In this document: in pieces, positions 1 to 64,000 of the stretch
Layout: each line of letters opens with the position of its first letter
Position numbering within the stretch: the first letter of the stretch is position 1
Source of the DNA: Pseudomonas fragi
GTDB lineage: Bacteria > Pseudomonadota > Gammaproteobacteria > Pseudomonadales > Pseudomonadaceae
Assembly (NCBI RefSeq): GCF_900105835.1
Contig: NZ_LT629783.1
Coordinates: 1,612,001-1,676,000 of the forward strand
DNA: 64,000 bases
Direction of reading: 5' to 3'
Made by a program: the position numbers and the translations under genes
The notes under the pieces: model-generated
What the model was told of the DNA's origin: nothing
The model's database searches: none
The model's input: the letters and a program-made list of their open reading frames with translations, nothing else

Positions 1-130
1 CCGTAAAGTCAGTCGGTGACCCGAAGCCAAAGAGTGAGGGTTTTACCCAGGATTTTTCTTTCTAAATTGCAGGAAATGTTCTGCTAATCTGCATGCATCA
101 TTCAAAAACAATAAGAAATCAGATCAATTC
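1..130. other. Left-edge non-coding region
   Basis: No credible gene is seen before the Lrp-type regulator. The stretch is AT-richer than its surroundings and probably holds that gene's promoter. I could not place -35 and -10 boxes with confidence. Confidence 0.4.
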
Positions 131-598
131 ATGCAGATAAAATTAAGCGCCATCGACCGCAAGATCCTGCGCTTGTTGCAGCACAATGCCGACCTGTCTG
201 CCGCCGAGGTGGCGGAGCATGTGGAGTTGTCGCAATCGCCCTGCTGGCGGCGGATCCATCGGTTGCAAGAGGAAGGGCTGATCGAGCGCAAGGTGGCCCT
301 GCTCAATCCGAAAAAGCTCGGGCTCAATGTGGTGGTGTTCGTCAATGTGCGCTTGTCGGGCCACGGCCGACGGCATCTGACCGAATTTGAAGAAGCGATC
401 ACCGATTACCCCGAAGTGATCGAGTGCTACACGATGGCAGGGGACATGGACTACCTGCTCAAGGTAGTCACCCACGATATCGACAGCTATGAACGTTTTT
501 TGCGTGATCACTTGCTGCAGAAACCACACGTTCAGGAAGCCCACTCCAATATCGCCATGAGTGAGGTCAAACGCACCACTGAGTTGTTGCTTGATTAG
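131..598 (+). CDS. Lrp/AsnC family transcriptional regulator
   Basis: Predicted DNA-binding regulator that senses a small molecule, typically an amino acid. At 155 aa it has the usual family length. A winged helix-turn-helix spans about residues 5-60 (LSAIDRKILRLLQ, then SQSPCWRRIHRLQEEGLI). A RAM ligand-binding/oligomerisation domain follows from about residue 70, with the conserved glycine-aspartate turn in TMAGDMDYLL. The ATG at 131 starts directly with the family N-terminus. No adjacent metabolic gene shares its strand: the prrF RNA follows, so the target genes and effector cannot be read from context. Autoregulation is common in the family but not shown here. Confidence 0.9.
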   Translation: MQIKLSAIDRKILRLLQHNADLSAAEVAEHVELSQSPCWRRIHRLQEEGLIERKVALLNPKKLGLNVVVFVNVRLSGHGRRHLTEFEEAITDYPEVIECYTMAGDMDYLLKVVTHDIDSYERFLRDHLLQKPHVQEAHSNIAMSEVKRTTELLLD

Positions 599-670
599 GT
601 CTGCAGGCCGCGGGATAGAGCATTGGGCCGGGGAGGAAAAAATTATTTTGGCAAATGCGCGGGAAATAGC

Positions 671-698
671 TTGATTTGCAAATGATAATGATTATTAT
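671..698 (+). promoter_or_regulatory. prrF sigma-70 promoter
   Basis: TTGATT (671-676) and TATTAT (693-698) are spaced by 16 bp, placing transcription start near 705-707, just where the conserved PrrF 5' sequence (CTGGTCGCGAGATCAG) begins. The -10 box lies inside the Fur box, so Fur binding would block RNA polymerase directly. Confidence 0.65.
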
Positions 699-702
699 TG
701 CA
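684..702 (+). promoter_or_regulatory. Fur box upstream of prrF
   Basis: GATAATGATTATTATTGCA matches 14 of 19 positions of the Fur consensus GATAATGATAATCATTATC. Iron-loaded Fur is known to repress prrF genes in pseudomonads, and the position over the -10 box fits that. Confidence 0.8.
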
Positions 703-705
703 TGC

Positions 706-820
706 AGCTGGTCGCGAGATCAGTCGATAATTCAGAGGACCTTAGGTCGGTCTTTTGAATTAGCTCCTCATCAGGCTAATCACGGTTATTTGACCCGGCT
801 TCTGGCCGGGTCTTTTTTTT
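706..820 (+). ncRNA. prrF: PrrF iron-responsive small RNA
   Basis: Roughly 115-nt small RNA. From memory of the P. aeruginosa PrrF1/PrrF2 RNAs, the 5' segment CTGGTCGCGAGATCAG and the core GTCGGTCTTTTGAATTAG plus CTCCTCATCAGGCTAATCAC are essentially identical. The 5' part can fold with AATTCA pairing to TGAATT. The core is the seed that base-pairs with mRNAs of iron-containing proteins, and known targets in the genus include sodB, sdh and aconitase genes. It ends in a perfect terminator (792-820). Only one copy is present here, whereas P. aeruginosa carries two in tandem; other pseudomonads place them apart. No protein is encoded, and open frames over it are incidental. Confidence 0.9.
792..820 (+). 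terminator. prrF intrinsic terminator
   Basis: Eight-base-pair stem GACCCGGC (792-799) with GCCGGGTC (805-812), a 5-nt loop, then a run of eight T (813-820). Confidence 0.9.
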
Positions 821-1132
821 GCGGCCAGTTTTCTGGCTCTGCGTGCTTCAGGCTAATGAAGTCTGGTGTGCGGCCGTTTCTGCGATGGCCGTCACTATTT
901 AGCCATCATAGCAAATGAACATCGGCCAACGGAAGCCTGAAGTCCTGGACTATGGCCGTAATGGCAATCTAGCACTTGAGAATCACTCGCAAAAACCCTA
1001 CAATTGCGCCGCGTCAAGGATGACGCCCCCCTTCGCGACTTCCTTCCTCTTATTGCCCAAAATTCCGTATTGGCCTATCGCCATAGCAAGGTACAGTAAC
1101 GTCCACAATTATCAGATTTCGGGATTTGGACG
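821..1132. other. Intergenic region before the carboxypeptidase gene
   Basis: 312 bp without a credible gene. It presumably holds the promoter of the M14 peptidase gene. Near 976-1000 there is an imperfect palindrome (minus strand GCGAGTGATTCTCAAGTGC) with a weak resemblance to a Fur box, about 10 of 19 positions. Nothing else stands out. Confidence 0.5.
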
Positions 1133-2284
1133 ATGACCGTGGCGCCCTCCTCACTTCATATCAGCAGCGATTTCGACAGCGGCAATATCCAGGTGCTGGA
1201 CGCCAGCAACCCGCTGCAGGTGAAACTGGCCATCAAGCCGGACACCAAGAGCCCGCACTTTCAGTGGTTCCATTTCAAGGTAGATGGCCTGACACCGGGG
1301 CACACTCACCATTTTCAATTGAGCAACGCCAGCCAGTCTTCCTACAACAAAGCGTGGGATGGCTATCAGGCCGTGGCGTCTTATGATCAGGAAAACTGGT
1401 TCCGGGTCCCGACTGAATTCGACGGCACCTCGCTCAACTTCCATCTCGAAGCGCAACAGCCGCAGGTCTGGTTTGCCTACTTCGAACCCTATAGCCGGGA
1501 ACGTCACGAGCAGTTGATCAAGAACGCCCTGCAGTGGTCGGGTTGCCAGTTACTGGCCACCGGCAAAAGTGCCGAAGGCCGCGACATTCAGTTGTTGCGC
1601 AAAGGCAACGGCGCCAGCTACAAGCGCAAGATCTGGATCATCGCCCAGCAGCACCCCGGCGAGCATATGGCCGAATGGTTTATGGAAGGTCTGCTGGAGC
1701 GCCTGGAGCAAGGCAGCGACCCACAATTGCGCAAGCTGCTGGACTACGCCGACCTGTACCTGATCCCCAACATGAACCCCGACGGCGCGTTCCACGGGCA
1801 CTTGCGCACCAATGCCAACGGCCAGGACCTGAACCGCGCCTGGCAGAACACCAGCCCGCAGGTCAGCCCCGAAGTGTTCTTTGCCCTGGAGCAAATGAGC
1901 CAGTACGGCGTCGATCTGTTCCTCGACATTCATGGCGACGAAGAAATCCCCTACGTGTTTACCGCAGGCTGCGAGGGCAACCCGGGCTACACCCCGCGCC
2001 TGGCGGCGCTTGAGGAACGCTTTCGCAGCCACCTCAGCGGCCTGACCAAAGACTTCCAGACCACCCACGGCTATACCCGCGACGAGCCCGGGCAAGCCAA
2101 CATGACCCTGGCCTGCAACAGCGTCGGCCAGCGCTTCGACTGCCTGGCACTGACCCTGGAGATGCCGTTCAAGGACAACGACGATGCGCCCAACCCGCAG
2201 ACCGGCTGGGATGGCAAACGCTCCAAGCAATTGGCCAAGGACGTGCTGACGACCCTGTCGGCGATGGTCAGGGAACTGCGCTAA
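1133..2284 (+). CDS. M14 family zinc carboxypeptidase (cytosolic carboxypeptidase-like, M14D)
   Basis: Predicted metallocarboxypeptidase of 383 aa with no signal peptide, so cytoplasmic. The N-terminal 120 residues form a beta-rich domain typical of the M14D (Nna1/CCP-like) branch. The zinc motif HPGEH lies near residue 175, followed by NPDG, the substrate-binding arginine segment NANGQDLNRAW, the third zinc-ligand motif DIHGDEE and the catalytic glutamate region LTLEMPFKD near residue 345. All active-site elements are present, so it should be active. P. aeruginosa PA2831 is the family member I recall, and its natural substrate is not settled. The gene is monocistronic. Its stop codon overlaps, on the other strand, the ancestral end of the pilus tip gene. 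Confidence 0.9.
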   Translation: MTVAPSSLHISSDFDSGNIQVLDASNPLQVKLAIKPDTKSPHFQWFHFKVDGLTPGHTHHFQLSNASQSSYNKAWDGYQAVASYDQENWFRVPTEFDGTSLNFHLEAQQPQVWFAYFEPYSRERHEQLIKNALQWSGCQLLATGKSAEGRDIQLLRKGNGASYKRKIWIIAQQHPGEHMAEWFMEGLLERLEQGSDPQLRKLLDYADLYLIPNMNPDGAFHGHLRTNANGQDLNRAWQNTSPQVSPEVFFALEQMSQYGVDLFLDIHGDEEIPYVFTAGCEGNPGYTPRLAALEERFRSHLSGLTKDFQTTHGYTRDEPGQANMTLACNSVGQRFDCLALTLEMPFKDNDDAPNPQTGWDGKRSKQLAKDVLTTLSAMVRELR

Positions 2285-2361
2285 AAGGCCACATCCAGCA
2301 GCACGCTGTCGGTATAGGCACCGACTGGCGGCGTGCTTTGGTCGGTATAGATTCGGGCGTT
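2281..2361 (-). pseudogene. Detached 3' end of the pilus tip gene
   Basis: On the minus strand the frame of the tip subunit continues after the TAA at 2362-2364 for 26 sense codons and ends in TAG at 2281-2283. The decoded tail reads NARIYTDQSTPP, then VGAYTDSVLLDVAF. That is the standard ending of spore-coat-U pilins, compare YTDTIAVVLTF and YRDTLRVTLDW in the sister genes. The segment therefore belongs to the original gene, cut off by a single nonsense codon, probably from TAT or TAC. Confidence 0.88.
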
Positions 2362-3243
2362 TTAGTTGAAAATCTGGCTGCCGCTGCCCGGATTGTGGCC
2401 CAACCCGTTCCCCGGGTTGATCTCGGCCGTGGAACTGGCGCGCCGCGCCGCGCCGACGCTGCCCCAGCGGGTAGTCCCGGCGCTCTTGAAAATATCGTAG
2501 GCCAGGTAATTACTGCCGGAAATCATCCGCCGCCGCCCACCGGCAGCCAGCGGATACAGGCCATCACCGAACCCCACCGTATAGGCGCTGCCTTTGGTAC
2601 AGGCCAGGCTGACAGTCTGACTTACCGGGGTAAATGCACTGACGACAGGTGCGCTGCCAAACCCGATATTGGCCGCGGTGATGGTGCAGTCGTTGGCAAC
2701 CGTCATGTTCACCGTCAGCAGGCTGATCTTGCCAACCCCAGAATCCGAGCCGATGCACAAGTTACCGACTCCCAACCCGGTGCAGTAGTACCAGTCCCAT
2801 TGCACCTTCAGGGTTTCGCTGTACACCCCTGCTGCCACGTTGTTGACCACCGTCGTGAAGTACAGGGGGATGGCAGCGGGAGCGTTATGGCCCAGCAAGC
2901 CAAAACTGGTGAAGTCGAACGCCACTCCTCGGGTGATGGGGTGGGCATTATTGCTGCCTGGGTAAATGGTGTAAGTGATGACATCGCCCGTAGGGCCGAC
3001 CAGGCCGCTTTGAGTTGAGGTAATCGTGGCCTTGAAGTAGGCACTGTTGAACAGCTCAATGCCTGCAGGGGTACAGGTCAGCCCGGCATTGGTGATGGAG
3101 GTGCTTTGCGCTGTGCTGTACACCAGGCTCGAGCTGACGGTGCCAAAACCGGCCGGGCCAGCAGTCGCGGCCGCGGTACAACCGGCATGCGCCTCAAAAG
3201 CCGCAAGGCCGCACGTCAGCAACACCGCGATCAAGCGTTTCAC
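2362..3243 (-). CDS. Archaic chaperone-usher pilus tip adhesin (spore coat U domains), prematurely stopped
   Basis: 293-aa secreted protein with a signal peptide (VKRLIAVLLTCGLAAFEAHA). Two SCPU-type domains follow: an N-terminal putative adhesin domain (about residues 20-165) and a C-terminal pilin domain with CTITAANIGFG and GDGLYPLAAGGRRRM. This matches the CsuE/CupE6 architecture. The start is a GTG that overlaps the usher stop (GTGA), showing translational coupling, so it is the last gene of the operon. TAA at 2362 removes the last 26 residues, which hold the final beta strands of the pilin domain. Without them the subunit is unlikely to fold or be incorporated normally. Residual function, readthrough or a sequencing error cannot be excluded. 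Confidence 0.85.
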   Translation of the reverse strand: MKRLIAVLLTCGLAAFEAHAGCTAAATAGPAGFGTVSSSLVYSTAQSTSITNAGLTCTPAGIELFNSAYFKATITSTQSGLVGPTGDVITYTIYPGSNNAHPITRGVAFDFTSFGLLGHNAPAAIPLYFTTVVNNVAAGVYSETLKVQWDWYYCTGLGVGNLCIGSDSGVGKISLLTVNMTVANDCTITAANIGFGSAPVVSAFTPVSQTVSLACTKGSAYTVGFGDGLYPLAAGGRRRMISGSNYLAYDIFKSAGTTRWGSVGAARRASSTAEINPGNGLGHNPGSGSQIFN

Positions 3244-5582
3244 TGGCACACCACCGGATCGATCAAGGGCACCTGATCGGTTGCCGGGGGCAAGACAAAC
3301 TGCGCCTTGCATTGCTGTCCATCAGGCCTGATGACCTGCAACGAGTTGTGCTGTACCAGGTTTTCCAGATACACCAGCCCGTCCCACCCCACCACTGCCC
3401 GGGCGCCGTTTTGCTCATTGAGCACCGCACTGCCCAGCTCCAGATCCTGCTGTTTGCCATCGACCAGATGCACGCTGGCCGCCGCCGCCCGGCTCAACTC
3501 GAACTCCAGCAAATAACCGCTGCCCCGGCGCACAGCCACGCGCTGTTCGACGTTGGGGCTCAGGACAGTGGCCGACAGATTGAGCGGGTCGATCTCGTAT
3601 TTGCCACGATAGTAGGCGCTGCTCCAGGGCACCAGCAGGTGGCCGTTTTTATCGGTATTGCCGATCCATTGATTCTCGTATCGCACCCCCACATCGGCAA
3701 AGCCCCCGGTACTGACGACCACAAACGCGTCGTCAATACGATTGGCGGCAAAGGTCTGCCCGTCCATCCATACCAGCGAGCCGCTGGCATCGGCCCAGCG
3801 GGTCTGCTGGGCCGAGGAGCCATAGACGCCCGCCTGCAGCTGCACGGATTGCAGCCGCCAGGTCAGGTCGGCCTGGCGATAATCCGCGGTATCGCCATGT
3901 GCATAGCCCAGATTGAAACCAACGCCGCCCTGGGTCGGCGCACTGCGGCTGTAATTGACCCGGTTCTGGGTGACCCCGGTGGCGCTGCGCTCGGTGCCGA
4001 AACTGAAGTTGCCGCGCACATCAAAGGGCACCACGATCTGTGCCTGCATGGCCCAGTTGCTATCATCCAGGTCACGGTTGGCCGACACATACAGGCTGCT
4101 GTTGAACCACAGCGGCGTACTCCAGCTCAGGTTGAGCAAGCGCGTGCGTGAAGCATCGGCGGCCAGCACATCAAAGTACCCGGCCCCCAGGCTGCCAAAG
4201 CGGTCCAGGTTCAGGGCCAGAGTCACTTGTTCACTGCGTCGGCTGAGGCTGATGTAATCGGCGTCGATAACCGAGAGGTCAGCGTAGTCGGCAAACCGTT
4301 GCAAACGCTGATAGGCAAAGCTGAAGCGTTGTGCGCTGTACTGGTAGCCCAGGCTTGCCTGACGGCCGCCACGGCCATCGAACCGGCTTTGACTGACGGC
4401 ACTGTTGAGGACGCCGAAATTGCCCAGCTTGAAGTTCGCCCCCACCCCGCCCAGGGCAAGCGAGTCAGACGCTTCAAGATGGCTTTCCAGGGTCAGGCTG
4501 TTGCTCAACCCATAGCGCAGACTGCCTGAAGTCACCCCGGGCCCGTAGGCAAAATCGTCGATACCGTAACCGCGGCGCACACTGCCCGCCGACACGCTGA
4601 AGTCACTCAGGCCTTGTTGCAACAAGGTACTGGTCACGTAAAACGGCACGCTGGTGGAGACTTGCCGGCCCAGGGCATCGGTGGTCACCACCACGGCTTC
4701 ACCGGCGCCATTGATAAACGGCACGTTGGTCAGGGTATAGGGCCCGGGCTGGAGGTTTTCGCTGGAGGACTTGTAACCGTTGATAAACAGATCCACCGAG
4801 GAAGGCACTGCTGCCTCCCCGGAAAACTGCGGCAAAGGATAGGTCACCAGATCCGGGCGCACGCCAAAGTCCCGTGATATCTGCACACCGCCCATGCGGA
4901 TGGCACTGGTCCAGGCCAGGGCGCCACTGATCAGGTCACCCACCTCGTAGGTGAGCATGCGTTCATCGTCGGAGAAGCGCCAGGTGGTGTCATAGCGCAG
5001 GTAACCGTTGTCGAGCTGGTTGTCGCCGGCGCTGACGAGGCTGCGCCGGTATTGCCCGGTACTGGACAGCGTGCCCCAGCTGTCGAACAGCCGCACTTCG
5101 TTCCAGGCGGCCAGATAGGAGCCTGCGTCGTCGGTATCGTTAAGGTACAGATCGTAGTTGAACAACACGCCAAAGCTGCTCATGGCTTCGCTGCGCGGGT
5201 AACTCGAGCGCCGGCCCAGCACTTGCTCGGGCAACCAGTCGGGTGGCACATCCAGCAGCAGACGCTGGCCCGGAATATCGTACTCGCTGTGCAGGCCGGG
5301 CACGCTGTCCAGGCCGACCTGCGCAGGCGGCGTGATGGGCAGGTGAATCCCGGCGTCCTTTAGCACGTTGGCGTCTACATACAATTGGCCAGCACGTTGC
5401 TGCACGTTCACCAGGCTCCCTGTATTCATTTGGTTGACCACCAGTTCCAGATATAACTGGGCATCGGCGACAGCCTCCAGGCTGGCGGGCGGCGGCGGCA
5501 AGTCCCCGGCTTCAATCATCGGCCACCAGAGCACGCCACACAGGCCCAGGCAGGCCCACAGCCCTGCCCTGTTCACTTGCAC
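3240..5582 (-). CDS. Outer-membrane usher of an archaic chaperone-usher pilus
   Basis: 780-aa FimD/PapC-type usher that would form the outer-membrane pore and assemble pilin-chaperone complexes. It has a signal peptide (MQVNRAGLWACLGLCGVLWW), an N-terminal chaperone-docking domain with LYLELVVNQ and FGVLFNYDLYLND, then the long 24-stranded barrel and plug region (AAVPSSVDLFINGYKS) and a C-terminal domain ending in VVCQ. The length is typical of the archaic CupE/Csu class. The start is uncertain. The GTG at 5582 gives a good signal peptide, but the nearest Shine-Dalgarno (AAGGAG) lies 17 nt upstream, and the ATG between them is in another frame. The gene overlaps the tip gene by 4 bp. Confidence 0.93.
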   Translation of the reverse strand: MQVNRAGLWACLGLCGVLWWPMIEAGDLPPPPASLEAVADAQLYLELVVNQMNTGSLVNVQQRAGQLYVDANVLKDAGIHLPITPPAQVGLDSVPGLHSEYDIPGQRLLLDVPPDWLPEQVLGRRSSYPRSEAMSSFGVLFNYDLYLNDTDDAGSYLAAWNEVRLFDSWGTLSSTGQYRRSLVSAGDNQLDNGYLRYDTTWRFSDDERMLTYEVGDLISGALAWTSAIRMGGVQISRDFGVRPDLVTYPLPQFSGEAAVPSSVDLFINGYKSSSENLQPGPYTLTNVPFINGAGEAVVVTTDALGRQVSTSVPFYVTSTLLQQGLSDFSVSAGSVRRGYGIDDFAYGPGVTSGSLRYGLSNSLTLESHLEASDSLALGGVGANFKLGNFGVLNSAVSQSRFDGRGGRQASLGYQYSAQRFSFAYQRLQRFADYADLSVIDADYISLSRRSEQVTLALNLDRFGSLGAGYFDVLAADASRTRLLNLSWSTPLWFNSSLYVSANRDLDDSNWAMQAQIVVPFDVRGNFSFGTERSATGVTQNRVNYSRSAPTQGGVGFNLGYAHGDTADYRQADLTWRLQSVQLQAGVYGSSAQQTRWADASGSLVWMDGQTFAANRIDDAFVVVSTGGFADVGVRYENQWIGNTDKNGHLLVPWSSAYYRGKYEIDPLNLSATVLSPNVEQRVAVRRGSGYLLEFELSRAAAASVHLVDGKQQDLELGSAVLNEQNGARAVVGWDGLVYLENLVQHNSLQVIRPDGQQCKAQFVLPPATDQVPLIDPVVCQ

Positions 5583-5705
5583 GTCCGTACATTCAATAGC
5601 CGCTCCTTGCTACAGCTCCGTCGACAGCATTACCCCGCATGCCGAGCGATAGCATGAGCAGGGGGCTTGCCGAGGGTCACTTGCGATCACTGGCTCCTGC
5701 CAGGT

Positions 5706-6485
5706 TTATTGCCCCAGAGACAACGTCTGCAACGCTGTCTGGCCATTGACCCGTACCTGCAGCGCATCTCCCTGCGTCACCGGTACGGGCCAGCGCATGG
5801 TGGCTCCTGGCAAGACATAACCGAACAACCCCTCCACTACCGGTTTTGACTGGCTGCCCGATTTGAGCGAGGCCTCGGTCAAGCGCGCATGCACAGCGCC
5901 ACGGTTGACCAGCTCGATATAGGACTTGCCATCCACCTTGAGGGTGCGCCCGCTCAATTGCGGCAAACCCGCACCGTTGGGGTCACGCGGGCGGCTTGCA
6001 TCCGGCTTGCTCCACAGCCCGGCACCGTAGGCAAACAAAGGCACCGAATAGCGCATCTGCAAGCGCACGGCAGCCGCCGTCTTGTCGCTACCGGCCTCGG
6101 CCGGGGGCAGCGGCAGCGGGATTTCATCAATGATGATGCGGTAGGCGTGCTCCTCGCCTGCCGGGAAGGTCTTGGCGCGGGTCAGGCGAATCAGCTGTTT
6201 TTGCCCGGGCTGGATAGTGGCCACAGGCGGGCTGCCAACCACGTCACGCTGGTTCTGATACTTGTCGTCAAAACCTTCCTGGTTCCAGGCAAACACCCTT
6301 ACCTGCAGGTTGGCGGGGGTATCGCCGCGGTTCTCCAGCCACAGCGCACTGGCCTGCTGGTCGGCCTCCAGAACCGGATCGATGGGCCAGATCAAAATCG
6401 AGCTGGCTGCCAGCGCCGACTGGGCCACACCCAGTGTCAGCAAGCAAAAAGCCATGCCCTGAAGTGGCCGTAAGAATGAATGCAT
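5706..6485 (-). CDS. Periplasmic pilus chaperone (PapD-like)
   Basis: 259-aa periplasmic chaperone that would donate a beta strand to unfolded pilins and hand them to the usher. A signal peptide ends at ALAASS. The first immunoglobulin-like domain contains LWLENRGDTPANLQVRVFAW and the G1-region motif IIDEIPLPL, and a second domain starts with GRTLKVDGKSYIELVNRG. The length is normal. It lies third from the end of the operon, 24 bp after the preceding pilin gene and 123 bp before the usher. That second gap is unusually long for this operon type. Confidence 0.93.
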   Translation of the reverse strand: MHSFLRPLQGMAFCLLTLGVAQSALAASSILIWPIDPVLEADQQASALWLENRGDTPANLQVRVFAWNQEGFDDKYQNQRDVVGSPPVATIQPGQKQLIRLTRAKTFPAGEEHAYRIIIDEIPLPLPPAEAGSDKTAAAVRLQMRYSVPLFAYGAGLWSKPDASRPRDPNGAGLPQLSGRTLKVDGKSYIELVNRGAVHARLTEASLKSGSQSKPVVEGLFGYVLPGATMRWPVPVTQGDALQVRVNGQTALQTLSLGQ

Positions 6486-6509
6486 AAACAGACTCCTGAT
6501 CCCTGGATA

Positions 6510-7004
6510 TCAATAAGATAGTTGCACCTGCAACGTGTCGCTGTAGCTGCCCACCGGCTGGTTGCCGGGCAAAAGCACATAACCAAAAATCGGCAGGCTG
6601 ATGGCATTTGCGTCGGTGTAAGGCACATTGACCGATTGCGCGATACCCAGGCTTTGACTGCGGGCCGCGTCCCGAAACAACTGGTAGGCAATCTGCGCAG
6701 TACCACCGGCAAGCTGCAAGCGGCGTCCGCCAACGTTATGCAAACCGCCATCAACGGTCATGCTCAGCGTCACCCCCGGAGTGCATTGCAGTGTCACTCC
6801 TCCGGTCAGGGCAACGCTCACCGGTGCGGTCGACAACGCCGCGTAGGTCCCGAAATTCAAGTTGCCGTACAAGCCCCCGGGATTGCTGATCACGCAACCG
6901 GCCACGATGCTGGCGCTGACCTGCAGCGTTGTTGAAGTCGCGGCACACACCCCCCCGCTGATCGCACCCAGCAACAGCAGTGATACAGCACCTGGCCACG
7001 CCAC
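6510..7004 (-). CDS. Spore coat U domain pilin subunit (fourth of the operon)
   Basis: 164-aa secreted pilin. A GTG start four bases after the stop of the preceding gene gives the signal peptide MAWPGAVSLLLLGAISGGVCA. A single SCPU domain follows, with paired cysteines (VAGCVI and LQCTPG), the motif VDGGLHNVGGRRLQLAGG and the terminal strand YSDTLQVQLSY. By position next to the chaperone it resembles CsuB/CupE3-type minor subunits. The exact role, adaptor or minor pilin, is inference. Confidence 0.88.
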   Translation of the reverse strand: MAWPGAVSLLLLGAISGGVCAATSTTLQVSASIVAGCVISNPGGLYGNLNFGTYAALSTAPVSVALTGGVTLQCTPGVTLSMTVDGGLHNVGGRRLQLAGGTAQIAYQLFRDAARSQSLGIAQSVNVPYTDANAISLPIFGYVLLPGNQPVGSYSDTLQVQLSY

Positions 7005-7008
7005 CCGG

Positions 7009-7542
7009 TTAAAAGGTCAGCACTACGGCAATGGTGTCCGTGTAGGTGCCAGCCGGCAGCCCGACCTTGCCGGTCGCCTTGCCGTAGATATTGACCGTTT
7101 GCACCACCCCGGTACTCTGCGACAGCGTAACGTTGCCACCGATAGCCACCGGCGTGCCGTGGCCAACGTCGCTGTACAGGTCATAACCCACATAATTGCT
7201 GCCACTGGCCAAGGCCCGCGTGCCTTGTGCGGCCGCCATGCCGTCATGGGCACCGGCCCCCAGGGTGACCGACGGGGTGGTTCCCGCCGTACACAGGACC
7301 GTCATGGCGCCAGTGCCGCTCAATACCTGGGCACTTGCGGTGTCAAACAAGGACGTGGCCGTACCGAAGTCCAGCGCCCCGAAGACTGCCCCGTTGGCCC
7401 CCACCACCCCGTTGATAAGGCAACTGGTCGTCAGCACTAACGAAGCGTTGACAGTGCCGGTGACGGTCGTGACGGCCTGTGCCTGACCGGCCAGCATCAA
7501 GCCCAACAATGAGAACCCCAGCGTTGATTTAAGTACGCGCAT
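7009..7542 (-). CDS. Spore coat U domain pilin, likely major subunit
   Basis: 177 aa when started at the ATG at 7542. That start has an AGGAG 11 nt upstream, and a GTG at 7554 is too close to it. Signal peptide MRVLKSTLGFSLLGLMLAGQ ends at QAQA. The mature N-terminus VTTVTGTVNASLVLTTSCLING strongly resembles CupE1 and CsuA/B major pilins, and it ends in YTDTIAVVLTF. In cupE and csu operons the major pilin gene comes first, but here it is third, behind two more divergent pilin genes. Main-subunit status is inferred from similarity only. Confidence 0.88.
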   Translation of the reverse strand: MRVLKSTLGFSLLGLMLAGQAQAVTTVTGTVNASLVLTTSCLINGVVGANGAVFGALDFGTATSLFDTASAQVLSGTGAMTVLCTAGTTPSVTLGAGAHDGMAAAQGTRALASGSNYVGYDLYSDVGHGTPVAIGGNVTLSQSTGVVQTVNIYGKATGKVGLPAGTYTDTIAVVLTF

Positions 7543-7560
7543 CTTGCACCCCACTCCTGT

Positions 7561-8097
7561 TTACCAATCCAGCGTCACCCGTAGCGTGTCCCGATAGACA
7601 CCTGCTGGCAGTGATTTTGGACTCGCCATCACCATGCCATACACCGGGATCGGTACATGGCCACCACTTGCCACCACAAAATCGTGTTGCTTGCCGATGC
7701 TGTAGCTGTTGTTTCCAGCAGCATCCAGAAACAAGCGATAAGGAATCATTTGCTGGCCATTACTCAGTTGGCGCGTCGTGCCATTACCGTGATTACCACC
7801 GTCAATGGACACCGAAAAACCCCGTACCGCAGGGTTGCAGATCACCTTCAAATTACTCTCGCCGCCCTCAAGCAGCGCCTCGACCGGGGTATTCCAGGTT
7901 GGGCCGCGCGAGCCGAAATTGAGCAAGCCAAGGTTGGACAGGCTGTTGTCTTCCACACCTGTGCCGCTGCTCACCTGACAGCTGGCCATAATCACCAGGC
8001 GCGCCTGGATCTGCCCGTTGAGCATGCCTGCCTGCGCCTGCACACTCAGCAGGGCACAGGCTGCGTACAGCACACAACGTTGGGCAGGACCGATCAT
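7561..8097 (-). CDS. Spore coat U domain pilin subunit (second of the operon)
   Basis: Secreted SCPU protein of about 178 aa. Two start codons lie close together, at 8103 and 8097. The second has AGGAG at 7 nt and is preferred. A signal peptide ends at VQAQAG. The SCPU fold is marked by cysteines in MASCQVSSG and KVICNPAV, the motif IDGGNHGNGTTRQLSNGQQMI and the terminal strand YRDTLRVTLDW. It sits between two other pilin genes with gaps of about 10-20 bp, so all should be on one mRNA. Specific role unknown. Confidence 0.86.
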   Translation of the reverse strand: MIGPAQRCVLYAACALLSVQAQAGMLNGQIQARLVIMASCQVSSGTGVEDNSLSNLGLLNFGSRGPTWNTPVEALLEGGESNLKVICNPAVRGFSVSIDGGNHGNGTTRQLSNGQQMIPYRLFLDAAGNNSYSIGKQHDFVVASGGHVPIPVYGMVMASPKSLPAGVYRDTLRVTLDW

Positions 8098-8113
8098 ATC
8101 CATGCTCCTGGCG

Positions 8114-8638
8114 CTACCAAGTGAGTGTGACTTTCAACAGGTCGGCATACAGCCCGACCGGGGGGATCTGCTGCAAAGGTTCGATACGGCCGTACAACGG
8201 CAACTCCACCGAACCGCTATCGGGCACGGTGCCGCTGACAGGTACATCTACCAGCAAGGGAATTTGCCGGGCCGGGTCGCGGAACAGTCGATAAGGAATT
8301 TGCGGACCACCCGGGCCCAGAGCCAGGTAACGGACATCTGCGGTGCCACCATGCTGGCCACCGTCAATCTGAAGCTGGTAAGTGGTATCCGGGTTGCATT
8401 CCAGGCGCGGTAAACGCGGGTTTATCAGGGTGGCACCCAAGGGTGCCGAAGGGCCATCCAGCCGTGGGGCGCGGCCAAAATCGAGCAGGCCCAGGTAATC
8501 GCCACCCGCGTCACGGGTAATGCCTGCCAGTTGGCAGCCCCGCTCGACGATGACTCGCACCTGCACCTCGTACTGCGCCGACCAGGCACATGTACTGAAC
8601 AAGGAGCCAATGATGACTGTCCCTAGACGATGCTCCAC
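8114..8638 (-). CDS. Spore coat U domain pilin subunit (first of the operon)
   Basis: Secreted SCPU protein of about 174 aa. The ATG at 8644 abuts the Shine-Dalgarno AAGGGA, so the GTG at 8638 (7 nt from AAGGG) may be the true start. Signal peptide ends near STCAWSA. Features are the cysteines in VERGCQLAG and RLECNPD, the motif IDGGQHGGTADVRYLALG and the terminal strand YADLLKVTLTW. It is the promoter-proximal gene of the pilus operon and diverges from the LRR-kinase gene across about 200 bp. It is more divergent than the presumed major pilin and its role is unknown. Confidence 0.85.
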   Translation of the reverse strand: MEHRLGTVIIGSLFSTCAWSAQYEVQVRVIVERGCQLAGITRDAGGDYLGLLDFGRAPRLDGPSAPLGATLINPRLPRLECNPDTTYQLQIDGGQHGGTADVRYLALGPGGPQIPYRLFRDPARQIPLLVDVPVSGTVPDSGSVELPLYGRIEPLQQIPPVGLYADLLKVTLTW

Positions 8639-8838
8639 GATCATTCCCTTCGTGCTTTTATAAGTTAAAGGCTAGCAGTGAAGAAACATTCGTCCAATTA
8701 CGACCGTAATTAAACGAACTGATACCATTCATCACCAGCCGCTGCCGCTCTAGGCCGTGCAAAGGCTCGGCCTCGGGCCGATAAATGGCTATCATGCGCA
8801 ACACTTTTTGCCCCTGCCCACGAGTTCCGACCCTGCTT

Positions 8839-10149
8839 ATGGATACCCTCGCTAAACTGCGCGCCGGCCAACTGGCGGGCCTCAAACGTCTTGATCTGTC
8901 GTGCGGGCTGACCGAGTTCCCGGCCGAGATATTCCAGCTGGCCGACTCGCTGGAAATCCTCAATCTGAGCGGGAATGCTCTGAGCAGCCTGCCCGATGAC
9001 CTGCATCGCCTGACCCGTTTGCGCATCTTGTTTTGCTCGGACAACCAATTCACCGAGCTGCCGGCTTGCCTTGGGCAGTGTGCGCAACTGAGCATGATCG
9101 GCTTCAAGGCCAACCGCATCGAGCATGTGCCGGGCGAGGCACTGCCGCCCTTGCTGCGCTGGCTGATCCTGACCGACAACTGCATCGAGCAACTGCCCGA
9201 GGAACTGGGCCAGCGCCCGCTGCTGCAAAAGCTGATGCTGGCCGGGAACCGCTTGCAGCAACTGCCCGCCAGCATGGCCAACTGCGAGCGCCTCGAGTTG
9301 ATCCGCCTGGCCGCCAACCACTTCACCGAGTTGCCCGACACCCTGCTGTCACTGCCAGCCCTGAGCTGGCTGGCCTATGCCGGCAACCCGCTGCGTGAAG
9401 ATGCCAGTGCTCAGCGCGCGGCCGACAACACGCCGAATATTGCCTGGTCGCAGCTTACGCTTGGGCAAAAACTGGGCGAAGGTGCCTCGGGGGTCATTTA
9501 TCAGGCGCAGTGGAGCGCCCCTGGCCAGCCGGTGCAGTCGGTGGCGGTCAAGCTGTACAAGGGCAGCATCACCAGCGACGGCTCGCCGCTCAATGAAATG
9601 AACGCCTGCATCGCTGCGGGCCAGCACCCTAACCTGATCAAGGTACTGGGCCGCGTGGTTGGCGCCCCTGACGATCAAGCGGCGCTGGTGATGCAGTTGA
9701 TCGACCCGTCCTTTCTCAACCTGGCGGCCCTGCCCAGCTTTGAGACCTGCAGCCGTGACGTGTATGCCGACAGCACCCGTTTCACCGGTGACAGCGCCTT
9801 GCGCATCGCGCGTGGCATTGCCGCGGCGGCCGGCCACCTGCATGCACAGGGCATTTGCCACGGTGACTTGTACGCGCACAATATTTTGTTCAACGCCCGG
9901 GGTGATTGCCTGCTGGGGGATTTTGGCGCGGCGTGTTTCCATACCCTCGACGACAGCCCACAGAGCCGGGCGCTACAGCGCATCGAAGTGCGGGCATTCG
10001 GAATTTTGCTGGGGGAATTGCTGGAGCGGATCGACTCGGGCTTGAGTGATCGACAGCGCAGTGAGCTGCTGGGGTTGCAACAGCGCTGCATCCAGCCAGA
10101 CGTGCTGGCACGGCCGGGGTTTGCGCAGGTAATACGCTTGCTGAGCTAG
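8839..10149 (+). CDS. Leucine-rich repeat protein with C-terminal protein kinase domain
   Basis: 436-aa cytoplasmic protein starting at the ATG at 8839; an upstream in-frame extension to 8785 lacks family character. Residues about 10-185 hold at least seven leucine-rich repeats (LEILNLSGNALSSLPDDL, LIRLAANHFTELPDTL). A eukaryotic-like kinase domain fills the rest: glycine loop LGEGASGVIYQ near 208, VAIK lysine in VAVKLYKG, catalytic loop HGDLYAHN near 340 and DFG in LGDFGAA near 360. HGD replaces the usual HRD, so it is a non-RD kinase, but the catalytic D, N and DFG are intact. No phosphatase or substrate gene is adjacent. The combination suggests the repeats recruit a partner, whose identity cannot be seen. 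Confidence 0.9.
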   Translation: MDTLAKLRAGQLAGLKRLDLSCGLTEFPAEIFQLADSLEILNLSGNALSSLPDDLHRLTRLRILFCSDNQFTELPACLGQCAQLSMIGFKANRIEHVPGEALPPLLRWLILTDNCIEQLPEELGQRPLLQKLMLAGNRLQQLPASMANCERLELIRLAANHFTELPDTLLSLPALSWLAYAGNPLREDASAQRAADNTPNIAWSQLTLGQKLGEGASGVIYQAQWSAPGQPVQSVAVKLYKGSITSDGSPLNEMNACIAAGQHPNLIKVLGRVVGAPDDQAALVMQLIDPSFLNLAALPSFETCSRDVYADSTRFTGDSALRIARGIAAAAGHLHAQGICHGDLYAHNILFNARGDCLLGDFGAACFHTLDDSPQSRALQRIEVRAFGILLGELLERIDSGLSDRQRSELLGLQQRCIQPDVLARPGFAQVIRLLS

Positions 10150-10153
10150 GTCT

Positions 10154-10217
10154 GTAGCAGCTGCCGAGGAACGAGGCTGCGTCCGGCGACGCAGCCTCGT
10201 TCCTCGGCAGCTGCTAC
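10154..10217. repeat. Perfect 30-bp-arm palindrome (family A extragenic element)
   Basis: Two perfect 30-bp arms (10154-10183 and 10188-10217) around a 4-nt CGGC loop, between convergent genes. The outer sequence GTAGCAGCTGCCGA recurs at 14951 and 15097-15110, and in modified form at 20149. It may double as a bidirectional terminator, but there is no T-run. Confidence 0.9.
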
Positions 10218-10235
10218 GGGAGCCGGGTCGGTGGC

Positions 10236-10940
10236 TTATGCCAACGCCACAAACATGTCCTGCACGTCGTCCTGCTCTTCCAGCTTGGCCAAAAACTCTT
10301 GTACTTCGGCCATTTGCTCGTCGGTCAAACCGCTTACCGGATTCTTCGGCTGGTAGCCCAGTTTCGCCGATACCACAGTGAAACCCTGCTCCGGCAAGGC
10401 TTTTTGCACTGCGTCGAGGTCAGTCGGCTCGGTGATAAACAGGGTAGTGCCTTCTTCTTCGCCTTCTTCGAAATCCTGGGCGCCCGCTTCAATGGCGGCC
10501 ATCTCAGGATCGGCGTCCGGGGTGTCCGGCTTGGCCTCGATCATACCGACGTGGTTGAAGTCCCAGGCCACCGAACCCGAAGCACCCAGCTGGCCCTTGC
10601 GGAAGGCCACGCGGATTTCAGCCACGGTACGGTTGATGTTGTCGGTCAGGCACTCGATGATCAGCGGCACCTGATGCGGGGCGAAGCCCTCGTAAGTCAC
10701 GCGGTGGTATTGCACGGCCTCGGTACCGATACCGGCGCCCTTGTTGATCGCGCGCTTGATGGTGTCAGCCGGCATCGAGGCTTTTTTCGCCTGTTCATAG
10801 ACCAGGCGCAGGTGCGAGTTCATGTCAGGATCGGCGCCGTTGCGCGCAGCAACCGTCAATTCCTTGGCCAGCTTGCCAAAAATCTTGCCGCGGCTGTTGG
10901 CGGCGTCCGCTTTATGTTTAACCTTCCACTGTGCGCCCAT
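10236..10940 (-). CDS. YebC/PmpR family protein (TACO1-like)
   Basis: 234 aa, the YebC fold: the N-terminus [20 protein letters not shown] replaces the usual MAGHSKW, followed by [18 protein letters not shown] and [14 protein letters not shown]. Family members have been described as DNA-binding regulators (PmpR) and, more recently, as ribosome-associated factors relieving stalls at proline-rich sequences. Pseudomonads usually also have a ruvC-linked copy of about 248 aa. This shorter, unlinked form is probably the second paralogue. The gene is monocistronic, with the 30-bp-arm palindrome beyond its 3' end. Confidence 0.92.
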
Positions 10941-11047
10941 TACTCACTCTCTCAATCTGGTGTGTCGCAGCCTGTCGGCCGTCGAATGGGCGCAAGTTTA
11001 ACCGGCCAGAAGTCGGCAATCGACCAAAAAATCCAATCAGTCCCTGC

Positions 11048-12439
11048 TTAGCCCTTGTCAGCCTTGCCCGCCGCTGCGGCAAACCTGGCCAGGCGCACGT
11101 CCAGATGCCGGGGCCGACGACCATGATCCTCGGCCCGTTCCTTGCGCCTGATGGCATTGCGCACCATCAGCGAGCCCAGGTAGCGAATCGGCTCTGGCGG
11201 AAAATACCCCAGCGGTCCGTTGACCAGCGGCGAACGTGTCCAGTCATTGGCCTGCCCCTGCACCAGCGAAGAAAGGATCTGACCACCCATATGGCAAGGC
11301 CCTACGCCACTGCCCGAGTAGCCAAAGCCATAAAACACATTACCGTGGCTGCTCAACTGACCGAAAAAAGGCAAACCCGTGACAGACCGATCTGAAGGCC
11401 CGTTCCAGGTCGCCTCCACCCCTACCCCGGCAAAGGCCGGAAAAAACTGCGTCAGGCTTTTGCCCAGCAATCCGGCGTAGGGCGACGGCTGATCGAACAC
11501 CGGCAACATGCGGCCACCGTAGGCAAAGGTATTGCCGCCCTTGCCCAGCATGATTCGCCCGTCCGGGGTGTTGTGGTAGTAGTGCACGAAAATTCTCGAA
11601 TCGAGCACCGTGACGCCGCTGGTCAGGCCGATTTCCTGCAACAGGTCGGGGCGCGGTTCGGTGATCAGCATGTCGCTGGAAACAATCGCCACACTGCGCT
11701 CGAACTGCGGGAAGGCCCGGGCCATCCAGGCATTCATGGCCAGCACCACACGGTCGGCGCGAATGCTGCCGGCCGGGGTGCGGATCAGCGCCGGGGCGCC
11801 CTCCTCCAACCCGGTCATAGGCGTGCTTTCGTAAATCCTCACCCCCAGCTGCAGCGCCACCCGCCGTAACCCGCGCACCAGTTTGCCCGGCTGCACACTG
11901 GCCGCCGCCGGAGAAAACCAGCCCTCCCTGTGCAGGGCCGATCCGGCCCGGCGCTGTAGATCTTCAACCGGCAACTTGCTGAACGAGTTGATGGACTGCC
12001 GCGCCAGCGCCGCAATCACGCTGTCGGTCGAACCGACCTGGGCCTGATTGGTCGCGGTATACAACGTGCCATCGAGGCGGTAGTCGGCATCCACCCCATA
12101 CTGCTTACAGAACGCACCAATCGCATAAATGCTCTGCTCCGAGGCCTTGACCAGCCGCACCGCCTCCTCCACCCCGAACAGGCGTTCAAGGGTGAAGTAC
12201 TTGGCCGACCACGACAGCGCGCAGCCGCCATTGCGCCCGCTGGCACCTGCACCGCAAATGTCGGCTTCAATCAGCACCACATCCAGTTCAGGGCTTTGCT
12301 CCTTGAGCATGATTGCGGTCCATAACCCGGTATAACCGCCCCCCACAATGCACACCTGGGCACGCGTCTCACCCGCCAGCGCATCGCAGGGTGCTTCATT
12401 TTCCAGGGCCAGTGCCTGTTCCAGCCAAAAAGGTCGCAT
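11048..12439 (-). CDS. FAD-dependent oxidoreductase, putative aminophosphonate oxidoreductase
   Basis: 463-aa DAO-family flavoenzyme. The dinucleotide-binding motif VCIVGGGYTGLWTAIMLKE lies at about residues 28-46, followed by EADICGAGASGRNGG. The C-terminal FAD segment is VTGLPFFGQ with FYGFGYSGSGVG. It fits the roughly 460-aa group of oxidoreductases repeatedly found in 2-aminoethylphosphonate clusters (TIGR03329 as I recall). These are proposed to deaminate AEP or N-methylated AEP oxidatively to phosphonoacetaldehyde. Here it sits 15 bp behind an OPA-type transporter gene, in the same locus as phnWX. It could therefore feed PhnX in parallel with PhnW. The substrate is inference. Confidence 0.83.
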   Translation of the reverse strand: MRPFWLEQALALENEAPCDALAGETRAQVCIVGGGYTGLWTAIMLKEQSPELDVVLIEADICGAGASGRNGGCALSWSAKYFTLERLFGVEEAVRLVKASEQSIYAIGAFCKQYGVDADYRLDGTLYTATNQAQVGSTDSVIAALARQSINSFSKLPVEDLQRRAGSALHREGWFSPAAASVQPGKLVRGLRRVALQLGVRIYESTPMTGLEEGAPALIRTPAGSIRADRVVLAMNAWMARAFPQFERSVAIVSSDMLITEPRPDLLQEIGLTSGVTVLDSRIFVHYYHNTPDGRIMLGKGGNTFAYGGRMLPVFDQPSPYAGLLGKSLTQFFPAFAGVGVEATWNGPSDRSVTGLPFFGQLSSHGNVFYGFGYSGSGVGPCHMGGQILSSLVQGQANDWTRSPLVNGPLGYFPPEPIRYLGSLMVRNAIRRKERAEDHGRRPRHLDVRLARFAAAAGKADKG

Positions 12440-12454
12440 GGATCATTCTCCTGC

Positions 12455-13780
12455 TCAGGTGCGTAAAGGCTTGATCAGCAATGGATGGTTGGGCACAAAC
12501 GGGCACGCAGCCTTGAGCCCCGCAGGTCGGCTATTCCAATGGGGTATCAGCACCAGCGAAGAAAACAGCGCGCAGCAGGCAAACACGATAAACACCGTGA
12601 CCGTATCGAAATAGCCCGGCAACAGACCACCCAGAATCGCCCCGACCGAACCGCAGCCATTGACGAACCCCGCCGCCGTAGCTCCGGCCTTGGCGGTGCC
12701 AAAATCAATTGCAGCCGCGCCGCTGATCATCGAGTCCGGCCCGTACAGGGTCAGGCCCATGACAAACAGCAAGGCCACCACCAGTGCCACGCTGCCTGAA
12801 TGCAATGCCCCCATAAAGAACGCGAGGGAAATGGTCAGCGCCAGCAGACTCAAAATGCAGGCCGGCATACGCCGGGCGCCGAAAAGCTTATCGGACGCCA
12901 GACCGATCATGATCGGCCCCAGCAACCCCGCCAGCTCAAAGGCCGTAGGAATAATCGCAGCGCCGACCTTGCCCACCTGCGGCATTTGCTCGAACACGAT
13001 CACCGGGCCCCACAACAGAATCGCGTAGCGCGCCGGCTTGAGCATGAAATACGCCAGCCCCAGGGTCAGCACCGTGCGATTGCGCATGATCTCGCGCAGC
13101 GGCGCCCAGATGCTGATACGTTTTTCGGCAGCGATTTCCTCAGCGCTCATGTCGGGCTCTGGCTCGACGGCGGGCAGGCCGACATCTTGCGGCGTATTGC
13201 GCTGGAAGATAAAGAACAGCACCGCCACCAGCGCCACCACCGCCGCGCTGGAAATAAACGCCGCATGCCAGCTGCCGATCAGCGTATACGCCCACCACCC
13301 GGCAAAAGGCGAAGCCACCAGCCCGCCAAAGGCGTAGCACGAACTCCACAGCCCCAGCACCCGGCCACGTTGCTGCGCAGGGAAAAAGCTGCCGATGTTT
13401 TTGCACAACCCCGACCAGCCGGTGGATTGCGCCAGGCCCTGGATCAGCATGCAGGTGGCAAAGATCGGCAAGGTGGCGTAGGTACCCATGACCAGCGCGG
13501 CCAGCGCCGAAATGATCAAGCCACCCAGCACCACAACCCGCGGGCCAAAGCGATCGGCGAGGATGCCCCAGGTAAATTGCCCTACGGCATAAGCGGCAAG
13601 GTAGATAGCGTCGAGGTTGGCCATCGCCATCTTGTCGAGATGAAAGTTGGGGTCTTCACCGATGCCCAGCTTGGCAACGGAGAATGCCTTGCGAGTGAAG
13701 TAAAAGGCCGCGTAGGCCAACCAGGTGATGGCAAAAATCTGCACGCGCCAACGCTTGATGGTGGCATAGGAGTTGTTCAT
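12455..13780 (-). CDS. MFS transporter of the organophosphate:phosphate antiporter type, putative phosphonate importer
   Basis: 441-aa inner-membrane protein with twelve predicted membrane segments. It has GlpT/UhpT/UhpC-like features: an N-terminal WLAYAAFYFTRKAFSVAK, DAIYLAAYAVGQFTWGILAD with the MFS loop motif DRFGPR, and RGRVLGLWSSCYAFGG. Relatives import phosphorylated compounds in exchange for phosphate. Because it forms a two-gene operon with the aminophosphonate-type oxidoreductase and no ABC phosphonate importer is nearby, it is the best candidate for 2-aminoethylphosphonate uptake. MFS-type AEP transporters have been described in Pseudomonas. Specificity is inferred from context. 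Confidence 0.85.
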   Translation of the reverse strand: MNNSYATIKRWRVQIFAITWLAYAAFYFTRKAFSVAKLGIGEDPNFHLDKMAMANLDAIYLAAYAVGQFTWGILADRFGPRVVVLGGLIISALAALVMGTYATLPIFATCMLIQGLAQSTGWSGLCKNIGSFFPAQQRGRVLGLWSSCYAFGGLVASPFAGWWAYTLIGSWHAAFISSAAVVALVAVLFFIFQRNTPQDVGLPAVEPEPDMSAEEIAAEKRISIWAPLREIMRNRTVLTLGLAYFMLKPARYAILLWGPVIVFEQMPQVGKVGAAIIPTAFELAGLLGPIMIGLASDKLFGARRMPACILSLLALTISLAFFMGALHSGSVALVVALLFVMGLTLYGPDSMISGAAAIDFGTAKAGATAAGFVNGCGSVGAILGGLLPGYFDTVTVFIVFACCALFSSLVLIPHWNSRPAGLKAACPFVPNHPLLIKPLRT

Positions 13781-14018
13781 GTCGGGTCTGACCTCAGAGG
13801 TGGAATGTGCCGGCAGAATCAGAAAAGAACGCCTGTTTTTTTATTGTGTTGAGCACTTCAATACCGCCCTTCAGACAAGGACCGTATTTGCCAGACACAC
13901 CGTGAGCTGCCCGTTGTTATTCGAGTTCGCAGTTGCACACCGATGTGTCACGACCCGCCGCTATCGAGGACATAACGGCGGGCTGAGGTCGATCAAAGCA
14001 ATTACTGACTAATAGGTA

Positions 14019-14028
14019 AAATCGATTT
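14019..14028. promoter_or_regulatory. Candidate LysR-type binding palindrome
   Basis: Perfect 10-bp palindrome AAATCGATTT, 42 bp upstream of the LysR start in the divergent region shared with the transporter operon. The position fits an autoregulatory LysR site, but the motif is short. Confidence 0.3.
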
Positions 14029-14070
14029 ATCGTATTTCAATCATAAGCTCAGCTTGTAAGAGGCAATCCG

Positions 14071-14940
14071 ATGTCGGTTTCTCATGCGCAGTTGAAGGCT
14101 TTTCACGCCGTTGCCGTTCATGGCAGTTTCACCCGCGCGGCCGAGCGCTTGTTTTTGAGCCAGCCGGCCATCTCCGACCAGGTCAGAAAGCTTGAGGAGC
14201 GCTTCGGGGTGCTGCTGTTCCATCGCAACAAACGCTCGGTACGCCTGACCGACCTGGGCGAGCGCCTGCTGAGCATCACCCAGCGCCTGTTCGGGGTGCA
14301 GGCCGAAGCTCAGGAATTACTGCAGGACTCCCAGGCCCTGCAAACCGGCAGCCTGATCCTGGCGGTGGATGCCCCGGTGCATGTGTTGCCGCAAATTGCC
14401 CGTTTTTGCCAGCGCTACCCCGGGATCACGGTAAAAATCGAAACTGGCAACACCGACGAATGCCTGGCGCGGCTGTTCAACTACCAGGCGGACCTGGCCC
14501 TGTTGGGGCGTGACGTAAATGATGAACGCCTGCTCAGCGTGCCCTTGCGCAGCGACCCGATGGTGGCCTTTGTGGCCCGAACGCACCCTTGGGCCAGTCG
14601 CAACGCAATTTGCCTGGCCGATCTGGATGACACGCCTTTGGTACTGCGCGAAGTGGGCTCCGTGACCCGGCAAACCCTGGAAGAAGAAATGAGCCAGGCC
14701 GGCTTGCGCATCCGCGCCGCGATCCAGGTGGAAGGCCGCGAAGCGGCGCGTGAAGCGGTGGTGGTCGGGATTGGTGTGGGCGTAGTCTCGGCAGCCGAGT
14801 TCGGTTCTGATTCGCGGGTCTGCGCACTGCCCATTACCGATTGCACAAGGCGCCTGACCGAAACCCTGGTATGCCTGCAAGAACAGAGTTCGCGGCGGGT
14901 GGTGGCGACATTTCTGGAGATTGTGCGCGCGGATTTGTGA
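14071..14940 (+). CDS. LysR family regulator, AEP catabolism-associated (transporter/oxidoreductase side)
   Basis: 289-aa LysR-type regulator. An N-terminal helix-turn-helix spans residues 3-62 (AVAVHGSFTRAAERLFLSQP), followed by a periplasmic-binding-protein-like effector domain with TGSLILAVDAP and VVVGIGVGVVSAAEFG. It is divergently transcribed from the transporter-oxidoreductase operon, the usual layout for a LysR activator and its target. It is clearly similar to the LysR next to phnW (shared FTRAA.RLF.SQPA and RYPGITV), so the two are probably paralogues of the aminoethylphosphonate-associated LysR group. Aminoethylphosphonate or a breakdown product is the expected inducer, by inference. 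Confidence 0.88.
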   Translation: MSVSHAQLKAFHAVAVHGSFTRAAERLFLSQPAISDQVRKLEERFGVLLFHRNKRSVRLTDLGERLLSITQRLFGVQAEAQELLQDSQALQTGSLILAVDAPVHVLPQIARFCQRYPGITVKIETGNTDECLARLFNYQADLALLGRDVNDERLLSVPLRSDPMVAFVARTHPWASRNAICLADLDDTPLVLREVGSVTRQTLEEEMSQAGLRIRAAIQVEGREAAREAVVVGIGVGVVSAAEFGSDSRVCALPITDCTRRLTETLVCLQEQSSRRVVATFLEIVRADL

Positions 14941-14950
14941 CACAACATCC

Positions 14951-15110
14951 GTAGCAGCTGCCGAAGGAACGAGGCTGCGTCCGGCGTGATGCGGCACCCC
15001 GACGAAGCCGTCGTAAACCCTGAGAGCCGGTTTTAACTGGCACACCGCAGTGTCTGATTTCGCGACGGCTGCGCCGCCGGACGCAGCCTCGTTCCTTCGG
15101 CAGCTGCTAC
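14951..15110. repeat. Family A composite inverted-repeat element, copy 1
   Basis: 160-bp element with perfect 36-bp terminal arms (14951-14986 and 15075-15110) around an 88-bp core. The core (TAAACCCTGAGAGCCGG, TTTTAACTGGCACACCG) recurs inverted in the element at 20149-20294. It lies between the two convergent LysR genes. No open frame in it looks coding. Confidence 0.88.
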
Positions 15111-15125
15111 GGACTTTCTCAGTGG

Positions 15126-15983
15126 CTACACCGCCAACTCCATAAACGCCTTGATCAACCGCAGCTCGGCACGTCGCTCCATACAGCCGAGCATATGCAG
15201 GTTGACCAACCCCGCGCCATTGATGGGTACCGCTCGCACTCGGGGGTCAGGGCTGACCTCCACCGACGACACAATCCCCACCCCCAACTGCGCTGCCACC
15301 GCTTCGGTTACGGCCTCCCGGCTGTCCAGCTCCAGCAGCACCCGCGGGTTGATACTCGCCTGCTCACAGGCGCTGTCGAAAGTTCGACGGGTAATCGAAG
15401 ACGGTTCACGCAACACCATGATCACCTGATCCAGTTGCGCAATTGCAATGCCATCCGGCAAGGCCAGCCACGGGTGGTTGGCGGGCACCAGGGCGCAAAT
15501 CCGCGATTCGTTGAGGGCACGCAGGGTCAGGCCCTTGCGCGGTTCCACTTCAGTCAGCACCGCCACGTCAACGTGCTCCGACAGCAAGGCTGCCAGGGTT
15601 TCCTGGGCATTGCCCAGGCGCAGGTTCACGGTAATCCCCGGGTAGCGTGCGCGCAGGCTCGCCAGCATCGGCATCACCAGGTGCGGGCCATCCGCCGCCA
15701 CCTCCAGGCGCCCGGTCAGCAACTGGCGATTGGCCTCAAGCATCACCTGCGCCTCATCCACCAAACCAAACATGGCCCGGGTGATGGCGGCCAGCCGCGT
15801 GCCTTCTTCGGTCAGTTCCACCCGCCGCGCAGTGCGCCGCAACAAGGTGATCTGGTAGTGCTCTTCAAGCGCCTTGACATGCCCGGTCACCGCCGGCTGG
15901 CTGATAAACAGCCGGGCCGCCGCCCGGGTAAAACTGCCCTTCCGGGCAACCGCATCAAACGCGCGGAGCTGGAATAAATTCAT
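15126..15983 (-). CDS. LysR family regulator, AEP catabolism-associated (phnWX side)
   Basis: 285-aa LysR-type regulator when started at the ATG at 15983, which begins at the family N-terminus MNLFQLRAFDAVARKG; a longer frame to 16019 adds unrelated residues. Helix-turn-helix SFTRAAARLFISQPAVTGHV, then an effector domain with TGRLEVAADGP and AAQLGVGIVSSVEVS. It diverges from phnW across 115 bp, which is the classic arrangement for control of phnWX. It resembles the other LysR at 14071 and falls in the group recalled as aminoethylphosphonate catabolism-associated LysR regulators. Confidence 0.9.
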   Translation of the reverse strand: MNLFQLRAFDAVARKGSFTRAAARLFISQPAVTGHVKALEEHYQITLLRRTARRVELTEEGTRLAAITRAMFGLVDEAQVMLEANRQLLTGRLEVAADGPHLVMPMLASLRARYPGITVNLRLGNAQETLAALLSEHVDVAVLTEVEPRKGLTLRALNESRICALVPANHPWLALPDGIAIAQLDQVIMVLREPSSITRRTFDSACEQASINPRVLLELDSREAVTEAVAAQLGVGIVSSVEVSPDPRVRAVPINGAGLVNLHMLGCMERRAELRLIKAFMELAV

Positions 15984-16028
15984 ATCTATAAGCCTCACTG
16001 ATGGCAGGCATAACAACAAACAATTTGA

Positions 16029-16038
16029 TTGATATCAA
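16029..16038. promoter_or_regulatory. Candidate LysR binding palindrome before phnW
   Basis: Perfect palindrome TTGATATCAA in the 115-bp divergent region between the LysR gene and phnW, 61 bp before the phnW start. Location fits a LysR operator, but specificity is not shown. Confidence 0.35.
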
Positions 16039-16098
16039 CACAAACTGCAATTTATGCCCTGTATCCAGTAGCCATCCAATGCTTGTGAGGAAACCAGA

Positions 16099-17208
16099 AT
16101 GAGTACTGCCGCGCCGATCCTGCTGACCCCTGGCCCACTGACAACCTCGGCGCGTACCCGCCAGGCGATGATGGTCGACTGGGGCTCATGGGATGACAGC
16201 TTCAACCAGCTGACTGCCAGCCTGTGCGAGCAACTGCTGGCCATTATCAACGGCGCCGACAGCCATCATTGCGTGCCCCTGCAAGGCAGCGGCACTTTTG
16301 CCGTCGAAGCCGCCATCGGCACCCTGGTGCCTCGCGATGGCCATGTCCTGGTACTGATCAACGGCGCCTACGGCAAACGCCTGGCGAAAATCTGCGACGT
16401 GCTGGGCCGTCGTTTCAGCACGTTTGAAACCGCCGAAGACGAACCCACCACCGCGGCCGACGTCGACCGTCTGCTGCAGGCCGACCCGAGCATCAGCCAT
16501 GTGGCGTTGATCCATTGCGAAACCAGCACCGGCATCCTTAACCCGCTGCCTGAAATTTCCGCTGTTATTGCCAGCCACGGTAAACGTTTGATTATCGACG
16601 CCATGAGTTCTTTCGGTGCCCTGCCCATCGACGCGCAGCAAGTGCCTTTTGATGCACTGATCGCCGCGTCCGGCAAATGCCTTGAGGGTGTACCCGGCAT
16701 GGGCTTTGTGTTCGCCCGCAAAGAAGCGCTGGCCAACGCCGCCGGCAACAGCCATTCACTGGCAATGGACCTGCACGATCAACACACTTATATGGCCAAA
16801 ACCGGGCAATGGCGCTTTACCCCGCCCACCCATGTGGTCGCGGCCTTGCACGAAGCCCTGCTGCAATACAACGAAGAAGGCGGCTTGCCTGCCCGTCACC
16901 AGCGTTACGCCAACAACTGCCAGGCGCTGCTCGACGGCATGGCCGCACTGGGTATCCGCAGTTTTTTACCAGAAGCCATCCAGGCACCGATCATCGTCAC
17001 CTTCCATGCGCCAAAAGACCCGCGCTACCAGTTCAAGGCGTTCTACGAACGGGTCAAGGCCAAGGGTTTCATCCTGTACCCGGGCAAATTGACCCAGGTC
17101 GAAACCTTCCGTGTGGGCTGCATCGGTCACGTCAACCAGGCCGAGATGCAGGCTGCCGTGAATGCCGTAGGCCGGGTGCTGCAGGAGATGGAAGTCTTCG
17201 ATATCTGA
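16099..17208 (+). CDS. phnW: 2-aminoethylphosphonate--pyruvate transaminase
   Basis: 369-aa PLP enzyme (fold type I, class V aminotransferase) that converts 2-aminoethylphosphonate and pyruvate to phosphonoacetaldehyde and alanine, in the cytoplasm. Typical N-terminus [19 protein letters not shown] with DWGSWD. The PLP-binding lysine is near residue 193 in [14 protein letters not shown], and [14 protein letters not shown] holds the cofactor aspartate. The C-terminal [20 protein letters not shown] is diagnostic. Length is normal. phnX follows after 72 bp on the same strand, giving the two-step hydrolytic pathway. Control by the divergent LysR is likely. Confidence 0.97.
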
Positions 17209-17280
17209 TGGTGTAAGTGCTGGTTAAAACACCCCCTATTATTTCGCGCGGCACCGCCCGCTCTTACAGGATTCTCTGAC

Positions 17281-18108
17281 ATGAACTACACCAACCCAAG
17301 CAAGCTGCAAGCCGCCATTCTCGACTGGGCCGGCACCGTGGTCGATTTCGGCTCGTTCGCCCCGACCCAGATTTTTGTCGAAGCCTTTGCCGAATTCGAT
17401 GTACAGGTCTCCATCGAAGAGGCTCGCGGGCCGATGGGCATGGGCAAGTGGGACCACATCCGCACCCTGTGTGATCAACCGCAGATCACCGAGCGCTATA
17501 AAAAGGTGTTCGGGCGCGCCCCGACTGACGATGACGTGACCGCAATTTATGAGCGTTTCATGCCGCTGCAGATCGAAAAGATCGCCGAACACTCAGCGCT
17601 GATCCCGGGTGCCCTGGAGACCATCGCCCAACTGCGCGAGCAAGGCATCAAGATCGGTTCATGCTCGGGTTACCCGGCGCAAGTGATGGCCAAAGTGGTT
17701 GAACTGGCCGCTACCAATGGCTATGTCGCCGACCATGTGGTGGCTACTGATGAAGTGCCGAACGGTCGTCCCTGGCCAGCCCAGGCACTGGCCAACGTGA
17801 TTGCGCTGGGCATTGATGATGTGGGCGCCTGTGTGAAGATCGACGACACCGTGCCGGGCATTCTTGAAGGTCGTCGCGCCGGTATGTGGACCGTGGCCCT
17901 GGTGTGTTCCGGCAATGCGCTGGGCCTGACCTGGGCGCAATACCAGGCACTGGACCCGGTAACCCTGGCCAGTGAGCGCAGCCGCATTCACACCCTGTTT
18001 GCCGGTTCTCGCCCGCATTACTTGATCGACACCATCAGCGACCTGCCTGAGGTGATTGCCGATATCAACCGCCGCCTGGCCAGCGGCGAGATGCCCCAGA
18101 GCAGCTGA
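17281..18108 (+). CDS. phnX: Phosphonoacetaldehyde hydrolase (phosphonatase)
   Basis: 275-aa HAD-superfamily enzyme that cleaves the C-P bond of phosphonoacetaldehyde to acetaldehyde and phosphate. The nucleophile is Asp15 in [14 protein letters not shown]. The Schiff-base lysine is Lys56 in [10 protein letters not shown], the residue that separates phosphonatases from other HAD enzymes. Further HAD motifs are [11 protein letters not shown] and [19 protein letters not shown]. The length matches known PhnX. It follows phnW on the same strand and completes the pathway. A hairpin just after the stop (18117-18157) may end the transcript. Confidence 0.97.
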
Positions 18109-18116
18109 TCACGTCA

Positions 18117-18157
18117 AGCCGCAAGCTGCAAGCCTCTCACTTGCAGCTTGCGGCTTG
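18117..18157. repeat. 17-bp-arm hairpin between phnX and the reductase gene
   Basis: Perfect inverted repeat: arms 18117-18133 and 18141-18157 around CCTCTCA, followed by further CTTGCGG repeats. It lies between convergent genes and could terminate both, though a T-run is missing. The AAGCTGCAAG type is another Pseudomonas extragenic palindrome family. Confidence 0.8.
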
Positions 18158-18172
18158 CGGCTTGCGGTAACC

Positions 18173-18721
18173 CTAGCGCTCTACCCACCCGGCAAATTGA
18201 TCAATAAATTTCTGCAAAAAAGGTCGGACTTTGTCTGACAGCTTGCCAGACGCATCAAATGCATCGCCCGCCCCGCCCAGATAGGCCTCAGGCTGCTGCA
18301 TGCACGGCACATCGAGGAACACCAGCGACTGGCGCAAGTGATGATTCGCCCCAAAGCCCCCAATGGCCCCCGGCGAAACACTGATCACCGCGCCCGGCTT
18401 GCCACTGAACACACTTTGCCCATATGGCCGCGAACCGACATCAATGGCGTTTTTCAAGACGCCTGGCACCGAGCGGTTGTACTCGGGGGTCACAAACAGG
18501 ACGGCATCGGCCGGGCGGATCTGATCGCGAAACACCGTGTAGGCCGCAGGCGGCGACGCACCGTCAATGTCTTCGTTGTACAGCGCCAGCTCACCGATTT
18601 CGACAATAAACAGTTTCAGGCTTGGCGGCGCCAGTTCTGCCAGGGCCTGGGCGACTTTTCGATTGAGCGAGTCCTTCCTCAAACTGCCAACCAACACTGC
18701 AACACTGTAGACCTTGCTCAT
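18173..18721 (-). CDS. NADPH-dependent FMN reductase / quinone reductase (ChrR/YieF-like)
   Basis: 182-aa flavodoxin-fold reductase. FMN phosphate loop VGSLRKDSLNRKVAQAL at residues 12-28, FVTPEYNRSVPGVLKNAID typical of the ChrR/YieF and azoreductase-like group, and SPGAIGGFGANHHLR. Relatives reduce quinones by two electrons and can reduce chromate; they protect against oxidative stress. The enzyme is cytoplasmic. The gene stands alone and converges on phnX. The physiological substrate is not evident. Confidence 0.9.
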   Translation of the reverse strand: MSKVYSVAVLVGSLRKDSLNRKVAQALAELAPPSLKLFIVEIGELALYNEDIDGASPPAAYTVFRDQIRPADAVLFVTPEYNRSVPGVLKNAIDVGSRPYGQSVFSGKPGAVISVSPGAIGGFGANHHLRQSLVFLDVPCMQQPEAYLGGAGDAFDASGKLSDKVRPFLQKFIDQFAGWVER

Positions 18722-18917
18722 GGAAAACCCCGAGTCAGTAGCTGTAGGAAGACTAGTTATAGATGATCGGACGGCTTTCTTGCACCCCAGTTCACCCTAT
18801 CGGCCTGCAAGCCTGTAAAGTAGCAGGACTATTTTTTTCACATGGCTAAACTTCCCCTGCTGAACAACGGTCTACAGAACCGCAAATTGGGTGTTTATCT
18901 CCAGAGGTTCTCTACAA

Positions 18918-19139
18918 ATGGCGGCAGTTCTCGTTGGGCAATTTCATGCAAGAGATGCGGAAGGTCGGGTTTATTCCGTGCATGAGTTTGAAGATACACA
19001 AGCAACCGGCGATCAGCCCGTAATGACCTACAAACTGGCCATTGGCGATCGTGTCAAAAAAAATGATGACAACAACTACGAGCTGGTGCAGTCGGGCGTC
19101 ATCCTGGTCCGCGATCCTTCCCCGGTTGTCGCAGCCTGA
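18918..19139 (+). CDS. Small hypothetical protein, 73 aa
   Basis: Function not recognised. The ATG at 18918, preceded by AGAGGT at about 9 nt, is preferred over an upstream in-frame codon. The protein (MAAVLVGQFHARDAEGR, then YKLAIGDRVKKNDDNNYELV) has no signal peptide or membrane segment. It is rich in charged residues and looks like a small all-beta fold. It lies between divergent reductase and collinear LysR genes with good codon use, so it is probably real. I believe similar small proteins occur across Pseudomonas, but cannot check. Confidence 0.65.
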   Translation: MAAVLVGQFHARDAEGRVYSVHEFEDTQATGDQPVMTYKLAIGDRVKKNDDNNYELVQSGVILVRDPSPVVAA

Positions 19140-19225
19140 CCTGTTTTATGGCCTAACGCTGAAGTCAACGGATGAGACATGGATCAGGCTTCGCAACGCT
19201 GAAACCTCATCTGCCGGACATTAGC

Positions 19226-20137
19226 ATGCGTCTACGCCACATCGAAGTGATTCAAGCCCTATTGCAAACCGGCAACCTCGGCCATGCTGCCGAGTTGCTG
19301 CAATTGCCCACGGCCACCCTCAGCGCAACGCTGCAGGAAGCCGAGCAGCAATTGGGCTTTATGCTGTTTTCCAGTGTTCGCGGGCGGCTGCAAGCCACCC
19401 GCGATACACTCGTGCTGCAACCCCTGATCAATCAGCTGTACCAGGCACTTGAGCCGTTACGCCAACTGGGCAACGAGTTGCGCCAGCATCAGGAGCCGGC
19501 CTTGCGCGTGGCGTGCAGTGAAACCCTGGCCGAACCGCTGCTGCCCTCTTGCATCGGTGCCCTGAGACGCCGGTTTCCCGACACCCCTGCCGTACTTGGC
19601 AGCCACCCCTGCGCTGAAATCGTGCGACGCCTGTTGATGGATGAATGCGATATCGGCTTCAGCTTGCAGCCATCAGAGCAGACCGGGCTCGACTGCTGGC
19701 CTGTGGTGCAGGGCAAAGTGCAATTTTTGGCGCCTCACGGCTGGCTATCCCCCAAGCACAAATACATCGCCCTGACAGAGCTGGCCGGTCAGGCAATGAT
19801 TGGCCTGCAACAGCAAGACGGCTTGAGCCGCGGCCTCGACAGCAAGCTGCAGGCCTTGCGCCCGGCGCCAGTGGTGCACATTCAGGTGCAAAGTTACCGG
19901 ATGATGCGCAGCATGGTCGAAGCTGGCGAGGGGCTGGCGCTGGTCGACCCGTTCACGGCAGTGGGGGCCAAAGCCAGCGGGCTGGACGTGTGCCCGGTCT
20001 CTCCGGCCATCCCGGTGACGCTCTATGCGCTCACACGCAAGGGCACCCAGCCGGGCCTGGCGCTGGCTGCGCTGATTGAAATTGTGCGGGCAAAGGCCGA
20101 GGCGTTACTCGCGGATCAGGGCCTGGTGGTGCTTTAG
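19226..20137 (+). CDS. LysR family transcriptional regulator
   Basis: 303-aa LysR-type regulator from the ATG at 19226, where the family N-terminus begins (MRLRHIEVIQALLQTGNLGH). The helix-turn-helix AAELLQLPTATLSATLQEAE is somewhat atypical, with PTATLS in place of SQPAVS. The effector domain contains LRVACSETLAEPLLP and MVEAGEGLALVDPFTA. No divergent partner gene is present: the 73-aa gene lies upstream on the same strand and a repeat lies downstream, so its target cannot be inferred. The longer frame from 19172 is not supported. Confidence 0.88.
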   Translation: MRLRHIEVIQALLQTGNLGHAAELLQLPTATLSATLQEAEQQLGFMLFSSVRGRLQATRDTLVLQPLINQLYQALEPLRQLGNELRQHQEPALRVACSETLAEPLLPSCIGALRRRFPDTPAVLGSHPCAEIVRRLLMDECDIGFSLQPSEQTGLDCWPVVQGKVQFLAPHGWLSPKHKYIALTELAGQAMIGLQQQDGLSRGLDSKLQALRPAPVVHIQVQSYRMMRSMVEAGEGLALVDPFTAVGAKASGLDVCPVSPAIPVTLYALTRKGTQPGLALAALIEIVRAKAEALLADQGLVVL

Positions 20138-20148
20138 AACACAACCCT

Positions 20149-20294
20149 GTAGCCGCTGCCGTAGGAACGAGGCTGCGTCCGGCTGCGCAGCAGTCGTGAA
20201 ATCCGGCACTACGGTGTGCCAGTTAAAACCGGCTTTCAGGGTTTACGACTGCTACGCAGCCGGACGCAGCCTCGCACGGCTCGACAGCGGCTAC
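20149..20294. repeat. Family A composite inverted-repeat element, copy 2 (inverted)
   Basis: 146-bp element with imperfect terminal arms. Its core (GGTGTGCCAGTTAAAACCGG) matches copy 1 at 14951-15110 in the opposite orientation, so both derive from one element. It lies between the LysR and GNAT genes. Confidence 0.82.
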
Positions 20295-20866
20295 AGGTTT
20301 TTACTTTCGAAAATCAGATACCAGAAAATCGCCACTTCACGGGTCTGCGGATCGATACCGCGATAGCGTAAATCATCGATACCTCCGACCTGATACCCAC
20401 AACGTTCGTACAACCTGCAGGCACCAAGGTTGTTGTTCTGGGTCTCCAGCATGATCCCGGGCAGGTTCTTCTTGCGGCTCCAGAACTTGACCACTTCCAG
20501 CAATGACCTGGCCACGCCGTGGCGACGGGCACCGGCAATCACGGCCAGTTCATCGACATGGGCAAACCCGTTCCAGTTGGTGCTGACAACCACATGCCCG
20601 ACGGGCTGGTTATCCAGGTAGGCCATGAAAATGTCGCTGTCCTTGCCACCGCGATAGCTGGCGAACTCATCGGGGTCGATGCCGTAGCATTTGCGGTAGG
20701 GGGTAATCAGGTCCAGCGGCCAGTGCTCGACCTTCTTATGGCGGTCGGCACGCGCGTAGGCGCGCACTTCAAAGCTGAAATCGTTGCACCATACATACGG
20801 CGCGAAACCCTCGTCGGCCAGGCGTACCGAGACGTGAGGGTCCTTGGGGTTCACAACCAGATGCAT
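20291..20866 (-). CDS. GNAT family N-acetyltransferase
   Basis: 191-aa acetyltransferase of unknown substrate. The acetyl-CoA binding segment is VIAGARRHGVARSLLEVVKFW (R-x-x-G-x-A form) with AVIAGA as the preceding strand. The C-terminal LETQNNNLGACRLYERCGYQ is the typical motif B with the conserved tyrosine and asparagine. The N-terminal part (MHLVVNPKDPHVSVRL) begins directly at the ATG at 20866. Cytoplasmic. It lies 91 bp downstream of dnaQ on the same strand but probably is not functionally tied to it. Confidence 0.9.
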   Translation of the reverse strand: MHLVVNPKDPHVSVRLADEGFAPYVWCNDFSFEVRAYARADRHKKVEHWPLDLITPYRKCYGIDPDEFASYRGGKDSDIFMAYLDNQPVGHVVVSTNWNGFAHVDELAVIAGARRHGVARSLLEVVKFWSRKKNLPGIMLETQNNNLGACRLYERCGYQVGGIDDLRYRGIDPQTREVAIFWYLIFESKNL

Positions 20867-20957
20867 GAAAAATCCTTCTTTCCTGTCGTCGATGCTGACA
20901 CCGGATTGCAGCGCAACCGTTCATGGCCTGCGCCAGCAACAACAAGACGGCGCCAGG

Positions 20958-21716
20958 TTATTGCAGTGTTTGCCCCTTCGCGTCGAGAAGCTGCGCCCAC
21001 AGCGACGGGCCGCCTGCCGATTTGGCAATGGCTTCAAGCCGAGCGGCATGCTCGGCCAAGTCGCTTTCACTTGCACGAATAATCCGGCCCGGCTGACGGT
21101 CGGCCGACAGGCGGCGGATTTCGCTGGCCTGGTTACCCGAGCCTTCGCCTGAACCGTTACCGTCAGATGCATTACCGGCCAACGACAGGCTGGTCTGCCC
21201 GCCAGTCATGGTCAGGTAAACGTCTGCGAGGATCTCGGAGTCGAGCAAGGCGCCGTGCAGCTCACGGCCCGAGTTGTCGACGCCATAGCGTTTGCACAGG
21301 GCATCGAGGCTGTTGCGCTGGCCCGGGTGACGGGCCCGGGCCATGGCCAGGGTATCGAGGATGGTGCAGTGCTGAGTCAGGTCGGCGCGATCGGTCTGGC
21401 CAATCAGGGCGAACTCGTTGTTGAGAAAGCCCACGTCGAACGCGGCGTTATGGATGATCAGCTGCGCGCCCTTGATGAACTCGAAAAATTCATCCGCTAC
21501 TTCAGCAAAGCGCGGCTTGCCCACCAGGAATTCGTTAGTGATGCCGTGGACACCAATGGCGCCCTCGTCACTTTCACGATCGGGCTGCAGGTACACATGA
21601 AAATGGCGGCCGGTCAGTCGACGGCCCATCAACTCGACGCAACCGATCTCGATCACCCGGTGGCCGTCGGTGACCGGCATACCGGTGGTTTCAGTATCGA
21701 GTACAACACTACGCAT
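20958..21716 (-). CDS. dnaQ: DNA polymerase III epsilon subunit (3'-5' proofreading exonuclease)
   Basis: 252 aa from the ATG at 21716. DEDDh exonuclease with all motifs: Exo [10 protein letters not shown] at residues 4-12, Exo [13 protein letters not shown] near 97-107, and Exo [17 protein letters not shown] with catalytic histidine and aspartate near 160. A glycine/serine/asparagine-rich linker follows, and the C-terminal tail that binds the polymerase alpha subunit ends in [14 protein letters not shown]. The start overlaps the rnhA 3' end by 8 bp, so translation is coupled. The rnhA-dnaQ pair is conserved in gamma-proteobacteria, usually divergent in E. coli but collinear here. Confidence 0.97.
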
Positions 21717-22161
21717 GCTTGATTCCCCGCACCTGATCGACCCCGCGGTTGGCCAACTGGTCGGCACGTTCGTTGCCAGGGTGGCCGATGTGACCCCGTA
21801 CCCACTGCCACTTCACGGTATGCCGGTTGACCTGCTCATCGAGCAGCTTCCACAGGTCGGCATTTTTCACTGGCTCCTTGGAAGCGGTTTTCCAGCCGCG
21901 TTTCTTCCAGTTGACCATCCACTCGGTGATGCCTTTCATCACATACTGCGAGTCGGTCACCAGCAACACTTCACAGGGCCGCTTGAGCTCTTCCAGGCCA
22001 CGAATCGCGGCCATCAGCTCCATGCGATTGTTGGTGGTGTTGGGCTCGCCACCCCACAATTCCTTTTCAACCCCCTGGCAAACCAGCAAGGCACCCCAGC
22101 CGCCAGGGCCAGGATTGCCCTTGCAGGCACCATCGGTGAACATTTCAACGCTATCGGTCAT
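21709..22161 (-). CDS. rnhA: Ribonuclease HI
   Basis: 150-aa enzyme that degrades RNA in RNA-DNA hybrids. The carboxylates are all visible: [14 protein letters not shown] (first aspartate), NRMELMAAI (glutamate), [11 protein letters not shown] (second aspartate) and [15 protein letters not shown] (fourth aspartate). The basic handle [22 protein letters not shown] is present. Length is normal. It overlaps dnaQ by 8 bp and follows the methyltransferase gene by 86 bp on the same strand. Confidence 0.97.
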
Positions 22162-22247
22162 TGCAAACTATCCAGAAAAGGCTGCTTATGGCCCGACCAT
22201 CAGCAATGGCCAGCACCTGAGCCGGGCGCACCCGGCCCAACATAAAA

Positions 22248-23006
22248 TTAAGAGTCTGTGTGGCGCCGATTGACCTTGGCCATTTGCAAGGGAACCAGCT
22301 TGCCCATCGGTTCGCGGCGCATCGGGTTGACCGGGCGCAAGCCCACCACCATTTTGCGCGCAACCAGTACATAGAAGCCGCCACCGGCCAATTGCCAGCT
22401 ACCGGCCTTGCGCTCCCACCCTGACAAACGGCTTTGCCAGGCCTTGGACGCAAGCGGCGGACGATAGCACCCGAAGCGGCGTTTCTCCAGCGCAAAGCCC
22501 AGCAGGTTCAGCCAGTCGGCGACCCGTGAAGGTGCAATGCAGCGCGCCTTGCGCAGTGCATCCTTGGCGAAAACATGGCGCAACCCCCAACTGCTCCAGG
22601 GGTTGATCCCGACAATCAGCAAGTGCCCGCCGGGGCGCACGCTGCTGGCCGCTTCACGCAGAAGACCGTGAGGTGAAAGGCAAAAATCCAGGCCATGCTG
22701 CAATACCACCACATCGGCCGCATGTTCGCACAGTGGCCAGGCCTGTTCTTCACAGAAGATCTCCACACCCGGCAAAGGTGCGCCAAGACGCACGCTGCGG
22801 CGCACTTGCGCAGCCTGTGGGGCAGGATCGGCACCGGGGCCGTAATGCACCAGATAACCGCCGAAAAAGCGGCCCAGCTCGTCTTCAAGTACCCGCTGCT
22901 CATCTTCGAGCAACAGTTGCCCGTGGGGGCCGGACAGCCATTCCCGTGCTGTGCTGATCAGCGCCAGCCACTCAGGGTCTGCCTGAGCCAATGCTTTATC
23001 GGTCAT
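22248..23006 (-). CDS. Class I SAM-dependent methyltransferase (YafS-like)
   Basis: 252 aa from the ATG at 23006 (MTDKALAQADPEW). The family is Methyltransf_11-like: CEHAADVVVLQHGLDFC and VRPGGHLLIVGINPWSSWGL are motifs around strands 4 and 5. The SAM-binding glycine motif near the N-terminus is weak. The substrate is unknown. Position between gloB (divergent) and rnhA-dnaQ is the same as for E. coli yafS, so this is the orthologous locus. Cytoplasmic. The C-terminus is rich in basic residues. Confidence 0.88.
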   Translation of the reverse strand: MTDKALAQADPEWLALISTAREWLSGPHGQLLLEDEQRVLEDELGRFFGGYLVHYGPGADPAPQAAQVRRSVRLGAPLPGVEIFCEEQAWPLCEHAADVVVLQHGLDFCLSPHGLLREAASSVRPGGHLLIVGINPWSSWGLRHVFAKDALRKARCIAPSRVADWLNLLGFALEKRRFGCYRPPLASKAWQSRLSGWERKAGSWQLAGGGFYVLVARKMVVGLRPVNPMRREPMGKLVPLQMAKVNRRHTDS

Positions 23007-23115
23007 TGCTCCTCCAACTCGCCATCTACCTGTCGCAAGCCCTGACGACGCGGCTCGCAATTAAACGTCAACAGCCCCTAAGATGCGCCATTGTCTCGCA
23101 CTTGGGAATTGCACC

Positions 23116-23895
23116 ATGTTACAGATCGACGCCCTGCCAGCCTTCAACGACAACTACATCTGGTTGTTACAGGACACCGCCAACCAGCGCTGTGCCGTGG
23201 TCGATCCGGGTGATGCCGCGCCTGTTATGGAGTGGCTGGAGCGGCACCCGGGCTGGGTGCTGAGTGACATCCTGATCACCCATCACCACTTCGATCATGT
23301 GGGCGGGGTTGCACAGCTTCACGCCCACACTAACGCGAAGGTTTGGGGCCCGGCACTTGAGAGCATCCCGGCCCGACAAGTGGCACTCAACGATGGCGAC
23401 CGCATCGAGGTGCTGGGCCTTGAGTTCCAGATATTGCTGGTGCCCGGCCATACCCTGGGGCATATCGCCTACTATCACGAAAACCCGGCAGGCCCTCTGT
23501 TGTTCTGTGGCGACACCCTGTTTGCTGCCGGTTGCGGCCGGCTGTTCGAAGGCACCCCCGAACAGATGCACCACTCCCTGAGCCGGTTGGCCGCGCTGCC
23601 CGCCCACACCGGCGTGTACTGCACCCACGAATACACCTTGAGCAACTTGCGCTTCGCCCAGGCAGTGGAACCGAACAACCCGGATATTGCCGCGCGCGTT
23701 GCGCAAGTCACGCAGTGGCGAGCTGAGGGCCGTATCAGCTTGCCATCCTCTATAGCACTCGAATTACGCACCAATCCCTTTCTGCGGGTCGATGAAACAT
23801 CTGTTAAAGAAAAAGCTGACGAGTGGAACTCCCGTAACAACGACTCGCCCAGTGCGGTCTTTGCCAGCCTGCGCAGCTGGAAAGACAAGTTTTGA
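23116..23895 (+). CDS. gloB: Hydroxyacylglutathione hydrolase (glyoxalase II)
   Basis: 259-aa metallo-beta-lactamase-fold enzyme that hydrolyses S-lactoylglutathione to lactate and glutathione in methylglyoxal detoxification. The start is the ATG at 23116, giving the family N-terminus [19 protein letters not shown]. The metal motif [10 protein letters not shown] is at residues 54-63, further ligands are in [12 protein letters not shown] and [17 protein letters not shown], and [13 protein letters not shown] binds glutathione. The C-terminal substrate domain is complete (NPFLRVDE). Next to mltD on the same strand, as in many gamma-proteobacteria. Confidence 0.97.
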
Positions 23896-23993
23896 AATAG
23901 AGTGCGGTCAGCATAAAAATTCTCAACAGTTGACCGCGCCCCCCCTGCTTTCTAGAATCCCCCGACATTTTTTCCTGAACTTTTTTCAAAACA

Positions 23994-25394
23994 ATGTCGT
24001 CATTTAAAGGTAACTCCATCAATTCAGACGCATTGACGCGCTTGGTCAAAGCCATCGCGGTGGCTGTGTCCGCCACCCTCGCGGGCTGCCAATCCATGGA
24101 TCATTCGGCGCAGACCACCGAGCGGGCCAGCCTTAAAATCGCCAAACGCATACCCCAGGATCCCCTCTGGCTCAGCCAGAAGCCCAGCCCCCTGCCCCCA
24201 CAAGACGTTTGGGAGCGCATGCGCCAGGGCTTCAAGCTGCAGGACGGGCAGAACGTCAACCCCCGCATTGAACAACAACGCCTGTGGTTTGCCAGCAACC
24301 CGTCCTTTCTGGAAAACGCCGGCGAGCGCGGCAGCCTTTATATTCACTACATCGTAGAGCGTCTCGAAGAGCGCAACATGCCGCTGGAACTGGCCTTGCT
24401 GCCAGCCATCGAAAGCGCCTACAACCCTATGGCGTATTCCCACGCCAATGCAGTCGGGCTCTGGCAGTTCATTCCCTCTACCGGCCGTTACTTCAACCTG
24501 CGCCAAACCCGTGCCTATGACGGTCGTCGTGATATCACGGCCTCGACCCTCGCCGCCCTGAACTACCTGAACCGTCTGCATGACATGTTCAACGGCGACT
24601 GGCTGCTGGCCCTGGCGGCCTACAACGCTGGCGAAGGCACCGTCAGCCGGGCCATCGAGCGCAATGAAAAGCTCGGTTTGCCTACCGACTACTGGAACCT
24701 GCCACTGCCCCAGGAAACCAAAGACTACGTGCCAAAACTGCTGGCCCTGTCGCAAGTGGTTCTGGCCCCTGAAGCCTACGGCATCAACCTCAACCCGATC
24801 GCCAACGAACCCTACTTCGAAATGGTCGAGATCAAGCAATCCATGGACCTGTCCCGCGTGGCAGCCCTGGCCGAGATCGACGAAGACGAGATGTTCCAGC
24901 TCAACCCCGCCTACAAGCAGCGCGCCACCACCGATGGCCCGCAGCACCTGCTGGTCCCCACGGCCAAAGCCCAGTTGTTGACCGCCAGCCTGTCCAATCT
25001 CAGCTCCGACCAACTGGTCAGCCTGCGCCCCAACAAGCCGGTGTTTGACAAGGTAGCAAGCACATCCCCAGCCCGCCTGAACCGCAAGTACCGGGTCAAG
25101 AGCGGCGACAACCTGACCCTGATTGCCAAGGCCAACAAGGTCAATGTCAAAGACCTGCAGCACTGGAACAAGCTCAGCGGCAACAATCTCAAGGCCGGGC
25201 AGATCCTGGTCATGCAGGACACGCGCAAACCGTCAGGCCGCAAGCCTACGCAATACAAGGTGCAGAAAGGCGATTCGCTGTATATCGTTGCCAAGCGTTT
25301 CAACGTTGAGATGCAACATCTCAAGCGCTGGAATCCCAACAGCGCCAAAGCCCTCAAGCCGGGGCAAATGCTGACCGTTTCCAAACCGCGATAA
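23994..25394 (+). CDS. mltD: Membrane-bound lytic murein transglycosylase D
   Basis: 466-aa lipoprotein that cleaves peptidoglycan glycan strands. Signal peptide with lipobox VSATLAGC near residue 32. The SLT catalytic domain has LALLPAIESAYNP with the catalytic glutamate near residue 140, followed by ANAVGLWQFIPSTGRYF and ALAAYNAGEGTVSRAI. Two LysM peptidoglycan-binding modules end the protein, at about 365-408 (YRVKSGDNLTLIAKANKVNV) and 419-463 (YKVQKGDSLYIVAKRFNVEM). Length and order are as in known MltD. It follows gloB by 98 bp. The start has no strong Shine-Dalgarno. Confidence 0.96.
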   Translation: MSSFKGNSINSDALTRLVKAIAVAVSATLAGCQSMDHSAQTTERASLKIAKRIPQDPLWLSQKPSPLPPQDVWERMRQGFKLQDGQNVNPRIEQQRLWFASNPSFLENAGERGSLYIHYIVERLEERNMPLELALLPAIESAYNPMAYSHANAVGLWQFIPSTGRYFNLRQTRAYDGRRDITASTLAALNYLNRLHDMFNGDWLLALAAYNAGEGTVSRAIERNEKLGLPTDYWNLPLPQETKDYVPKLLALSQVVLAPEAYGINLNPIANEPYFEMVEIKQSMDLSRVAALAEIDEDEMFQLNPAYKQRATTDGPQHLLVPTAKAQLLTASLSNLSSDQLVSLRPNKPVFDKVASTSPARLNRKYRVKSGDNLTLIAKANKVNVKDLQHWNKLSGNNLKAGQILVMQDTRKPSGRKPTQYKVQKGDSLYIVAKRFNVEMQHLKRWNPNSAKALKPGQMLTVSKPR

Positions 25395-25414
25395 GCACAC
25401 TACAGATACCCATG

Positions 25415-25458
25415 CGGGCAAGCTGATTCCTACAAAAAAGTAGGGCGAAGCTTGCCCG
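25415..25458. repeat. Extragenic hairpin after mltD
   Basis: Inverted repeat CGGGCAAGCT (25415-25424) with AGCTTGCCCG (25449-25458), and an inner CCTAC/GTAGG pair around six A. It resembles a degenerate form of the GGGCTTGC-type REP found elsewhere in this window. Possible transcript end for mltD. Confidence 0.65.
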
Positions 25459-25547
25459 TAGTGCTTTCCTGAGTGGCCTTTTTCCTACAGATACAAGCTG
25501 TTACTGTAAGGAAACCTTAAGCCCAATGCCTGGATCGGATCTCTGAC

Positions 25548-27380
25548 TTGACGCGTCCCCTCCTTACGCTATTTATCAGCCTGGCCTTGAGCTTCCCCGC
25601 CAGCGCAACCCTGAGCGAAAGCCACGGGTATGCGCAGTTCGGCACACTCAAGTACCCGGCCACCTTTACCCATTTCGACTGGGTAAACCCTGACGCGCCC
25701 AAGGGCGGCACCTTGAAGGTCATGGCGTTCGGCACCTTTGACACGCTCAACCCCTACACTTTCAAAGGCACCAGCCCGGTCTCGACCCCCAACTTCCTGC
25801 AATACGGGGTCAATGAACTCAACGAAACGCTGATGGCAGGCACGGGCCAGTACGCCCCTTCCGGCGATGAACCCACCTCCAGTTATGGCTTGATCGCCCA
25901 GTCGGTGGAGTACAACGAAGACCGCAGCTGGGTGGTTTTTAACCTGCGCCCCGAAGCCCGTTTTCACGACGGTGCGCCGATAACGGCCTACGACGTAGCC
26001 TTCTCCTACAATCTGCTGCTTAAAGAAGGCCATCCGCAGTACCGCACCAACCTTCAGGAAGTCCAGCGGGTCGATATCCTGGGGCCCAAGCGAATTCGCT
26101 TCGTATTCAAGCGCGCCGGCAACCCCTTGCTGATCCTGCGCCTTGGCGAACTGCCCGTGCTGCCCCAGCATTACTGGGCAACGCGCGACTTCAAAGCCAC
26201 CACCTTTGAGCCACCACTGGGCAGCGGACCTTATCGCATCACCAGGGTCACCCCCGGGCGCCAGCTGGTCTTCGAACACGTGAAAAACTGGTGGGGCGCC
26301 CACCTGCCGGTCAACCGCGGCAAATACAATTTCGAGCGGGTCGAAGTGGAGTTCTACCGCGACAGTGATGTGGCGTTCGAGGCCTTCAAGGCCCGCGAGT
26401 TCGACATTTACATCGAGCACCAGGCCAAGAACTGGGCCAACGGCTACAACTTTCCGGCGGTGCGGCGCGGCGAGGTGATCAAGGCCGAAATCACCCACCA
26501 GATCCCGACACAAACCCAGGGGCTGTTTATGAACAGCCGTCGCCCCACCTTCGCCCAGGACAAGGTCCGTGAAGCCCTGGGCCTGATGTTCGACTTTGAA
26601 TGGACTAACCGCACGCTGTTCAACGGCGCCTATCAGCGGGCCATGAGCTATTACCCCAACAGCGAATTTTCGGCCAGCGGCATCCCCCAGGGGCATGAGT
26701 GGCTCATGCTGTCTCCCTGGCGCAGCCAGCTGCCTGCCGAGCTGTTCAACCAGGCCTTTGCCCTGCCGCACACCGATGGTCGCGGTATCCCCCGTGAAAC
26801 CTTGCGCCAGGCTTTGGCGCTGCTGGGTGAAAGTGGCTGGAAACTCTCCGGGCAACGCCTGCTCAATAGTGAAGGCAAACCGCTGCGGTTCGAAATATTG
26901 CTGGTAAACCCCAACCTTGAGCGCATCCTGCAGCCCTATGTGGAAAACCTGGCCAGTATCGGTATCGACGCCCGACTGCGCACCGTGGATCGCGCGCAAT
27001 ACAAACAGCGCCTGGATCAATTCGACTTCGACATGATCCTGATGACCCTCGACCAGACCCTGAGCCCCGGTCTTGAGCAGTGGCAGTACTTCCATTCGAG
27101 CCAGGCCAACGTCAAGGGCAGCAAGAATTATGCAGGTGTGGCCAACCCGGTCGTGGATCAGTTGCTGGAGCGCTTGCTGGCCGCCCAGACCCGCGACGAG
27201 CAATTGTCTGCCGGCCGGGCCCTGGACCGCGTCCTGCTGTGGCAGCACTACATCATTCCCAACTGGTATCTGAACTATCACCGCCTGGCGTACCGCAACC
27301 GGTTCGCCTTTGTGACTACGCCGCCCTACACCCTGGGCCTTAGCGCGTGGTGGCTTAAGCCTACGGAGAAAACACAATGA
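25548..27380 (+). CDS. nppA1: Peptide ABC transporter periplasmic binding protein, first of two
   Basis: 610-aa SBP_bac_5 family protein that would deliver peptides or peptidyl-nucleosides to the NppBCD importer. The TTG start at 25548 is the only in-frame codon giving a signal peptide (MTRPLLTLFISLALSFPASA). Mature family motifs are WVNPDAPKGGTLKVMAFGTF and GSGPYRITRVTPGRQLVFE. By order it corresponds to NppA1 of P. aeruginosa (PA1811), part of a system reported to import peptidyl nucleoside antibiotics; the E. coli counterpart is YejA. The stop overlaps the next start (ATGA). A second, similar binding protein follows. Confidence 0.92.
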   Translation: MTRPLLTLFISLALSFPASATLSESHGYAQFGTLKYPATFTHFDWVNPDAPKGGTLKVMAFGTFDTLNPYTFKGTSPVSTPNFLQYGVNELNETLMAGTGQYAPSGDEPTSSYGLIAQSVEYNEDRSWVVFNLRPEARFHDGAPITAYDVAFSYNLLLKEGHPQYRTNLQEVQRVDILGPKRIRFVFKRAGNPLLILRLGELPVLPQHYWATRDFKATTFEPPLGSGPYRITRVTPGRQLVFEHVKNWWGAHLPVNRGKYNFERVEVEFYRDSDVAFEAFKAREFDIYIEHQAKNWANGYNFPAVRRGEVIKAEITHQIPTQTQGLFMNSRRPTFAQDKVREALGLMFDFEWTNRTLFNGAYQRAMSYYPNSEFSASGIPQGHEWLMLSPWRSQLPAELFNQAFALPHTDGRGIPRETLRQALALLGESGWKLSGQRLLNSEGKPLRFEILLVNPNLERILQPYVENLASIGIDARLRTVDRAQYKQRLDQFDFDMILMTLDQTLSPGLEQWQYFHSSQANVKGSKNYAGVANPVVDQLLERLLAAQTRDEQLSAGRALDRVLLWQHYIIPNWYLNYHRLAYRNRFAFVTTPPYTLGLSAWWLKPTEKTQ

Positions 27381-29218
27381 TGCCCCTGCATACCTTGCTA
27401 AAGCCCCTTTGCAGCATGCTATTGGCCGGTTTTGCCTGCGCCGCGTTGGCCGCTCCCCAACATGCCTTGACCCTCTACGACGAGCCGCCGAAATACCCGG
27501 CCAATTTCAAGCATGTGGAATACGTCAATCCGGACGCGCCCAAGGGCGGCACGTTTCGCAAGTCCGCACTGGGCAGCTTCGACAGCCTCAACCCCTTTAT
27601 AAACAAAGGCGTACCGGCCGACGATATTGATCTGACCTTCGATACCCTGGCCCGGCAAACCCTCGACGAGCCTTTCACGTCCTACGGTCTGATTGCCGAG
27701 AAAATCGAAAAAGCCCCGGATAACAGCTGGGTGCGTTTTTACCTGCGCCCCGAAGCGAAATTCAGCGATGGCCATCCGATTCGCGCCGAAGATGTGGTTT
27801 TCAGCTTCGATACCCTGATGAAAAGTGGCTCACCGCTGTACAAGGGCTATTACAGCGATGTCGACCAGGCTATCGCGGAAAATCCGCTGCAGGTCAAATT
27901 CACCTTCAAGCACAACAAAAACCGCGAACTGCCGCTGATCCTTGGTCAGCTCCCAGTACTGCCCAAGCACTGGTGGGAAACCCGCGACTTCAACAAGGGC
28001 AACCTGGAAATCCCGCCCGGCAGCGGCCCCTACACCATCGCCGAGATCAAGCCCGGGCGCTCGATCCGTTACGAGCGCAACAAGGACTACTGGGGCAAGG
28101 ACCTGCCCATCAACAAGGGCCTGTACAACTTCGACGCCATCACCGTCGATTACTTTCGCGACAACAGCGTGGCCTTCGAAGCGCTCAAGGCCGGTCAGTT
28201 TGATTACTGGCTGGAAATCAGCGCGAAAAACTGGGCGGGGGCCTACAACGCCCCGGCCTTTACCCAAGGCCGCCTGAAAAAAGAAGAAATTCGTAATCAC
28301 AATCCGACGGGCATGCAGGGGTTTATCTTCAACCTGCGCAGGCCCATGTTCCAGGATGTGCGCGTTCGCGAGGCGCTAAGCCTGCTGTTCGACTTTGAAT
28401 GGGCCAACAAGCAACTGTTCAACGGCGCCTATGCGCGCACTGGCAGCTACTTCGAGAACTCGGAAATGGCCGCCAAGGCACCGCCGACCGAAGCCGAGCT
28501 GGCCATTTTGGAGCCCTTGCGCGGGCAGATTCCCGAGCAGGTATTCACGGACGTGTTCAAGCCCAGTGTTACCGATGCCAGCGGCATGATTCGCGAGCAA
28601 CAGCGCCGCGCCTACCAACTGCTGCAAGACGCCGGCTGGCGCATCGTCGACGACAAGATGGTCGACGCCCAGGGCAAACCGGTGAAAATCGAGTTTTTGC
28701 TGGCACAAACCGAGTTCGAGCGCATCCTGCTGCCGTTCAAGCGCAACCTCAGTGACCTGGGCATCGATTTGCAGATTCGCCGGGTCGACACCTCCCAGTA
28801 CCTCAACCGCCTGCGCTCACGGGATTACGACATGATTGTCGGCAGTTTCCCGCAATCAAACTCACCGGGCAGTGAGCAGCGCGAATACTGGGAATCGCAA
28901 AGCATCGACAAGCCCGGCAGCCGCAACTTTATCGGCCTCAAGGATCCGGCCATCGACCAGTTGACCGAAGGCCTGATCAACGCCGAGTCCCGGCAAAGCC
29001 TGATCAACCATGCCCGGGCGCTGGACCGCGTGCTGCAGTGGGGCTTTTATGTGATCCCCAACTGGCATATCAAAACCTGGCGCGTGGCCTACTCGAACCA
29101 TATTGGCCACCCTGAAATCACGCCCAAATACGATATTGGCACCACCACCTGGTGGGCCAAACCTGACGTCAAACCTGCACCCTCGAACCAACCTTCAAGC
29201 GCGAGCCAGGAGCCTTAA
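27377..29218 (+). CDS. nppA2: Peptide ABC transporter periplasmic binding protein, second of two
   Basis: 613-aa SBP_bac_5 protein paralogous to the preceding one; both share KYPA.F.H, VNPDAPKGG and GSGPY.I....PGR. Signal peptide MMPLHTLLKPLCSMLLAGFA, cleaved near ALAA. The start overlaps the previous stop by 4 bp, and the permease gene begins immediately after its own stop. It corresponds to NppA2. A proline/serine-rich tail (KPAPSNQPSSASQEP) is longer than in the first paralogue. Two binding proteins probably widen the peptide range of one transporter, by inference. Confidence 0.92.
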   Translation: MMPLHTLLKPLCSMLLAGFACAALAAPQHALTLYDEPPKYPANFKHVEYVNPDAPKGGTFRKSALGSFDSLNPFINKGVPADDIDLTFDTLARQTLDEPFTSYGLIAEKIEKAPDNSWVRFYLRPEAKFSDGHPIRAEDVVFSFDTLMKSGSPLYKGYYSDVDQAIAENPLQVKFTFKHNKNRELPLILGQLPVLPKHWWETRDFNKGNLEIPPGSGPYTIAEIKPGRSIRYERNKDYWGKDLPINKGLYNFDAITVDYFRDNSVAFEALKAGQFDYWLEISAKNWAGAYNAPAFTQGRLKKEEIRNHNPTGMQGFIFNLRRPMFQDVRVREALSLLFDFEWANKQLFNGAYARTGSYFENSEMAAKAPPTEAELAILEPLRGQIPEQVFTDVFKPSVTDASGMIREQQRRAYQLLQDAGWRIVDDKMVDAQGKPVKIEFLLAQTEFERILLPFKRNLSDLGIDLQIRRVDTSQYLNRLRSRDYDMIVGSFPQSNSPGSEQREYWESQSIDKPGSRNFIGLKDPAIDQLTEGLINAESRQSLINHARALDRVLQWGFYVIPNWHIKTWRVAYSNHIGHPEITPKYDIGTTTWWAKPDVKPAPSNQPSSASQEP

Positions 29219-30292
29219 ATGCTGGCTTATATTGTCAGGCGACTACTGCTGATCATTCCGACCCTTTTCGGGATACTGCTGATCAACTTCATCATTATCC
29301 AGGCGGCGCCCGGCGGCCCGGTTGAACAAATGATCGCCAAGCTCGAAGGCTTTGACGGCGCCACCAGTCGCATTGCCGGTGGTGGCTCGGAAGTCTCGGT
29401 GGCGGGTTCCAACTACCGCGGCGCCCAGGGGCTGGACCCGGAGCTGATCAAGGAAATCGAAAAGATGTACGGCTTCGACAAGTCGGCGCCGGAACGCTTG
29501 TGGATCATGATCAAGAACTACGCCCGGCTGGACTTCGGCGAGAGTTTCTTCCGCGATGCCAAGGTCATCGACCTGATCAAGGAAAAAATGCCCGTCTCCA
29601 TCTCGCTGGGGTTATGGAGCACCCTGATCATGTACCTGGTGTCGATCCCCCTGGGGATCGCCAAGGCCACGCGCCACGGCAGCCACTTCGATGTCTGGAC
29701 CAGTTCGCTGATCATCGTCGGCTATGCCATCCCGGCCTTTCTGTTTGCCATCCTGCTGATCGTGCTGTTTGCCGGGGGCAGCTACCTCGACTGGTTCCCC
29801 TTGCGCGGCCTGACCTCCAATAACTTCGACGAGTTGAGCCTGGGCGGCAAGATTCTCGATTACTTCTGGCACCTGGCCTTGCCCGTCACGGCGCTGGTGA
29901 TCGGCAACTTCGCCACCATGACCCTGCTGACCAAAAACAGCTTTCTGGATGAAATCAACAAACAATACGTCGTCACTGCCAAAGCCAAGGGCCTGACCAA
30001 CCACCGCGTGCTCTATGGCCACGTGTTCCGCAATGCCATGCTGCTGGTGATTGCCGGTTTCCCTTCGGCCTTTATCGGGATTTTCTTTACCGGCTCGTTG
30101 CTGGTCGAAGTGATTTTCTCCCTCGACGGCCTGGGCCTGATGAGTTTCGAGGCGGCGATCAACCGCGACTACCCCGTGGTATTCGGCACCCTGTTTATCT
30201 TTACGCTGGTCGGGCTGGTGGTGAAGCTGATCGGCGACCTCTCATACACCCTGGTTGATCCGCGCATCGACTTTGAAAGCAGGGAGCATTGA
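29219..30292 (+). CDS. nppB: Peptide ABC transporter permease (YejB/NppB-like)
   Basis: 357-aa inner-membrane permease of the DppB/OppB type. The N-terminal helix [21 protein letters not shown] and PGGPVEQ are typical, and the long insert after the first helix ([18 protein letters not shown]) is characteristic of YejB-type permeases. The EAA loop is [20 protein letters not shown], which contacts the ATPase. Six transmembrane segments are expected. Begins at the base after the nppA2 stop. Together with the next permease it forms the membrane channel. Confidence 0.95.
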
Positions 30293-30293
30293 G

Positions 30294-31313
30294 ATGAAAT
30301 TATCCCCCCTCAATCGACGCCGCTTTGCCCGATTCAAAGCCAACAAGCGTGGCTGGTGGTCGCTGTGGATCTTTCTGGTGCTGTTCGGGCTCAGCCTCAA
30401 CGCCGAGTTCATTGCCAACGACAAGCCGCTGGTCATCAATTACGACGGGGAGTGGTATTTCCCGGCACTCAAGCGCTATCCCGAGACCGATTTTGGCGGC
30501 GAGTTCCCCCTCGAAGCCAACTACAAAAGCCCGTATATCCGTGAACTGCTGGCCAAGAAAGATGCCTGGGTGCTGTGGCCGCCTATCCCCTACAGCTATC
30601 AGAGCATCAACTACGACCTGAAAGTCCCGGCTCCCGCCCCGCCCTCCGCCGAGAACTGGCTGGGCACCGATGACCAGGGCCGCGATGTGCTGGCACGGGT
30701 GATTTATGGCTTTCGCATATCAGTGCTGTTCGCCCTGACCCTGACCGTCCTGAGTTCGATCATTGGTGTAATCGCCGGGGCCTTGCAGGGTTTTTATGGC
30801 GGCTGGGTCGACCTTGCCGGTCAGCGCTTTCTGGAAATCTGGTCAGGCTTGCCGGTGCTGTACCTGTTGATCATCCTCGCCAGTTTCGTGCAGCCCAACT
30901 TCTGGTGGCTGCTGGGTATCATGTTGCTGTTCTCCTGGATGAGCCTGGTGGACGTAGTACGCGCCGAATTCCTGCGTGGGCGTAATCTGGAATATGTGCG
31001 TGCCGCCCGTGCCCTGGGCATGCAGGACATGGCCATCATGTACCGCCACATCCTGCCCAACGCGATGGTCTCCACCATGACCTTTATGCCGTTTATCCTC
31101 ACTGGCGCCATCGGCACGCTCACTGCGCTGGACTTCCTGGGCTTCGGCCTGCCGCCGGGGGCACCGTCGCTGGGTGAACTGGTGGCCCAGGGCAAGTCCA
31201 ACCTGCAAGCGCCGTGGCTGGGCATCAGCGCGTTCGCGGTACTGGCCATCATGCTCAGCCTGCTGGTATTTATCGGTGAGTCCGCCCGCGATGCCTTCGA
31301 CCCGAGGAAATAA
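30294..31313 (+). CDS. nppC: Peptide ABC transporter permease (YejE/NppC-like)
   Basis: 339 aa from the ATG at 30294 (MKLSPLNRRRFARFKANKRG), one base after the nppB stop. DppC/OppC-type permease: an N-terminal OppC_N helix WWSLWIFLVLFGLSLN, then a periplasmic stretch, NWLGTDDQGRDVLARVIYGF and the EAA motif RAARALGMQDMAIMYRHILPNA. Partner of the preceding permease. An in-frame start at 30255 inside nppB is not supported. Confidence 0.95.
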   Translation: MKLSPLNRRRFARFKANKRGWWSLWIFLVLFGLSLNAEFIANDKPLVINYDGEWYFPALKRYPETDFGGEFPLEANYKSPYIRELLAKKDAWVLWPPIPYSYQSINYDLKVPAPAPPSAENWLGTDDQGRDVLARVIYGFRISVLFALTLTVLSSIIGVIAGALQGFYGGWVDLAGQRFLEIWSGLPVLYLLIILASFVQPNFWWLLGIMLLFSWMSLVDVVRAEFLRGRNLEYVRAARALGMQDMAIMYRHILPNAMVSTMTFMPFILTGAIGTLTALDFLGFGLPPGAPSLGELVAQGKSNLQAPWLGISAFAVLAIMLSLLVFIGESARDAFDPRK

Positions 31314-31314
31314 C

Positions 31315-32925
31315 ATGACGCAGGACAATCTGATCGAAGTGCGCGACCTCAGTGTCGAGTTTGTCGCGGGGGAAACCCCGCAGAGGGTGGTACAAGGCAT
31401 CAGTTTTGATATCAGGCGTGGCGAAACCCTGGCCCTGGTTGGCGAAAGCGGCTCGGGCAAATCGGTGACTGCGCACTCGATCCTCAGGCTGTTGCCCTAC
31501 CCGCTTGCGCGCCACCCTACTGGCACGATCACCTATGGCGGGCATGATTTACTGAGCGCGGACGAAAAAAAACTGCGGCATATCCGCGGCAATCGCATCG
31601 CAATGATTTTTCAGGAGCCGATGACCTCGCTCAACCCGCTGCACAGCATTGAAAAACAAATCAATGAGGTGCTGGGCATTCACAAGGGGCTCACCGGCAA
31701 GGCCGCCACGCAGCGCACCCTGGAGCTGCTTGAGCTGGTAGGCATTCCCGAGCCACACAAACGCCTCAAAGCCCTGCCACACGAGCTCTCAGGCGGCCAG
31801 AGGCAGCGTGTAATGATCGCCATGGCCCTGGCCAATGAGCCGGAGCTGCTGATTGCCGATGAACCCACCACGGCTCTGGACGTCACGGTACAGCTCAAGA
31901 TTCTCGATTTGCTCAAGGACCTGCAGGCCCGGTTGGGCATGTCGTTGTTACTGATCAGTCACGATTTGAACCTTGTGCGAAGAATTGCACATCGAGTATG
32001 TGTCATGCAGCGCGGTTTAATCGTCGAACAAGCATCGTGCGAGCAGCTGTTCCGTTCGCCGCAGCATCCCTACACCCGGGAACTGCTCAGTGCAGAGCCC
32101 AGCGGAGGCCCGGCCAACACGGTTGCCGGCCCGCCATTGCTGCAAGTCGAGGACCTGAAAGTCTGGTTCCCGATCAAGAAAGGCCTGCTACGCAAGACCG
32201 TCGATTACGTGAAAGCGGTCGACGGCATCAATTTCAGCCTGCCCCAGGGGCAGACCCTGGGGATTGTGGGCGAAAGCGGATCGGGCAAGTCGACCCTGGG
32301 GCTGGCGATTTTACGTTTGATTGCCAGCCAGGGTTCGATCAGTTTTGAAGGCAAACGGCTAGACTGTTTGTCGCAGAAAGAAGTACGGCCGCTGCGCCGG
32401 GAAATGCAGGTGGTGTTCCAGGACCCCTTTGGCAGTCTCAGCCCGCGCATGAGCGTCAGCGAGATTGTCGGTGAAGGCTTGCGCATCCACCGCATGGGTA
32501 CCGATGCGGAGCAGGAAATTGCAATTATTGAAGCCTTGCGAGAAGTAGGTCTGGATCCGGAAACCCGGCACCGTTACCCTCACGAGTTTTCAGGCGGACA
32601 ACGGCAACGAATCGCCATTGCCCGCGCCCTGGTGTTGAAGCCGGAGCTGATTTTGCTGGACGAGCCAACCTCGGCGTTGGATCGCACAGTACAGCGCCAG
32701 GTGGTTGAGCTGCTGCGCTCACTGCAAACCAGGCACAACTTGACGTATTTGTTTATCAGCCATGACCTGGCTGTGGTCAAAGCGCTGAGCCACCAGTTGA
32801 TGGTGGTCAAGCATGGCCAAGTGGTCGAACAGGGTGATGCGCAAAGTATCTTTGCCTCACCGCAACATCCATATACACAACAGCTGCTGGAAGCCGCCTT
32901 TTTGGCACCAGTGGCTGTCGATTAA
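31315..32925 (+). CDS. nppD: Peptide ABC transporter ATPase with two nucleotide-binding domains (YejF/NppD-like)
   Basis: 536 aa from the ATG at 31315, one base after the nppC stop. Two fused ATPase domains of the DppD/DppF type. Domain 1 has Walker [14 protein letters not shown], signature [15 protein letters not shown] and Walker [13 protein letters not shown]. Domain 2 has [28 protein letters not shown] and [12 protein letters not shown]. All motifs are intact, so both sites should hydrolyse ATP. It energises NppBC. fabI follows after 19 bp and may be cotranscribed. Confidence 0.96.
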
Positions 32926-32944
32926 CCTGATAGAGGAACAACAC

Positions 32945-33739
32945 ATGGGTTTTCTCACCGGTAAGCGCGTACTGATCGTTGGCGTCGCTAGCAAATTGTC
33001 CATCGCCTCTGGCATTGCTGCCGCCATGCACCGTGAAGGCGCCGAGCTGGCTTTCACTTATCAGAACGAAAAGCTGAAAGGTCGTGTTGAAGAATTCGCC
33101 GCAGGCTGGGGCTCGAACCCTGAGCTGTGCTTCCCTTGCGACGTGGCCAGCGATGAAGAAATCGCCAAGGTTTTCGAAGACCTGAGCAAGAAGTGGGACG
33201 GTCTGGACTGCATCGTTCACTCCGTAGGTTTCGCCCCGGGCGACCAACTGGATGGCGACTTCACCGACGCTACCACCCGTGAAGGCTTCCGCATCGCTCA
33301 CGACATCAGCGCCTACAGCTTCGTGGCTCTGGCCAAGGCTGGCCGCCCGATGATGAAAGGCCGCAATGGCAGCCTGCTGACCCTGTCCTACCTGGGCGCC
33401 GAGCGCACCATGCCTAACTACAACGTGATGGGCATGGCCAAGGCCAGCCTGGAAGCCGGTGTACGTTACCTGGCAGGCAGCCTGGGCCCTGAGGGCACTC
33501 GCGTTAACTGCGTATCGGCAGGCCCGATCCGTACCCTGGCAGCGTCGGGCATCAAGAACTTCCGCAAAATGCTGGCGGCCAACGAAGCGCAGACCCCACT
33601 GCGTCGCAACGTGACCATCGACGAAGTCGGCAATGCCGGCGCCTTCCTGTGCTCGGACCTGGCATCGGGTATCAGCGGCGAAATCATGTACGTAGACGGC
33701 GGCTTCAACACCACCGCTATGGGCAGCCTCGAAGAGTAA
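32945..33739 (+). CDS. fabI: Enoyl-[acyl-carrier-protein] reductase (NADH), FabI
   Basis: 264-aa short-chain dehydrogenase that carries out the last step of each fatty acid elongation cycle and is the target of triclosan. The start is the ATG at 32945 with AGAGGA at 9 nt. N-terminal [31 protein letters not shown], and the catalytic Tyr149/Tyr159 with Lys166 (Y-x6-K) in [15 protein letters not shown] and [19 protein letters not shown] is the substrate loop. Length is normal. Its codon use looks more biased than that of the upstream npp genes, fitting strong expression. A strong terminator follows. Confidence 0.98.
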
Positions 33740-33762
33740 CTTCTTCGCAGTAGCCGCTACAC

Positions 33763-33800
33763 AAAACGCCCGGTGCAGTGATTGCACCGGGCGTTTTTTT
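33763..33800 (+). terminator. fabI intrinsic terminator
   Basis: 15-bp stem: 33763-33777 pairs with 33783-33797, with loop GTGAT and a T-run. Core ACGCCCGGTGCA/TGCACCGGGCGT. Confidence 0.92.
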
Positions 33801-33842
33801 GTCTCAGGAAAACCTGTGGAAGATGACCTGTGGAAGATGACC

Positions 33843-33929
33843 TGTGGGAGCGGGCTTGCCCGCGATGGCATCAACGCAGTGTGCCTGTCATACCGCTCCG
33901 CCTGCATCGCGAGCAAGCCCGCTCCCACA
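33843..33929. repeat. REP-type palindrome (family B)
   Basis: TGTGGGAGCGGGCTTGC at one end and its complement at the other, around a variable middle. The same repeat occurs at 44621, 54439 and 62697. Typical Pseudomonas extragenic palindrome between convergent genes. Confidence 0.92.
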
Positions 33930-33942
33930 AAAAAACAGGCAC

Positions 33943-33974
33943 AAAAAAAGGCCGCTCAATGAGCGGCCTTTTTT
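33943..33974. terminator. Bidirectional terminator between fabI and ppiD
   Basis: Stem 33944-33957 with 33961-33974 (GGCCGCTC/GAGCGGCC plus A/T arms) and a 3-nt loop. A- and T-runs on both sides serve either strand. It lies 19 bp after the ppiD stop. Confidence 0.88.
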
Positions 33975-33993
33975 CGTGAAGCAGGCAGAACGC

Positions 33994-35865
33994 TTAGTAG
34001 CGCTCAACCTTGGCTTCGTTTTCCAGCTGCTTGCGGTAGGCAGCAAAATCTTGCTGACCCACACGCGAAGCGAGGAAGCGGCGATACGACGCTTTCTCTT
34101 CTTCAGTCGGCGCTACTGCATCGTTGACACCATTCAAACGCAGCACAACCACAGCGCCATCAGCCAGGGTGACGCTGCCGAAAGTCGGCTTGTCCTTGGC
34201 TGCCGGTTTAGGCATACGGAACACGGCTTGCAGCACGGCAGGATCAATACCTTCCTGGCCACGGGCAACCGCTTCCTGGACCTTCCACGACTGACCATCA
34301 ATCGGCTGGTTCAACGGCAGTTTGCCATCGCGCAGTTCCTTGATGATCTCTTCAGCACGGGTTTTGGCCGCGGCACTGGCGTGCTCCTTGACCAGTTGCG
34401 CACGAATGCTCGAGGCCACAGCCTCCAGCGGCAACTGCTCAGGCTTGCGGTGCTCCTTGACGCGCAATACCACTACGGTCTCAGGGTCCAGCTCCAGCGC
34501 CGTACTGTTAGCACCTTCATCCATCACTTCGGTGCTGAATGCAGCTTGAATCACCGCGCGATTGGCGGTAACACCGTCGCCGCCTTCACGACCAAATGGC
34601 GCAGAGGTGTGCACGGTCAGCTTGAGCTCTTGAGCCGGCTGAGCCAGATCGGACGCTTCAAACGCCGAGTCTTCCAATTGCTTGGTCGCATCGACAAACA
34701 GGCGTTCAACCTGCTGGGTTTTCAGGTCATGGGTCAGCTTGTCTTTCAGGCTGGCAAAGCTCGGCACTTCAGGTGCTTCAACGCCCAGCAGCTTGATCAG
34801 GTGATAACCGAAGCTGGTGCGCACCGGCTCCGACACCTGGTCCTGCTTCAACCCATAAACCGCCGTTTCGAACACAGGGTCGTAAACACCCGGGCCTGCG
34901 AAGCCCAGGTCACCGCCATTGGCAGCCGAGCCCGGATCCTGGGAAAACTCCTTGGCCAGAGCTTCGAAGCTTTCGCCTTTGGCCAGACGCTGCTGAATCT
35001 CGGCGATCCTGGCCTTGGCCTGCTCGTCGCTAACCTTGTCATTCACTTCGATCAGGATATGCGCAGCCCGGCGTTGTTCGGCCAGGTTGGCGATTTCCTT
35101 CTGATACAAGGCTTGCAGCTCATCATCCTTCACGGCTACCTGATCAAAGAAAGAAGATTTCTTCAACTCGATATAGTCGATCACCACCTGATCAGGGGTC
35201 ATGAATTCTTTGGCGTGCTCGTCGTAGTAAGCCTTGATCTCGGCGTCGCTCAGTTTCACCGCAGCCGGGTCGGCCTTGATGTTCAGCGAAGCGAAATCAC
35301 GGGTTTGTTTTTCCAGACGGGCAAACGCATTCACCTGCTCATCGGTCACGAAACCACTGCCCGCCAGACCGGCACGCAGCTGACCAATCAGCATTTCCTC
35401 GCCCAGCATGTTACGGAACTGCAAGCGACCGTAACCCAGTTGACGGATCACCTGGTCGAAACGCTCAGGGCTGAACTTGCCGTCTTCCTGAAATTCAGGG
35501 GTCAACAGAATGACCTGGTCCAAAGCAGCTTCAGAGAACGAAAATTTCGCGTCTTTGGCGCCTTGCAGCAACAGCTTGCGATCAATCAGCCCTTTGAGGG
35601 CCGCTTCACGCAGCATTTTTTCATCCAGCAATGACGAGTCGAAATCCTTGCCCAGTTGCTGCAGCAGCTGACGACGTTGCATGTCGACGGCCTGGCTCAG
35701 TTCAACCTGGGTGATTTCTTCACCGTTAACCTTGGCAGCATCCTGGCTGGTAGAGGTGGCTTGAAAAATGGCATCGAAACCGGTCAACGCCATTAACGCG
35801 ACGATGACACCGATGATGGTCTTGGCAATCCAGCCTTGTGAATTGTCCCTGATATTTTGCAGCAT
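33994..35865 (-). CDS. ppiD: Periplasmic chaperone / peptidyl-prolyl isomerase PpiD
   Basis: 623 aa from the ATG at 35865, with GGGGGAAGC just upstream. An N-terminal membrane anchor (MLQNIRDNSQGWIAKTIIGV) is followed by a SurA_N-like chaperone region (QLGKDFDSSLLDEKMLREAA). A parvulin (rotamase) domain lies in the middle (RRAAHILIEVND, FGYHLIKLLG), with a C-terminal coiled region. PpiD is bound to the SecYEG translocon and helps proteins emerging into the periplasm. It sits beside hupB and lon, as in E. coli, and its control by heat-shock systems elsewhere fits this proteostasis block. Confidence 0.96.
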   Translation of the reverse strand: MLQNIRDNSQGWIAKTIIGVIVALMALTGFDAIFQATSTSQDAAKVNGEEITQVELSQAVDMQRRQLLQQLGKDFDSSLLDEKMLREAALKGLIDRKLLLQGAKDAKFSFSEAALDQVILLTPEFQEDGKFSPERFDQVIRQLGYGRLQFRNMLGEEMLIGQLRAGLAGSGFVTDEQVNAFARLEKQTRDFASLNIKADPAAVKLSDAEIKAYYDEHAKEFMTPDQVVIDYIELKKSSFFDQVAVKDDELQALYQKEIANLAEQRRAAHILIEVNDKVSDEQAKARIAEIQQRLAKGESFEALAKEFSQDPGSAANGGDLGFAGPGVYDPVFETAVYGLKQDQVSEPVRTSFGYHLIKLLGVEAPEVPSFASLKDKLTHDLKTQQVERLFVDATKQLEDSAFEASDLAQPAQELKLTVHTSAPFGREGGDGVTANRAVIQAAFSTEVMDEGANSTALELDPETVVVLRVKEHRKPEQLPLEAVASSIRAQLVKEHASAAAKTRAEEIIKELRDGKLPLNQPIDGQSWKVQEAVARGQEGIDPAVLQAVFRMPKPAAKDKPTFGSVTLADGAVVVLRLNGVNDAVAPTEEEKASYRRFLASRVGQQDFAAYRKQLENEAKVERY

Positions 35866-35927
35866 GCTTCCCCCAGAAACGGTCTTGCATAATGAGCAAC
35901 CGTGGAGCGTGGGTAGAGTCCGGATAG

Positions 35928-35955
35928 AAGAAAGGCGCATCCGAGGATGCGCCTT
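35928..35955 (-). terminator. Terminator after the tRNA-Asp-like gene
   Basis: Perfect 10-bp stem AAGGCGCATC/GATGCGCCTT with loop CTCG (minus strand), followed by TTCTTCT. It starts 9 bases after the CCA end of the tRNA-like gene. Confidence 0.8.
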
Positions 35956-35963
35956 CTCGTAAC

Positions 35964-36040
35964 TGGCGGAGCGGACCGGGCTCGAACCCGCGACCCCCGG
36001 CGTGACACATCGATGTTGCCATCGACTGCACTACCGCTCC
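35964..36040 (-). tRNA. tRNA-Asp-like gene (anticodon GTC), degenerate or remodelled
   Basis: 77 nt with encoded CCA. Acceptor stem GGAGCGG/CCGCTCC is perfect, TGTCACG places GTC at the anticodon position, and the 3' half from there is nearly that of normal tRNA-Asp. Compared from memory with Pseudomonas tRNA-Asp there are 12 changes, ten of them between positions 12 and 32. They destroy the D stem and G19/A21 and weaken the anticodon stem. In exchange the segment GTCGATG-GCAA-CATCGAT can form a seven-pair hairpin with a GNRA loop. The T stem has one mismatch (C63 to G). It is probably a pseudo-tRNA or a tRNA-derived RNA. hupB lies 54 bp upstream, and a terminator follows. Confidence 0.75.
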
Positions 36041-36094
36041 GCTGCCAAGCCTGGCGTGCGCCTGACCCGGTTGGGTAAAAGGTGTTACAGAAAC

Positions 36095-36367
36095 TTAGTT
36101 AACCGCTTCTTTCAGTGCTTTACCGGCTTTGAAGCCTGGTTTTTTGGCAGCAGGAATTTCCAGCGTTTTACCGGTCTGTGGGTTACGACCAATACGAGCA
36201 GGGCGATCGGTTACAGAGAAAGTACCAAAACCAACCAGTACCACAGAGTCGCCAGCCTTAAGAGCGCCAGTGACGGATTCGATTACTGCGTCCAGCGCAC
36301 GGCCAGCTGCAGCTTTCGGGATATCAGCAGATGCAGCGATAGCATCAATCAGTTCCGACTTGTTCAC
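36095..36367 (-). CDS. hupB: DNA-binding protein HU-beta
   Basis: 90-aa histone-like nucleoid protein. N-terminal [20 protein letters not shown], the flexible DNA-binding arm with [20 protein letters not shown] (RNPQTG conserved), and the C-terminal [16 protein letters not shown]. Acts as a dimer in DNA bending and nucleoid compaction. It lies between lon and the tRNA-Asp-like gene with its own 144-bp upstream region. No clear terminator separates it from the tRNA-like gene. Confidence 0.97.
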
Positions 36368-36511
36368 TCTAAGTCCCCTTATATCTATCTGAGTATGTTT
36401 CTAAAGTTTTTGGTAAAAGCAGACGACCGCTGAAGCACTTGTTGACACTTATGAGCCGCTTTATAACAAGGGCTCCAAAACGCGTCAACAAGCCCATCAG
36501 GCAAAGCCATA

Positions 36512-38908
36512 TTAATGCGTGCTAATTCTTTCCTTAGAGTCAGACTCTCGCTTGTCGTCCTTGGCAACAATCTCGGGAGCCACATCCGGCAAGGGCTCCG
36601 GGGCGTATTGCAGCGCAATTTGCAGGACTTCGTCAATCCATTTAACCGGTTTGATCTGAAGATCCTGTTTGATGTTGTCAGGAATTTCCTTCAGATCACG
36701 AACGTTTTCTTCTGGAATAATTACAGTCTTGATCCCACCACGGTGAGCTGCCAGTAATTTTTCCTTCAGGCCACCAATAGCCAGTACCTGACCACGCAAG
36801 GTAATTTCACCTGTCATGGCAACATCTGCGCGCACCGGAATCAGCGTCAATGCAGAGACCAGGGCCGTGCACATGCCCACACCGGCACTAGGGCCATCTT
36901 TAGGTGTGGCGCCTTCCGGCATATGGATGTGAATATCGCGTTTTTCGTGGAAATCCAACGGGATACCGAGGCTTTTGGCACGGCTGCGGACCACCGTCAA
37001 AGCAGCGGTGATCGACTCGACCATCACATCGCCCAACGAACCGGTCTTGATCAGCTGGCCTTTGCCAGGCACAACGGCCGCTTCGATGGTCAGCAGTTCG
37101 CCACCCACCTGGGTCCAGGCAAGGCCGGTCACCTGACCGATCTGATCCTGAACTTCAGCCAAACCGTAGCTGAATTTTCTTACACCCAAAAAGTGCTCGA
37201 GCAGCTCCGGGGTGACGGTGACGGCAAAGCGTTTTTCCAGCGCATGCTCCTTGACCGCCTTGCGGCAGATCTTCGCAATCTGGCGCTCAAGGCCCCGCAC
37301 ACCGGCTTCGCGGGTGTAATAGCGGATAATGTCGCGGATGGCTTCGTTATCAAACGCCAGCTCGCCCTTCTTCAAGCCATTGGCTTCAATTTGTTTCGGG
37401 GCCAGGTATTTGACGGCAATATTGATTTTTTCGTCTTCGGTGTAGCCAGGCAGACGAATGACTTCCATCCGGTCCAGCAAGGCTGGCGGGATGTTCATCG
37501 AGTTGGAGGTACACAGGAACATCACATCGGACAGGTCGTAGTCGACCTCGAGGTAATGATCGTTGAAATTGTGGTTCTGCTCGGGATCCAGCACCTCAAG
37601 CAATGCCGAAGCCGGATCGCCACGCATGTCGCTGCCCATCTTGTCGATTTCATCGAGCAGGAACAACGGGTTGCGCACGCCAACCTTGGTCATCTTTTGA
37701 ATCAATCTTCCTGGCATCGAACCGATGTAAGTACGGCGATGGCCACGGATTTCCGCTTCATCACGCACGCCACCCAAGGCCATGCGTACAAATTTACGGT
37801 TTGTTGCGTGGGCAATAGACTCGGCGAGCGAGGTTTTACCGACGCCCGGAGGACCGACCAGGCACAGAACCGGGCCACGAATTTTCTTCACGCGTTTTTG
37901 TACGGCGAGATATTCGAGGATCCGCTCTTTGACTTCGTCCAGACCGTAGTGGTCTGCATCCAGGATGTCTTCGGCGCGCTTGAGATCCAGACGCACCTTG
38001 CTCTGGGCCTTCCACGGCACCTGCACCAGCCAGTCGATGTAGGAGCGCACCACCGTGGCTTCTGCAGACATTGGCGACATTTGCTTGAGCTTGTTCAGCT
38101 CGGCCTGGGCCTTGGCCATTGCATCTTTGGGCAGGCCGGCAGCATCGATACGCTTTTTCAGCTCTTCGATTTCATTGTGACCTTCGTCACCATCACCCAG
38201 CTCTTTCTGAATGGCCTTCATCTGCTCATTCAGGTAGTACTCGCGCTGGCTGCGCTCCATTTGCTTTTTAACGCGGCCACGGATGCGTTTTTCAACTTGC
38301 AGCAGGTCGATCTCGGCATCCAGCAGGGCCAGAACGTGTTCAACACGAGCCTGCAGATCGATGATTTCGAGGATTTCCTGCTTCTGCTCGATCTTGAGTG
38401 CCATATGGGCAGCCATCGTATCGACCAGACGGCTTGGCTCATCAATGCTGTTAAGCGATGACAGCACCTCGGCCGGGACTTTTTTGCCCAGTTGCACATA
38501 TTGCTCGAACTGGGACAGCAGGCTGCGCACAAACACTTCGGATTCACGATCCGGGGCAGCCACTTCGTCAATCAGGGAGACTTCGGCACTCAGATAACCA
38601 TCTGCCTGGCCAAAATGCTCGACCGCACCGCGCTGCTCACCCTCAACCAGCACCTTGACCGTGCCGTCCGGGAGTTTGAGCAATTGCAGGACAGTTGCAA
38701 TGGTGCCGACCCGATACAGAGCGTCTTCGCCCGGATCATCGTCAGCAGGATTCTTTTGAGCCAGCAGCAAAATCTGCTTGTCGCCCGTCATCGCAGCCTC
38801 AAGGGCCTCGATCGACTTCTCGCGTCCCACGAACAGTGGGATCACCATGTGCGGATAAACCACAACATCGCGCAATGGCAGGAGAGGCAATTCGATGGTT
38901 GTCTTCAT
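36512..38908 (-). CDS. lon: ATP-dependent Lon protease
   Basis: 798-aa cytoplasmic AAA+ protease for damaged and regulatory proteins. N-terminal LON substrate-binding domain from [20 protein letters not shown], then coiled regions. AAA+ domain: Walker [14 protein letters not shown], Walker [13 protein letters not shown]. Protease domain: catalytic serine in [11 protein letters not shown] and lysine in [13 protein letters not shown]. The C-terminal 40 residues after [11 protein letters not shown] are charged and variable ([16 protein letters not shown]). It is monocistronic between clpX and hupB. A heat-shock promoter is visible upstream. Confidence 0.98.
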
Positions 38909-38968
38909 GATTTCGCCTCTACGGCGGCCATAAGGCCGTAATCAGATGGATGTAAGCTTGAAGCCAAG

Positions 38969-38995
38969 ATGGGGGCAGTCTTGAAAAAAAACAAG
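38969..38995 (-). promoter_or_regulatory. Candidate sigma-32 heat-shock promoter of lon
   Basis: On the minus strand CTTGTT (38995-38990), 15 bp, CCCCAT (38974-38969) followed by CT. This is close to the sigma-32 consensus CTTGAA ... CCCCATNT. Transcription would start about 55 nt before the lon ATG. Confidence 0.7.
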
Positions 38996-39005
38996 CGTTG
39001 AACGA

Positions 39006-39036
39006 CAGGAAAAACAAAGGGGCCCGAAGGCCCCTT
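39006..39036 (-). terminator. clpX intrinsic terminator
   Basis: Stem AAGGGGCC (39017-39024) with GGCCCCTT (39029-39036) and loop CGAA. On the minus strand it is followed by GTTTTTCC. It separates clpX from lon. Confidence 0.85.
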
Positions 39037-39071
39037 CTTTAACACGCAATGTGCAATGCCCGGCACTGCAT

Positions 39072-40355
39072 TTACGCGTCAGGTGCAACCTTGGCAGTCG
39101 CTTCGTTGTTTTCATAGATCAACAACGGTTTGGACTTGCCTTCTATAACGCTTTCGTCGATCACCACTTTACTCACCTCGGACTGCGAGGGGATTTCGTA
39201 CATGGTGTCGAGCAGCACGCCTTCAAGAATCGAACGCAGGCCACGGGCGCCAGTCTTGCGCTCGAGCGCTCGCTTGGCCACGGCTTTCAGGGCGTCAGCA
39301 CGGAACTCGAGGTCTACACCTTCCATCTCGAACAACTTGCCATACTGCTTGGTCAGCGCGTTCTTCGGCTCGGTCAGAATCTGCATCAAGGCAGCTTCGT
39401 CCAGCTCGTCGAGCGTTGCCAGAACAGGCAGACGACCCACGAATTCCGGGATCAGGCCAAACTTGACCAGATCGTCAGGTTCGACTTCACGCAGGGATTC
39501 GCCAACCTTCTTGCCCTCTTCCTTGCTGCGTACTTCAGCACTGAAGCCGATGCCGCCGCGAGTCGAGCGAGCCTGTACAACTTTCTCCAGGCCCGAGAAC
39601 GCACCACCACAGATAAACAGGATGTTGCGGGTATCAACCTGCAAGAACTCCTGCTGCGGGTGCTTGCGACCACCTTGCGGCGGCACGGAAGCCACGGTGC
39701 CTTCGATCAGCTTGAGCAATGCCTGCTGCACACCTTCACCGGAAACATCACGGGTAATCGAAGGGTTGTCAGACTTGCGCGAAATCTTGTCGATTTCATC
39801 AATGTAGACAATGCCCATCTGGGCTTTTTCTACGTCGTAATCGCATTTCTGCAGCAGCTTCTGAATGATGTTTTCAACATCTTCGCCCACATAACCGGCT
39901 TCGGTCAGCGTGGTCGCGTCAGCGATGGTGAAAGGCACATTCAGCAGGCGCGCCAGGGTTTCTGCCAGCAGGGTCTTACCCGAGCCGGTCGGGCCGATCA
40001 GCAGGATGTTGCTCTTGCCGAGTTCGACGTCGTCGTTCTTCTTGTCACGCTGGTTAAGGCGCTTGTAGTGGTTGTATACCGCTACAGCCAAAACCTTTTT
40101 GGCACGTTCCTGACCAATGACGTATTGATCAAGGATGCCGCTGATTTCTTTTGGCGATGGTAATTTATGCGCGCTGCTCTCGGCCTGGGCTTCCTGCACC
40201 TCCTCACGGATGATGTCATTGCACAGGTCAACGCATTCGTCGCAGATAAAGACCGAGGGGCCGGCAATCAATTTGCGCACTTCATGCTGGCTTTTGCCAC
40301 AGAAGGAGCAATAGAGCAATTTGCCGTTGTCCTCGCCGTTGCGGGTGTCAGTCAT
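39072..40355 (-). CDS. clpX: ClpXP protease ATPase subunit ClpX
   Basis: 427 aa from the ATG at 40355 ([20 protein letters not shown]). The N-terminal C4 zinc-binding domain has CSFCG and [11 protein letters not shown]+ core: Walker [16 protein letters not shown], Walker [10 protein letters not shown], pore motif near [11 protein letters not shown], and sensor region with RSTRGGIGF. ClpX unfolds tagged substrates such as ssrA-tagged proteins and feeds them to ClpP; the IGF loop (GGIGFSAE) that docks on ClpP is present. clpP lies 107 bp upstream on the same strand. Confidence 0.98.
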
Positions 40356-40401
40356 TCGATCGATCCAAATCCGATAGGCTTGCAACACAAGATGAAGGCA
40401 A

Positions 40402-40425
40402 CTGCGGGCTTTTTCAAGCCCGCAG
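40402..40425 (-). other. Hairpin between clpP and clpX
   Basis: Perfect 10-bp stem 40402-40411 with 40416-40425, loop of four bases. No T-run on the minus strand, so it is more likely an mRNA-stabilising or processing hairpin, or a partial attenuator, than a full terminator. Confidence 0.6.
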
Positions 40426-40462
40426 GTGGTCGGTTAGCCCAACCACCCCCAATTTGAGCTGC

Positions 40463-41104
40463 TTAAGCGGGCATTTGACGCTTGCTGAACACAGAGTCGA
40501 TCAAACCGTATTCGGTTGCACGCTCGGCGCTCATGAAGTTGTCACGCTCGGTGTCGCGCTCGATGGTTTCGAGAGTCTGGCCCGTGTGGTGAGCCAGCAG
40601 CGAGTTCAAGCGATGACGGATGTTAAGGATTTCCTTGGCATGAATGTCGATATCCGACGCCTGGCCCTGGAAACCGCCCAGCGGCTGGTGAATCATCATG
40701 CGCGAGTTCGGCAGGCAGTGACGCTTGCCCGGTGCGCCACCGGCCAACAGGAAGGCACCCATGCTGCAGGCCTGGCCGATGCAGATGGTCGACACGTCAG
40801 GCTTGATGAATTGCATGGTGTCGTAGATCGACATGCCTGCAGTCACCGAACCGCCCGGCGAGTTGATGTACAGGTGGATGTCCTTGTCCGGGTTCTCGGC
40901 CTCAAGGAACAGCAGCTGCGCCGCCACCAGGTTGGCCATGTAGTCTTCTACGGGGCCGACCAGGAAGATGATTCGCTCCTTCAGGAGGCGCGAGTAGATG
41001 TCGTAAGCGCGTTCGCCACGGGCGGACTGCTCGACAACCATCGGGACCAGGCCGCCAGCGGCGTGGATATCAGAGTTCTGCTGAATATAAGAATTGCGGG
41101 ACAT
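40463..41104 (-). CDS. clpP: ATP-dependent Clp protease proteolytic subunit
   Basis: 213-aa serine protease forming the tetradecameric barrel. Catalytic triad Ser114 (GQACSMGAF), His139 ([11 protein letters not shown]) and Asp188 (ERDTERDNF), with the same spacing as E. coli ClpP. A short propeptide-like N-terminus ([18 protein letters not shown]) precedes [20 protein letters not shown]. Lies between tig and clpX on the same strand, the usual tig-clpP-clpX order. Confidence 0.98.
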
Positions 41105-41142
41105 GTCCGGCAGTCACTCCCAAATAGTCTTGTCTGGATACG

Positions 41143-41169
41143 CATAAGCCAGCTCGAGGCTGGCTTATG
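41143..41169 (-). other. Hairpin between tig and clpP
   Basis: Perfect 11-bp stem CATAAGCCAGC/GCTGGCTTATG around TCGAG. No T-run on the minus strand, so it probably marks an intercistronic processing or attenuation point. Confidence 0.6.
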
Positions 41170-41194
41170 GTTGTGTTTTCTAACGAGTCAGAAA

Positions 41195-42505
41195 TCAGTC
41201 GGCTTGTGGAGCTTCCACCGGCTTGACAGCTTCTTCGTAAGAGACCGCTTTATCGGTCACCTTGGCCTTCTGCAGAACAGTATCCACAACTTGCTCTTCC
41301 AGCACAACCGAACGAACCTCGTTCAATTGAGCGTCGTTTTTGTAGTACCAAGCTACAACCTGCTCTGGCTCCTGGTAAGCGGAAGCCATTTCCTGAATCA
41401 TTTCGCGAACGCGATCTTCGTCAGGCTTGAGGTCGAACTGCTTGACCACTTCAGCCACGATCAGGCCCAGCACTACGCGGCGGTTGGCTTGCTCTTCGAA
41501 CAGCTCGGCCGGCAGTTGGTCTGGCTTGATGTTGCCACCGAACTGTTGAACAGCCTGCACGCGCAGACGGTCAACTTCGTTGGCCAGCAGGGATTTAGGC
41601 ACTTCGATCGGGTTGGCAGCCAGCAGGCCGTCCATTACCTGGTTCTTGACCTTGGACTTGATCGCCTGACGCAGTTCACGCTCCATGTTCTTGCGAACTT
41701 CGGCGCGGAAACCTTCCAGACCGGTTTCCTTGATGCCGAACTGGGCGAAGAACTCTTCGTTCAGTTCTGGCAGCTTAGGCTCGGAAACAGTGTTCACGGT
41801 TACGGTGAACTCGGCTTCTTTGCCAGCCAGGTCCAGGTTCTGGTAGTCAGCAGGGAAAGTCAGTTTCAGAACGCGTTCTTCACCGGCTTTGGCGCCTACC
41901 AGGCCTTCTTCGAAGCCAGGAATCATACGGCCCGAACCCAGGACCAGCTGAGTACCGGTGGCGGAGCCGCCAGCGAATACTTCGCCGTCTACCTTGCCAA
42001 CGAAATCGATGTTCAGTTGATCATCGTTCTGGGCAGCACGATCAGTCACTTCAAAGCGGGTGTTCTGCTTGCGCAGCACGTCCAGCATCTTGTCCAGGTC
42101 GGCATCAGCCACTTCGGCGCTCAGGCGCTCGATAGCGATGGTATCCAGACCGGTTACTTCGAATTCAGGGAATACTTCGAAAGTAGCAACGTATTCCAGA
42201 TCTTTGCCTTTTTCGAAAACTTTAGGCTCGATCGAAGGAGCACCGGCCGGGTTCAGCTTCTGCTCAACCACAGCTTCGTAGAACGAAGACTGGACTACAT
42301 TGCCCAGCGCTTCCTGGCGCGCATCAGCTTCGTAACGCTGACGGATTACGCTCATTGGCACCTTGCCTGGACGGAAGCCCGGGATCTTGGCCTTTTGGGC
42401 AGTCTGTTGCAGACGCTTGTTGACTTCAGCCTCAATACGCTCAGCTGGCACGCCAATGGTCATGCGACGCTCAAGAGCGGAAGTATTTTCAACAGAAACT
42501 TGCAT
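41195..42505 (-). CDS. tig: Trigger factor
   Basis: 436-aa ribosome-bound chaperone from the ATG at 42505. The N-terminal ribosome-binding domain starts [20 protein letters not shown] and contains the docking signature GFRPGKVP. A central FKBP-type isomerase domain spans about residues 160-245 ([31 protein letters not shown]), and a helical C-terminal chaperone domain follows. Longer frames upstream add non-conserved residues. First gene of tig-clpP-clpX. Confidence 0.97.
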
Positions 42506-42823
42506 GGATATTCCTCGTTGCACAGACATTAGCCGGCCGTTTCCGACCCCATAATCAAGGGCAAGCATTCTAGTGGGTCAAACTCAAGAAGTCACCCTAC
42601 CGCAAACACCCTGGGAAACGGCCGACAGAAATTAAGTAAAAGCAGCCATCCGCCTCGCCTTCTATATAGATAGAAGACTGCACTGATCAATTGGCGATAA
42701 CGGGCAGCCTTTGGAGCCACCCCGATCTGCGCGCATTGTCACACAAATCGCAGAGGACGCTAAGCATGCGGGAAACAAGGCGCCGAGCGACACCCCTGTG
42801 TGCGATTGTCAAACCGCAGGTAC
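42506..42823. other. Intergenic region upstream of tig
   Basis: About 318 bp between tig and the tRNA terminator without a gene. It should carry the tig promoter (AT-rich segment before 42600), but no box pair is convincing. Confidence 0.45.
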
Positions 42824-42855
42824 AAAAAAACGCCAGAGGATTAGTCTGGCGTTTT
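42824..42855 (-). terminator. Terminator of the tRNA operon
   Basis: 11-bp stem 42827-42837 with 42845-42855 (ACGCCAGA/TCTGGCGT), loop of seven, then seven T on the minus strand. Placed right after the last tRNA. Confidence 0.9.
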
Positions 42856-42864
42856 CTTTTAATA

Positions 42865-42941
42865 TGGGGTGGACGAAGGGGATCGAACCCTCGACAACGG
42901 GAGTCACAATCCCGTGCTCTACCAACTGAGCTACGCCCACC
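42865..42941 (-). tRNA. tRNA-His (GTG), copy 2
   Basis: Minus-strand cloverleaf with acceptor GTGGGCG/CGTCCAC, the extra G at position -1 opposite C73 that marks tRNA-His, anticodon GTG in ATTGTGA, T loop TTCGATC, and encoded CCA at 42865-42867. Sequence identical to the other tRNA-His in the cluster. Last of four tRNAs. Confidence 0.95.
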
Positions 42942-43025
42942 ATAGTGCGCTTACAACCCTGCCCGCTCCTGAAAGCAAACAGTTACAACCAAAGAAAAAG
43001 CCGCTACAAGCGGCCTATCCAAATT

Positions 43026-43110
43026 TGGTGCGGACGGAGAGACTCGAACTCTCACACCTTGCGGCGCTGGAACCTAAATCCAGTGTGTCTACCAATTCCA
43101 CCACATCCGC
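43026..43110 (-). tRNA. tRNA-Leu (TAG)
   Basis: 85-nt class II tRNA. GCGGATG/CGTCCGC acceptor, anticodon TAG in ATTTAGG, long variable arm (GCGCCGCAAGGTGT), T loop TTCGAGT, encoded CCA at 43026-43028. Reads CUN leucine codons. Confidence 0.95.
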
Positions 43111-43166
43111 ATTTCAAACTTCTGAAGCAAAGACGCCAGATTTTTAATCTGGCGGCTTTCTAAATA

Positions 43167-43243
43167 TGGGGTGGACGAAGGGGATCGAACCCTCGACAAC
43201 GGGAGTCACAATCCCGTGCTCTACCAACTGAGCTACGCCCACC
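43167..43243 (-). tRNA. tRNA-His (GTG), copy 1
   Basis: Identical to the tRNA-His at 42865-42941, with G-1 and encoded CCA. The two copies flank the tRNA-Leu and form an operon with tRNA-Arg. Confidence 0.95.
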
Positions 43244-43283
43244 ATATTGCCTGTACTGCTTTACTTGTGCCAAAGCTGCCTAA

Positions 43284-43360
43284 TGGCGCACCCGGCAGGA
43301 CTCGAACCTGCGACCATCCGCTTAGAAGGCGGATGCTCTATCCAGCTGAGCTACGGGCGC
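43284..43360 (-). tRNA. tRNA-Arg (TCT)
   Basis: 77 nt. Acceptor GCGCCCG/CGGGTGC, anticodon TCT in CTTCTAA, T loop TTCGAGT, encoded CCA at 43284-43286. First gene of the tRNA operon; reads AGA/AGG. Confidence 0.95.
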
Positions 43361-43481
43361 ATTGTTAGCCTGTATTCTTTGACGACTACAAACCAATTGC
43401 CTTCAGTATCACCAAGCTGGACAACAACTTCGCTCTACCTTCTTAACCAGTGCTAGGCTGTGCCCGACAAGTGCGACGAAT

Positions 43482-43508
43482 GTTATAGGTGAGCCTGTAA
43501 CCCGTCAA
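43482..43508 (-). promoter_or_regulatory. Promoter of the tRNA operon
   Basis: Minus strand TTGACG (43508-43503), 15 bp, TATAAC (43487-43482). Both boxes match sigma-70 well, though the spacer is short. The start would be about 115 nt before tRNA-Arg. Confidence 0.6.
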
Positions 43509-43640
43509 CTGTTTTTTAAAAAAAGTTTAGAAATATAAAGGAGTTAGGGCAATAAACAGACCAGGCGCCTTTGCCCTCGCGCCACGGCATGCGAGAATGC
43601 ACGTCCTTTTTCCACCCTTTACGATGGTTAATCACGCGTA

Positions 43641-44498
43641 ATGACTGCACAACTAATCGACGGTAAAGCGATCGCCGCCAGCCTGCGCCAGCAGATTGCC
43701 AAACGTGTCGCCGAGCGTCACGAGCAAGGCCTGCGCACCCCTGGTCTGGCAGTGATTCTGGTCGGCAGCGATCCTGCTTCCCAGGTTTATGTTTCGCACA
43801 AGCGTAAAGACTGCGAAGAGGTAGGCTTTATTTCCCAAGCCTATGACCTGCCTTCTGACACTACCCAACAGGACCTGACCGACCTGATCGACCGTCTCAA
43901 TGACGACGCGAACATCGACGGCATCCTGCTGCAACTGCCATTGCCCGCCCATCTGGATGCCTCCAGACTGCTGGAGCGCATTCGCCCGGACAAAGACGTC
44001 GACGGTTTCCACCCTTATAACGTCGGCCGCCTGGCCCAGCGCATCCCGCTGCTGCGCCCATGCACTCCCAAAGGCATCATGGCCCTGCTGGAAAGCACCG
44101 GCCAGGACCTGTACGGCATGGACGCAGTGATTGTCGGCGCTTCCAACATCGTTGGCCGCCCGATGGCGATGGAATTGTTGCTGGCTGGCTGCACCGTGAC
44201 CGTGACCCACCGCTTCACCAAGGACCTGGCCGGCCACGTTGGCCGCGCCGATCTGGTGGTGGTAGCTGCCGGCAAGCCTGGCCTGGTCAAGGGCGAGTGG
44301 ATCAAGGAAGGCGCCATCGTGATCGACGTGGGCATCAACCGCCAGGCGGATGGCAAGCTGGTGGGCGACGTGGTTTACGAGACCGCCCTGCCCCGCGCCG
44401 GCTGGATCACCCCGGTGCCGGGCGGCGTTGGCCCGATGACCCGTGCCTGCCTGCTGGAAAACACCTTGTACGCAGCCGAAGAATTGCACGGCAAATAG
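43641..44498 (+). CDS. folD: Bifunctional methylenetetrahydrofolate dehydrogenase / methenyl-THF cyclohydrolase
   Basis: 285-aa cytosolic enzyme of one-carbon metabolism using NADP. FolD signatures: [22 protein letters not shown] with the catalytic lysine, [21 protein letters not shown], and the NADP loop [16 protein letters not shown]. The C-terminal [18 protein letters not shown] is diagnostic. The start is the ATG at 43641. It diverges from the tRNA operon and is followed by a strong terminator. Confidence 0.98.
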
Positions 44499-44511
44499 TG
44501 CAAAGCGCTGC

Positions 44512-44542
44512 AAAAAAACGGCACCTTCGGGTGCCGTTTTTA
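44512..44542 (+). terminator. folD intrinsic terminator
   Basis: Stem AAAAACGGCACC (44514-44525) with GGTGCCGTTTTT (44530-44541) and a TTCG loop. Confidence 0.92.
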
Positions 44543-44587
44543 TTGGCGCCGCTAAAAACCGGACAAACAAAAGCCCGCACTTGGCGC

Positions 44588-44750
44588 AATGCTGTTCACT
44601 TAAGAGCAACGCAGTTCAAGTGTGGGAGCGGGCTTGCTCGCGATGGCCTTCAGAACACCGCATTTACTTGGTAAATACGCGTCATCATTTACGACCATCG
44701 CGAGCAAGCCCGCTCCCACACAGGCACAAATCGTTTAAGTGAACAACATT
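44588..44750. repeat. REP (family B) nested in a longer inverted repeat
   Basis: The REP palindrome 44621-44720 (TGTGGGAGCGGGCTTGCTCG and complement) is flanked by an outer inverted repeat, AATGCTGTTCACTTAA (44588-44603) and TTAAGTGAACAACATT (44735-44750), 15 of 16 matched. The other family B copies lack this outer pair. Confidence 0.8.
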
Positions 44751-44787
44751 ACGCACTTGGCGGGCCGTTGTTCAAACAACGAGCAAC

Positions 44788-46170
44788 CTAGTCAGCCAGC
44801 CGCCAGGTTGTCCCGCCTTTACTGTCTTCCAGCACTACACCCATTGCCGCGAGCTGATCACGGATACGGTCAGACTCCGCCCAGTCCTTGCCGGCACGGG
44901 CAGCCAGACGCGCATCGATCAAAGCCTGCACCTGAGCGGCATCGACCTTGCCTTCAGCACCTGCCTGCAGGAAGTCGTCAGCCTCAAGCTGCAACACACC
45001 CAGCACATCGGCCAACTGCTTGAGGCGCGCTGCCAGACCGGCAGCCGCCTGCAAATCGGTTTCACGCAAGCGGTTGATCTCGCGAACCATCTCGAACAGC
45101 ACCGCACAGGCTTCCGGCGTACCGAAGTCGTCGTTCATGACCTGGGTAAAACGCTCAACAAACGCCTCACCACCGGCCGGGGCAACTTTCGGCAAGCCTT
45201 TAAGCGCGTTGTAGAAACGATCCAGGGCTGCCTTGGCATCCTTGAGATTGTCTTCCGAATAGTTGATCGAGCTACGGTAGTGGCTCGACACCAACAGATA
45301 ACGCACCACCTCCGGGTGATATTTCGCCAGAACGTCGCGAATGGTGAAGAAGTTGTTCAAGGACTTGGACATCTTCTCGCCATTGATGCGAATCATCCCG
45401 CAATGCATCCAGGCATTGGCGTAGGTTTTACCCGTGGCCGCCTCGCTTTGCGCGATTTCGTTCTCATGGTGCGGAAACTCCAGGTCGCTGCCGCCGCCAT
45501 GAATATCGAACGTCTCACCCAGGCAGCAGGTGGACATCACCGAGCATTCGATATGCCAGCCCGGACGACCCGGGCCCCACGGCGATTCCCAGCTCGGCTC
45601 GCCCGGCTTGACGCCTTTCCACAGCACGAAGTCCAGCGGATCGTCCTTGGCCTCATCGACCTCGATGCGCGCGCCGATACGCAGATCCTCGATCTTTTTG
45701 CGCGACAGCTTGCCGTAGCCCATGAACTTGGCAACGCGGTAGTACACGTCACCATTGCCCGGGGCATAGGCGTAACCCTTGTCGATCAGGGTCTGGATCA
45801 TTGCGTGCATGCCAGGGATATGGTCCGTGGCACGGGGCTCCATATCCGGCTTGAGGATATTGAGGCGCGCCTCGTCTTCATGCATTGCCGCAATCATGCG
45901 CTCGGTCAGCGCCTCGAAAGGCTCGCCGTTTTCGCGGGCACGATTGATGATCTTGTCTTCAATGTCCGTGATATTGCGCACATAGGTCAGGTTATAACCG
46001 CTGAAACGCAACCAGCGGGTCACCAGATCGAAGGCAATCATGCTGCGACCATGGCCAATGTGGCAGTAGTCGTACACGGTCATGCCGCACACGTACATGC
46101 GAACATTGTTGCCGTCCAGCGGCTTGAAAACTTCTTTGCTCTTGGTGAGCGTGTTGTAGATCGTAAGCAC
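44788..46170 (-). CDS. cysS: Cysteinyl-tRNA synthetase
   Basis: 460 aa from a GTG at 46170 with AAGGA at 8 nt; this gives the family N-terminus [20 protein letters not shown] longer frame into the glnS gap is not supported. Class I synthetase: zinc and HIGH region [26 protein letters not shown] and HHENE zinc ligands, and KMSKS in [11 protein letters not shown]-terminal DALR-like anticodon domain. 22 bp after glnS on the same strand, so probably one operon. Confidence 0.97.
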
Positions 46171-46192
46171 GGCTTGTTCCTTCAAAACTTGA

Positions 46193-47890
46193 TCACTGGC
46201 CCCACGAATCACGCAGGGTCACGGTACGGTTGAATACCGGGTGACCGGGTTTCGAGTCCTTGATATCTGCGCAGAAGTAACCTTCGCGCTCGAACTGGAA
46301 ACGGTCTTCCGGCTGTGCATTGCCCAGCGAGGGTTCAGCACGACAACCGGTCAGTACCTGCAGCGAGTCAGGGTTGATGTTTTCCAGGAAGCCCGCACCG
46401 TCTTCGGCCTTTTCAGGGTTCGGCGAACGGAACAGACGATCATACAAACGTACTTCGCACTCGACGCTGGCTGCTGCCGGCACCCAGTGCACAACACCTT
46501 TGACCTTGCGACCTTCCGGGTTTTTGCCCAGGGTTTCAGGGTCATACGAGCAATGCAGTTCAACGATGTTGCCATCGGCATCCTTGATTGCTTCGTCGGC
46601 GCGGATCACATAGCTGCCGCGCAAACGCACTTCGCCCGCAGGCTCAAGACGCTTGTAGCCTTTTGGTGGCTCTTCCATGAAGTCGTCACGGTCGATGTAG
46701 ATTTCACGGGCGAACGGCAATACCCGCACACCCATGTCTTCTTTCGGGTGGCAAGGCAGCTCAAGGTTTTCGACCTTGTCTTCAGGGTAGTTGGTGATAA
46801 TCACTTTCAACGGACGCAGCACGCACATGGCGCGCGGCGCGCTGTGGTCCAGATCGTCACGAATGCTGAATTCCAGCATGCCGAAGTCCACTACACCGTC
46901 GGAACGGTTGGTGCCGACCATGTCGCAGAAATTGCGGATCGACTTGGGCGTGTAGCCACGGCGACGGAAACCCGACAGCGTCGACATGCGCGGGTCATCC
47001 CAGCCATTGACGTGCTTTTCATCGACCAGCTGCTTGAGCTTGCGTTTGCTGGTGATGGTGTAGTTCAGGTTCAGACGGCTGAATTCGTACTGACGCGGGT
47101 GCGCCGGCACTGGCAGGTTGTCCAGGAACCATTCATACAGCGGACGGTGGCTTTCGAACTCCAGGGTGCAGATCGAATGGGTGATGCCTTCAATGGCATC
47201 CGACTGACCGTGGGTGAAGTCATAGTTCGGGTAGATGCACCACTTGTCACCGGTCTGGTGGTGATGGGCATGGCGGATGCGATACATGATCGGATCGCGC
47301 AGGTTCATGTTCGGCGACGCCATGTCGATCTTGGCGCGCAGCACGCACTTGCCGTCTTCGAACTCACCGGCGGTCATGCGGGCGAACAGGTCCAGGTTCT
47401 CTTCGACGCTGCGCTCGCGAAACGGGCTGTTCTTGCCAGGCTCGGTCAGGCTGCCGCGGTATTCCTTGGCTTGCTCAGGGGTCAGGTCGCAAACGTAGGC
47501 CTTACCTTCTTTAATCAGGTAAATCGCCCACGCGTGCAACTGGTCGAAATATTGCGAGGCATAGCGCACTTCGCCAGACCACTCAAAGCCCAGCCACTTG
47601 ACGTCGCTTTCGATGGCGTCGATGTATTCCTGGTCTTCCTTGGCCGGGTTGGTGTCGTCAAAACGCAAATGCGTTACGCCGCCGAATTCCTGAGCCAGCC
47701 CGAAGTTCACACAAATGGATTTGGCGTGACCGATGTGCAGGTAGCCGTTGGGCTCCGGCGGAAAGCGGGTCACGATCTGCGTGTATTTACCCGAGTCTAG
47801 GTCCGCCTGAACGATTGGACGCAGGAAGTTAGCCGGGACAGCAGGGCCAGCCTTTGGATTCAGAGTGGGGTCGACAGTGGGCTTGCTCAT
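46193..47890 (-). CDS. glnS: Glutaminyl-tRNA synthetase
   Basis: 565-aa class I synthetase. [20 protein letters not shown] has the HIGH signature, DDTNPAKED is the GlnRS/GluRS family motif, and the second catalytic motif appears as [10 protein letters not shown], lacking the canonical MSK but as usual for this family. The C-terminal beta-barrel anticodon domain is complete ([15 protein letters not shown]). The N-terminal extension before residue 25 is short. Upstream of cysS and divergent from ppiB. Confidence 0.97.
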
Positions 47891-48167
47891 AGGATCCTTG
47901 AACGTAACAGGGTGCGCGGCCTGGGTCGGCCGACTAAATCAAAGCGCCTATCATAGCCGATGCCGTCAAGTCACCGACAGAGCAGGTGCTCAATCAAAGC
48001 GATTGAAATGCCGGCTTTTAGTCCCCATATGGGAAAAACACCATCGAAATGCCGTGCGAGCACGCTAAACTCCGCCCGCGGCTGTATCTACCCAGCCAGC
48101 CCGGGGGATTGAGGTGTGTTCACCCCGCTCCCTGGCCCGACGAATTCCCTGATAGAGCGATACGACC

Positions 48168-48671
48168 ATGACCCAAGTAAAACTGAGCACCAACCACGGC
48201 GACATCGTGATCGAACTGAACGCTGAAAAAGCACCGATCACCGTAGCCAACTTCATCGAATACGTAAAAGCCGGCCACTACGAAAACACCGTTTTCCACC
48301 GTGTAATCGGCAATTTCATGATCCAGGGCGGCGGTTTTGAGCCAGGCATGAAAGAAAAGAAAGACAAGCGCCCAAGCATCCAGAACGAAGCCGACAACGG
48401 CCTGCCAAACGAGAAGTACACCGTGGCCATGGCTCGCACCATGGAGCCGCATTCGGCTTCCGCCCAGTTCTTTATCAACGTGGCTGACAACAGCTTCCTG
48501 AACCACAGCGGCAAAACCGCCCAGGGTTGGGGCTACGCTGTATTCGGTAAAGTCGTTGCCGGCCAGGACGTAGTAGACAAGATCAAAGGCGTTGCCACCA
48601 CTTCCAAAGCCGGCCACCAGGACGTGCCAAAAGAAGACGTGATCGTCGAGAAAGCAGAGATCATTGAGTGA
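48168..48671 (+). CDS. ppiB: Cytoplasmic peptidyl-prolyl cis-trans isomerase B (cyclophilin)
   Basis: 167-aa cyclophilin without signal peptide. Family core [21 protein letters not shown] with the catalytic arginine, [21 protein letters not shown] and [16 protein letters not shown]. The start codon ATG at 48168 is clear. Its stop overlaps the lpxH start (GTGA), so the two are coupled, as in P. aeruginosa. Confidence 0.97.
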
Positions 48672-49396
48672 TACTGCTGATTTCAGATTTGCATCTGGAA
48701 GAGGAGCGCCCGGATATTACCCGGGCGTTTCTGGATTTCCTGACCGGGCGTGCGCGCTCGGCTCAGGCGCTCTACATCCTGGGCGATTTTTTTGAAGCCT
48801 GGATTGGCGACGATGCCATGACACCCTATCAGCGCTCGATCTGTGAAGCGCTGCGAACACTCAGCGACACCGGCACGCAGATTTTTCTGATGCACGGCAA
48901 CCGCGACTTTTTACTTGGCCAGGCCTTTTGCAAAGCGGCTGGCTGCACCCTGATCAAAGACCCCAGCGTGGTCGACTTCTATGGCGAGCCGGTTTTGCTG
49001 ATGCACGGCGACAGCCTGTGCACCCGCGACGAAGCCTATATGCGCCTGCGACGCATCCTGCGCAACCCCGTCACTTTATGGGTCCTGCGCCACCTGCCAC
49101 TGAGCACGCGGCACAAACTGGCGCGCAAGCTGCGCAGCGAAAGCCGCGCGCAAACCCGCATGAAAGCCAATGACATTGTTGACGTGACCGCCGAGGAAGT
49201 ACCGCGGATCATGGCGCACTATGGCGTGCACACCCTGATTCACGGCCACACCCATCGCCCGGCGATTCACAAGCTGCAGATCGGCGATCAGGCCGCCCGC
49301 CGTATTGTGCTGGGCGACTGGGACCGTCAGGGCTGGGTGCTGCAAGTGGATGAACAAGGCATGCAGATGGCGCCGTTTGATTTTGCGCCTGCCTAG
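48668..49396 (+). CDS. lpxH: UDP-2,3-diacylglucosamine diphosphatase
   Basis: 242-aa calcineurin-like phosphoesterase that forms lipid X in lipid A synthesis at the inner membrane face. Metal motifs: [34 protein letters not shown] and [10 protein letters not shown]. The GTG start overlaps the ppiB stop by four bases. The length is normal. A palindromic repeat follows. Confidence 0.97.
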
Positions 49397-49404
49397 AGTC
49401 AAAA

Positions 49405-49513
49405 GCCCCTCACCCTGGCCCTCTCCCGGAGGGAGAGGGAACTGACCGCATGCAGATTCAAGAACACCACAGATCAGCCCCCTCTCCCTCCGGGAGAGGG
49501 CTGGGGTGAGGGC
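49405..49513. repeat. Extragenic palindrome (family C)
   Basis: Imperfect inverted repeat of about 34 bp per side, starting GCCCCTCACCCTGGCCCTCT and ending in the complement GGGGTGAGGGC. Each side contains its own CTCCCGGAGGGAG palindrome. Lies between the convergent lpxH and efflux genes. Confidence 0.88.
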
Positions 49514-49527
49514 AAGAAGCCCCCACA

Positions 49528-51057
49528 TCAATGCCCGCTGGTCGCCGGCCCCGCCTTCGCTGCAAATGGCGGCTTGGCCAGCCACACCAGCAAAATCAAG
49601 CCCATAAACAGCCAACCCATCATGGTGAAGTAATCCACGGTGGAGAACATATAAGCCTGGCTGGTCAGAATCTGATCCATCTGCGCGTAGGCTGGTGTAC
49701 TGGCGCCGCCCAGGCTTTCGAGCGTATGCCGGGTTACCGGGTCATAGGCGCTGATGCTTTCACTCATATAGGCATGATGCTGGTCAGCCCGGCGAATCCA
49801 GATCCAGGTCGTCAGGGACGCCGCAAAGCTGCCGCCAAGCGTGCGCAGGAACGTCGCCAGCCCGGCGCCATCGGCAATCTGATGCGGCGGTAAATCCGAC
49901 ATCAAAATGGTCAGCGTCGGCATAAAGAACAGCGCCACGCCAATCCCCATAAACAGTTGCACCATCGCGATATGCTGGAAATCCACCTGATTGGTGAATT
50001 CGGCACGCATAAAGCAGCTCAGGCCAATGGCCAAAAACGCCAGCCCGGCCAACAGGCGCAAGTCGAATTTATTGGCGTATTTGCCCACAAACGGCGACAT
50101 CAGTACCGGCAGAATCCCGATCGGCGCCACTGCCAGCCCGGCCCAGGTGGCGGTGTAGCCCATCTGCGTCTGTAGCCACTGCGGTAGAATCAGGTTGATA
50201 CCAAAGAACCCGGCATAACCCAGCACCAGCACAATGGTGCCAATACGGAAGTTGCGGTGGGCAAACAAGCGCAGGTTGACGATCGGATGCTTGTCAGTCA
50301 TTTCCCAAATAACAAAGGCCGCCAGCGCCACCACGGACAATGCAGTACCCAGCAGGATGAAATTGGACTCGAACCAGTCCAGGTCATTGCCTTTGTCGAG
50401 CACGATCTGCAGCGCGCCCACACCAATGATCAGGGTGATAAGCCCCACATAATCCATCGGTTGCCGGGTAATCACCACCGGCCGCGCTTTCAATTGCTGG
50501 CGAACCACCATCACGGCAAAGATGCCGATCGGGATATTGATAAAGAAGATCCACGGCCAGCTGTAACTGTCAGTAATCCAGCCGCCCAGAATGGGCCCGG
50601 CAATCGGTGCAACCACCGTGACCATCGCCAGCAATGCCAATGCCATCCCCCTTTTTGCCGGGGGGTAGACTGCAATCAGCAGGGTCTGCGTCATAGGGTA
50701 CAGCGGCCCCGCTACCAACCCCTGGAGCACGCGAAACCCGACCAGCTCGGGCATCGACGTCGAAATACCGCACAGAAACGAGGCCAGCACGAACAGCATG
50801 GTGGCCCACAGAAACAACTTCACCTCGCCAAAACGCCGGCTTAGCCAGCCGGTCAACGGCAAGGCAATGGCGTTACTGACGGCAAAGGAGGTAATTACCC
50901 ACGTTCCCTGCTCCGAACTCACCCCCAGATTGCCGGAGATGGTCGGCAAGGCAACGTTGGCGATGGTGGTGTCGAGCACCTGCATAAAGGTCGCCAGCGA
51001 CAGGCCGATCGTGGCCATTACCAGGCTGGGAGGGGAAAAAGACGCGTTTGTACTCAT
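49528..51057 (-). CDS. emrB: DHA2-family MFS multidrug efflux transporter (EmrB-like)
   Basis: 509-aa inner-membrane antiporter with fourteen predicted helices. Typical motifs: ATFMQVLDTTIANVALPTIS (motif D1), WLSRRFGEVKLF (motif A) and RVLQGLVAGPLYPMTQTL. Last gene of marR-outer membrane factor-emrA-emrB, 63 bp after emrA. It would pump toxic compounds through EmrA and the outer membrane factor. The substrate is not predictable. Confidence 0.93.
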   Translation of the reverse strand: MSTNASFSPPSLVMATIGLSLATFMQVLDTTIANVALPTISGNLGVSSEQGTWVITSFAVSNAIALPLTGWLSRRFGEVKLFLWATMLFVLASFLCGISTSMPELVGFRVLQGLVAGPLYPMTQTLLIAVYPPAKRGMALALLAMVTVVAPIAGPILGGWITDSYSWPWIFFINIPIGIFAVMVVRQQLKARPVVITRQPMDYVGLITLIIGVGALQIVLDKGNDLDWFESNFILLGTALSVVALAAFVIWEMTDKHPIVNLRLFAHRNFRIGTIVLVLGYAGFFGINLILPQWLQTQMGYTATWAGLAVAPIGILPVLMSPFVGKYANKFDLRLLAGLAFLAIGLSCFMRAEFTNQVDFQHIAMVQLFMGIGVALFFMPTLTILMSDLPPHQIADGAGLATFLRTLGGSFAASLTTWIWIRRADQHHAYMSESISAYDPVTRHTLESLGGASTPAYAQMDQILTSQAYMFSTVDYFTMMGWLFMGLILLVWLAKPPFAAKAGPATSGH

Positions 51058-51120
51058 CGCAAATCCTTTAAAACCGGGGATGCAGCCCCGCCTGTGCGGC
51101 GAGGCTTATGGATTGGCGAA

Positions 51121-52326
51121 TCAGCGCTGGGCAGCCATGTCGCCTGCCCCGGCGCTGTTGCTGTCAATCAAGCGCGTGATCAGGGCTTCGGCATCGGCCA
51201 ATTGTTGTGCATACACGTTGGTGGAGAACGAGGCTTTTTGCGGCGGTTGCTGGGCCAATACCGGGCCGGTCTGGTCGCGCAGGTTCACGTCAACTGTGGT
51301 CGACAAGCCCACACGCAGTGGATGCTCGGCCAGTTCATCGGCATTGATATGGATACGCACCGGCACACGCTGGACAATCTTGATCCAGTTGCCCGTGGCG
51401 TTTTGCGCAGGCAGCAAGGCAAATGCGCTGCCGGTGCCGGCACCGATGCTGTCGATGGTGCCGCTGTACTTCACATTACTGCCGTAAATATCCGACTCGA
51501 TGTCTACCGGCTGGCCAATGCGCATCTTGTGCAACTGGGTTTCCTTGAAGTTGGCATCGATCCACAGCTGGTTGAGAGGGATCACCGCCATCAAGGCCGT
51601 GCCCGGCTGAACCCGCTGACCCAGTTGCACGGTACGCTTGGCCACATAACCGGTGACCGGAGCGATCAGGGTGGAGCGGGCATTGGCCAGGTACGCCTGA
51701 CGCAACTGCGCCGCGGCAGCCTTCACATCGGGGTGATCGGCCACCGCCGTGTTGTCGACCAGTGCGCTGGTCGTGTCGAGCTTTTGCTCGGCATTGCGCA
51801 GGGCACTTTGTGCCGAAGACAAATCATCGCGGGCGTGGGACAGCTCTTCCTGGGAAATGGCCCCGCCAGCCGCCAGGCTTTTACGGCGGTTGTAGTTGTC
51901 CTGGTTTTTTTGCACTTCAACCTTCTGCGCAGCAACCTGGGCCTTCATGCCCTTCACATCACTGAACAGGCCGCGCACCTGGCGCACAGTACGGGCCAGG
52001 TTGGCCTCGGCACTTTGCAGGCCGACCTGCGCATCGCTCGGGTCAAAATTGATCAGCACCTGACCTTCATGCACCAGATCGCCATCGTCGGCGCCGATGC
52101 TGACTACCGTACCGGTGACCAGCGGCGTGATTTCAACCACGTTGCCATTTACATAAGCATCATCAGTGCTTTCGCTCCAGCGACCATACAGCTCATGCCA
52201 GGCCCACACGGCCAGCCCCAGCAGGATGACCAGAATCGCCAGCCCGCTGAGCCAGAGTTTGCGTTTGCGCTGGTTGGCAGCGTCCTGGGGTTGTTGCGTT
52301 TCATTCGGTGTTTGCACAGTGGCCAT
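51121..52326 (-). CDS. emrA: Membrane fusion protein of the efflux system (EmrA-like)
   Basis: 401-aa HlyD-family adaptor. One N-terminal membrane helix (LWLSGLAILVILLGLAVWAW), lipoyl half-motif STDDAYVNGNVVEITPLVTG, a long alpha-helical hairpin (residues about 95-200) and the second lipoyl half with APVTGYVAKRTVQLGQRVQP. Links the EmrB pump to the outer-membrane channel encoded just upstream. The C-terminal tail is unconserved. Confidence 0.94.
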   Translation of the reverse strand: MATVQTPNETQQPQDAANQRKRKLWLSGLAILVILLGLAVWAWHELYGRWSESTDDAYVNGNVVEITPLVTGTVVSIGADDGDLVHEGQVLINFDPSDAQVGLQSAEANLARTVRQVRGLFSDVKGMKAQVAAQKVEVQKNQDNYNRRKSLAAGGAISQEELSHARDDLSSAQSALRNAEQKLDTTSALVDNTAVADHPDVKAAAAQLRQAYLANARSTLIAPVTGYVAKRTVQLGQRVQPGTALMAVIPLNQLWIDANFKETQLHKMRIGQPVDIESDIYGSNVKYSGTIDSIGAGTGSAFALLPAQNATGNWIKIVQRVPVRIHINADELAEHPLRVGLSTTVDVNLRDQTGPVLAQQPPQKASFSTNVYAQQLADAEALITRLIDSNSAGAGDMAAQR

Positions 52327-52335
52327 GACGGATAC

Positions 52336-53811
52336 CTAAATTATTCTGCCAGCGAGGACTTCAGTGGGAGCGGTCTCGGCTGTAGTGCCGGGCTCAAATC
52401 CACCACCCAGGGCTTGCATCAGTTGAATCGAAAGGTCTATCTGCTCGGCATTCAGGTCGGCCAGCTGGCGCTGGGCCTGAAGCAGTTGTTGCTCAATGCT
52501 GAGCACGTCCAGATAGTTGCCCACGCCCGAGCCGTAGCGTTGCAACACGGTATCGAACGAGTCCTGGGCGATATGGGTGGCCTGCTGCTGAGCGCTGATC
52601 TGCTGCTTTACAGCGCCTAATTGCGCGAGGGTGTCGCTGACGTCGCCCAGGGCGCCCACCAGCGTCTTGTTGTACTGCGCCACCGCCAGATCGTAATTGG
52701 CATCTTCAGCATCCAGCCCGGCACGCAGGCGCCCGCCATCGAAAATCGGCAACGACACTGCCGGGGCAATGTTGAGGAAGCGGCTGGCGGAGCCGAATAG
52801 CGCATCCCCCAGCAGCGACTGGGTACCCGCCGCCGCGCTTAGATTGAGGTTCGGGTAGAAGCGGGTCTTGGCAGCGGCAATATTCTTGCTCGCCGCCTCC
52901 ACCCGCCAGCGCGCTGCCACCAGATCGGGACGCCGGCCCAGCAGTTCGGCTGGCAAGGTGCTCGGCAATGCCACGGCGCCTGGGGCGAGAATTTTCGGAC
53001 GCGCAATATCAACCCCGCGATCCGGCCCCTTGCCCAGCAACACCGCCAACGCGATGCGCGCGCTGTTGAGTTGCTTTTGCGCATTGATCAACTGCTCGCG
53101 GGAGCTGGCCTCAAGGCTTTCGGTCTGCTGATACTGATAATGGCTGTCGATACCGGCTTGCAGGCGACGCTTGCTCAAGTCCAGCATTTTGCCGGTGCGT
53201 TCAAGGTCGTCCTTGGCCAGGTCGAGCACAATAAAGGCATGCCCGAGGCTGCTGTAACCCCGCGCTACATCGGCCGCCAGGGTCAGGCTCGCAGCCTGGC
53301 TGTCGACTTCGGCCGCACGGGCCTGTCCCAATGCTGCTTCCCAGGCCGCGCGCTGGCCGCCCCACAGATCGAAGGTGTAATTAAAGGTCAGGCTGGCATT
53401 GCGCAACGTGTCATAGCGACCACCCTGCCCCGTCGGATCCTGGGAGCGCGACAGGCGCGAACGCGTGACATCGGCTTCAGCATTCAGGGTCGGCATGCGT
53501 GCGGCATCGGCCGCACCGGCGGCGGCAGAGGCCTGATGAGCACGGGCGCTGGCAATTTGCATGTCCGGGCTGTCACGCAGCGCTTCTTCGATCAGGCCAT
53601 CCAGTTGCCCGTCGCCCAGGCGTTTCCACCAGTCCTTTTCAGGCCAGGCCGCAGGGCTGATCGTAACGCCCTCCAGGGATCGGGCAGCCTTGAGGTTCTT
53701 CGCATCCTGGCTCACGCCAACGGTAGACAACCCGCTGTAGTTTGCACAACCGGCCAGCACCATCGACGTAAATACCAGGCTCAAGCCTGTACGCAGCGTT
53801 TTGTTGCTCAT
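52336..53811 (-). CDS. Outer membrane factor lipoprotein (OprM/NodT type)
   Basis: 491-aa TolC-like channel. Lipoprotein signal peptide with lipobox MVLAGC near residue 22, then the duplicated OEP domains: LTFNYTFDLWGGQRAAWEAA in the first and PTLPAELLGRRPDLVAARW in the second. Its ATG overlaps the MarR stop by four bases, and emrA begins 9 bp after it. An outer membrane factor encoded inside an emr operon makes the system self-contained, unlike E. coli EmrAB, which uses TolC. Confidence 0.94.
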   Translation of the reverse strand: MSNKTLRTGLSLVFTSMVLAGCANYSGLSTVGVSQDAKNLKAARSLEGVTISPAAWPEKDWWKRLGDGQLDGLIEEALRDSPDMQIASARAHQASAAAGAADAARMPTLNAEADVTRSRLSRSQDPTGQGGRYDTLRNASLTFNYTFDLWGGQRAAWEAALGQARAAEVDSQAASLTLAADVARGYSSLGHAFIVLDLAKDDLERTGKMLDLSKRRLQAGIDSHYQYQQTESLEASSREQLINAQKQLNSARIALAVLLGKGPDRGVDIARPKILAPGAVALPSTLPAELLGRRPDLVAARWRVEAASKNIAAAKTRFYPNLNLSAAAGTQSLLGDALFGSASRFLNIAPAVSLPIFDGGRLRAGLDAEDANYDLAVAQYNKTLVGALGDVSDTLAQLGAVKQQISAQQQATHIAQDSFDTVLQRYGSGVGNYLDVLSIEQQLLQAQRQLADLNAEQIDLSIQLMQALGGGFEPGTTAETAPTEVLAGRII

Positions 53812-54281
53812 TTTTCACCTAAGCGCATGACCGTGATTGGATCACCGGCGGCCAGCAGTATTTTCTTGAGGATCTGTTCCAGGCTTTGCAGTTCTTGCGG
53901 GCTGATGGCACCTGCCAGCTGGTTCATGGCGTCGGCGCCCACCTTGGGCAACAAATCGGCCAGCGCCTTGCCGTCGTCGGTGAGCACCAATCGCACCTGA
54001 CGCCGATCGGCTTCGGAGCGCTGGCGCATCAGCAGGTTTTTCTGCTCAAGTCGATCGAGCATGCGGGTCATCGAGCCGCTGTCCAGGCACAGGTGGCGGC
54101 ACAGCTCGGCCGGGGTGTCGACATCGAACTGGGCCATGATGATCAGCACCTTGAACTGCGCCGCCGTGATGCCGTAAGGCTCCATATGGCGGTCGATGAT
54201 CTTGTCCTTGAGCATGGCCGTGCGCCCAAGGAGCAAACCCAGGGTGCAATTTTGAAAGTTATCGGGATGAAAGTGTTTCAT
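53808..54281 (-). CDS. MarR family repressor of the efflux operon
   Basis: 157-aa MarR/EmrR-type regulator. Winged helix-turn-helix TPAELCRHLCLDSGSMTRML and wing RRQVRLVLTDDG, with dimerisation helices at both ends. First gene of the efflux operon and coupled to the next by ATGA. The tandem palindrome just upstream is its likely operator. Aromatic or toxic ligands usually release such repressors, leading to pump expression. Confidence 0.93.
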   Translation of the reverse strand: MKHFHPDNFQNCTLGLLLGRTAMLKDKIIDRHMEPYGITAAQFKVLIIMAQFDVDTPAELCRHLCLDSGSMTRMLDRLEQKNLLMRQRSEADRRQVRLVLTDDGKALADLLPKVGADAMNQLAGAISPQELQSLEQILKKILLAAGDPITVMRLGEK

Positions 54282-54296
54282 CAGGGCACCAGGAAG

Positions 54297-54338
54297 CTGC
54301 CTAGGCAGTAATGTTACGAAATATTACTGTCTAGGCAG
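54297..54338. promoter_or_regulatory. Two-site MarR operator
   Basis: Perfect 12-bp palindrome CTGCCTAGGCAG (54297-54308) and near copy CTGTCTAGGCAG (54327-54338). Their centres are 30 bp apart, about three helical turns, and together they form a larger inverted repeat with 15 of 16 matched bases. It begins 16 bp before the marR start, ideal for autorepression. Confidence 0.8.
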
Positions 54339-54438
54339 CTAATGTCAAGCCGATTATTAGGTGGCTATCTATCTGGTTGTTAAACGGGCACTCAAACCGG
54401 GGCCAAGAGAGCAACTATCTTGATGATGGCGGGATTGT

Positions 54439-54525
54439 TGTGGGAGCGGGCTTGCTCGCGATGGCATCGCCCCGGCTTGCCTGACAGACCGCAGCGCCTG
54501 CATCGCGAGCAAGCCCGCTCCCACA
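54439..54525. repeat. REP-type palindrome (family B)
   Basis: TGTGGGAGCGGGCTTGCTCG with its complement at the other end, middle variable. Located between the divergently oriented miaE 3' end and the marR promoter region. Confidence 0.92.
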
Positions 54526-54542
54526 GTAGATCTATAGAAGAC

Positions 54543-55151
54543 TCAAGAAACGGCTGGCACACCACTATGAAAGCGGAACTCGACATCCGGCGACTCGATC
54601 AGCTCATGCTCCGCCGCCCTCACCCGCTCGATCACCTGGGCAATATCCTTGGCATCGCCATATTGATAGGCCAGTTTCAGATAACCCTGGAAATGCCGGG
54701 CCTCGCTTTTGAGCAGACCGAAATAGAACTTGCCGAGTTCTTCGTCCAGATGGGGCACCAGCGCTTCGAAACGCTCGCAACTACGCGCCTCGATAAACGC
54801 CCCCACCACCAGCGTGTCCACCAGCTTGACCGGCTCATGGTTACGCACCACCTTGCGCAGCGCCGAGGCATAGCGCCCGGCTGACAGCTGGCGCAGTTCG
54901 ATCTTGCGCTTTTTCATCAGGCGCATGACTTGCTCGTGGTGCACCAGTTCTTCACGGGCCAGGCGCGACATCATATTGATCAGGTCAACATGGGAGTGGT
55001 ACTTGGCGATCAGGCTCAGCGCCGTGCTGGCAGCCTTGAACTCACAGTTTTTGTGATCGATCAGCAAGGTTTCCTGATCGGCCAGCGCAGCCGCGATCCA
55101 GCCGTCAGGCGTGCGACAGCCCAGGAACTCATGAATTTCAGGAAGAATCAC
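54543..55151 (-). CDS. miaE: tRNA-(ms2io6A37) hydroxylase
   Basis: 202 aa from a GTG at 55151 with GGGAG at 7 nt, matching the family N-terminus LPEIHEFLGCRTPDGWI; a longer frame to 55325 has no family character. Diiron enzyme that hydroxylates 2-methylthio-isopentenyl-adenosine at tRNA position 37. Ferritin-like helices carry the iron ligands: LREELVHHEQVM type AREELVHHEQ, EARSCERFEAL and KSEARHFQGY. The gene is monocistronic. Confidence 0.93.
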   Translation of the reverse strand: MILPEIHEFLGCRTPDGWIAAALADQETLLIDHKNCEFKAASTALSLIAKYHSHVDLINMMSRLAREELVHHEQVMRLMKKRKIELRQLSAGRYASALRKVVRNHEPVKLVDTLVVGAFIEARSCERFEALVPHLDEELGKFYFGLLKSEARHFQGYLKLAYQYGDAKDIAQVIERVRAAEHELIESPDVEFRFHSGVPAVS

Positions 55152-55371
55152 ACGCACACTCCCGACAAAGGGGAGTTGCCCGGCAGACCGGCAGAGTTTT
55201 GAACGATTGCTGACATGAGGCTCACAAAGACTGAATTGAGGCGAGCCGGGGATTATACGGGGCACGGGGCGCAGCACCAACGACCTAACTTGATATGCAT
55301 CAACACAGCGACAACTGCCAAGCAACTATAGTGATTGAAAGCCACTTTTATAACCTGTGGAGACAACGGTC

Positions 55372-56235
55372 ATGCACAGCATCAACAGCCTGTTGGTCGT
55401 CATCGAGCCCCACCTGATGGAAAGCCTCGCCCTCAAGCGCGCCAAACACATCGCCTGCCACACCAAGGCGCATTTGCACCTGTTGATCTGCGATAAAAAG
55501 CATGACCATTCGGCCCTGCTCAGCGTGCTTGAAAGCAGCCTCAAAAGCGAAGCCTACAACGTGACCAGCGAGCAGGCCTGGCATGAAAGCCAGCACGCCA
55601 CCATCATCAAGGTGCAGCAAGCCCACAATTGCGGCCTGGTGATCAAGCAGCATGTGCCCGACAACCCGCTGAAAAAAGTGTTGCTGACCCCGGAAGACTG
55701 GAAACTGCTGCGCTACTGCCCCAGCCCGGTATTACTGGTCAAAACCGCTGAAACCTGGGAGAACGCCGTTGTTTTGGCGGCCGTGGATGTAGGCAACAAC
55801 GACCCCGAGCATATGGCCCTGCACACGAGCATCGTCGACCACGGCTTTCGCATTGCCAGCATGGCACGCGGGGAATTTCATGTTGTCAGCGCCCACCCGG
55901 CTCCGATGCTGGCAACGGTAGACGCCGTCTACCCGCTGGACACCGAACTGGAACAAACCTACAGGGCCGAGTGCAAGGTGTTCCAGCAACAGTGCGAAAT
56001 TGATGACAGCCGCCTGCACATTGAGGAAGGTCCGGCTGACGTAATCATCCCGCGGGTCGCCAAAACCCTCGGTGCTGTCGTGACCGTGATGGGCACAGTG
56101 GCGCGCACCGGGCTTTCAGGAGCGCTGATCGGCAATACCGCGGAAGTGGTGATCGACAAGCTGGAAAGCGACATCCTGGTGCTCAAGCCCGATGACATGG
56201 CCGAGCATCTGGAAGAATTGGCAAGCAAAGGCTGA
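55372..56235 (+). CDS. Tandem universal stress protein (UspE-like)
   Basis: 287 aa from the ATG at 55372 (MHSINSLLVVIEPHL), with GGAG about 10 nt upstream. Two Usp domains: the first about residues 1-140 lacks a clear nucleotide loop, the second about 150-285 ends with VTVMGTVARTGLSGALIGNT, the G-x-x-G-x9-G(S/N)T-type ATP-binding motif. Cytoplasmic stress-survival protein. In pseudomonads such proteins rise under oxygen limitation, but no Anr box was convincingly seen. Monocistronic. Confidence 0.92.
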   Translation: MHSINSLLVVIEPHLMESLALKRAKHIACHTKAHLHLLICDKKHDHSALLSVLESSLKSEAYNVTSEQAWHESQHATIIKVQQAHNCGLVIKQHVPDNPLKKVLLTPEDWKLLRYCPSPVLLVKTAETWENAVVLAAVDVGNNDPEHMALHTSIVDHGFRIASMARGEFHVVSAHPAPMLATVDAVYPLDTELEQTYRAECKVFQQQCEIDDSRLHIEEGPADVIIPRVAKTLGAVVTVMGTVARTGLSGALIGNTAEVVIDKLESDILVLKPDDMAEHLEELASKG

Positions 56236-56240
56236 ACGGC

Positions 56241-56711
56241 TTATTCGCCAAAGGCGTCCTTGAGAAAACCCGGGGCGATGTAACGCTCGTAGTGCGCCTC
56301 GGACAGGAGGAAAAATTCCCGATCAATGGCATCACGCAGGTCGGTCAGCGGCCAGCCGCGAAACTCCGGCAACAGCACCATGCCATACAGCTCCAGCTGA
56401 TTGATCACCCGCGCCCCGCGGGCAATCAGCTGGTAGGCCCAGCAATACTCGGACTGGGCAGGCACAAAGCGGATCTTGCGCGCCACCAGCTGGTCACGCA
56501 GCGTGGCACGGTCGAACACTTCGACCTTGCCGGCCATCACCTGCACCAACAGCTGCTCAAGCCTGCGCCACACGGCTCGCTTTTCTTCCTCGTTGTAACC
56601 GTTCCAGTTGATCACTTCATGATGGAAACGCTTGCAACCACGGCACACAAGGTCACCGTACACCGTTGAACAAAGGCCTATGCAGGGGGTCTTGATGGTT
56701 TGATTGGACAT
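56241..56711 (-). CDS. DUF1289 domain protein
   Basis: 156 aa from the ATG at 56711 (MSNQTIKTPCIGLCSTVYGD). N-terminal DUF1289 module with four cysteines (CIGLC and CRGC) and the family tail WNGYNEEEKRAVWRRLEQ, probably a metal-binding site. The remaining 95 residues (LVARKIRFVPAQSEYCWAYQ) are an extension present in pseudomonad members. Function unknown. Convergent with the stress protein gene, the stops only 5 bp apart, and divergent from acnB. Confidence 0.88.
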   Translation of the reverse strand: MSNQTIKTPCIGLCSTVYGDLVCRGCKRFHHEVINWNGYNEEEKRAVWRRLEQLLVQVMAGKVEVFDRATLRDQLVARKIRFVPAQSEYCWAYQLIARGARVINQLELYGMVLLPEFRGWPLTDLRDAIDREFFLLSEAHYERYIAPGFLKDAFGE

Positions 56712-57117
56712 GGCGAAATAGAGCACTGCAGAACGAAACAGGTGGCCATGTTAGCCCTTTGTCTAACGCAGATCACCCCTCAACCTTCAGGGCCTAACTT
56801 ACCTTTAACAAGTTTTTACCGTAGAATCGGCCTGCCTTTTAAGGCGCCAATGTCCGTTAGAAGCTGTTTTCAAAGCGTCACGAGCACAGTTGATCCCGAA
56901 GAACGGTGTTGGTGAGGGGTGTTTGCACTGCAGATACCCGCACCAGCATTCATCATCTCCCCCGTTCGGAAGGCGTAAAACTTTGAAAACAGCTTCTGTT
57001 GGGAATCCTTGCAATTCTGGCTAAGCGGCTCAAAAAGCCCCGCAGCGCATGAGTGCTCGGCATTCCTGGATGAGCGTCCCGGACACCCATTTGGGACCAA
57101 TGATGAGGGTAATAACT
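56712..57117. other. Long leader region of acnB
   Basis: 406 bp with no gene. It holds a possible acnB -10 box (TAGAAT, 56822-56827), the 139-bp inverted-repeat element 56859-56997 and the acnB ribosome binding site (GAGG before the GTG at 57118). Overlapping short open frames look incidental. Confidence 0.7.
56859..56997. repeat. 139-bp element with 17-bp terminal inverted repeats
   Basis: Perfect inverted repeat AGAAGCTGTTTTCAAAG (56859-56875) and CTTTGAAAACAGCTTCT (56981-56997). GTT stands directly outside each end, possibly a 3-bp target duplication. The inside has partial secondary structure (GAACGG with CCGTTC). Fits a miniature inverted-repeat transposable element, or a structured mRNA leader. 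Confidence 0.72.
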
Positions 57118-59718
57118 GTGCTTGAAGCCTACCGCAAACATATCGAAGAGCGCGCAGCACTGGGTATCGTTCCCCAGCCGCTTAACGCCGAACAAACTGC
57201 AGGCCTGGTTGAGCTGCTGAAAAACCCGCCTGCCGGCGAAGAAGAATTCCTCGTTGACCTGATCACCAACCGCATTCCGCCGGGTGTTGACGAAGCTGCC
57301 TACGTGAAAGCCGGCTTCCTGGCCGCGATCGCCAAAGGCGAAGCCTCCTCCCCGCTGATCAGCAAAAAACGCGCTGTTGAACTGCTTGGCACCATGCAAG
57401 GCGGCTACAACATCGTGACTCTGGTTGACCTGCTGGACGACGCAGAGCTGGCACCGGTTGCCGCCGAGCAACTCAAGCACACCCTGCTGATGTTTGACGC
57501 CTTCCACGACGTCGCTGAAAAAGCCAAAAACGGCAATGCCCACGCCAAAGCCGTGGTGCAGTCCTGGGCTGACGGCGAGTGGTTCAAGAACCGCCCTACC
57601 CTGGCTGACAAAATCAGCCTGCGCGTGTTCAAGGTAACCGGCGAAACCAACACCGACGACCTGTCGCCGGCACCGGACGCCTGGTCGCGCCCTGACATCC
57701 CGCTGCACGCCCTGGCCATGCTGAAAATGGCCCGTGACGGTATCGTGCCGGACGTTCAAGGCTCCATCGGTCCGATGAAGCAAATCGAAGAAATGCGCGG
57801 CCAGGGCTTCCCTATCGCCTACGTCGGTGACGTAGTCGGTACCGGTTCGTCGCGTAAATCGGCTACCAACTCCGTACTGTGGTTCTTCGGCGACGACGTG
57901 CCTTATGTACCGAACAAGCGTGCTGGCGGCTTCTGCTTCGGCAGCAAGATCGCTCCGATCTTCTACAACACCATGGAAGATGCTGGCGCACTGCCAATCG
58001 AGTTCGATGTTTCCAACATCAACATGGGCGACGTGATCGACCTGTACCCGCACGCCGGCAAAGTCTGCAAGCACGGTACCGACGAAGTCATCACCACCTT
58101 CGAACTGAAAACTCCAGTTCTGTTGGACGAAGTTCGCGCTGGCGGCCGTATCCCGCTGATCATCGGCCGTGGCCTGACCGAGAAGGCTCGCGCTGAGCTG
58201 GGCCTGGGCCCTACCGATCTGTTCAAGAAGCCTGAAGCACCGGTTGAAAGCACCAAGGGTTTCACCCTGGCGCAAAAAATGGTCGGCAAGGCGTGCGGCG
58301 TGACCGGCGTTCGCCCGGGCACTTACTGCGAACCGAAGATGACCACCGTAGGTTCTCAGGACACCACAGGTCCCATGACCCGTGACGAACTGAAAGACCT
58401 GGCGTGCCTGGGCTTCTCCGCTGATCTGGTGATGCAGTCGTTCTGCCACACCGCGGCCTATCCAAAGCCGATCGACGTGACCACCCACCACACCCTGCCT
58501 GACTTCATCATGACCCGTGGCGGCGTGTCCCTGCGTCCGGGCGACGGCATCATCCACAGCTGGCTGAACCGTATGCTGCTGCCGGACACCGTTGGTACTG
58601 GCGGTGACTCGCACACCCGTTTCCCGATGGGCATTTCGTTCCCGGCCGGTTCGGGCCTGGTAGCGTTCGCCGCAGCCACTGGCGTAATGCCACTGGATAT
58701 GCCGGAATCGGTTCTGGTTCGCTTCAAAGGCGAAATGCAACCGGGCATCACCCTGCGTGACCTGGTTCACGCCATTCCTTACGTCGCGATCCAGCAGGGT
58801 CTGTTGACGGTAGAGAAGAAAGGCAAGATCAACGAATTCTCGGGTCGCATCCTGGAAATCGAAGGTCTGGACAACCTGAGCATCGAGCAAGCCTTCGAAC
58901 TGTCCGACGCTTCGGCAGAACGTTCGGCAGCCGGTTGCACCATCAAGCTGTCCAAAGAGTCGATCACCGAATACCTGAACTCCAACATCACCCTGCTGCG
59001 CTGGATGATCGGTGAAGGTTACGGCGACGCTCGTACCCTTGAGCGTCGCGCTCAAGCGATGGAAGCCTGGGTAGCCAACCCTGAGCTGATGGAAGCCGAT
59101 GCTGACGCCGAATACGCGCACATCATCGAAATCGATCTGGCTGACATCAAAGAGCCTGTGCTCTGCGCGCCAAACGACCCGGATGACGCCCGTCTGCTGT
59201 CCAGCGTTGCTGGCGAAAAAATCGACGAAGTGTTTATCGGTTCGTGCATGACCAACATCGGCCACTTCCGCGCTGCGGGCAAGTTGCTGGACAAGGTCAA
59301 AGGCCAGCTGCCAACCCGTCTGTGGCTGTCGCCGCCGACCAAGATGGACGCTCACCAACTGACCGAAGAAGGCTACTACGGCATCTACGGTAAAGCTGGC
59401 GCGCGCATGGAAATGCCGGGCTGCTCGCTGTGCATGGGTAACCAGGCACGGGTAGAGCCGAACTCGACTGTTGTGTCGACTTCGACCCGTAACTTCCCGA
59501 ACCGTCTGGGTGACGGCGCGAACGTTTACCTGGCTTCGGCCGAGTTGGCGTCGGTGGCCTCGATCCTGGGTCGTCTGCCTTCCGTTGAGGAATACATGGC
59601 CTACGCGGCAGAGATCAACACCATGGCCGCGGACGTGTACCGCTACCTGAGCTTTGATCAGATCGCCGAATTCCGTGAAGCGGCTGCAAACGCCAATATT
59701 CCGGTTATTCAAGCGTAA
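57118..59718 (+). CDS. acnB: Aconitate hydratase B
   Basis: 866-aa TCA-cycle enzyme, citrate to isocitrate, with a [4Fe-4S] cluster. A GTG start at 57118 with GAGG at 9 nt gives the family N-terminus [20 protein letters not shown]; the upstream frame from 57049 is not part of it. The AcnB order is seen: an N-terminal HEAT-like domain, the swivel domain early ([20 protein letters not shown]), then cluster cysteines in [11 protein letters not shown] and [11 protein letters not shown]. AcnB of other bacteria also binds RNA when iron is low. Strong terminator after the gene. Confidence 0.98.
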
Positions 59719-59733
59719 GCTGATGCAGTAACG

Positions 59734-59767
59734 AAAAAGCCCCGGCTCGCAAGAGCCGGGGCTTTTT
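59734..59767. terminator. Bidirectional terminator after acnB
   Basis: 15-bp stem 59734-59748 with 59753-59767 (GCCCCGGCTC/GAGCCGGGGC plus A/T ends), loop GCAA. Serves acnB and the convergent AI-2E family gene. Confidence 0.92.
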
Positions 59768-59787
59768 CATGTCTGGCGTTTAGTGAT

Positions 59788-60858
59788 CTACAGCAGCGGT
59801 GACACGACTTGCTGCTCTCGCGGCCAGGCATCGAGCACAGCCTTGAACAAGGTCGCCAGCGGGATGGCAAAGAATATCCCCCAGAAACCCCACAACCCGC
59901 CAAACAACAGCACCGCGCAAATGATCGCCACCGGGTGCAGGCTCACCGCCTCGGAGAACAGCAGCGGTACCAGCACATTGCCGTCCAGGGTCTGGATGAT
60001 CCCGTAGACCGCCATCAGGTAGATAAACTGATCGCTCCAGCCCCACTGGAACAGTGCAATCAGCAGCACTGGCACCGTCACTACCACCGCCCCGACATAG
60101 GGCACCACCACCGAAACCCCCACCAGCAGCGCCAGCAAGGCCGCATAGTTGAGGCCCATGGTGACAAAGGCGATATAGGTCACGCCGCCGCAAATAATGA
60201 TCTCGATGACCTTGCCGCGAATGTAATTGGCAATCTGACGGTTCATTTCTTCGGCCACGCGGGTAATCAATGCCCGTTCGCGAGGCAGATAGCCGCGCAC
60301 CCAGCGGCCAATGACCGCGCGGTCCTTGAGAAAGAAAAACACCAGGATCGGTACCAGCACCAGATAAATCATGATGTTGACCAGCAGCGGCAAGCTGGAC
60401 AGCGAAAAGGTCAGTGCCAGTTGCCCGAACTTGCCGATTTCACCCCGTGCAACTTCAATGGCCTGCAGCACCTGCTCATCCGACACCAGATGCGGGTAGC
60501 GCTCAGGTAATAACAGCAACAACGATTGCCACTTGGCGAGCATGCCCGGCAGCTCGTTGAACAGCGTAATCAGCTGATGCCAGAGCAAGGGCACCACTAC
60601 CACCAGAAACACCAGCAACAAGCCCATAAACAGCGCAAACACCAGCCCGACCGCCGCTGCGGCCGGCACCCGCATGCGCTCCAGTGCCACCACCAGGCCC
60701 TGCATCAGATACGCCAGCACCATGCCCGCCAGCACGGGTGCGAGCATACCGCCCAATGTCAGAACGGCGGTAAACGCCAGCACCAGCAACACCGCGAGCA
60801 CTACCGCTTCTTCATCAGAGAAATAGCGCTGCACCCAACCACGTAAAACCTTGAACAT
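59788..60858 (-). CDS. AI-2E/PerM family membrane transporter
   Basis: 356-aa polytopic membrane protein of the PF01594 family. About eight membrane helices, including VVLAVLLVLAFTAVLTLGGM near the N-terminus. The conserved C-terminal segment has ALLALLVGVSVVVPYVGAVV and the signature DGNVLVPLLFSEAVSLHPVAI, followed by GGLWGFWGIFFAIPLATL. Family members include putative autoinducer-2 exporters and cation antiporters. The function here is open. It lies upstream on the same strand only of convergent acnB; tusA precedes it by 28 bp, so they may form an operon. Confidence 0.9.
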   Translation of the reverse strand: MFKVLRGWVQRYFSDEEAVVLAVLLVLAFTAVLTLGGMLAPVLAGMVLAYLMQGLVVALERMRVPAAAAVGLVFALFMGLLLVFLVVVVPLLWHQLITLFNELPGMLAKWQSLLLLLPERYPHLVSDEQVLQAIEVARGEIGKFGQLALTFSLSSLPLLVNIMIYLVLVPILVFFFLKDRAVIGRWVRGYLPRERALITRVAEEMNRQIANYIRGKVIEIIICGGVTYIAFVTMGLNYAALLALLVGVSVVVPYVGAVVVTVPVLLIALFQWGWSDQFIYLMAVYGIIQTLDGNVLVPLLFSEAVSLHPVAIICAVLLFGGLWGFWGIFFAIPLATLFKAVLDAWPREQQVVSPLL

Positions 60859-60886
60859 CGATATTCCTTAGAAGAAAGGCCTGGGC

Positions 60887-61126
60887 TCAGGCCTTGCGTA
60901 ACCAGTAGCGATAGGTGCCGGCGTCCTCTTCTTCACGCAGCAGCTCATGGCCTGCCAGACGGGCAAAGGTACGAAAATCACGTTGTGAGCCCGCGTCCGT
61001 GGCGATCACCTTGAGGGTCTGGCCACTGCCCATCTTGTTCAGCGCCATCTTGGCCTTGAGCAGCGGCAACGGGCAATTCAGACCCGCAGCATCCAGTTCG
61101 GCATCATGGGCCAACACATCAGTCAT
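60887..61126 (-). CDS. tusA: Sulfur carrier protein TusA-like
   Basis: 79 aa from the ATG at 61126. TusA fold with the sulfur-carrying cysteine in the motif LNCPLPLLKAK and the C-terminal GSQRDFRTFARLAGHELL. TusA-type proteins relay persulfide sulfur for tRNA thiolation or molybdenum cofactor synthesis. The P. aeruginosa protein at this position (PA1006) has been linked to molybdenum homeostasis. It precedes the PerM-like gene by 28 bp and is divergent from the bepA-like gene. Confidence 0.9.
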   Translation of the reverse strand: MTDVLAHDAELDAAGLNCPLPLLKAKMALNKMGSGQTLKVIATDAGSQRDFRTFARLAGHELLREEEDAGTYRYWLRKA

Positions 61127-61246
61127 TGCGTACATCTCCACAGAGGGCATTTTTTATGCCAGCTAGAATACCCCAAGCAACCCCGCCACTGGTCGCCAGC
61201 CGAGTGTCCAGCTACAGTAAGCGCTTTACCAACCAGAGCTTTGTGC

Positions 61247-62677
61247 ATGACTTTTCTGCGCCCTACCCTGTTGACGCTCGCTTGCCTGCTCGCATCACCG
61301 AGTTTCGCCGACGATTTACCGTCTCTGGGTGACGCCAGTTCGTCCATTGTCTCGCCACAGCAAGAATACCAACTGGGCCGCGCCTGGCTGGCCATGTTGC
61401 GTAGCCAGGTGTCACAGCTCAACGACCCGCAGCTCAAGGACTATGTCGAGACCAGCGTCTACAAACTGGTCGAAACCAGCCAGGTGCAGGATCGCCGCCT
61501 CGAATTCATCCTGATCAACAGCCCGCAGCTCAACGCCTTCGCCGCACCTGGCGGGATCATCGGGGTTAACGGTGGGCTGTTCCTCAACGCCCAGACCGAA
61601 GGTGAATACGCCTCGGTCATGGCCCACGAACTGGCCCACTTGTCCCAGCGCCACTTTGCCCGTGGCGTGGAAGCCCAGCAACGCATGCAGTTGCCAATGA
61701 TGGCTGCGCTGCTCGCCGGGATTATCGTGGCGGCCTCTGGCGCAGGCGACGCCGGCATTGCTGCGATTGCCGGCACCCAGGCTGCGGCCCTGCAGGAACA
61801 ACGGCGCTTTTCGCGCCAGAACGAGCAGGAAGCTGACCGAATCGGCATTCTCAACCTGGAAAAGGCCGGTTACGACCCGCGCTCCATGCCCACCATGTTT
61901 GAGCGTCTGATGCGCCAGTACCGTTTTGATGGCCGGCCACCGGAATTCCTGCTGACTCACCCGGTCACCGAATCCCGTATCGCCGACACCCGCAACCGCG
62001 CCGAACAGGCCCGGCCGGGCGGCACCGAAGACAGCCTGCGCTATCAGTTGATCCGCGCCCGGGTGCAGCTCAACTACGAAGAAACCCCCGGGCTGGCCGC
62101 CAAGCGTTTTCGCCAGCAACTGGATGAGAACCCGAAGAACGACGTAGCCCGTTATGGCCTGGCGATTGCCTACATCAAAGGCAGCCAGTTCAACGAAGCC
62201 CGCGAGACCCTCAAGCCGCTGCTGGAAAAGTCGCCCAACGACATCACCTACAACCTGGCGCAGATCGAGCTGGACATGGACAGCAACCGCCTGAGCGAAG
62301 CCCAGCAGCGCATCGACCGGATGCGCACCTTGTACCCCGGCAATTACCCGCTCAACCAGGCCCGGGTGGATTTGCTGCTCAAGCAAAACAATCCCAAGGA
62401 AGCCGACAAGGCCCTTGAAGCGCTGCTCAAGAGCCGCCCGGATGACCCGGATGTCTGGTACTCGGTGGCCGAAACCCGCGGTTTGTCAGGCAATATCATC
62501 GGCCTGCACCAGGCCCGTGCCGAATACTTCGCGCTGGTAGGGGATTATCGCCAGGCCATCCAGCAACTGGACTTCGCCCAGAAGCTGACCAACAACTTCC
62601 AGCTGTCGGCACGCCTGGATGCGCGCAAGCGGGAACTGATGGATCAGGAACGGGCGCTCAAGGAAATGATGAACTGA
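61247..62677 (+). CDS. bepA: M48 family metalloprotease with TPR domain (BepA-like)
   Basis: 476-aa periplasmic protease/chaperone for outer-membrane protein quality control. The ATG at 61247 gives a signal peptide (MTFLRPTLLTLACLLASPSF). M48 zinc motif HELAH near residue 127-131 (VMAHELAHLSQRHF), third ligand in NEQEADRIGI near 193, then a C-terminal TPR array (about 295-470) that docks on the assembly machinery. Length as in E. coli BepA. Stop codon lies inside an 8-bp hairpin (62673-62693). Confidence 0.93.
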   Translation: MTFLRPTLLTLACLLASPSFADDLPSLGDASSSIVSPQQEYQLGRAWLAMLRSQVSQLNDPQLKDYVETSVYKLVETSQVQDRRLEFILINSPQLNAFAAPGGIIGVNGGLFLNAQTEGEYASVMAHELAHLSQRHFARGVEAQQRMQLPMMAALLAGIIVAASGAGDAGIAAIAGTQAAALQEQRRFSRQNEQEADRIGILNLEKAGYDPRSMPTMFERLMRQYRFDGRPPEFLLTHPVTESRIADTRNRAEQARPGGTEDSLRYQLIRARVQLNYEETPGLAAKRFRQQLDENPKNDVARYGLAIAYIKGSQFNEARETLKPLLEKSPNDITYNLAQIELDMDSNRLSEAQQRIDRMRTLYPGNYPLNQARVDLLLKQNNPKEADKALEALLKSRPDDPDVWYSVAETRGLSGNIIGLHQARAEYFALVGDYRQAIQQLDFAQKLTNNFQLSARLDARKRELMDQERALKEMMN

Positions 62678-62693
62678 GCCTGACTGGCTCAGT
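62673..62693 (+). other. Hairpin across the bepA-like stop codon
   Basis: Perfect stem ACTGAGCC (62673-62680) with GGCTCAGT (62686-62693) around TGACT. It includes the stop codon. No T-run, so it is probably a 3'-end stabilising structure next to the following REP. Confidence 0.55.
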
Positions 62694-62696
62694 TCC

Positions 62697-62783
62697 TGTG
62701 GGAGCGGGCTTGCTCGCGATTCAGGCAACTCGGTATGTCAGTTTGACCTTGTTGACCCCATCGCGAGCAAGCCCGCTCCCACA
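62697..62783. repeat. REP-type palindrome (family B)
   Basis: TGTGGGAGCGGGCTTGCTCG with its complement at the other end, between the convergent bepA-like and nadA genes. Confidence 0.92.
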
Positions 62784-62801
62784 GAGAACAGTGCTGGCTA
62801 A

Positions 62802-63860
62802 TCAGGCATTGCCCGCCAGTTTCAACCGCGCCGCCTGGGTGAAATCGAGCATGCGCTTGAGCGGGCGAATGGCATGGGGCACCAGCGCCGGGTCAACGAA
62901 AATCTCGTTCGTACCCTGCTGCAAGCATTCCAGCGTGCGCTCCAGGGTATTCATCGCCATCCACGGGCAGTGCGCGCAACTGCGGCACGCCGCACCGTTA
63001 CCTGCGGTCGGGGCCTCGATAAACACCTTGTCCGGGCACAACTGCTGCATCTTGTAGAAAATGCCGCGATCGGTCGCCACAATAAAGGTCTTGTTGGGCA
63101 GGTTCTGCGCCGCAGCAATCAACTGGCTGGTAGAGCCCACGGCATCCGCCAGATCAATCACCGACTCCGGTGACTCCGGGTGCACGAGGATCGCAGCATC
63201 CGGATACAGCGCCTTCATGTCTTCCAACTGCTTGGACTTGAACTCTTCGTGAACGATGCAGGCACCGTCCCACAGCAGCATGTCGGCACCGGTCTGGCGC
63301 TGAATATAACGACCCAGATGCTTGTCAGGCCCCCAGATAATGGTTTCACCGTTATCCATCAGGCTTTCGACGATCTCCAGCGCGCAGCTTGACGTTACGA
63401 CCCAGTCAGCCCGGGCCTTGACTGCCGCCGACGTGTTGGCATACACCACCACCGTGCGCTCGGGATGCTTGTCGCAAAACGCCGAGAACTCCTCCACCGG
63501 GCAGCCCAGATCCAGCGAGCAGGTGGCCTCCAGCGTCGGCATCAGCACGCGTTTTTCCGGGGTGAGGATTTTTGCCGTTTCACCCATAAAGCGCACACCG
63601 GCCACCAGGATGGTCTTGGCCGGGTGAGCCGCGCCAAAGCGGGCCATCTCCAGGGAATCGGACACACAGCCGCCGGTTTCTTCGGCCAGGGCCTGAATCA
63701 CCGGATCACAATAAAAGTGCGCCACCAGCACTGCGTCGCGGGCTTTGAGCTCGGCGGCGATCTGCGCCCGCAGGCTGAGGGCTTGAGCCTCAGTCAACGG
63801 CTTGGGCTGCTTGGCATCAAGGTGAGCTTGAACCAGAAGTCGTTCAGAAATTTGCGTCAT
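62802..63860 (-). CDS. nadA: Quinolinate synthase
   Basis: 352-aa [4Fe-4S] enzyme that condenses iminoaspartate with dihydroxyacetone phosphate to quinolinate in NAD synthesis. The family core has [36 protein letters not shown] and [20 protein letters not shown]. The cluster cysteines are expected in TSSCALEIV, the N-terminal-third cysteine and [13 protein letters not shown] near residue 300. The start is the ATG at 63860. No other nad gene is adjacent. Confidence 0.97.
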
Positions 63861-64000
63861 GTTCGCAAGACCTGCAAGCGCTGTTGCGCGAAAGTCGAGT
63901 GTACCACCAGCTCCGGGCCGTCAAGCCCCGCTGGGAGAATGTATGTATCAGGCACGGACAAGCACTGAAGCGCGACAAGGCTACAGAATATCCTTGGGAT
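63861..64000. other. Right-edge non-coding region upstream of nadA
   Basis: 140 bp with no credible gene. Presumably the nadA promoter region; no regulatory motif is recognised. Confidence 0.45.

Follow-up and report, generated by a model that had tools for sequence, protein, structure and literature searches.

A remodelled tRNA-Asp gene between hupB and ppiD of Pseudomonas as a candidate folded part of the hupB mRNA 3' tail

In mRNA-tRNA dicistronic transcripts, a protein gene and then a tRNA gene lie in one unit, and this is the arrangement that the locus described here, between hupB and ppiD in a stretch of 64,000 nucleotides of Pseudomonas fragi (the window, that is, the whole stretch of DNA analysed), would have had in its ancestral state; unlike in those transcripts, the tRNA of the present-day element (element B) is without a cloverleaf, with its place and stem kept. 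Low-scoring tRNA genes and fragments of prokaryotes are traced, in the passages at hand of van der Gulik et al. (2023, PMC9897764), to mobile-element integration or to a CRISPR spacer or array, and element B is like these fragments in its tRNA-like sequence, its low model score and its liability to be called a tRNA by gene finders; it differs in lying at an ancestral tRNA locus, in keeping both acceptor strands and in the selection that appears to act on its new fold. For strain SBW25, the available part of the account of its tRNA gene set (PMC7661048) gives 67 predicted tRNA genes with one non-canonical member, tRNA-Cys GCA-2, and the two tRNA-Cys copies of this strain flank a genomic island (PMC9897764, same passages). 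That gene is likewise a tRNA-like Pseudomonas gene that does not form a cloverleaf, and it is reported as absent from the mature tRNA pool (PMC7661048), whereas element B has its place between hupB and ppiD and is met with repeatedly across the genus; the available part of the SBW25 account makes no mention of the hupB-ppiD element. A cluster of tRNA genes, Arg(TCT)-His-Leu(TAG)-His, which ARAGORN finds elsewhere in the window (42865-43360, minus strand), matches the argTCT-hisGTG-leuTAG-hisGTG cluster given there for SBW25 (PMC7661048). RaiZ, as described in an excerpt of PMC5391140, resembles the present case in being an RNA made from the 3' end of an mRNA; unlike RaiZ, the hupB 3' structure descends in part from a tRNA gene, and it has no known trans target. 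Literature searches returned no paper that we recognised as describing the hupB-ppiD element, which is no proof that it is unpublished.

Element B and its neighbours lie on the minus strand of the window. Upstream is a coding sequence for an HU family protein (36095-36367, minus; relatives found by protein search), which we take to be hupB, and downstream is a coding sequence (33994-35865, minus; start taken at the ATG at 35865, with the start region used as search anchor) that is presumably ppiD, a name carried over from the earlier note. Element B itself (35964-36040, minus; 77 nt including the CCA) was analysed with ARAGORN, Rfam, alignment and folding. Alignment with the intact tRNA-Asp found at the corresponding place in other Pseudomonas species shows 12 differences in 77 positions (12, 19, 21, 22, 23, 26, 28, 31, 32, 33, 61 and 64); the earlier note, comparing with Pseudomonas tRNA-Asp, had the same number, and its count of ten clustered changes is also right, except that they span positions 12-33 and not 12-32. 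The D arm is broken, as had been claimed (two of four D-stem pairs lost), together with one of five anticodon-stem and one of five T-stem pairs, so that the complete D, anticodon and T stems of a functional tRNA-Asp are not present. The other features read from the sequence by the earlier note are all there: a perfect acceptor stem, in which GGAGCGG (36034-36040, minus) pairs with CCGCTCC (35968-35974, minus; slowly changing in relatives), the GTC anticodon, the CCA (35964-35966, minus) and a new seven-pair hairpin, GTCGATG-GCAA-CATCGAT (36009-36026, minus), seen in the sequence and in folding, most pairs of which are kept in 10 related species.

ARAGORN still calls element B a tRNA-Asp (GTC), and the Rfam tRNA model (RF00005) scores it at 26.9 bits, short of the gathering threshold of 29, whereas intact tRNA-Asp copies reach 70.2-70.5 bits, with 70.2 bits for each of the five normal ones that the same genome has elsewhere. 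The covariance score that the earlier note had named as a check is therefore outside the range of functional tRNAs, and because of this difference from the normal copies of its own genome (and with predicted energies of -13.0 for the cloverleaf vs -38.5 for the new fold, see below) element B is, by these models, not a normal or working tRNA. The element of a close relative (L055) scores 29.8 bits, marginally above the gathering score. Nine other near-relative assemblies (L068, L069 and L071-L077) have the same type of element, which rules out a sequencing error or an oddity of the strain.

Six of the seven pairs of the new hairpin are already available to the intact tRNA-Asp, in place of the D and anticodon arms. 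With ViennaRNA, the energies of which ignore tRNA modification and tertiary contacts, the intact tRNA-Asp as an unmodified sequence has a cloverleaf of -30.2 and an alternative fold of -34.0 kcal/mol, and the window copy a cloverleaf of -13.0 and a new fold of -38.5 kcal/mol; in these folding models the new hairpin strengthens an alternative that is latent in the normal tRNA-Asp. The seventh pair (21-26) was gained through changes on both sides, pair 19-28 was swapped from G-C to A-T with both sides changed, and one G.U became A-U at position 31, at the cost of one G-C that became G.U at position 32. When 12 random substitutions were placed outside the acceptor, all seven pairs were present in 572 of 20000 simulations, because six of them pre-exist in the intact tRNA, and drawing bases at random for the twelve changed positions gave them in 603 of 20000; folds as stable as that of the window copy were obtained in 136 of 4000 and 11 of 4000 simulations, respectively. 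The statement that random decay would rarely build a new perfect hairpin is thus weaker than the earlier note had it, since most of the hairpin was there beforehand; given the latent pairs and the 572 simulations, the window locus alone is just mildly surprising and suggestive, and the comparative evidence has to carry the case.

These simulations and the latent pairs would suit a plain pseudogene, that is, a redundant tRNA-Asp copy that decays unconstrained and forms its hairpin as a chance by-product, and so would the five intact copies elsewhere in the genome and the loss of most tRNA features in many relatives. Among the ten species of the window's own group the new fold persists (97.9% of cells are paired, vs 33-46% when the fold is slid). 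The covariation in this group is not significant (two double-change pairs, matched or exceeded in 278 of 500 shuffles), which is again in line with a pseudogene. We consider this explanation unlikely, because substitutions in the acceptor stem occur at about a third of the rate seen in the unpaired interior, more interior pairs are preserved than under the null and the acceptor shell recurs in many lineages (see below); the first of these points is what the simple pseudogene among the options of the earlier note fails to explain. The loop of the hairpin is GCAA in just five of the ten close relatives of the group, and the GNRA tetraloop was rejected as a conserved docking motif for this reason.

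Of the 398 Pseudomonas genomes searched, 392 yield the locus with the ppiD anchor, and 179 contain a strict pattern (perfect acceptor stem, CCA and the start of the terminator). In all, 306 intervals were extracted, 303 with the hupB stop found and 3 without hupB in the stretch, which correspond to 253 unique intervals. The hupB-ppiD interval measures 156-269 nt in 303 of the 306 loci, and with an acceptance limit of <1200 nt neither an insertion nor a long interval was seen among the 303 in which both genes were found; this rules out an integration scar or a mobile-element remnant of a tRNA, and a recombination product, another option of the earlier note, finds no support either, as the remodelled types differ by lineage (by eye). 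Aligning the interval from related Pseudomonas, which the earlier note had proposed, instead revealed a graded series from an intact tRNA-Asp to bare or new hairpins. An intact tRNA-Asp is present in 14 of the 306 loci (e.g., in P. farris, P. borbori, P. kuykendallii and Pseudomonas sp. GM50 and GM18), or in 8 of the 253 unique intervals (7 in the genus and 1 in the outgroup). The other states, among the loci listed, are an intact acceptor shell with a fast-changing interior (the window and many others), short hairpins (L182, L323 and L319) and new long hairpins (L223 and L233). Of the 253 unique intervals, 22 receive a tRNA call from ARAGORN, namely the 8 intact ones and 14 of 245 remodelled ones; to the latter it assigns Asp (5), Tyr (4), Asn (3), Ala (1) and Thr (1). 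The window element is not a one-off pseudogene but a member of a genus-wide series at the hupB-ppiD interval.

The outgroup consisted of the 30 best-scoring hupB loci of 76 genomes of the order, from which 2 within the genus were removed, leaving 28. When the 420 nt that follow hupB are scanned with ARAGORN, 7 of these 28 loci (L330, L332, L333, L337, L340, L341 and L343) yield a tRNA-Asp, and the copy in the genome and place of L332, scored as L023, reaches 70.5 bits with the Rfam tRNA model; because these outgroup loci keep the gene, an intact tRNA-Asp after hupB is probably the ancestral state. By eye, remodelled tRNA-Asp shells were also seen after hupB outside the genus, in L328 (another genus of the family) and L350 (another family), and the conversion may reach wider than Pseudomonas. 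On a FastTree phylogeny of hupB and the start of ppiD irreversible loss implies 20 maximal remodelled clades (at least 12 once weak branches are collapsed), and 6 state changes are needed if both directions are allowed (with 8 intact tips, 7 of the genus and 1 of the outgroup). The intact tRNA-Asp was thus probably lost about 12-20 times under the first assumption, or changed state 6 times under the second, on a tree built from about 700 nt. Judged by eye, the remodelled types of L009, L013, L017 and L020 seem to have arisen separately, each from the intact form.

The body of the intact copies may have been restored by gene conversion. The second acceptor pair is G-C (GGAGCGG) in the window element and in the intact hupB-linked copies found by the strict pattern (which demands it), vs C-G (GCAGCGG) in all five other tRNA-Asp genes of the same genome (L002, L005), and this difference argues against conversion of the whole gene. 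A link between the number of other tRNA-Asp genes and the loss was not seen among 36 genomes, in which tRNA-Asp matches numbered 4-7 in the 20 with an intact copy at the locus vs 3-7 in the 16 without.

Constraint on the remodelled copies was measured in independent sister pairs of 226 unique intervals, a non-random set (95 were obtained by the terminator pattern, 54 had failed the strict pattern, 30 were best ppiD matches and 47 came from further genomes on a list) from which intervals known solely from an acceptor-bearing query were excluded; 112 of 113 sister pairs were used, base pairs were defined by the fold predicted for just one of the two members, and the null was the substitution spectrum of unpaired sites (3000 simulations). 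Differences per site were lowest in the tail and acceptor stem (32/970 and 66/1595 = 0.041, respectively), intermediate in the paired interior (382/4427 = 0.086) and highest in the unpaired interior (335/2551 = 0.131); by this comparison, the acceptor stem, with roughly one third of the rate of change of the unpaired interior, is under constraint. Among interior pairs changed on one side, 130 of 266 kept the pair (null 89.8, sd 6.5; as high in 0 of 3000 simulations), and the same was found for hairpin A, which follows the hupB stop codon (68 of 122; null 47.4; 0 of 3000); for the acceptor stem the excess is marginal (27 of 49; null 20.4; 95 of 3000). Changes on both sides affected 52 interior pairs, vs 15.7 expected if the sides were independent, and 28 of the 52 still paired (null 21.3; 114 of 3000, marginal). 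An earlier version of the test, with a null taken from paired sites, had given a small excess (hairpin A 65 vs 59.5, interior 194 vs 180.4), with pairing kept once in 17 changed pairs outside A and B; that null was replaced by the one from unpaired sites, and the test was then rerun without the acceptor-query-only intervals. In seven related loci with a new long stem, 5 pairs carry compensated double changes. By sequence comparison, selection acts on the pairing, and not on the interior sequence, of the remodelled copies and of hairpin A. Of the tRNA-derived regulatory RNA that the earlier note had considered, this supports the tRNA descent and a selected fold, given the pairing-preserving changes across the genus.

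In each of the three classes more changes produce G.U than A.C (e.g., interior 96 vs 57 and hairpin A 32 vs 12, in the first order of pairs), which fits an RNA read in the hupB direction; these counts still included acceptor-query loci, and the excess is partly explained by a higher frequency of C-to-T than of G-to-A at unpaired sites. The median folding z-score is -2.73 (252 segments, intact ones included). Hairpin A stands beside a closed B stem in 139 of the 226 remodelled intervals, vs a mean of 25.5 of 226 in ten rounds of shuffling, and the full two-hairpin layout is absent from the best predicted fold in the remaining 87 of 226. Conserved pairing upstream of the terminator, in the hupB direction, was therefore found, as is needed for a structured 3' untranslated element of an mRNA.

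RNase P acts on minimal acceptor hairpins, and the acceptor stem and CCA could have been retained as its substrate, directing a cut of the hupB transcript at the old 5' end of the tRNA, after which hairpin A would protect the new hupB 3' end. By eye, and among the loci listed, the acceptor and CCA seem hardly to vary in a large section of the tree that includes the types of L009, L017 and L020, the 179 genomes with the strict pattern point the same way, and some lineages (L323) have shrunk to an acceptor hairpin with ACCA. Genus-wide, however, the three CCA columns undergo 17 changes each over the tree, as many as their neighbours or more, which weakens a conserved RNase P/CCA signal and speaks against such recognition as the common reason for conservation, and the lineages of L223, L228 and L319 keep the stem without the CCA; we regard retention as an RNase P substrate as quite improbable.

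On the other side of element B lies a terminator-like stem, AAGGCGCATCC/GGATGCGCCTT (35928-35957, minus), recognised from the sequence, with 11 pairs and a T-rich tail; the terminator that the earlier note ascribed to the element is thus visible by eye, but a scan for consensus promoters and terminators listed nothing, this stem included. Its pattern occurs in 252 of the 253 unique intervals, the named loci having been fetched by that pattern. Between element B and the terminator, the unpaired linker GTTACGAG (35956-35963, minus; 2-12 changes per column on the tree) contains some of the most conserved bases of the hupB-ppiD interval, its last two letters having belonged to the fetch pattern for the named loci. 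On the hupB side is hairpin A, CCGGGTCAGGC-GCAC-GCCAGGCTTGG (36045-36070, minus; hupB 3' untranslated region), read from the sequence, the class of which shows the pairing-preserving changes noted above across the genus. Just upstream of the ribosome-binding stretch of ppiD, a hairpin-like inverted repeat (35880-35902, minus) appears as CGGTTG...CAACCG in many relatives and looks, by eye, as if it were kept with changes on both sides; the stretch between this repeat and the terminator is highly conserved and is possibly the ppiD promoter.

If the hupB 3' end were processed into a regulatory RNA that acts in trans by base pairing, this RNA would have a structured 3' part and a terminator, as in known RNAs derived from 3' ends, and the linker GTTACGAG could serve as its seed. 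The loops and interior are hypervariable between relatives, so that a conserved seed is not seen elsewhere in it, tRNA was the one Rfam family matched at E up to 1, and no paper was recognised in the literature searches as describing such an RNA; we think this explanation very unlikely. A more speculative idea, to which we attach hardly any probability, is that the hupB mRNA 3' tail is a ligand of HU, a spent tRNA, with its fold branched from the outset, having been co-opted many times in parallel and feeding back on HU synthesis or holding the mRNA at the nucleoid. It is put forward because HU reads shape and the branched tail keeps its shape while its sequence changes freely: HU recognises bent or branched shapes and not sequence, and is reported to bind nucleoid RNAs (PMC6907758).

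The explanation towards which we lean, with some reserve, is that a dispensable tRNA-Asp gene has been retained as a folded part of the hupB mRNA 3' tail. Comparison of the sequences establishes the conservation of place and stem, the loss of the cloverleaf and the selection on pairing; co-transcription with hupB is what we infer. In the ancestor, hupB would have been followed by a normal tRNA-Asp and a terminator in a single transcript, and the several other identical tRNA-Asp genes in the genome would have made the hupB-linked copy dispensable. In many Pseudomonas lineages the tRNA body, freed of its duty, would then have drifted, while selection retained it as the folded 3' end of the hupB mRNA, with the old acceptor as a long stem that closes one or two hairpins, stem B being placed between hairpin A and the terminator. 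In the window, mutations would have locked the RNA into the alternative fold that is latent in the normal tRNA-Asp, and in lineages with the acceptor stem and CCA cutting by RNase P may persist. The task of the element would be 3'-end protection, processing or protein binding; presumably it provides a compact, nuclease-resistant 3' end of the hupB mRNA that is kept apart from ppiD. Candidate readers of the structure are nucleases, RNase P (in lineages with CCA), ProQ, Hfq and HU itself.

The locus is a warning that elements of this kind can be taken for tRNAs by gene finders, as happened in 14 of 245 remodelled intervals (with five amino acids). For the genus, it provides a dense natural series from a tRNA gene to an apparent structural part of an mRNA, with intact, intermediate and converted forms at a fixed address, and the hairpin latent in the normal tRNA-Asp is a concrete route for the change. 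With many apparently independent conversions, the question of how a redundant RNA gene gains a new role becomes testable.
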